DNA from: a virus
DNA: 24,731 nt
Virus record (IMG/VR): IMGVR_UViG_3300022542_000121
Location: 1 to 24,731 of that record
Direction: 5' to 3' (one strand)
Shown here: positions 1 through 24,731 of the stretch, piece after piece
How the letters are laid out: every line of letters begins with the position of its first letter
How positions within the stretch are numbered: position 1 is the first letter of the stretch
Notes under the pieces: generated by a model
What the model saw: the letters and a program-made list of their open reading frames with translations, nothing else
Told to the model about the DNA's origin: nothing
The model's database searches: none
Made by a program: the position numbers and the translations under genes

Positions 1-2561
1 ATTTTTGCAGCATCTAGAGCAATAACCTCTTTTTCATATTTACGTATTGCTGCTGCACCAGCATCAAACTTTTGTTCAAGGTTAGATGTAAAATCATCTT
101 CTTTCTTTTGTGTAAGCGCATCAGCTTGTTTTTTTAATGTTTCAATCCATCTTAGTGTATCAGCATCTAACTTGTTACCAGTTACACTTAAATATACTTG
201 TTCATTGCCTAGTTGTTTTATTTTTACACCTAATTCTTCTATACTATTTTTATAATCAGCAACAATTTTTGCTTTATCAAAACCTAATGTAGCGGTAATA
301 TCTCCCTTTAATTTTGCTGTATTTGCTTGTGCTGCACTAACTGTAGATTCAATAGCCGATGCTACACCTTCTATATGGGTCTTTGTATCGCTAAGTTTTT
401 TAGCTAAAAGGTCTGCTCTTAATATTTCTGCTTCGGCCTCAGAAATACCTCTTTTCTTATCCGCACCAATTGTTCTTAAAGCTATTCTTCTAGCCTCTTC
501 CTCAGAATCAATCTGTTTCATATCTTTAAGAAACTTATTTCTTATAGATGTAATTTTACCTGTTGTTTCTAACTCTTCTCTTATTCTATCAATATTATTT
601 TTTGTTGAAAAACCCTTAGCTCTTAGTTTAGCGTCAATATCTTTATTTATTACTTTCTGTACTGCAATCTGTTCATTACTCTTAATAGTGCTTTCCAGTT
701 CAGTAAATTGTTGAATATCAACAGCGCTACCAGACTCCTCGCTACTAAGTAATTTTTCAATCAAAAGATTTTTTTGAAGTACAGCATTTTGTTTTATTGT
801 TTGTATTGTTGCTCCACGTTGTATCTTCTCAATAAGTCGTAAAGTTATTTGCTGATTTTTAAAGATTTTATCTTTCTCACGCTCAGCTTGAAGCAATTTA
901 TCTGCTTCTTTCTGGGCTAATTGACCTTTAGAAATACCTTGTATAAATAATATTTTTTCTTGTAAAATATCATATTGTTTGGTTAAATTTTCTAAAGATT
1001 TTACAGCATAATCAACCACCAATTTTTTGATAAAACCACTAGAATCATCTATTGGATTGCTTTTTATCGTAGACCTAAGTTTAAAAATCTTATTTCTTAC
1101 TTTAGCAAATTCAGTTTCAGCCCTAAGTAATTCACTTCCTTCCGAAGACACAACAATGCCAGTAAAAATACCAGTAATAGTATTAGCTACATTTTTTGCC
1201 CAATCTGTATCTGATATATGAGATACCAAATTATCCCATGATGAAGAAAGCCTACCAAATGCAGCTTCAATCGTCTGTGTAGAATCAGGAAAACCTTGAA
1301 GTAATTCTTTTGTTCTACCAAATGCTTCTATCATAACTTCATTAGTTATCAAACCTTGAGACGATAATTCTTTAAGTGAAGATGTGCTTCTACCAAATAT
1401 ATCTCTCAAAGCAACGGTAAGTAAAGGTAGATTTTCTGTAACAGAACGATACTCATCACCCATCAACCTACCAGCAGACATTGCTTGCGTAATCTGAATT
1501 AATGCACCTGTCATTTCTTGGGTGCTAGTACCAGTAGCTCGTGCACTTTTGATAAGAGTACCTGACCACTCAGCCATAGTTTCAATACTAAATGCTCTGT
1601 TTGTTACGACTGCAAAACGAGTTATAATTTTATTTGCAGATTCCATCTTGACGCCAACTTCTTGAGTCATAGCAAAAAGCTTCTTGTATGCACCAGAATC
1701 GCCAGTTAAGAATTCAAGTTTTTGTTGTAATAATTGTACCGCTTCTGCTGTTTTTTCAAAATCAACAAATGCTCGTGCAACTCTAACAGCAGCATATAAA
1801 CCTAAAAGTATTCTTGAATATACACTAACTGCTCTTGCCCATTTTACCATTCTCTGTTGTGTAGATATTAGCTTATGGTTTTCATTGATAAGCATTTTTG
1901 TTTTAATTCTAGTTTCATTGAGCAATCTATTATATTGCTGTCTTGTTATTTTATTGTTTTTTAATAATAATATTAATTGTTTATCGGCAGCAGCAACCTT
2001 TTGTTTGATTGCGTATTCTTTATTGTGCTTCATCAAAGCATCATGGATAGCTTTTGTATTAGCTTTTTGTGCATCTGTAGCTTTCTTTTTGACAGCAGCA
2101 TTTTCTCTATACGCACGGGTAGATTTTCTTAAAATTTCTGCTTCTCTATTATAAATAGCATCAGCTTCTTTTTGAGTTTTTAAACCAGAGGCAGTAACAA
2201 TACGAAGCTCTTTTCTTACATTGATAAGTTTTCTTTCATTGCGAGCAGATTCATCATATTTTTGATTAAGCTTATCAGCAAGTGCAATATGACTTTTTTG
2301 CTCATCAGTCAATTTTGAGAAAGCTTTTCTCTGGTCGTGAATAAGAGTAATAGATTTTAATATTTGTTGGTTTGCTTTCTGACTAGAGTTTATATAACCT
2401 CTAAATACATTAGCACCACCACCCTGTGCGGTAGCTCTTGTTTCTTTCTGTAATTGTTTTAATGCTTTACTGGCAGCAGTAGACGTATCAGCAAACTTTC
2501 TCATTTGCTGAGTTGCTGATTCTGAGTCTAACTTTATTGTTGCGCCAAATTCAACTGCCAT
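1..2561 (-). CDS. Tail tape measure protein (partial, C-terminus outside window)
   Basis: The frame is open from the ATG at 2561 to the left edge, at least 853 residues, so the gene is cut by the window. Residues about 260-450 match the conserved tape-measure N-terminal domain (TIGR02675 type): stretches reading TGTSTQEMTGALIQITQAMS near residue 340 and EYRSVTENLPLL near 370, then an AFGR..SSWDNL segment. The N-terminal 230 residues and everything after about 480 are Lys/Gln/Glu-rich and helical, as expected for a protein that spans the tail lumen and sets tail length. A hydrophobic helix lies near residues 232-258. It starts just after the GT chaperone frame ends, the usual order in siphoviruses. 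The family call is firm; the total length is unknown. Confidence 0.93.
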   Translation of the reverse strand, partial: MAVEFGATIKLDSESATQQMRKFADTSTAASKALKQLQKETRATAQGGGANVFRGYINSSQKANQQILKSITLIHDQRKAFSKLTDEQKSHIALADKLNQKYDESARNERKLINVRKELRIVTASGLKTQKEADAIYNREAEILRKSTRAYRENAAVKKKATDAQKANTKAIHDALMKHNKEYAIKQKVAAADKQLILLLKNNKITRQQYNRLLNETRIKTKMLINENHKLISTQQRMVKWARAVSVYSRILLGLYAAVRVARAFVDFEKTAEAVQLLQQKLEFLTGDSGAYKKLFAMTQEVGVKMESANKIITRFAVVTNRAFSIETMAEWSGTLIKSARATGTSTQEMTGALIQITQAMSAGRLMGDEYRSVTENLPLLTVALRDIFGRSTSSLKELSSQGLITNEVMIEAFGRTKELLQGFPDSTQTIEAAFGRLSSSWDNLVSHISDTDWAKNVANTITGIFTGIVVSSEGSELLRAETEFAKVRNKIFKLRSTIKSNPIDDSSGFIKKLVVDYAVKSLENLTKQYDILQEKILFIQGISKGQLAQKEADKLLQAEREKDKIFKNQQITLRLIEKIQRGATIQTIKQNAVLQKNLLIEKLLSSEESGSAVDIQQFTELESTIKSNEQIAVQKVINKDIDAKLRAKGFSTKNNIDRIREELETTGKITSIRNKFLKDMKQIDSEEEARRIALRTIGADKKRGISEAEAEILRADLLAKKLSDTKTHIEGVASAIESTVSAAQANTAKLKGDITATLGFDKAKIVADYKNSIEELGVKIKQLGNEQVYLSVTGNKLDADTLRWIETLKKQADALTQKKEDDFTSNLEQKFDAGAAAIRKYEKEVIALDAAK

Positions 2562-2571
2562 TAAAATTATC

Positions 2572-3290
2572 CTAAGTTTTAACTTCTACGTCAATAGCAT
2601 TCTTTTTAGGTTTGTCTTTATTTATTCTATGCTCTGCATAAGCATCACTCATTGCATAAATTATCATAACAAACTCATTAAAAGAACCTATAAGACCAAT
2701 ATTTTCCTCATAACATTTAAGCTCTGAGAGTGGTATTAAACCATTCTCATTGCCTGAATGTGATAAGATTCCGTAAGCATTCATAAACCAGTTATTAGCA
2801 TAATCAATATCTGGTATATGGTTTAAAGGTGTATCCTCTCCTTTTAAACTCTTGTAATGCTTAATATTTTCGCCATGTTCCAGATTCCATTCTAGTAGGC
2901 GAATTATTTTACTTTTAAAGCCTCATCAGTTGACGTTAAGTAATTATCAATATTTTCACTGAACTTGATAATTTCGTCATAAACATCTGTATCATCAGTA
3001 AGTAACTCTTTAGCATTCTTATGAGAATACTCATGTTCTTTACCGGTTACATCTTTAAATACAGTCCAACCAACAAGAATTGTCTGAGATACGCATTCAA
3101 TCATAAGTTCATTTGATTGTGCTTCGCTCATGCGACCACTATCAAATTCTTCTTTAAAAGGTTTCATCAATTCGCGAAACAACTTTTTAAACTTAGTGTT
3201 TCCTGAACGTGCAACAGTTAATTTGTTACCACGATAAATAAATTCAGAACCTTCTGTTTCTGTATTTCCATTAATTGGAGTAAGTTTCAT
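2572..3290 (-). CDS. Tail assembly chaperone, -1 frameshift fusion (lambda gpGT-like)
   Basis: A second frame with no good start of its own continues from the end of the 128-aa chaperone to a TAG at 2572-2574. It begins immediately at the slippery heptamer T TTA AAA (2913-2919 on the complement). Slipping back one base after residue 126 gives a 239-residue fusion, 126 residues from the first frame and 113 from the second. The T part reads SKIIRLLEWNLEHGENIKHY at the junction. A 70-codon stretch beginning with an internal ATG at 2784 is only the 3' part of this frame and has no convincing ribosome site. In lambda-like tails the GT form recruits the tail tube protein to the tape measure. The tape measure gene starts 10 bases downstream. 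Confidence 0.85.
2904..3290 (-). CDS. Tail assembly chaperone, short form (lambda gpG-like)
   Basis: A 128-residue protein between the tail tube and tape measure genes, the place of lambda G. It is the product made when ribosomes do not shift frame. It has a charged helical body (FKKLFRELMKPFKEEF, residues about 33-48) and an IILVGWTVFKDVTG-like central part typical of tail assembly chaperones, which coat the tape measure during tail assembly. An AGGA ribosome site (3299-3302 on the complement) lies eight bases before the ATG. The last codons form a perfect slippery site, described separately. The role rests on position, size and the frameshift arrangement more than on sequence recognition. 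Confidence 0.85.
   Translation of the reverse strand: MKLTPINGNTETEGSEFIYRGNKLTVARSGNTKFKKLFRELMKPFKEEFDSGRMSEAQSNELMIECVSQTILVGWTVFKDVTGKEHEYSHKNAKELLTDDTDVYDEIIKFSENIDNYLTSTDEALKVK
2913..2919 (-). promoter_or_regulatory. Programmed -1 ribosomal frameshift site, T TTA AAA
   Basis: Read on the complement in the zero frame, the codons are GCT TTA AAA GTA AAA TAA. T TTA AAA fits the X XXY YYZ rule exactly: both tRNAs can re-pair after slipping back one base. The zero-frame stop follows two codons later, and the -1 frame then stays open for 113 codons. I did not find an obvious strong downstream stem, which some tail chaperone sites also lack. Confidence 0.82.
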
Positions 3291-3324
3291 TTTAATATTC
3301 CTGTGTTTAAATATATGCCTGTGT

Positions 3325-3375
3325 TAAAAAATAATAAGAAGCGAGACCCCAAACACAGGCATAAGAGGCCTCGCT
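3325..3375 (-). terminator. Intrinsic terminator after the tail tube gene
   Basis: On the complement an 11-bp stem (3365-3375 with 3340-3350, two G-U pairs) closes a 14-base loop and is followed by a T-rich run (3326-3339). It lies between the tail tube stop and the chaperone start, where partial termination would lower chaperone and tape measure expression relative to the abundant tube protein. A smaller hairpin (GGCAAT/ATTGCC, 3383-3396) lies just upstream. The loop is complementary to sequences downstream; see findings. Confidence 0.75.
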
Positions 3376-3407
3376 AATCTAAGGCAATAAATTGCCAAAG
3401 TTGTTGA

Positions 3408-4577
3408 TTAAACGTCTATACGAGTTAATTTAATCATGTAGTTGTTTACAGCATCACGCAATGCTTTGAATGAACCAGATTGCATTAAGAATGCATCTTT
3501 ACCGGGGATAGGTGTATCAAGAGATTCAAATTTGCATTTTGGCATATCAACGCCAATAGTGTTACCTAAACCATCTTTAAGGATGATAGTAACGCTGAAA
3601 TCTTCTGCATTCACAAATTTATTATACAAATCAAGATTCGCAAAATAAACTTCTGTGTTACCAGTAACCATCAAGCTATAAGGAGAAAGGTCACAAGCAC
3701 CAAGCACACCGATTGCTTTTGCTGCATTAATCTGATTATCAATAGTAAGGTCTAGGCTTGCAAAAGAACAAGTTCCTAAAGTCACACCACCAATACGGAT
3801 AACACCAATGCTACTTACTGAATTCAAAATTGAATAAGCAGGTACAGCAATATCAGAATTTTCGCCAGTTAATACAGATGTACGAGTTTCTTCTGTTAGA
3901 CCAACGATACCAAATGTGCCACTTAAAATAGAACCAGTAGCAAATTTAAGATTCATCGTATTGATTGCACAACCACGGTAATACCAGTAGTAAGGAGTTC
4001 CAGCATTATCTGCTTTCTTACGGATTGTATAACCTTCAATTGGAGATGCACCATTGACCTGAATTTCAGTAGCAGTAGCAACCAAATCAGTAAGAGCCGC
4101 TGTAGCACCAGTTGCAGGATATATAGTGACAGCATTTGTACCAGCTGCGATACAAGTGTATTCACCATCAATTGTAGGGTCAGTAGCAGAGGTTAACCGG
4201 AATACATCACCAGTTAAAATAATTGCTTCAAGACCAGCTTTACCAATAATAGTATTATCACCAGTACCATCATTTGTAACTAATGTTTCACTTATTGTAC
4301 GAGGTGCTGCCGCATTCATAAGTACAGAGTTCATAAAATCTTTATAAGGAGCATAAGAAAGCTCAAAGTTTACGTCACCTGCAATATCGCCATCAACAAC
4401 AATCAAATCATCTGTCTGACGATCTTCACGAATCACATCAGATACAGCAGTTGAAATGTTGTTTACTGGACTTCCGCCTGTTGTTGGCAATAGAGTAAAT
4501 GTTGGCGTAGCATCTGTTACACCAAACACTGTTTCTTTGTCATAAGCTAGGCTCGTTAAATTGCTACTTGCTACCAT
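3408..4577 (-). CDS. Major tail tube protein
   Basis: A 389-residue protein, long for a tube protein. The N-terminus (SNLTSLAYDKETVFGVTDAT, then IREDRQTDDLIVVDGDIAGD and FELSYAPYKDFM at residues about 48-81) follows the pattern of the Phage_tube_2 tail tube family as I remember it. Residues about 100-175 look like an inserted beta-rich domain rich in Thr/Ala/Gly, perhaps an Ig-like surface domain. The C-terminal half returns to tube-like strands. The tube is the helical stack of rings that DNA passes through. It lies downstream of the terminator protein and upstream of the chaperones, the normal tail order, and a terminator follows. Fairly confident from sequence and position together. Confidence 0.88.
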   Translation of the reverse strand: MVASSNLTSLAYDKETVFGVTDATPTFTLLPTTGGSPVNNISTAVSDVIREDRQTDDLIVVDGDIAGDVNFELSYAPYKDFMNSVLMNAAAPRTISETLVTNDGTGDNTIIGKAGLEAIILTGDVFRLTSATDPTIDGEYTCIAAGTNAVTIYPATGATAALTDLVATATEIQVNGASPIEGYTIRKKADNAGTPYYWYYRGCAINTMNLKFATGSILSGTFGIVGLTEETRTSVLTGENSDIAVPAYSILNSVSSIGVIRIGGVTLGTCSFASLDLTIDNQINAAKAIGVLGACDLSPYSLMVTGNTEVYFANLDLYNKFVNAEDFSVTIILKDGLGNTIGVDMPKCKFESLDTPIPGKDAFLMQSGSFKALRDAVNNYMIKLTRIDV

Positions 4578-4647
4578 GATTTTTCTCCTAAGTTAAGAGT
4601 AAAATTAAGTTCAAAAAGCATGGTTACATTTTGAACGGCCATAATCA

Positions 4648-5052
4648 TCATTCTTCGTCAGATACATAAGGTACATCAACAATGAGGCCAAACCAACCAT
4701 CGTCTAATACATCATTTTTCCTTGTCATCGAAGCCTTGGTGAATAAGTTATTTTGATTTAAATTATCCATAAGACCACGAATTTGGTCAGCATAAGCATA
4801 AGCCTGTGAACTGCCAATGTTTTGTTTAATATAAATCTTTACTGCTAGTACACCTGTGTGCCTGATTCTTTTTGTGATTGCTGAACCTATACAAACGTTG
4901 TTTGAAGTATAGTTAATAAGCATTACTGAGATAAAAGCATTCAAACCCTTATCGTTAAACTTAACATTCTCAAATTTTATTGGAGTGGTTGAAGCCCACC
5001 CGTTAATAAGTGCAACCTCTAACAATTCTCTTGTTTTATCTAAGCTAGGCAT
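4648..5052 (-). CDS. Tail terminator protein (gpU-like)
   Basis: A 134-residue protein directly before the tail tube gene. It begins with a helix (LDKTRELLEVALINGW) and then alternating strands with a VKIYIKQNIGSSQAYAYADQ segment near residues 72-91. This resembles the DUF4128 / phage tail terminator-like family, which caps the finished tail tube and joins it to the head connector. It overlaps the upstream gene by eight bases, so translation is probably coupled. Judged from fold pattern, length and gene order; no catalytic motif is expected. Confidence 0.72.
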   Translation of the reverse strand: MPSLDKTRELLEVALINGWASTTPIKFENVKFNDKGLNAFISVMLINYTSNNVCIGSAITKRIRHTGVLAVKIYIKQNIGSSQAYAYADQIRGLMDNLNQNNLFTKASMTRKNDVLDDGWFGLIVDVPYVSDEE

Positions 5053-5416
5053 TCTTAGTCATTTCCATAGCGGCTTGTATAAAGTTTTGATTATGTTGAT
5101 TTCCGCCTTCACCATTATTTACAATAACGATATAAGGGCTATTGTTATATAATGTAAAAGTTTTCCAATCTCTCTCATATTGAGAAAAATCAGGTGTTTC
5201 TGGCTCTATAGCATCTAAACCATTATTTTCTATTACAAATCTACCTGCGCCTTTGCCAGCTTTAACGAACCAATTAGCTTTTAAAGTTCCAGTCTTTTCC
5301 GGAGTAGTTTCCATAAGGTTATCAAAAAGCTCTTCAATGATTCTGCGTTTTCTTTTACCAAACGCTTCTATCATAATATCGCCAACTTCTTCTAAGCTAC
5401 TAGCTCTGAAACCCAT
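5045..5416 (-). CDS. HK97 gp10-like neck / tail completion protein
   Basis: A 123-residue protein with the HK97 gp10 / tail-completion pattern: an N-terminal amphipathic helix rich in Lys/Arg (FGKRKRRIIEELFDNLMETT, about residues 19-38), then the PEKTGTLKANW element common to this family, and later a LYNNSPYIVIVNNGEGG stretch near residues 88-104. Members sit at the head-tail interface. It shares one base with the upstream gene and overlaps the downstream tail terminator gene by eight bases. The KTG.LK.NW and N.aPYi.i.n.G motifs make this one of the safer connector calls. Confidence 0.8.
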   Translation of the reverse strand: MGFRASSLEEVGDIMIEAFGKRKRRIIEELFDNLMETTPEKTGTLKANWFVKAGKGAGRFVIENNGLDAIEPETPDFSQYERDWKTFTLYNNSPYIVIVNNGEGGNQHNQNFIQAAMEMTKNA

Positions 5417-5790
5417 TAGATTTTCCTACATTTTAATTTATGTGTTGCACCAACTGCATCAATTCCTACTTTTCCTATTTCATAATCAGTATTCCTAACT
5501 GTTGCTTTCATGCCGGGTTTAAACTCTGGTACAGTTTTATCACTATCTAAAACAAGCAGTTTTACAAAATCTGTTGATGTATCTTCACCATCTTTATTCT
5601 CTTCATGGTCTCCGATAACTATACAATTCATTGTATAAACATTTGGAACTGATGTAGCTCCGCCACCAACCAAAGGGTCATATGTTGTGCTTGAAACTTC
5701 TTCCGTGATAACAAGAACAGCTACTGCGTCAGCAAGGTCATCGAGCATAGCCTCTTTTAAGTCATCTTGTATATCTTGATAGATTCCCAT
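5416..5790 (-). CDS. Probable head closure / stopper protein
   Basis: A 124-residue protein between the adaptor-like and gp10-like genes, the slot of SPP1 gp16-type head closure proteins. It starts with an acidic helix (QDIQDDLKEAMLDDLADAVA). Strands follow, with a PEFKPGMKATVRNTDYEIGK segment near residues 90-109 that resembles the part of closure proteins describing a position-dependent parameter. No residues identify it definitively. The call is mainly from position and size; a decoration or minor tail role is possible. Confidence 0.55.
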   Translation of the reverse strand: MGIYQDIQDDLKEAMLDDLADAVAVLVITEEVSSTTYDPLVGGGATSVPNVYTMNCIVIGDHEENKDGEDTSTDFVKLLVLDSDKTVPEFKPGMKATVRNTDYEIGKVGIDAVGATHKLKCRKI

Positions 5791-5791
5791 T

Positions 5792-6199
5792 CTATACTCT
5801 TACCAGACTTCCCTTAGAGTGATTACAGACTGTTTTAAGTATTGCTATAACCTTGCTCAATGAATTTGGTCTATCCTTACTAGCATAGCCAAAATCCTTC
5901 TCAACAAGCACACCATCTGCATCGACCTTTTTAGATTTTAATCCTTTTTGGTTATCGAAGAATAAATCGCCTTGAATAAAATAATCATATGCGAGTAATG
6001 AATTTGCATATTTTACTTCATCATCAATTGCGTCATAATCTACAACACAATCAAAATTTGCATCAATAAAATATCTACCCCATAACAACGCATCATCTTT
6101 GACTTCACTATCTAGGTCAAGCCAATCCTCATGCAGCGCTAAATATCCATCTGCTTCTAAATCTGTTGCATATGCTTGTGTGGGGGTAGCTGTAGCCAT
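5792..6199 (-). CDS. Head-tail adaptor, annotated elsewhere as DnaT-like protein
   Basis: A 135-residue acidic protein. Phage proteins of this kind (a small helical protein with ADGYLALHEDWLDLDSEV near residues 16-33, then LLWGRYFIDANFD) are often labelled DnaT-like ssDNA-binding in databases, but their place right before the closure and gp10 genes fits a head-tail adaptor (HK97 gp6 class) that docks under the portal. The ATG overlaps the stop of the upstream gene as TAATG. The adaptor reading is inference from position; the DnaT-like label is from memory of the family. Confidence 0.6.
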   Translation of the reverse strand: MATATPTQAYATDLEADGYLALHEDWLDLDSEVKDDALLWGRYFIDANFDCVVDYDAIDDEVKYANSLLAYDYFIQGDLFFDNQKGLKSKKVDADGVLVEKDFGYASKDRPNSLSKVIAILKTVCNHSKGSLVRV

Positions 6200-6516
6200 T
6201 ATAAATTCTCGTAAACTTTAAATTTATCAATATCAGTAGACCAAGTTCCTGTTGGTAAAATAACTCTACCTTGAATCTTCCAATTTCCTTTTATATCCAG
6301 TTCGCTTGCAAGTGTTATAACATATCGCATTTTTCCATCAGCGCCAGTTCCTGAAAGAACTGCTGTGTTTACAACTTTAGTTTTAGCTTCATCAGGTTTA
6401 ACAAAGATTATCTCCATTAGCGTTGCTTCACCTATAGGAACAATAGCTTCACCATCCAGTAACGTTACTTCAAATACCGTTCCAATGTCACCTATATGTA
6501 TTTCTTCTGCCGCCAT
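6199..6516 (-). CDS. Small beta-rich virion-associated protein, function unknown
   Basis: A 105-residue protein. It opens with HIGDIGTVFEVTLLDG and continues with regular strands ending in WKIQGRVILPTGTWSTDIDK, a pattern like the small Ig-like or baseplate-upper-protein N-domain proteins of tailed phages (BppU_N type). It sits between the repeat protein and the adaptor and is coupled to the adaptor by a TAATG overlap, so it is probably part of the virion. I would not assign a specific role. Confidence 0.5.
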   Translation of the reverse strand: MAAEEIHIGDIGTVFEVTLLDGEAIVPIGEATLMEIIFVKPDEAKTKVVNTAVLSGTGADGKMRYVITLASELDIKGNWKIQGRVILPTGTWSTDIDKFKVYENL

Positions 6517-6574
6517 TATAATTCTCTTTATAATTCAGTTTTATGTTTATAATCAATGACTTAGGTGCTAAACA

Positions 6575-8542
6575 TCAAAGTTCTAATAGCTTTGTTACCA
6601 TTCTATCAAAATATAGTGTTTTGTCAACGCCTAAATCGCTATATAGCGTAAATTCGCTTGTTTGGTTTATATATAAATCAAACTCTATAAAATCAGTATG
6701 CGGTAAACTTACATATGTTAATGTTGCATCTAAACCTATCAAGCCAAATATGCCTGATTCAGCTATTATTGATTCTGATACACCAATTAAAATTGCATCA
6801 AATCCAGTTAGCGTATATGAGCCTAAATCTGCTGTTAAGTTTCTAGTTGCAGTAATATTTGCTGAAAAACCTATTTCAACATAGACGCCTGATTCAGAGT
6901 TTAATTTGTGGTTTGATAAAAGATTTAAACTAGCGCCTGTATAAGCTATGCTATCTGATTCAGCAATTAATATCTTAGGAGATAATAAGTTCGCTACTGA
7001 GCCTGAATAATTAAATATTCCAACTTCTGCCGCTAAAACAATTTCTGCACCAATTAATGTAACTTCATATCCTGTTAATATATAGTTACCTGATGCAGCA
7101 CTAATAAGTTTAGTAGATAAAGTTATTGCAACAAAACCAGTTTCTTCATATAAACCAGAATCGGATGTTACACCACGTTTTGCTAATAAATTGGCATCAA
7201 TACCGGTAAGATTAAAAACTCCTGCATCAGCCGCAATAGTTGGTGCTGCACCTATCAGATTTGCATCTGCACCTATTAATGCATATATACCTGATTCAGA
7301 ATTAAGTGTTTTATTAGATAAAGCATTTATATCAGAGCCGGTTTCTGTAAATACACCTATTTCTGCTAATAATGATTTTTCTAATTTAAGAAAAACGTCA
7401 GAACCAATTTCGTTAAATGTACCAGAATCAGATGTTAAAATTTTATCTAATAAAAGATTTATATCTATACCAGTTTCAGAAAAAGTGGCTGATTCTGCAT
7501 TTACTTTTTTATCTAAAAGTAGGTTTATAGGTGAACCAGATTCGGTATACGTTCCACCATCTGCTGTTAATACTTCACCACCACTTACAAATTCATAGCA
7601 TCCTATTGATGGAGGGTTTTCCCATGCAACTCCATCTAAATCAGCAGAAACATAGTTAGTGTCGCCGCTAATATTAGTGCCACCGCCATTTAGGTTTGAG
7701 CCTGATTTAATATGTAAATCTTCACTACCTGCTGTTACATTTTCAAAATTAACAGTAGAAAATGCGACGTTATCAAGTGCTGTACTTGAACCTGTTGCAT
7801 CACTTGCGGCACAAGTAACATAATTAGTTTGTACATTAGCACCATAACCACCATTAGTAGAACCGTTGTCATGTGCATAACAATTTTTGGCAGTTAAATA
7901 GTTAGCATTGAGTGTTCCAATTGCTTCAATTGTGCCGGAGTTTACAATGGTTGCATGTCTTAATACTGTACCATTAGGTGCTGATGTATTGTAAGTAGAA
8001 TAAAACCCATACTGACCAAGACAATCTTCTATTAAAATATTATCATAATAAGCAACACCACCAGCGTGCATTACGCCTTCACGAGGTCCGCCCATAATAT
8101 GGAGGTTAGTAAATCTTATATCTGAAATGGAACCGCCACCAGCATCAACACGAAGAACTGAATCACCGTTTGAGGTGTTGGCATTAGCAGAAAGATGCTC
8201 TAATATCAGTCCATCTTCACGGTAATAATCCTCATTCATTATGAACAACTTAGACCAGTCGTTCACACCTCTTAACTGATAAGAATTACCACTTGTGACT
8301 GTTATATAATTGCTTGCGCCAGTCGTCCAACCTGACATTGTGAGTTTAGTAGTATCATCTGTACCACCATCGCCATCACAATATAAGATATGGATATCAC
8401 CATCAGTAACTAGGTTAGTAGCCTCTGATGTATTCCAACTTGCACGTGTAGGGTATGCTCTAGTAGCACCCGTCTTGACATTAGCTGTACCGTCACCACC
8501 AGCAGTAGAACCTGTATTTACATACCGATTAACGTTAGCCAA
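6575..8542 (-). CDS. Beta-helix virion protein with thirteen 22-residue repeats
   Basis: A 655-residue protein with three parts. Residues 1-320 look like a right-handed beta-helix of the pectate-lyase type (Asn/Gly/Thr-rich rungs, TAGGDGTANVKTGATRAYPT near the start, ending PPSIGCYEF, an equivalent of the DIGAYE motif that closes such domains). Residues 324-611 are thirteen tandem units of 22-23 residues with consensus A-x-S/A-G-x-F/Y-x-x-T-G-x-D-A-x-L. Residues 612-655 are a distinct C-terminal strand region. The start is a TTG: a stop lies two codons upstream in frame, and the conserved N-terminus needs this start. It overlaps the upstream gene by eight bases. It is probably a surface appendage binding sugars; no catalytic residues can be named. 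Confidence 0.7.
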   Translation of the reverse strand: MANVNRYVNTGSTAGGDGTANVKTGATRAYPTRASWNTSEATNLVTDGDIHILYCDGDGGTDDTTKLTMSGWTTGASNYITVTSGNSYQLRGVNDWSKLFIMNEDYYREDGLILEHLSANANTSNGDSVLRVDAGGGSISDIRFTNLHIMGGPREGVMHAGGVAYYDNILIEDCLGQYGFYSTYNTSAPNGTVLRHATIVNSGTIEAIGTLNANYLTAKNCYAHDNGSTNGGYGANVQTNYVTCAASDATGSSTALDNVAFSTVNFENVTAGSEDLHIKSGSNLNGGGTNISGDTNYVSADLDGVAWENPPSIGCYEFVSGGEVLTADGGTYTESGSPINLLLDKKVNAESATFSETGIDINLLLDKILTSDSGTFNEIGSDVFLKLEKSLLAEIGVFTETGSDINALSNKTLNSESGIYALIGADANLIGAAPTIAADAGVFNLTGIDANLLAKRGVTSDSGLYEETGFVAITLSTKLISAASGNYILTGYEVTLIGAEIVLAAEVGIFNYSGSVANLLSPKILIAESDSIAYTGASLNLLSNHKLNSESGVYVEIGFSANITATRNLTADLGSYTLTGFDAILIGVSESIIAESGIFGLIGLDATLTYVSLPHTDFIEFDLYINQTSEFTLYSDLGVDKTLYFDRMVTKLLEL

Positions 8543-9005
8543 AAATCACATCCGTGAACAAGTTATTATTTCCAGTCTTATCTAAGATAGCATTTTGAAA
8601 CTTTGCGTAATTAAAAGTTACTTGCCTAGTATTAGTCAAAGAAGTCTTATCAGGCGGAGTCATTCCATCACGGTCAATATTCCAGCGTCTAAACCTTTCC
8701 ATAACCATGTGAGGCTCAGCTACTGCCGCAATCTCAGGAACTAAATATTCCTCCATAAGAACAGCTTTTAACTTTTGAAAATCAAGTAAATCAGGCACAC
8801 CTAAAACGTGCATGTAGAACTTACGTGGAGTAGTTACAATTTCAGTAAATTCAAATACTGTAGGTGAAACCATTGAGCCATCTATTTGGCTACCTCGATG
8901 GTCATAGACTTCCGCAACATCACCCAAGTTAAATGCAGTCTTAGGATTACCCCTTGCATCATACGTTCCATCCATGAACTCTAGTGTGATGTTATATGTT
9001 GCCAT
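8535..9005 (-). CDS. Conserved phage structural-region protein, unknown function
   Basis: A 156-residue protein in the decoration/fibre part of the late operon. Its N-terminus (MATYNITLEFMDGTYDARGN) and the segment VYDHRGSQIDGSMVSPTVFEF suggest a beta-rich fold. Later there is a helical part (LLDFQKLKAVLMEEYLVPE) and the phrase FRRWNIDRDGMT. An AGGA ribosome site (9013-9016 on the complement) lies nine bases before the ATG. Its stop overlaps the TTG start of the beta-helix repeat protein, suggesting they are made together and may interact. I do not recognise a named family. Confidence 0.6.
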   Translation of the reverse strand: MATYNITLEFMDGTYDARGNPKTAFNLGDVAEVYDHRGSQIDGSMVSPTVFEFTEIVTTPRKFYMHVLGVPDLLDFQKLKAVLMEEYLVPEIAAVAEPHMVMERFRRWNIDRDGMTPPDKTSLTNTRQVTFNYAKFQNAILDKTGNNNLFTDVIFG

Positions 9006-9070
9006 TATGATTTATCCTGTTTCATTTAATAATATAAAATATAATAATCTACATTATATTTTAAAATATA

Positions 9071-9490
9071 TTATGATAATTGAAGGATATTAGCACCAAA
9101 ATCAACAGTAAATGTTTCACCATCTAATGTAGTAACAGCCGCACCATAATCCCACCAGCCAATCAAAGGGTCAACAGGTGCAACTGGGTCATCATTATAT
9201 AAAATTGCATAACGGAAAGGACCGAAGCTACCAGCAGCAGCAGTAAACACAATATCAACACCAGTTAAACTACCAACACCTGCGGCTTCTGCATAAGCAT
9301 TCTGAACGTCAGAACCACCAGCAGGGTAACCATTCTCCGCAGTGATTTCAGCCAAATCTAACTTGACAGAATCCAAAGCTGCATCTGGCACTGCATTGGT
9401 TAAATATACCTTTAACGTATCAACATTTAGGTTGTGAATTTTTAAACCTAAATCTCCTACAAACGTTTGAAACTTATTAAATACTGCCAT
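9071..9490 (-). CDS. Probable virion structural / decoration-type protein
   Basis: A 139-residue protein with the pattern MAVFNKFQTFVGDLGLKIHN, LKVYLTNAVPD, ENGYPAGG, FGPFRYAILYNDDP and LIGWWDYGAAVTTLDGETFTVDF. I recall closely similar proteins next to capsid and fibre genes in many siphoviruses, annotated only as structural or hypothetical. The Gly-rich beta pattern and lack of any enzyme motif fit a capsid surface or fibre-associated protein. It lies downstream of the 43-aa YF-motif gene and upstream of the 156-aa gene. The exact role is unknown. Confidence 0.6.
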   Translation of the reverse strand: MAVFNKFQTFVGDLGLKIHNLNVDTLKVYLTNAVPDAALDSVKLDLAEITAENGYPAGGSDVQNAYAEAAGVGSLTGVDIVFTAAAGSFGPFRYAILYNDDPVAPVDPLIGWWDYGAAVTTLDGETFTVDFGANILQLS

Positions 9491-9505
9491 TTTTCTATCT
9501 CCTAG

Positions 9506-9637
9506 TTATTGTTCAACTGAAAAACCAATCTTTTTCATAATGAAAAGAGTAAATCTTATTATTTCTACAAATATTCTTTCCGGCCCAAAATAAGTGCTTG
9601 CAAAATAAGTATTACCAAAATATTTTTTTGAAAACAT
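9506..9637 (-). CDS. 43-aa small protein with repeated YF motif
   Basis: This short gene starts in a TAATG overlap with the stop of the 413-aa gene, so it is probably translated by reinitiation, and ends at a TAA (9506-9508). The N-terminal half repeats an aromatic motif at a regular spacing (KYFGNTYFASTYFGP, residues 5-19). Short phage proteins with F/Y-F repeats spaced about every five residues, found near capsid and fibre genes, are common in my recollection but uncharacterised. The second half is hydrophobic (IFVEIIRFTLFIMKKIG). The reading frame, the coupling and the motif support a real gene; the function is unknown. Confidence 0.68.
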   Translation of the reverse strand: MFSKKYFGNTYFASTYFGPERIFVEIIRFTLFIMKKIGFSVEQ

Positions 9638-10878
9638 TATGAACCATCCACTGTAACAGAAAGTCTGTTACCATAACCATCTGTAGTAGCAATTGCTCTA
9701 TCTTTAGTATCATCTAAATCTCTAAATACAGGAGCGTTAAATTCCATACCAGATGCTTTACCAGCAAGAACAGAGCTAATTATTCTCATTAATTCTTCGG
9801 CAGTCCAATTGTTTTCTATTACTTGACCCCAATTAACTTTAGATTGCATTTCGTTTGAAACTTTAAATCCAGTTGTTTCATCTACAAACTTACCTTGGCC
9901 ACGAGCAACCATTTGTCCATCAAATTGAAGGTTATTAGTATTATCAAAAGTTAATGAACCTTCTGAAATTTCAACAGTAACTTCGTCAAGAGCATTGTTG
10001 CAATCTTTGATTGTTAAACCACCACTATTCTTTCTCACACTTAATTTGCACGTTCCAGTAGGATTCATACTTATCGTTGGTCTACCAAGTCCAGCTATTG
10101 CAGAGCCATTACCCATCATAAATATGTTTGAGCCATCAATGCAGAATAAATCTCCTCCAAGAGCTACCTTCTCAAAGAAACCATTCAACCAGAACCCGTT
10201 CATTAATAAAGATTCTTGAACAGTGATTGCACCAATATAACTACCTTGCATTGCACAATGACTGAATTCAGATTTTGTTAGCTCTTGCCCATTACAGTCG
10301 ATAGTTGGAGTACCTATACCTCTAATAACGAAATTCTTTAATTTTCTATCAATGACAATATCTGAATATACAACCAAATTCTTACACCCAATTGACTCAG
10401 CATAATCGATGGCATTGGTTAAACTATTAAATGGAGAACTCTGAGAACCATTACCAGCTATAATGGATTCAGTATCAATATAAACCTCACGACTAATACC
10501 AAATAATTGAGCTTCTTGTTCAATAGTCATTCCATCAAATGATATAATTGAAGATGCTATACCAACAATGGAACCAGTTATAGTATATTCAACAACTAAA
10601 TGCCCATCAGATGGAATATTTGTAATATCGTTTATGTTAAGATTAGTGCTGTAAAACCCATTTAACAAATCAGATAATGCTGTAGACTTCTGAACCCAAC
10701 CAACTGTTTTAAATGTGTTATCATCAAAATCTAAGTATGATATAGAATCAATAGAATTGCGAATTGATATATTGACGCTTAACCCTGATATGCCACCATT
10801 AGAATCAACAGATAATTCTATTGGGAATGCAGTATCATTTATTTTAGCTAATGTTTGGTTTACCGTGTTTATACTCAC
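9637..10878 (-). CDS. Head fibre / surface fibre-like structural protein
   Basis: A 413-residue protein starting at GTG with GGAG seven bases upstream. Residues about 15-125 look like a beta-sandwich domain (GLSVNISIRNSIDSISYLDF, then GHLVVEYTITGSI). Residues about 130-345 are beta-helix-like: the opening EVYIDTESIIAGNGSQSSPF is the usual start of such a domain, followed by NLVVYSDIVIDRKLKNFVIR. The last 56 residues (358-413: NWTAEELMRIISSVLAGKAS, then FRDLDDTKDRAIATT and GNRLSVTVDG) form a C-terminal module I recall from many phage structural proteins near the capsid gene. It follows a terminator and is coupled to the 43-aa gene. Virion role likely, attachment point unknown. Confidence 0.65.
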   Translation of the reverse strand: MSINTVNQTLAKINDTAFPIELSVDSNGGISGLSVNISIRNSIDSISYLDFDDNTFKTVGWVQKSTALSDLLNGFYSTNLNINDITNIPSDGHLVVEYTITGSIVGIASSIISFDGMTIEQEAQLFGISREVYIDTESIIAGNGSQSSPFNSLTNAIDYAESIGCKNLVVYSDIVIDRKLKNFVIRGIGTPTIDCNGQELTKSEFSHCAMQGSYIGAITVQESLLMNGFWLNGFFEKVALGGDLFCIDGSNIFMMGNGSAIAGLGRPTISMNPTGTCKLSVRKNSGGLTIKDCNNALDEVTVEISEGSLTFDNTNNLQFDGQMVARGQGKFVDETTGFKVSNEMQSKVNWGQVIENNWTAEELMRIISSVLAGKASGMEFNAPVFRDLDDTKDRAIATTDGYGNRLSVTVDGS

Positions 10879-10896
10879 GGCAATTCTCCTATTTCA

Positions 10897-10939
10897 TTTT
10901 AAAAAATAACCCATAAAACAAAATTGCTAAATGGGTTAT
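10897..10939 (-). terminator. Intrinsic terminator before the 413-aa fibre-like gene
   Basis: On the complement, ATAACCCAT and ATGGGTTAT (10931-10939 with 10906-10914) form a perfect 9-bp stem with a 16-base loop, followed by a T run. It lies just after the acidic 85-aa gene, so it should reduce transcription into the fibre-like gene. Confidence 0.78.
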
Positions 10940-10958
10940 AATCTACAAGAACTAAAAA

Positions 10959-11216
10959 TTACTTTTTAGATTCTTCTTCTTGCTCTTTGATGTTCTCACG
11001 AATTTTACGAGCTGACGCATGCATTTCTGGCAAAGTAGGTTTTGCAACTTCAACCTCTTCTAATGTAGCTTCTTCATCTAAAACCGCATTAGTAGAAGTA
11101 TCTTCTGTATCGGTAACTTCTGCATCAGCATTTTCAGTGTCGGTAACTTCTGTATTTTCTACATCAGTACCTTCACCATTTAAATCTTCATTATTTTCAT
11201 CATCTAAAATAGACAT
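10959..11216 (-). CDS. Small acidic protein next to the capsid gene
   Basis: An 85-residue protein. I start it at ATG 11214-11216 because GAGG lies six bases upstream; an in-frame ATG four codons earlier (11228) has its AGG directly against the start codon. Residues 1-60 are extremely acidic and Thr-rich with near repeats (VTDTEN, VTDTED), so probably disordered. The last 25 residues form a charged helix (ARKIRENIKEQEEESKK). Between capsid-region genes it could be a minor capsid or scaffold-like factor, but nothing identifies it. Confidence 0.6.
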   Translation of the reverse strand: MSILDDENNEDLNGEGTDVENTEVTDTENADAEVTDTEDTSTNAVLDEEATLEEVEVAKPTLPEMHASARKIRENIKEQEEESKK

Positions 11217-11240
11217 TTTATACCTCATCCTGTGTTGATT

Positions 11241-11702
11241 TTAGTTAGTGCCTTTTGCTTTAGGCGTGATTGTTAAAGTCCAACCAGCATTTATATTAAT
11301 CAATGCTGTAGTTAATAAACTTTCAATTGCAAATAAATAACCTTGTCTTGAATTACAGTTATCTAATTGAATTTCAGCCGTCAAAGTCTGAACCAGAGCA
11401 TTGCTTGAATCAACGGCAAAAGTTGCAAGTAATTGTTGCTTATTGGTTAAAGATGGAAATTTCTCACTATTAACCCCATCTACCAAATTTTTACTTGCAT
11501 ATAATTTGATTGTGTCACCAGCAGTAGGAGCTAATGATGGTGTGAATGTTAATATAGCAGTTGCCAAATCAACATTATCGTTATTGACCCATTCATTGAC
11601 GTCACCAACAACAGAGAATGTTGATAATGCAACCAATGCACTAGCGTTACTTACTACATCAGCAACTCCAAAACCTTCTCTTTCATCGTTTCTGTTAAGC
11701 AT
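11241..11702 (-). CDS. Capsid-adjacent structural protein, possibly decoration
   Basis: A 153-residue protein directly downstream of the major capsid gene and its terminator. It has an alternating Ala/Ser/Thr/Leu pattern with many short strands (ATAILTFTPSLAPTAGDTIK near residues 48-67) and ends TLTITPKAKGTN. The position, size and beta-rich composition suggest a capsid surface protein. AAAGG lies about nine bases upstream of the ATG. No family was recognised. Confidence 0.5.
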   Translation of the reverse strand: MLNRNDEREGFGVADVVSNASALVALSTFSVVGDVNEWVNNDNVDLATAILTFTPSLAPTAGDTIKLYASKNLVDGVNSEKFPSLTNKQQLLATFAVDSSNALVQTLTAEIQLDNCNSRQGYLFAIESLLTTALININAGWTLTITPKAKGTN

Positions 11703-11726
11703 GAATAAATACCTTTATAAAATTAG

Positions 11727-11760
11727 AAAAAAGAAGGCTACTACATTGCAGCCTTCTTTT
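11727..11760 (-). terminator. Terminator downstream of the major capsid gene
   Basis: AAGAAGGCT (11731-11739) and AGCCTTCTT (11750-11758) pair perfectly around a 10-base loop. Read on the complement, the stem is followed by TTTTTTC. T runs exist on both sides, so it could work in both directions. It would limit readthrough from the strongly expressed capsid gene. Confidence 0.82.
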
Positions 11761-11779
11761 GTGACATGATACTAATGGA

Positions 11780-12796
11780 TTAACCGTTAGTGTTCAGGAA
11801 TGCTAATGGAATGTTCTTACGATCTGTATAAGTACGATCCCACTGGTTAGCTGCTGCAAGCTGTGCACGAGTTGCAGAGATACCTTGAGCAATCGCAGTA
11901 GACAAGAAAGCAAAACCTTGAGGATGAACAATCTCATTGAAGCGAGAATGTAAGATGTCTTGACCACCACCATTACCAGCACTTTCATTACGTTCTAATT
12001 CAGAAGGAGATAGAGCAGGTGCAGTACCATACCCAAATGCGCCTTGACCAAACAAGATTGAAGTGTAGACAAAACCATTCGTAGCAGCAGCTACAACTGG
12101 TAGTGCATCATCAACAACTACAGTAAGACCAAGATAAGTTGGAATTGTAATTTCGCCACGAGCATCTGGGATGAAAGTGATTAAATTAAGTTTTTGCAGA
12201 GTTGTATATACAACAGAGTGAATACCAAGTGCTGTAACTTTACCAGCGGCATCGCCTAATGTAGCCATTGCATCAATTACTGCATCAGCATGAATAAGGT
12301 TAGCTGCGGCAGCAGTATTACCAGTAGCAATTGATACATCAATTACCATATCAGAATTATCTGCGGCAACATTGTCAGCCAATACACCAACAGCAGAAGA
12401 GATTAAGCGTTGCTGAGAGTTTACAGCCCAGTAATGACCAATGCGATTAGTGATTGCACCAAGAGGGTCTTGTAATGCCAATTGGCGTGCTAAATCCATA
12501 GTTGACCAAGATTTGTGTTGATTGGCCAGACGATAGATTTGAGTAGCACTATCGATTTTAGCTGGTGTAGAATCAACACCCGGGTCATCAGTGGTGTAAT
12601 CAGGTTCGTCATTTGTCATTGGATTGAAGTTTGGTAACTCACCAACCATACCACCAACACCAACCATTGCATCAATGCGAGGGTCTTGAACTAGAATACC
12701 TGATGAGATGAAGCGATTTGCTTCGGTTGCTGCTTCTTGTACAGCAGCATTGAATGCTGTTGGTTCGTAGATGTCTACGAGGCGAACTTCGGCCAT
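11780..12796 (-). CDS. Major capsid protein (HK97 fold)
   Basis: A 338-residue protein with the pattern of a phage major capsid family: an N-arm (EVRLVDIYEPTAFNAAVQEA), a GELPNFNPMTND segment near residues 52-63, WSTMDLARQLALQDPLGAI near 97-115 and the P-domain-like ALGIHSVVYTTLQKLNLITF near 189-208. The HNEIVHP-like phrase (RFNEIVHPQGFAF, about residues 285-297) is typical of this capsid group. It forms the icosahedral shell. It lies downstream of the scaffold gene, has its own promoter at 12931-12960 and a GGAG ribosome site, and is followed by a terminator. No prohead protease is seen nearby. Confidence 0.92.
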   Translation of the reverse strand: MAEVRLVDIYEPTAFNAAVQEAATEANRFISSGILVQDPRIDAMVGVGGMVGELPNFNPMTNDEPDYTTDDPGVDSTPAKIDSATQIYRLANQHKSWSTMDLARQLALQDPLGAITNRIGHYWAVNSQQRLISSAVGVLADNVAADNSDMVIDVSIATGNTAAAANLIHADAVIDAMATLGDAAGKVTALGIHSVVYTTLQKLNLITFIPDARGEITIPTYLGLTVVVDDALPVVAAATNGFVYTSILFGQGAFGYGTAPALSPSELERNESAGNGGGQDILHSRFNEIVHPQGFAFLSTAIAQGISATRAQLAAANQWDRTYTDRKNIPLAFLNTNG

Positions 12797-12800
12797 TTTA

Positions 12801-12835
12801 TTTCTCCGTTAAGGTTTGTTGACTCAATGGAGAAA
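12801..12835 (-). promoter_or_regulatory. Capsid gene ribosome site in a possible hairpin
   Basis: On the complement the capsid Shine-Dalgarno sequence GGAGAAA (12801-12807) can pair with TTTCTCC (12829-12835) across a 21-base loop. This 7-bp stem is weak but exact and would cover the ribosome site. Confidence 0.35.
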
Positions 12836-12925
12836 ATCGCCAAAGAGTATATAAAAATTAATTTATTCCTCCTTGACCAAATCAAGGGTGTTACGGCCAA
12901 ACCATAACGTGAATGTGTAGCATTA

Positions 12926-12996
12926 GGCATAAAATAGCATAACCACTGTATATAAGTCAAGCGCTTATTGTGGTTATGCTATATTTATTTTATGCC
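12926..12996. repeat. Large interrupted inverted repeat around the capsid promoter
   Basis: The left arm (12926-12946) pairs with the right arm in two blocks: 11 bp inner (12936-12946 with 12970-12980) and 10 bp outer (12926-12935 with 12987-12996), separated by a six-base bulge. The 23-base centre holds a further ATAAG/CTTAT pair and the -35 box. It follows the scaffold stop codon immediately. Confidence 0.8.
12931..12960 (-). promoter_or_regulatory. Promoter of the major capsid gene
   Basis: On the complement: TTGACT (12955-12960), an 18-base spacer, then TATTTT (12931-12936) preceded by TGC, an extended -10 element. Transcription would begin near 12924 and leave a leader of about 128 bases before the capsid ATG. 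The promoter lies inside a large imperfect inverted repeat. Confidence 0.7.
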
Positions 12997-13002
12997 AGTG
13001 TT

Positions 13003-13800
13003 TTAAGCTGGTACGCCAGCAGCCTTTTTAAGCTGTGTAGCAAGGGTAGGATTGTCTTTGGTGATTCTGGCTTGCTCTGTGATGTTCTTGCTGTCAGACT
13101 TCCAAGGATTGACGCCAGTACCACCCTTACCACCTGTATCAGGGTCACCAGTACCAGAGTTAAGGTTAGGGAACGCAGGAGCATAAACGTCTTTAGCTTT
13201 AAACTCAGCAACCAAATCAGCAGGAGTAAATGGCGTAGTCTGGTCATCAGCAAAGCGCTGCTCACCTTTTTCATTTACCACTTGAAGAGTATACTGGTTA
13301 TCTTCGCCTTTCACAGTTTTAACCTGACCGCTCATATGAGGTAACAAGAATAAAGAGTTACCTTTTTCAGCGTTGATTGCTTTAACCAAGCTGTTCTCAA
13401 TTAACTCTTTATCAAGAGCAGATTGTAATGAAGCAATAGTTGCACTTGATTCAGTAGTTAAGTCGGTCACAACTTTGGTATGAGTTTCATTGAGTTGTAA
13501 CTTCAATGCTTCCCATTGACCTTTACCTTCAAGCTCTTGGTCGGCAAGTTCTTGCTGCTTCTTGGTAAACTCTGCCTTTTCTTTTGTATAGGTTGTATAA
13601 CCTTCTACATCAAAACCTTCTGGTACTTGGTTCTTTTTCAGCTTATCCATCTGCGTTAACAGTTTTTCTTTGTTTGTTACCAGACCACTTGTTTCAGCAT
13701 CAATCTGAGTTTTAGTATCAGCATTTACTGCTGCAAGTGCAGCTTTGATTAGTTCATCAGATGCATCGGGCATCAATTTTTTCATTTCTTCAAAAGTCAT
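13003..13800 (-). CDS. Capsid scaffolding protein
   Basis: A 265-residue protein directly before the capsid gene. The first 140 residues are Lys/Glu/Gln-rich and predicted helical or coiled coil (MTFEEMKKLMPDASDELIKA at the start). Residues about 140-200 hold a conserved-looking ENSLVKAINAEKGNS and FLLPHM patch, residues 214-231 are a Gly-rich linker, and the end (NITEQARITKDNPTLATQLK, residues 239-258) is a motif I recall from phage scaffold proteins. Scaffolds bind the capsid protein inside the procapsid and leave or are lost before packaging. Order portal, scaffold, capsid is canonical. GGAG lies ahead of the ATG. Confidence 0.85.
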   Translation of the reverse strand: MTFEEMKKLMPDASDELIKAALAAVNADTKTQIDAETSGLVTNKEKLLTQMDKLKKNQVPEGFDVEGYTTYTKEKAEFTKKQQELADQELEGKGQWEALKLQLNETHTKVVTDLTTESSATIASLQSALDKELIENSLVKAINAEKGNSLFLLPHMSGQVKTVKGEDNQYTLQVVNEKGEQRFADDQTTPFTPADLVAEFKAKDVYAPAFPNLNSGTGDPDTGGKGGTGVNPWKSDSKNITEQARITKDNPTLATQLKKAAGVPA

Positions 13801-13823
13801 TTTACTTCTCCTGTGTGTTTGCG

Positions 13824-15386
13824 TTAATCAGTTTGTTTATTGTTCACATTGCCATTATCTAAATCACTACCTTTAGTACCATCACCTTTACCATCACCCG
13901 GCCCGCCTGTTCCACCTTCTTCATTGCCACCAGTCTTTTGATGTAGCTTGATGGCATTTGCAAGGTCAATAACCTTCTCAAAATAAGGAGGCGGATTCTT
14001 TCCAATTAATTCCATCTCTTCTTCGAAGGTTCTGTTTGTATCAATGATTTCACCTTCTTTCATCTTATCAAACATTGTCTTATGAGATACAGCACCATCC
14101 AACCAAGATTTAACTAACGCTATCTGAGCATTCGGTTCCATATCAACTTTGATAAAGTCATCGTTCAATTTATAAGAGAACTTCTCACTAACTGTATTAC
14201 CGCCCCAAGTGAAGTGTACTCTTAATAGATTTTCAAGCTGACCAGATACATTATTGACCAGTGTGGAAATTAAAGATGTTTGTGCAGCAGTTCTAACAAG
14301 AACGGAAGTTGCTGTCTCTCTTGATACACCTTCTTTCTTGAGAATCTGCGCTCCCATGCTTGCCATAATATCTTTTAGGTTATCAACGAAGTCTTGATGT
14401 GCTCTTGCTGAGTTACCAGAAAATTCTAGCATACCTAATTTTGCTTCTGGGTTTGATATATGAATGAACTTTGACGGACCGATTGTTGCTGGTGCATCAT
14501 TCTCATCAACACCTGTAACCCAAGGTGTAGGTAATGCTGTCCAGTGTAGCATGTATGTTTGGTCAATAACTCGCTGAATCACACTGATATTCATATCTGA
14601 AATATCTTGCAAAGGCGATTTATTAATACTGAAATTGTTTTGATTTATACCGTGAATAACAACAGGTAAAGTTTTGAAGTTTTTACCATCCATCATAGGA
14701 TAGATGTCTTTACCTTCTTGAGTCATCTTTTCAGTGATGTCAACTTTTACAAGAGGTTTTACACTTGTTGTAACATACTTGCGTACTCTATACTTTTCAT
14801 CTTTGATGTCTAATACAATGTAGCGATTTCTAACTTCTGTATCAAACTCATTATCTGGATTATCAATTTCTACTTCTTCAACATAGATGAATTGAGTGAT
14901 GACAGGAAACCCGTCAATTGAACTTGTTCTAAAAGAGATGAATTGATGTGGTGCAATGAATCGTAAGAATGGACGTTTTGCTGTATCAGAGTAATCATTA
15001 AGTGATGCACAAAAACCATCTTCAAATACTGTGTTGATAACCTTTTCACTAAACTTGTCAATGCTATTGCCTAGCATATCGCAGTTCTTATTGTATGTTT
15101 TTTGTTTTTCTGTGAACTCAACCTCTTTCATTACTGGCGCTTTAGCAAACACTGTACCAGAGAACCCGTCAACTACTTTAGGGTAGAGAACATACATCGG
15201 AGCCATCTGAACCATAGCTTTAAACTGTTCATCAGATTGTGTATCAAGTCTAACGAAGTATGTATCACGATTTGCAATAAGTGCTTTTCTTCCAGCTCTT
15301 ATTGTAGCATTTTGCAAGATGTTTTCTTGAGCACCAAGCACCGCACTATTCATAGGTGGTGTATTCAATTCTACTGTATCAGCCAT
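13824..15386 (-). CDS. Portal protein (DUF4055 / SPP1-like class)
   Basis: A 520-residue protein between the large terminase and scaffold genes. The N-terminal third (GRKALIANRDTYFVRLDTQS, FKAMVQMAPMYVLYPKVVDG, FSGTVFAKAPV) matches the DUF4055 portal pattern as I know it. The middle has the wing and stem strands with VVIHGINQNNFSINKSPLQD near residues 242-261. An alpha-helical stretch (SRETATSVLVRTAAQTSLIS, about residues 347-366) belongs to the crown-side core. The last 35 residues (486-520) are a disordered Gly/Asp/Asn tail. The portal is the dodecameric ring through which DNA enters and leaves the head. It begins three bases after the terminase stop codon. Confidence 0.92.
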   Translation of the reverse strand: MADTVELNTPPMNSAVLGAQENILQNATIRAGRKALIANRDTYFVRLDTQSDEQFKAMVQMAPMYVLYPKVVDGFSGTVFAKAPVMKEVEFTEKQKTYNKNCDMLGNSIDKFSEKVINTVFEDGFCASLNDYSDTAKRPFLRFIAPHQFISFRTSSIDGFPVITQFIYVEEVEIDNPDNEFDTEVRNRYIVLDIKDEKYRVRKYVTTSVKPLVKVDITEKMTQEGKDIYPMMDGKNFKTLPVVIHGINQNNFSINKSPLQDISDMNISVIQRVIDQTYMLHWTALPTPWVTGVDENDAPATIGPSKFIHISNPEAKLGMLEFSGNSARAHQDFVDNLKDIMASMGAQILKKEGVSRETATSVLVRTAAQTSLISTLVNNVSGQLENLLRVHFTWGGNTVSEKFSYKLNDDFIKVDMEPNAQIALVKSWLDGAVSHKTMFDKMKEGEIIDTNRTFEEEMELIGKNPPPYFEKVIDLANAIKLHQKTGGNEEGGTGGPGDGKGDGTKGSDLDNGNVNNKQTD

Positions 15387-15389
15387 AAT

Positions 15390-16736
15390 TTAAAACCCTT
15401 TTATGTCTTTAGTTTTCATTGTTTTACGATTGATTGGGAACTTCATGTGTATGAAATACCCAAAACTATCATTGATGTCATCAATTGAGCTACCAGACGT
15501 TTTCTCTGGTAGCTCAGTAGCCTTGTTAAATACCTGTTGCTCTAAAGCATCAGCCACCTTGTCACATTCTCTCACATTAACTTTAATTAATCCAGTCATA
15601 AATGAAGAATTAACGCTTTGAACTCTTTCCATGATACGAGGATTTTTCTGTGGATATTTGCAATGAAAACCGGCATCTTTTAGGAGTGATATGTCAGAAG
15701 TGGTAAAACCTTTTGATGATGTGTTCTTACCTGACGCATCAGGGTAGCAGTAAACTGGCGACCTTGGATACCTGTTTTTAATCACTTCAATCATTTCAGG
15801 TGTATCCATTATATTAGTCAAATGCCTAACCGCATGGAAACTTTTTGCACCTTCATAGTGAAATAATGGGTTACCAGTAAATACAGGGTCTCGCTCAACA
15901 AATACTACTGCATTCATATTGGTTACATTGAAATCCATCGATATATGAATTGTCTCACCATCTCTATACAATGCGTCAGTATCACATTTCTCTCTATCAT
16001 ACTGTTTATATACCGCACCTACGGCCATATTAACAAACTTGCCATTGATGTATGCTTCTACTAACTCAGGCGGATATATCGCTTTCAGATTGTCGTAGTA
16101 ATCTTTAGGTAAATGAATATTCTCATAACCGCTGGCCTGAATCAGTGTATAATTATCTGGCTTGTCCTTTTCAAATAATTGATAGAGTAGACGATAACCT
16201 TCTGGCGTTGAACCAACGATCATTTGATTAACTCTTTCTATCTCTTCACCTTTGTCATCTAGCTTGATTGTTTTACCATCTTCTTCAAATACATTAACTT
16301 TCTTTCTTGCCCGAGCTAATGCCTTTTGCCAAACTGTCCTTGCTTTGTCTGTGGGGAGTGTATCTAGCTCATCAAGGAAGACGGCAAAAACATTCATTCC
16401 AACGATGGTATCTGGATTGTCCATAGACTTTAAAATAACACGTCCACCACATGCAAAAAAAATTTCACCAGTAGTTTTATTGATTTTATAGTTTATATCG
16501 GTTCCATCTAACACTTCTATAAGTGTTGGGAATAAAATATCACGGAACATTGAATAAGTAGGGAGTAGATATAAGAGGTCAACCTTCGGATATGATGTTT
16601 TGACGTCAACCAACTTTGTAACTAATGAGAAAGTCTTTCCACCTCCAAATCCTGTAACGAAAGCAATAGCCTTAGAGAAGTCATCTTCAACAAATACGGT
16701 TTGTGAAGCTGTAAGTTCTATTACCCTTTGTGACAT
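15390..16736 (-). CDS. terL: Terminase large subunit
   Basis: A 448-residue packaging motor with ATPase and nuclease domains. The Walker A motif is TGFGGGKT (residues 28-35), Walker B is VFAVFLDELD (116-125, with Asp122 and Glu123), and a GST coupling motif lies at 176-178. The nuclease domain has candidate metal-binding acids at Asp268 (HISMDFN), Asp333 (YCYPDASG) and Asp420/Asp423 (SSIDDINDSFGY). It cuts concatemers and drives DNA through the portal. It starts in a TAATG overlap with the stop of the 80-aa gene. All expected motifs are present. No small terminase lies next to it. Confidence 0.96.
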   Translation of the reverse strand: MSQRVIELTASQTVFVEDDFSKAIAFVTGFGGGKTFSLVTKLVDVKTSYPKVDLLYLLPTYSMFRDILFPTLIEVLDGTDINYKINKTTGEIFFACGGRVILKSMDNPDTIVGMNVFAVFLDELDTLPTDKARTVWQKALARARKKVNVFEEDGKTIKLDDKGEEIERVNQMIVGSTPEGYRLLYQLFEKDKPDNYTLIQASGYENIHLPKDYYDNLKAIYPPELVEAYINGKFVNMAVGAVYKQYDREKCDTDALYRDGETIHISMDFNVTNMNAVVFVERDPVFTGNPLFHYEGAKSFHAVRHLTNIMDTPEMIEVIKNRYPRSPVYCYPDASGKNTSSKGFTTSDISLLKDAGFHCKYPQKNPRIMERVQSVNSSFMTGLIKVNVRECDKVADALEQQVFNKATELPEKTSGSSIDDINDSFGYFIHMKFPINRKTMKTKDIKGF

Positions 16737-16978
16737 TAAGTATTCTCATCATCCTCAATATAAATATGTTTCAACTTCTCTATGGCGCCAATCATAGTTA
16801 CTTTTCTGTAAAAATTTGCATAACTATATGTTACTGTGTCGTCATCGTCAACCATTACTATCATACAATTGATAATTACATTATCTTTTGCATCTTTAAC
16901 AGCACTTTCTAGCATTTCAGTGACAGTATCCACTGTCTTATCTGAGTGAAATAAGTTTATGACATTGTTATTTTTCAT
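16736..16978 (-). CDS. 80-aa conserved-type phage protein, unknown function
   Basis: A small acidic protein immediately upstream of terL and overlapping it by one base. It has an N-terminal helix (TVTEMLESAVKDAKDN), two strands (VIINCMIVMVDDDD and VTYSYANFYRKV) and a C-terminal helix (MIGAIEKLKHIYIED). I recall this strand-strand-'aiG.le..k' arrangement in small phage proteins of unknown function. It is too short for a usual small terminase. Its ATG overlaps the 3' end of the 83-aa gene, so the run is translationally linked. Confidence 0.6.
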   Translation of the reverse strand: MKNNNVINLFHSDKTVDTVTEMLESAVKDAKDNVIINCMIVMVDDDDTVTYSYANFYRKVTMIGAIEKLKHIYIEDDENT

Positions 16979-17219
16979 ATTGAAGTCTCATTTGTTTTAG
17001 ACGAGTTTCTGCTTTGCGTCTTGAGTGAGTAATAAAATCTTGAGGGTTATTCTCATGTATAAAATTCATCAGTGATACTGGCATATTTTCTATCACGCAA
17101 TTTTCTGGTGGTAGTGGTTCTTTCTGACTATACAAAAAGTATGAAAACAACACATATTTTCTTGGATTAAAATCGAAATATACTGTGTATACTGTTTGAC
17201 CTTGTTTTAATTTTTTCAT
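16968..17219 (-). CDS. 83-aa hypothetical protein
   Basis: A basic, aromatic protein (KLKQGQTVYTVYFDFNPRKY near the N-terminus; FITHSRRKAETRLKQMRLQY at the C-terminus). The start LKQGQTVYTV resembles small phage proteins that begin 'm.GqtVy.v', with no known activity. It overlaps its neighbours by four bases upstream and eleven downstream, so it is a genuine member of the operon. Confidence 0.6.
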   Translation of the reverse strand: MKKLKQGQTVYTVYFDFNPRKYVLFSYFLYSQKEPLPPENCVIENMPVSLMNFIHENNPQDFITHSRRKAETRLKQMRLQYEK

Positions 17220-17452
17220 GGCGCTAATCCTGTGTTGTTCATATAAGTATGCCGTTCTAAATCTGTTTTACCTGTGAAGTATTTAAATGCTTCTGACTCT
17301 GCTAATTCCTTCGACTCAAATGGGTCGTCTATAACAGGCTGTCCACTCCAATAAAAATTAGTACCGCAATAGCGAACTCTGTTAGGGTCAGAATAATCTG
17401 CTATCATGTAACCTGTTCCATACTGTTCATAACCTAAGTCGATATTTTTCAT
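17216..17452 (-). CDS. 78-aa hypothetical protein
   Basis: I start this gene at ATG 17450-17452, one base after the resolvase stop codon, with GAGG nine bases upstream. A longer frame from 17488 would run into the resolvase gene. The protein is Tyr/Asp-rich (YEQYGTGYMIADYSDPNRVR) and ends with a helix plus a GKTDLERHTYMNNTG tail. No family recognised. Confidence 0.58.
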   Translation of the reverse strand: MKNIDLGYEQYGTGYMIADYSDPNRVRYCGTNFYWSGQPVIDDPFESKELAESEAFKYFTGKTDLERHTYMNNTGLAP

Positions 17453-17453
17453 T

Positions 17454-17825
17454 TTATAATGCCTCAACGTAAACCAATACAGAACCATGTTTCGAGGGGT
17501 AGGCGTAATCTATATGTAACTTTCTAACGTAAGAATCATCCTGCCAAAAACTTGCTTCTGTTAGTGAATCAAATAGACATTTTAAAGGACCGTCTATATC
17601 ATGTACTCTTTTATCTGGTGGTGTCCAAGTTATCGTTACTTCTAATGGAATGTTTGCTCTTAGTTCTAGGTCTTTAGCTTGGATTATTTCAAGTATTGCT
17701 ACTCGATAAAGCTTACCTGCTTCTTTTATATATTTATGGGGTGCCCTTCCATTACACCGCATTCCGTAATAATCATTTATGGATGGAGGGAATGGTAAGT
17801 GTAATAGGTAACCTGTTGCGGACAT
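17454..17825 (-). CDS. rusA: RusA-family Holliday junction resolvase
   Basis: A 123-residue protein with the RusA signature. The N-terminal PFPPSINDYYG (residues 11-21) is followed by KRVHDIDGPLKCLFDSL (72-88) and WQDDSYV (94-100). Asp76, Asp78 and Asp96 or Asp97 are the candidate metal-binding acids, with Lys82 in the conserved position. RusA enzymes are small dimeric endonucleases that cut four-way junctions symmetrically. Sited ahead of the terminase, it probably removes branches from replicated phage DNA before packaging. Length and motif spacing are normal for the family. It starts two bases after the small zinc-finger gene. Confidence 0.93.
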   Translation of the reverse strand: MSATGYLLHLPFPPSINDYYGMRCNGRAPHKYIKEAGKLYRVAILEIIQAKDLELRANIPLEVTITWTPPDKRVHDIDGPLKCLFDSLTEASFWQDDSYVRKLHIDYAYPSKHGSVLVYVEAL

Positions 17826-17827
17826 AT

Positions 17828-17968
17828 TTATGTTCTCTTCTTATATTTTCTATCTTCGTACCATTCATGACCACAGTATTCACAAACGAATCCTATTTTG
17901 CATATTCCAGAATATCTAAGTCTTGGTCCGTGTTTTTTACAGAATAATCTTTTAATCCAGTTTGGCAT
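17828..17968 (-). CDS. 46-aa zinc-finger-like protein
   Basis: A short gene filling the space between the DUF6527 gene and the resolvase, with one base and two bases to its neighbours. The protein is very basic and has Cys10-x2-His13, Cys23 and Cys29-x2-Cys32 followed by His34 (FVCEYCGHEWYED), a zinc-ribbon arrangement. Perfect packing into the operon and the metal-ligand pattern argue that it is real. It may bind DNA or act with RusA; neither is shown. Confidence 0.72.
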   Translation of the reverse strand: MPNWIKRLFCKKHGPRLRYSGICKIGFVCEYCGHEWYEDRKYKKRT

Positions 17969-17969
17969 G

Positions 17970-18290
17970 TTACTCTACCTCTAACATATCTAATGTTTGA
18001 CCTGCAAGATCGTGTGTACAGTCATCAAGGAACTGTACTTTACCATTGTTTACAAAGGAGTGACATCTTAGTTTATGATTTGTTGTTAAGATGCTTGGTT
18101 TTAGTGTTGGAGAATTAATGTCTCCATTCCAAGTCCAGTTAGGTGTACCTTGTCTAGTACCACCTATCATTACTGGAATTATTATTCTCCCTGCCGGACT
18201 GGGGAAGTTTAGGTGAAGATGTGTCGCATTTTCTGGCTCACATTCTTTGTAACCAAATGCTGTCGTTAGAATCATTGGGATTGCTTTCAT
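17970..18290 (-). CDS. DUF6527 family protein
   Basis: A 106-residue protein with the family pattern: GTPNWTWNGDINSPTLKPSI (residues 48-67), then CHSFVNNGKVQFLDDCTHDL (76-95) and AGQT (96-99). The conserved Cys76, His77, Ser78, Asp90, Cys91 and His93 could bind metal or form an active site. The family has no settled function; some members are misnamed ammonia monooxygenase. From memory, relatives have been described as peptidases within bacterial ubiquitin-like operons, which I could not check. It is the second gene after the late promoter. Confidence 0.8.
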   Translation of the reverse strand: MKAIPMILTTAFGYKECEPENATHLHLNFPSPAGRIIIPVMIGGTRQGTPNWTWNGDINSPTLKPSILTTNHKLRCHSFVNNGKVQFLDDCTHDLAGQTLDMLEVE

Positions 18291-18299
18291 GGTAACCTC

Positions 18300-18539
18300 C
18301 TAAACCGAACTTATTGTCTTGCCATTTTCATTAACGATATATAAGTGTGCATCTCCAATAAATACATGAATTGTACCATTATCATACATAACCAACCCAC
18401 GCATATTGTGTGTTATCAGGTCAGGGTTATCTGATTCAAACTCATCCCATGCTTTTGTTTTTGGAATTAAGACACATGCTGTTTTAGATTCGAAGATACT
18501 TATTGTACCGTTTGGCTGTGTCCATTTAATAGTTAGCAT
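18300..18539 (-). CDS. 79-aa hypothetical protein, first gene after the late promoter
   Basis: A beta-rich small protein (LTIKWTQPNGTISIFESKTA at the N-terminus; GTIHVFIGDAHLYIVNENGK at the C-terminus), with no motif recognised. It has an AGGAG ribosome site about nine bases before the ATG and starts about 50 bases downstream of the promoter's expected start point. Confidence 0.6.
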   Translation of the reverse strand: MLTIKWTQPNGTISIFESKTACVLIPKTKAWDEFESDNPDLITHNMRGLVMYDNGTIHVFIGDAHLYIVNENGKTISSV

Positions 18540-18592
18540 AATATATTCTCCTAGTAGTTTTAGTAACGTTCATATTTTCTCATGTTCAGTGG

Positions 18593-18621
18593 ATTATAAC
18601 ATAAGAATGACCCGGTTGCAA
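18593..18621 (-). promoter_or_regulatory. Main promoter of the leftward late operon
   Basis: On the complement: TTGCAA (18616-18621), a 17-base spacer, TATAAT (18593-18598). The -10 is perfect and the spacing ideal. Transcription would begin near 18586 and cover all genes to the left. A strong terminator just upstream (18730-18758) isolates it from the genes to the right. Two CCATACC copies lie upstream of the -35. Confidence 0.85.
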
Positions 18622-18729
18622 GGGGTATGGTTTTTAAATGTGTTTTTCAATTTTCAATGCGAGGTATGGCGTTCAAGAAATAAAAATTTTCATGGGGTGA
18701 ATGTGGCAAGGAATTTTTTGTTAGGGGAA

Positions 18730-18758
18730 TAAAAAAGCCTAGAAAAAATCTAGGCTTT
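18730..18758 (-). terminator. Terminator ending the leftward control-region transcript
   Basis: AAAGCCTAG (18734-18742) and CTAGGCTTT (18750-18758) pair perfectly around a seven-base A/T loop. On the complement TTTTTTATT follows the stem. It ends transcripts from the 173-aa and 55-aa genes. Confidence 0.88.
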
Positions 18759-18838
18759 AAAAAAATTTATTTTTTTATTTATTTTTTAAAAATAAAATAT
18801 AAAATTATTATTAATAAAATTATTTTAATAAATAATAT
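18756..18838. other. 83-base stretch of pure A/T
   Basis: No G or C occurs across 83 consecutive bases between the terminator stem and the 55-aa gene. Such sequence melts easily and contains A-tracts that may bend DNA. It could be an unwinding element or a protein-binding spacer; nothing else is coded here. Confidence 0.9.
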
Positions 18839-19005
18839 CATGTAAGATTAACAGAAAAAGTGCTTGTTCTTATATCATACTTTAAAGCACCACCAAAAGT
18901 CTCTTTAAGGTCTGTCATTGTCTGTCTGTTATCTATATCATATTCTGTAACAGTACCATTTTTTTTCACAAACAATTTACTAGTATTTTGAAAAGTTTTA
19001 CACAT
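18838..19005 (-). CDS. 55-aa hypothetical protein
   Basis: A short gene with GGAG eight bases upstream of its ATG (19003-19005) and a TGA at 18838-18840. The protein begins MCKTFQNTSKLFVKKNGTVT and continues with a Thr/Asp-rich helix (DNRQTMTDLKETFGGALKYD) and a C-terminal strand. It follows the 173-aa gene by about 60 bases, so it is probably cotranscribed. An alternative start five bases upstream, in another frame, stops after 14 codons. No family recognised. Confidence 0.62.
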   Translation of the reverse strand: MCKTFQNTSKLFVKKNGTVTEYDIDNRQTMTDLKETFGGALKYDIRTSTFSVNLT

Positions 19006-19067
19006 GTCATTTACTCCAAATTAATTTTAAAAGAAGAGGTTAAAAAAATTTCTAACCTCAATTTTAA

Positions 19068-19589
19068 CTAAGCTTGTAAGCCTGAAAAAAATGATTGATA
19101 TGCTAAGAACTCCTCAAAATATTCCACTCTATGTGGAGCAGAAGCAATCAATCCAGAGTTCAATAGTTCATCATGTGAGAAGTCTGGATTGTTTTGAATC
19201 CAGTTTGCAATCTCTCCCATATATCCAGAGTTATTAAACTGTTTAAATTTCTTGCTTGCTGTCACTGTAGACTTACTCACACCTGAAAAATCAGTGATTG
19301 CTTTCTGTTTTTCACTTTCTGATAAGCTTGAAATATCCAGAGATTTTGCAAGCTCTGCAATGTCTAAAAAGTGGGTTATTGTTTTGCCCTTCACATGTTC
19401 TTGTACTTTAGCCTTCAATTTTTCAGGGGTTAAAATCCACTCATTTTTAATACCTACACTATTAATAGTTTCTTGGATTTTCATAACTGGAATACCCAGA
19501 GAAAACAATTTATTTGCAGTATCATCTAATGATAAAGCCTTATTGAAATGTTGGTCTACAACTTTTGTAATTTCTTTAATGTTTTTCAT
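19068..19589 (-). CDS. 173-aa protein, paralogue of the divergent 190-aa protein
   Basis: I start at ATG 19587-19589, with AAGG eight bases upstream; a GTG three codons earlier overlaps that ribosome site. Residues 28-64 (LFSLGIPVMKIQETIN, then ILTPEKLKAKVQE) align without gaps with residues 27-63 of the 190-aa protein encoded at 20206-20778. The C-terminal parts also match loosely (GYMGEIANWIQNNPDF here). The middle (TDFSGVSKSTVTASKKFKQF, residues 99-118) could be a helix-turn-helix-like unit. It has its own extended -10 promoter and faces away from the other gene. A DNA-binding or regulatory role is inference. Confidence 0.75.
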   Translation of the reverse strand: MKNIKEITKVVDQHFNKALSLDDTANKLFSLGIPVMKIQETINSVGIKNEWILTPEKLKAKVQEHVKGKTITHFLDIAELAKSLDISSLSESEKQKAITDFSGVSKSTVTASKKFKQFNNSGYMGEIANWIQNNPDFSHDELLNSGLIASAPHRVEYFEEFLAYQSFFSGLQA

Positions 19590-19645
19590 AATTTTCACCT
19601 TATGTTAAGAGATAACTTACAGGCTTTTGCCTTGCTCTTGTGTTT

Positions 19646-19673
19646 ATTATAGCAGGTTAAAAACATTTTGCAC
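19646..19673 (-). promoter_or_regulatory. Promoter of the 173-aa gene
   Basis: On the complement: GTGCAA (19668-19673), a 16-base spacer, TATAAT (19646-19651) preceded by TGC (extended -10). The start point would be near 19639, about 50 bases before the ATG. Confidence 0.75.
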
Positions 19674-19754
19674 TGTTTTAAAGTGTTATTTATAAAAATA
19701 ATGTAATTAATTTAACGTTGAAAAAATCACTAGTTGGCACAAAAATTGCCCACC

Positions 19755-19795
19755 AAAAATCATGCCAAGTTTCAAAAAATCAAAAATCATGCCAA
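19755..19795 (+). repeat. 14-bp direct repeat, two copies
   Basis: AAAAATCATGCCAA occurs at 19755-19768 and 19782-19795, a period of 27 bases. Confidence 0.9.
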
Positions 19796-19865
19796 CTCCA
19801 AAAGCGTAACGGACGGAACGTCAAAAATACACCTACCAAAAGCGTCGTCTGAAAATGGCTATTTC

Positions 19866-19964
19866 TCTATATGCGTATCCGCCTAACGCTCCCAACCGTC
19901 AAATTGTTTTAGTTAAATATGCAGCGTCCGTAACATAAAAATATCTATATGCGTATCCGCCTAA
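19866..19964 (+). repeat. 21-bp direct repeat, two copies
   Basis: Two identical 21-base copies at 19866-19886 and 19944-19964 (core ATATGCGTATCCGCCTAA), 78 bases apart. They are GC-richer than their surroundings. Confidence 0.92.
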
Positions 19965-20009
19965 AATTTTTGATGCTCAAATCTATTTATAAATAAATGA
20001 GAAATATAG

Positions 20010-20037
20010 TTGATACGTTTGAGTTTTATGTTATACT
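20010..20037 (+). promoter_or_regulatory. Upstream rightward promoter
   Basis: TTGATA (20010-20015), a 16-base spacer, TATACT (20032-20037) preceded by TGT (extended -10). It lies 116 bases upstream of a stronger promoter for the same gene, so transcription may start at two points. Confidence 0.6.
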
Positions 20038-20125
20038 CCATCCTGAAAGTTTTATTTAGTTTTATAGTAGTTTATAGCAAGAACGCATAAGGCAAAATAG
20101 TTTGCTGAGTGTAATAGAAATTATG

Positions 20126-20154
20126 TTGCAATCGCTTAAATATTGTGATATAAT
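20126..20154 (+). promoter_or_regulatory. Promoter of the 190-aa gene
   Basis: TTGCAA (20126-20131), a 17-base spacer, TATAAT (20149-20154). The hexamers and spacing are identical to those of the late promoter. The start point would be about 20161, at the edge of a CTGGAA/TTCCAG palindrome (20162-20175). Confidence 0.85.
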
Positions 20155-20161
20155 CTCAAAA

Positions 20162-20175
20162 CTGGAATTTTCCAG
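20162..20175. promoter_or_regulatory. Palindrome at the 190-aa transcript start
   Basis: CTGGAA and TTCCAG are separated by two T residues, directly at the expected transcription start. It may be an operator, or a stem-loop at the 5' end of the mRNA that protects it from decay. Confidence 0.5.
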
Positions 20176-20205
20176 AAATCAAACCTTAAACGGGAGATAC
20201 AAATC

Positions 20206-20778
20206 ATGGGTAAGAAAGAAAATACTGCCATTATCGTAAATGGCTTCAAAGAAGGTAAAAGTGACGATGCTATTCTTCAAGAACTTTTTGAAACTGGCAT
20301 TCCATTTGGTGAATTGCGTACAACCTTTAATGACATCATTAAAGATAAAGGTCTTCGCTTAACTAGCAAAGAGCGCAAAGAAAAGACTGTTGAATTGATG
20401 GAAGGCGTTACAGAAGTTGCTTCTGTTGAAGATATGGCTAAGATCGTTGCCAAACTTGCCAAATCTTTGAAGGTTGCAGAAAGCAAGGCAATGGGATCGC
20501 TACGCACTTGGGCTAAAGGGGCTGGAATTGAATTACCAAAAGCTCCACGAGTTGTTAAAGCTCGCAAAGCAGGGTTTGGTGGTCATTATGGCAAGATTCT
20601 GAAATTCATCTTGGACAACCGTGAAGCTGACAAGAAAGCAGTTGTTGCATTCTGTCATAAAGAAAGTATCCCAGAAGCTTACTCTACTCAAGCATTGAAC
20701 GTTGTTCACTTTGCTAAAGTATGGAATGGCGATATCACTTGGGACGCTGATGAAACAGAAAATGAAGCTGCTAAATAA
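20206..20778 (+). CDS. 190-aa basic protein, paralogue of the divergent 173-aa protein
   Basis: A protein rich in Lys and Glu with a GGGAG ribosome site nine bases before the ATG. Residues 27-63 (LFETGIPFGELRTTFN, LTSKERKEKTVE) align ungapped with the 173-aa protein. Residues about 95-125 are strongly basic (PKAPRVVKARKAGFGGHYGK, 111-130), suggesting nucleic-acid binding, and the tail is acidic (DADETENEAAK). It is a single-gene transcript with a near-consensus promoter and a strong terminator, so it is probably abundant. A DNA-binding or nucleoid-type role is inference; I do not recognise the family. Confidence 0.8.
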   Translation: MGKKENTAIIVNGFKEGKSDDAILQELFETGIPFGELRTTFNDIIKDKGLRLTSKERKEKTVELMEGVTEVASVEDMAKIVAKLAKSLKVAESKAMGSLRTWAKGAGIELPKAPRVVKARKAGFGGHYGKILKFILDNREADKKAVVAFCHKESIPEAYSTQALNVVHFAKVWNGDITWDADETENEAAK

Positions 20779-20804
20779 TACCTCCCGGTAGCACAGGAAT
20801 AAGG

Positions 20805-20830
20805 AAGGACTCTTTGGAGTCCTTTTTTAT
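20805..20830 (+). terminator. Terminator of the 190-aa gene
   Basis: AAGGACTC (20805-20812) and GAGTCCTT (20817-20824) pair perfectly around TTTG, followed by a T run. Confidence 0.92.
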
Positions 20831-20937
20831 TGTCTGCAATATATGCCTGCGTAACGCCCGCCTCGCATGGGGGTTCTCCCTAATAAAACCACACGTAAAT
20901 ACAAATGTCAAGAACTAATATCACGGCAAATTGACCC

Positions 20938-20977
20938 TTGTGGCCGTCATTTCAGGTTGCTATAATGTACCTGAAAT
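20938..20977 (+). promoter_or_regulatory. Early promoter with overlapping operator
   Basis: TTGTGG (20938-20943), 17 bases, TATAAT (20961-20966) preceded by TGC. A TTGACC (20931-20936) lies 24 bases from the -10, too far for a normal -35. The -10 sits in the centre of a perfect 9-bp inverted repeat, ATTTCAGGT (20949-20957) and ACCTGAAAT (20969-20977), which looks like a repressor site. The 107 bases before it (20831-20937), after the previous terminator, hold nothing else recognised. Confidence 0.75.
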
Positions 20978-21013
20978 CTAAGAAAACAAAAACATTAATT
21001 AACAAGGTGAGAT

Positions 21014-21172
21014 ATGAAAACTAAATATAGTTATGCAGAAGATGGTGACGGAACATTTGATATTATCAGGACAGTAACTGATGATGATGGTAATCAAAAT
21101 CATTACTTTGTAAAAAATGTTGAGAATAAATCCTCGGCAGAAATCATTGTATCTGAGTTAAATAGCCACTAA
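21014..21172 (+). CDS. 52-aa hypothetical protein, first gene of the early operon
   Basis: A short acidic protein (MKTKYSYAEDGDGTFDIIRT, then VTDDDGNQNHYFVKNVE) with AAGGTGA a few bases before the ATG. The beta-rich start and Asp-rich turn resemble small phage proteins of unknown role. It directly follows the palindrome-controlled promoter. Function unknown. Confidence 0.65.
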   Translation: MKTKYSYAEDGDGTFDIIRTVTDDDGNQNHYFVKNVENKSSAEIIVSELNSH

Positions 21173-21190
21173 CGGGGAAAGGTGAAAATT

Positions 21191-21586
21191 ATGAAATATT
21201 TATCTGATTATATGAATGATAAGCAATCAGCGCTATTCAAATCTACAGGAGCTTTTTTCGCATTCAGTCAAAAGCAATTTGATGAAGCCAAGGTTAAGGA
21301 CGTAGTTTACAATACTCTTGGCACTGGAATGATTTGTCCTAAAGAACGTGTTGATGAATTACTTGCTGGTTTAGAAACAATCTATGATGACGCTGTTAAG
21401 CTTGACATAGCAGAAAATGGGGTCAAGGCTATTATACATAGAGAGCTAGGCAATCACGAGTGTCAGATAACGAATGACACAAGTAATGTTGTAGATAACC
21501 TTGAGCCGTATGGTATTACAGAAGAACAGATAACCGCAGAATGGCCTGAATTCTATCAGAAGTGCGTTAAGAATGACTGGTTTTAG
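21191..21586 (+). CDS. DUF7659-like phage protein, unknown function
   Basis: A 131-residue protein. I start at ATG 21191-21193 with AAAGG eight bases before it, not at a GTG three codons upstream inside the ribosome site. The segment LFKSTGAFFAFSQKQFDEAK (residues about 14-33), then GTGMICPKERVDELLAGLE, is the pattern I associate with DUF7659 proteins of phages, which have no known activity. The C-terminal part (ITEEQITAEWPEFYQKCVKN) is helical. It overlaps the next gene by 14 bases. Confidence 0.7.
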   Translation: MKYLSDYMNDKQSALFKSTGAFFAFSQKQFDEAKVKDVVYNTLGTGMICPKERVDELLAGLETIYDDAVKLDIAENGVKAIIHRELGNHECQITNDTSNVVDNLEPYGITEEQITAEWPEFYQKCVKNDWF

Positions 21587-21872
21587 GTCAAAGACTCTCA
21601 GGTGCGGTTGTTGTGGTTACAACTTCAAAACTTGGGAGGGCTATGTAGACCAAGACCAAGACCGTGACTATGGGATATGTCTCCTATGTCAAGCAGATGA
21701 GCAAAACGAAGCTCATGATATATATGACAAACTATTTGTAGTTTTTAGCAATAGTTTAAACAAACTGAACAAATCTGCTTTCAACGGAATGGAAAGATAT
21801 GTAAAAGAATATATAGTCCATCAAGCATTTAACGATGGAATCATTAGACTTAAAACCAGAGGTGAACAGTAA
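21573..21872 (+). CDS. 99-aa Cys-rich, zinc-binding-like protein
   Basis: The N-terminus has Cys11, Cys13 and Cys14 (LRCGCCGYNF) and the pair Cys36-x2-Cys39 (GICLLCQ), together a likely zinc site. The rest is a helical domain (EAHDIYDKLFVVFSNSLNKL, then FNGMERYVKEYIVHQAFN) without a recognised fold. It starts inside the previous gene and its stop overlaps the next ATG (TAATG), so the genes are tightly coupled. Possibly a regulator or an inhibitor of a host protein; not shown. Confidence 0.68.
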   Translation: MTGFRSKTLRCGCCGYNFKTWEGYVDQDQDRDYGICLLCQADEQNEAHDIYDKLFVVFSNSLNKLNKSAFNGMERYVKEYIVHQAFNDGIIRLKTRGEQ

Positions 21873-22240
21873 TGCAGTATTCAAACCCACGTAGAGAAGT
21901 AATCATAACTGACTGGCCTTACAGTCACAGTAAACGTACCACAGCAACATTCAGTATTGAGGAAGGTAAAGGGAAGGAGCGTGCAGTTCGTGTCACAGTC
22001 AACCCTAAGACCGGAAGAGTCAATGCTCCAAAGAAAATGACATATGCCAGAAAGGTATTGTTTGTTGATGGGGATGATGGTAAATTATACATCTTACAGT
22101 CAGTTGGTTGGGGCTTTGTAGTTATGCAATCTAACATGAAGTATCAGGAAGAAGTCATAAGTATCGGAGATGTTCAAGCTTTGAGTTTAGCCCGCATGTT
22201 TGATTTTGATGAAGAGGTTACCATAGAAATTAATGTGTAA
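21872..22240 (+). CDS. 122-aa hypothetical protein
   Basis: Begins in a TAATG overlap with the Cys-rich gene. The protein is basic with many strands (REVIITDWPYSHSKRTTATF near the start; RKVLFVDGDDGKLYILQSVG near residues 60-79; WGFVVMQSNMKYQEEVISIG after that). Its N-terminal pattern of ITDWPYSHSKRTTATF and GKGKERAVRVTVNPKTGR is one I recall from uncharacterised phage genes near early regions. It ends 77 bases before the DUF2786 gene, with a weak promoter between. Confidence 0.65.
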   Translation: MQYSNPRREVIITDWPYSHSKRTTATFSIEEGKGKERAVRVTVNPKTGRVNAPKKMTYARKVLFVDGDDGKLYILQSVGWGFVVMQSNMKYQEEVISIGDVQALSLARMFDFDEEVTIEINV

Positions 22241-22263
22241 TCGCAATTTACATCTGTTATAAT
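22235..22263 (+). promoter_or_regulatory. Weak internal promoter before the DUF2786 gene
   Basis: TATAAT (22258-22263) preceded by TGT (extended -10), with only GTGTAA at the -35 position 17 bases upstream. A palindrome ATGCA-ATAA-TGCAT (22273-22286) lies just after the expected start and may be an operator. Confidence 0.5.
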
Positions 22264-22317
22264 AAACATGAAATGCAATAATGCATAAAACAACAATCAA
22301 CGTACATAGGTGAAAAT

Positions 22318-22989
22318 ATGTCAACACAAGATAAAGAAAACAGAATTATCGATAAGATTAGAAAGCTATTTGCACTAGCCAATGACAAAGGTGCAACTGG
22401 TGCAGAATCAGAGAATGCATTAAGAATGGCTAATGCTATGTTATCCAAGCACTCACTTGAAATGAGCCAACTGACAGGCCACGATGAAACAGTGTTCTGT
22501 ACATTTGCTGAGTACAACCTCAAGACTCCCGGTAGTATGACAATCATTGGAGCAATCAGTAGATTCTATAACTGCCGTATTATCTTTGACTATAACTGGC
22601 CTGAACCAAAATCTCTAATCATTGGTACTGGCGCCAACAGAATGACAGCCACCATTGTTATCGACCAGTTGATTGACCAGATTAAGAAAGAGTGTAAAGG
22701 TGAGAATGCCGCATTTAAACAAGGGGCAGCAGATGGCCTCGCAGAAGTATGTAGAAGAATCACTACTGAACGTAACAAGGATACCACAGAGATACTGCCG
22801 GGTACTGGCCTAATGGTCATAGACCAGAAGAAGCAGCAGTTGGCCGCAGCAAGTGCATTTGTAGATGCAAACTTTGCAAACCTCAAGAATACCAAGAGAA
22901 AGAAAGGTAGCGCTGAGGGTAGAGCATACGGACAAGGACTAAACCCCGGTGCTAGAGTTGGTGGTGAAGGTCAACGGAGGCTAACATGA
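22318..22989 (+). CDS. DUF2786 domain protein
   Basis: A 223-residue protein. Residues about 6-50 (IIDKIRKLFALANDKGATGA, then ENALRMANAMLSKHSLEM) match the DUF2786 pattern: a helical domain found in many phage and bacterial proteins with no proven function. Residues 60-180 hold the usual following region (GAISRFYNCRIIFDYNWPEP, then IIGTGANRMTATIVIDQLID), which I associate with DUF7168. The C-terminus is basic and Gly-rich (NTKRKKGSAEGRAYGQGLNP), possibly nucleic-acid binding. AGGTGA lies ahead of the ATG. The family call is good; the role is unknown. Confidence 0.82.
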   Translation: MSTQDKENRIIDKIRKLFALANDKGATGAESENALRMANAMLSKHSLEMSQLTGHDETVFCTFAEYNLKTPGSMTIIGAISRFYNCRIIFDYNWPEPKSLIIGTGANRMTATIVIDQLIDQIKKECKGENAAFKQGAADGLAEVCRRITTERNKDTTEILPGTGLMVIDQKKQQLAAASAFVDANFANLKNTKRKKGSAEGRAYGQGLNPGARVGGEGQRRLT

Positions 22990-23150
22990 TAATGGAGATA
23001 CCGGTTATTATCAGTAGAACAAGCGAAGGGAATTGTAATGAATGCATGTTCGCCAGAGCAGGTGTATGTTTATTGTTTAACAAAGAGATTGCTATCGACA
23101 ATAAGAATTCATATGTTACCTGTCCATCATGTGACGATGTAGCCACTTAG
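22986..23150 (+). CDS. 54-aa Cys-rich zinc-binding-like protein
   Basis: Starts in an ATGA overlap with the DUF2786 gene, with GGAGG five bases upstream. Cysteines 17, 20, 28, 46 and 49 (GNCNECMFARAGVC, then VTCPSCD) form two Cys-x2-Cys pairs, a zinc-ribbon layout. Another in-frame ATG two codons on is possible. It is the last gene before the operon terminator. The function is unknown. Confidence 0.7.
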   Translation: MIMEIPVIISRTSEGNCNECMFARAGVCLLFNKEIAIDNKNSYVTCPSCDDVAT

Positions 23151-23170
23151 TTTAAAACAGTTTCACCTTT

Positions 23171-23196
23171 GGGGAGGCTTCGGCCTCTCCTTTTTT
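23171..23196 (+). terminator. Terminator of the early operon
   Basis: GGGGAGGC, TTCG tetraloop, GCCTCTCC (one G-U pair), then TTTTTT. The cTTCGg-type loop makes it very stable. Confidence 0.95.
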
Positions 23197-23228
23197 ATAT
23201 CTCCAAATACCCACCATGTGCATAGCAA

Positions 23229-23421
23229 TTATAGATATTTATGTCGCTCTAAGTATTTTAATATCTCAGAATCCATTAATGGTAGTGCAAGCATATCTTC
23301 TATTAGCTCATTTGCTTTTTTCTACTTTCATCATTCTTTTTCTCTTTGTGTCGATTAAATGAATAACTGTGAACCCTTCTGATTTTAGAAAAGATAGCGC
23401 TGCTTGTTCTTCTAACGTCAT
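23229..23421 (-). pseudogene. Small gene apparently frameshifted in an A run
   Basis: The frame from ATG 23421, with AAGGA nine bases upstream, encodes 37 residues (LEEQAALSFLKSEGFTVIHL, then DTKRKRMMKVEKSK) and stops at TGA 23308-23310. Just before the stop is a run of six A on the complement (23316-23321). If one A were missing, the frame would continue as ANELIEDMLALPLMDSEILK and stop at 23229-23231, giving a 63-residue protein. The continued frame has no good start of its own. Either the short form is real, the gene is inactivated, or the base is an assembly error. Function unknown. Confidence 0.5.
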
Positions 23422-23595
23422 ATTTATATATCCTTGATTATTGTTTGTAAGCTCCTGAGAGCTTGTGTAAGATGGTTTTATGATTTAAAGCCACTCCCAT
23501 ACTATGTAAGCTCTTATAGGGTGCTGTACCCTGTTTAAAATTTGTCTGCCTTGATTTTAATAGTTATGTTTATAAAAATAATTAAACTATAGAAA
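23422..23595. other. Intergenic region with TGTAAG repeats
   Basis: TGTAAGCTC occurs at 23446-23454 and 23505-23513, with TGTAAG again at 23465-23470. There are short palindromes AAGCTC-CTGA-GAGCTT (23449-23464) and AGGGT/ACCCT nearby. A 20-codon frame (23438-23500, complement) is open here but not convincing. No promoter stands out. Confidence 0.5.
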
Positions 23596-23778
23596 TCATG
23601 TCGTTTTTGACCCAACACTTTTCGATGATGTATAGCTAGGATGGAGAATGACGACTAAACCCGAGAGCTTGGATATATCATCATCAACAGTTACTTTATG
23701 GACTGACACTGGCATTTCTTTATTTTCAGCCACTTCAATCGCTTTTTTAATTCTTTTAATCAGTGAATCGTAACTCAT
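23596..23778 (-). CDS. 60-aa hypothetical protein
   Basis: A basic small protein (SYDSLIKRIKKAIEVAENKE, then VHKVTVDDDISKLSGLVVIL). It starts in a TAATG overlap with the upstream gene, which supports translation. The helix-strand layout suggests a compact domain, with no motif recognised. Confidence 0.58.
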   Translation of the reverse strand: MSYDSLIKRIKKAIEVAENKEMPVSVHKVTVDDDISKLSGLVVILHPSYTSSKSVGSKTT

Positions 23779-24371
23779 TACTTATTCTCAATCTTCTCAA
23801 GTGTTGCCAAAAGTTTAGGCAACTGTTGTAAGTTGAACCCAGATGATATTAACGCCATATATTCCTTGGCATCAGCTATTGTGATGTTACCTTGTGATAC
23901 GCTTGTTAGCACTTGATTTATTTGGTCATCGATAGTCTTGCCTTTCAAATCCATCATAGGCGCAGGATTATCAGTTCTGCTAATTATTTCTTTTATGACG
24001 CCCCAAATTTCTCTTTTAGCCCAAGATTCGTTATCTGTGTCTTTAGTAGTATTTTTCTTCTTCCCATTTGCCAGCGCAATCATTTCATCAATTAAGGGAG
24101 CAGCGCCTTCCAAGAAGTTTTTCTTCATCTTAACGGGGTCAGACATAAGTTCAGCATGTTTGGCGGCTTTAAGTTTTTGTAATGAGATGTACTCGGAGTC
24201 AGAGAAATCAGATTTCTGAATATCTGTTAATTCTTCCCAGTATAACGCTGCCAGTACCTTCTTGTCGCAGACATCAAGATTTCCCCATTCACTTAACCAA
24301 TGTCGCTCCCACATGAGGTATATTTTGTTATCTCCTGTTCCGAGGTTGATTCCTGTTTTTTTATCTGTCAT
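23778..24371 (-). CDS. Candidate terminase small subunit or related phage protein
   Basis: I start at ATG 24369-24371 (197 residues). A TTG twelve codons earlier is open but has no ribosome site, and the ATG itself has only a weak one. After an N-terminal segment (LMWERHWLSEWGNLDVCDKK) and a middle helical region, the C-terminus (IDDQINQVLTSVSQGNITIA, then AKEYMALISSGFNLQQLPKL) resembles the tail of small terminase or DUF5681-type proteins. Small terminases recognise the packaging site; one is missing next to terL. It could equally be another regulatory protein. No clear helix-turn-helix is visible, so the call is tentative. Confidence 0.4.
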   Translation of the reverse strand: MTDKKTGINLGTGDNKIYLMWERHWLSEWGNLDVCDKKVLAALYWEELTDIQKSDFSDSEYISLQKLKAAKHAELMSDPVKMKKNFLEGAAPLIDEMIALANGKKKNTTKDTDNESWAKREIWGVIKEIISRTDNPAPMMDLKGKTIDDQINQVLTSVSQGNITIADAKEYMALISSGFNLQQLPKLLATLEKIENK

Positions 24372-24731
24372 GCCCGTTTCTCGCTTGTTATTGTCGCTTA
24401 TTGTCAAAATTTACCCGATTAGGGGTCTAAGTCCAAAGGTGTACCCAAGGTGTACACAAAAAATGGTGAAGAATGGTAAAAGGTAACCTAAAGGTAACCC
24501 GAAAGTTACGGTCTAAGTTGTTGTTTTTATTACATATTGTCAAAAGGTGTACCTCTTAATAGTGATTTGAACATAATTAGCATACCAGACGCTTTTATTT
24601 TTTTTTATGTTAATCGGGGATTAGCACAATAGGCGGCCGCCGGGTTACCTTTTTGGAAAACCGGGTTACCTTTATTTTTTCTATCTGAATATCAACAACT
24701 TGCAGCACATTCATTAAGGTTACCTTTAGGG
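24372..24731. other. Right-end region with GGTTACC and GGTGTACC repeats
   Basis: 360 bases with no convincing gene. AAGGTGTAC-type sites lie at 24435-24446, 24446-24457 and 24542-24553; AAAGGTAACC sites at 24479-24488 and 24490-24499; and the reverse, GGTTACCTTT, at 24643-24652, 24664-24673 and 24718-24727. A GC-rich palindrome containing a NotI site lies at 24632-24641. It resembles a cluster of protein-binding sites. Confidence 0.6.

Follow-up and report, generated by a model that had tools for sequence, protein, structure and literature searches.

Proteins A and B, encoded by two divergent genes of a phage contig, are true paralogues and anciently separated members of one undescribed, all-helical phage protein family. 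Computation places the wider family (here called F) as a single gene in the replication module of other phages; in the lineage studied here a different ORF stands in that slot, and A and B diverge, beside the terminase gene, from a conserved non-coding region (hereafter the hub) that carries an array of 15-bp repeats and conserved promoters of B. The reading that we favour, tentatively and at something short of an even chance, is that A and B bind DNA and do their work at this hub, where a regulatory role is somewhat more probable than an origin.

Genomic Setting of the Divergent Pair

The window (the whole stretch of DNA that was analysed, 24,731 nucleotides) is a virus record of 24.7 kb with the appearance of a contig from a tailed phage. 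On the left, the structural genes form a leftward block (tail, capsid, portal, TerL, RusA), and beyond it a few genes run rightward in a short block (B, DUF7659, DUF2786 and others); the junction of the two blocks is flanked by A and B, and both ORFs have the coordinates and sizes reported in the preliminary description of this DNA:

19068 to 19589, minus strand: gene of protein A, 173 aa, start ATG at 19589; all-helical (AlphaFold pLDDT 84), a fast-evolving member of the family
20206 to 20778, plus strand: gene of protein B, 190 aa; three tri-helical units (AlphaFold pLDDT 77), closer to the wider F family

The DUF2786 and DUF7659 proteins (window positions 22318-22989 and 21182-21586, respectively), neither of known function, adjoin B here and are also present in relatives. 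A search of Rfam gave no family above threshold, and no tRNA was found.

A and B Are Paralogues

BLASTP aligns A with B over 151 columns at 25% identity (E = 8e-8), and their Smith-Waterman score is 104, where none of 3000 shuffles exceeded 66 (Gumbel p = 5.6e-8); taken separately, the first 70 aa reach p = 2e-7 and the remainder p = 1e-3. The proposal of a duplicated pair, which depended on significant profile similarity between the two proteins, is borne out at this level as well, as four A sequences compared with four B sequences in hhalign give E = 2.8e-7. The gapless match already pointed out between them (LF-x2-GIP-x6-T-x-N...LT) is readily visible and the similarity ascribed to about 37 residues is real, but that length is too short, since the BLASTP alignment makes the similarity nearly full length. 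The GIP of the window pair is not general: other A proteins have GV(K/A)F and other B proteins G(I/V)(P/A)F.

Besides that of the window, complete A-B pairs are found in four related IMG/VR contigs, two of which (G002 and G003) are near copies, leaving three distinct loci; the genes are divergent and their order is unchanged in 4/4. Identity to the window proteins is 64-81% for the related A proteins and 72-82% for the related B proteins, and both are under purifying selection (dN 0.13-0.32, dS 0.66-2.3 where estimable). More distant relatives were reached through TerL; in four of these an A homologue lies upstream of that gene, on contigs that end before the B side could appear. In an unrooted tree, A, B and the wider family form three well-supported groups, and the duplication is thus older than the divergence of the window lineage. 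A candidate for a second paralogue at the end of L063 (BLAST E = 0.001) had no profile support and was withdrawn.

Convergence of two helical, K/E-rich sequences, in place of common descent, could be suspected from the low identity and from the mevalonate kinase that the B profile picks up (E = 9e-6), a chance hit on a K/E-rich helical stretch that was rejected and that illustrates how composition can mislead; it is nevertheless the most improbable of the explanations considered here, as A and B are collinear over 130-150 residues, both have profile links to family F, and their structural models share the same best match.

A Protein Family of the Replication Module

In agreement with their earlier designation as uncharacterised, A and B have no significant family model in any library searched (Pfam, PHROGs, NCBIfam); direct tblastn of both against phages returned nothing usable, even at E 10, and scans of bacterial genomes returned no relative of either. 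The HMM of B, however, finds SS1_35 (AIK67539.1) of Cronobacter phage vB_CsaP_Ss1 and QVJ07738.1 of Vibrio phage vB_ValP_VA-RY-3, and a scan with these two proteins leads to 21 IMG/VR loci, all of which are recovered by the B profile (21/21, best score 47 bits). A profile built from F alone (17 sequences) detects B in 4/4 contigs at 49-53 bits and, with E up to 1 allowed, matches nothing else in a set of 2160 ORFs, while hhalign gives E = 7e-11 for F against B and E = 5e-6 for F against A. On the strength of this profile similarity, which spans most of their length, A and B are assigned to the unnamed phage family F. A match of psageB2 falls in an unrelated gene and was dismissed.

The members from cultured phages, SS1_35, QVJ07738.1 and XPN40777.1 (Vibrio phage PVA7), are all annotated as hypothetical proteins, and a search of the literature on Ss1 and VA-RY-3 found nothing on these genes. 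They are homologous to A and B over most of their length at about 20% identity, and the order of their helical units, judged from the alignment, matches; unlike A and B, they are single-copy genes in the replication module, with neither a divergent partner nor a repeat array. Ss1, VA-RY-3, PVA7 and two contigs also encode a second, shorter relative (SS1_01), which has only the C-terminal unit in common with SS1_35. Proteins of this kind (SS1_01, S1R3Y_000008) are encoded near the terminase gene, rather like B, but differ in their N-terminal part and have no recognisable direct similarity to A or B; those at L057:6119-6781 and L058:100-723 have the C-terminal unit alone in common with the family and lie near the terminase gene of those phages.

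The profile search and the comparison of neighbourhoods that had been suggested as a check yielded a usual genome slot along with the wider family. F is encoded once per phage, between a RadD-like helicase and the genes for SS1_34, thymidylate synthase (ThyX), an exonuclease and PolIII, in the order Sak4 - SSB - Cas4 - helicase - F - (SS1_34 - ThyX) - exonuclease - PolIII - ligase. Several contigs are incomplete at their ends and some are without SS1_34 or ThyX; wherever both flanks are present, F lies between the helicase and the polymerase-side genes. A and B are not in this slot and lie by the terminase gene. The 72.7-kb relative of the window (G004) has the replication module, with a methyltransferase-like ORF, judged by eye, occupying the F slot in its helicase-SS1_34 gap (L018:5764-6226), and in that genome the family profile picks out A and B alone.

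A Conserved Non-Coding Hub with a Repeat Array

The space between A and B, which measures about 600-990 bp across the lineage, was previously described as filled with repeats, and this is confirmed; its elements in the window are as follows:

19590 to 20205: A-B intergenic region, 616 bp, conserved and non-coding; 74% identity with G003 over the aligned part, conserved blocks also in G001 and G004
19734 to 19748, plus strand: 15-bp repeat, copy 1, TTGGCACAAAAATTG
19754 to 19768, minus strand: 15-bp repeat, copy 2, TTGGCATGATTTTTG
19781 to 19795, minus strand: 15-bp repeat, copy 3, TTGGCATGATTTTTG
19806 to 19820, plus strand: GTAACGGACGGAACG element, one copy, position kept in 4/4 relatives with at most one mismatch
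19866 to 19886, plus strand: second repeat family, TCTATATGCGTATCCGCCTAA, copy 1; two copies also in G001 and G003, absent from G004
19944 to 19964, plus strand: second repeat family, TCTATATGCGTATCCGCCTAA, copy 2, 78 bp from copy 1

The 15-bp repeat, with the core TTGGCAYGATTTTTG and copies in both orientations, is present in 5/5 genomes in which the hub could be checked; at three to seven copies per genome it makes up, like iterons, a cluster of short repeats in non-coding DNA. Copies with at most one mismatch number two in the window, three in G001, two in G003, seven in G004 and four in L030, where the A side alone of the hub is available; these 18 close copies in five hubs compare with about zero expected from shuffles (at most 0.007 per hub), and the window hub has a third, weaker copy in addition. 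Two scattered matches occur in 467 kb of other phage loci. No array was found near the F genes of F phages, which leaves binding sites other than this 15-mer possible there. The second repeat family, TCTATATGCGTATCCGCCTAA, occurs twice per hub in 3/4 aligned genomes. Being conserved, the repeat region is probably functional. An ORF of 50 aa at 19734-19886 has G003 as its sole match and was set aside as a reflection of DNA conservation, not a gene.

A few further elements were observed in relatives. Outside its hub, G001 has two close copies and one weaker copy of the 15-bp repeat downstream of A (L023:11607-11660), the near copies at 11607-11642, and G003 has one copy (L024:7368) before the homologue of window 23778-24407. 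The hub of G001 also contains a near-perfect palindrome, TTTACAGTGTT...AACACTGTAAA (L023:12547-12591), a possible operator that other relatives repeat in part close to their A promoter.

Promoters, Hairpins, and Putative Terminators

A strong promoter and a terminator had been attributed to each gene, and sigma-70-like promoters are indeed present for both, as are terminator-like hairpins after both:

19646 to 19673, minus strand: A promoter, GTGCAA - 16 - TATAAT (TATAAT at 19646-19651), TG before the -10
20010 to 20037, plus strand: B distal promoter, TTGATA - 16 - TATACT, conserved in four relatives
20126 to 20154, plus strand: B proximal promoter, TTGCAA - 17 - TATAAT, conserved in 4/4 aligned relatives
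20162 to 20175, plus strand: 5' hairpin at the expected start of the B mRNA, CTGGA-ATTT-TCCAG; shape conserved, loop changed in G004
19036 to 19059, minus strand: terminator-like hairpin after A
20805 to 20830 (hairpin to 20824), plus strand: terminator-like hairpin after B, AAGGACTC-TTTG-GAGTCCTT plus a T run; the scan puts this hairpin on the minus strand, and the plus-strand T run was read by eye

The succession of an own promoter and a 5' hairpin is found for B in 4/4 and also for A and many F genes, with hairpins of different sequence, which points to a feature of the mRNA, not an operator. The palindrome CTGGAATTTTCCAG was considered as an operator and rejected on the same grounds: it falls where the mRNA is expected to begin, and there other family genes have hairpins of another sequence, so an mRNA hairpin is likelier. 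The 15-bp repeats themselves lie over neither set of promoters, being located about 60 bp beyond the -35 of A and more than 200 bp from the first promoter of B.

Predicted Structures and Presumed Abundance of A and B

Structure prediction, which had been called for, gives all-helical AlphaFold models with tri-helical units; in B, the three units comprise residues 3-48, 54-106 and 127-173. The segment at residues 52-111 has weak matches to folds of the HTH type, the best being DriD, Lrp and homeodomains at a Z of at most 6.0, and values up to 6.0 are common for small helical bundles. In terms of likeness to known proteins, the tri-helical units weakly resemble the tandem tri-helical repeats of RecX (fold Z 4.7-5.6) and the HTH domains of DriD, Lrp and similar regulators (Z 4.7-6.0), but A and B match none of these by sequence family (for RecX, no Pfam match), and no HTH family model of Pfam, PHROGs or NCBIfam fits them significantly. 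Neither the comparison with solved structures nor Foldseek against the PDB yielded a convincing fold for either protein. The best viral structural match is common to the A and B models, a 193-aa protein found with a probability of 1.00; the alignments of the two models share rows, so this agreement is not fully independent. As QVJ07738.1 is also 193 aa long and is homologous to B, it is probably the protein in question.

Codon use (0.62 for A and 0.65 for B) is nearer to that of the coat genes than is the case for close neighbours (0.43-0.54), in a comparison whose reference set is small and partly circular. Together with the promoters, it suggests that A and B are abundant proteins. A is slightly acidic, with a pI of 6.5.

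Possible Roles at the Hub

DNA binding by A and B is plausible in view of the HTH-like units, the tie between pair and array, and the replication context of the family. In the mechanism that we favour, A and B would be made in quantity from strong sigma-70 promoters and would bind DNA through their HTH-like tri-helical units; one or both might recognise the TTGGCAYGATTTTTG array, and this binding could set the expression of the divergent pair and mark the hub for the phage's own transcription or replication. Points that count against this mechanism are the weakness of the fold matches, the slight acidity of A and the position of the repeats off the promoters. The preliminary description had spoken of a duplicated regulator pair: the duplication, across conserved repeats, is upheld, whereas regulation is a putative role for a family that is usually represented by one gene of the replication module. 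A more elaborate version, in which a replication-module protein was copied to the structural/early junction and the diverged pair reads the 15-mer array, timing the change from replication to packaging, is a speculative long shot.

Among the alternatives, A and B may instead be abundant replication accessory factors, such as coating proteins, processivity factors or recombination mediators, that bind DNA or protein, the array belonging to another protein of host or phage. The absence of an array near the F genes allows it to serve another protein, and the accessory role suits both the constant place of F between helicase and polymerase-side genes and its layout in many phages, where it is a unit apart that has a promoter and a 5' hairpin to itself. 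It would, however, leave as coincidence the presence of the array in every A genome that is readable for more than about 200 bp upstream, and we regard it as unlikely, though a serious contender.

A non-coding hub with repeated sites, or with divergent genes around it, recalls iteron origins and divergent repressor pairs of the lambda CI/Cro type. The hub could accordingly be a replication origin, with the 15-bp repeats as iterons and A, B or both as the origin-binding protein or an accessory. It resembles iteron origins in having repeated sites in non-coding DNA, namely clustered, non-palindromic 15-mers in both orientations with further conserved elements in an AT-rich stretch, although any origin activity here is putative; the replication-module context of the family fits as well, and the minimum of the cumulative GC skew of the window falls in the hub. 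The longer genome of G004 (72.7 kb) speaks against it, its skew minimum lying at 11.5 kb, where the replication operon begins, with the hub no more than a local dip; skew also follows gene direction, and no array adjoins the F genes. Origin binding, as first proposed, is therefore not sustained by the skew of this relative, and we consider the origin a rather doubtful candidate.

Control of an early-late switch had been proposed too, and A and B could form a lambda-like divergent repressor pair governing that switch or the choice between lysis and lysogeny. The genes are indeed divergent, with their own promoters and a shared region between them, and late structural genes lie on the side of A and small opposite-strand genes on the side of B. 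Unlike pairs of the lambda CI/Cro type, however, A and B are paralogues within a family that normally contributes a single gene among replication genes, and the candidate sites (repeats at 19734-19795) lie off the promoters (19646-19673 and 20010-20154). Codon use and promoters point to abundant proteins, and no repressor family is matched. This role is improbable, and the family's usual context and the predicted abundance weigh against a pure switch regulator of the kind proposed earlier.

Finally, the 15-bp repeats might be promoters of the sigma-54 type (-24/-12, TGGCAYG-N4-TTGC) by which host RpoN drives the hub, as their consensus fits the -24 element and the spacing, several copies being exactly TGGCAYG-N4-TTGCW; but while the GG at -24 is conserved, the C of the -12 GC is kept in only 9/24 copies, and the copies that have it face B in some genomes and A in others, two facts that hold this reading at a very low probability, good sigma-70 promoters being present and a search of six phage records, with E up to 10 allowed, finding no sigma-54 DNA-binding domain (PF04552), which it does find in control genomes.

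Significance for the Family and the Lineage

An unnamed family linked to replication genes in many uncultured and three cultured phages is tied, in one lineage, to a specific DNA repeat. If a family protein does bind the 15-mer, a blank gene of a conserved replication module would gain a function, and the window lineage would illustrate how a replication gene can become a pair of divergent control genes.
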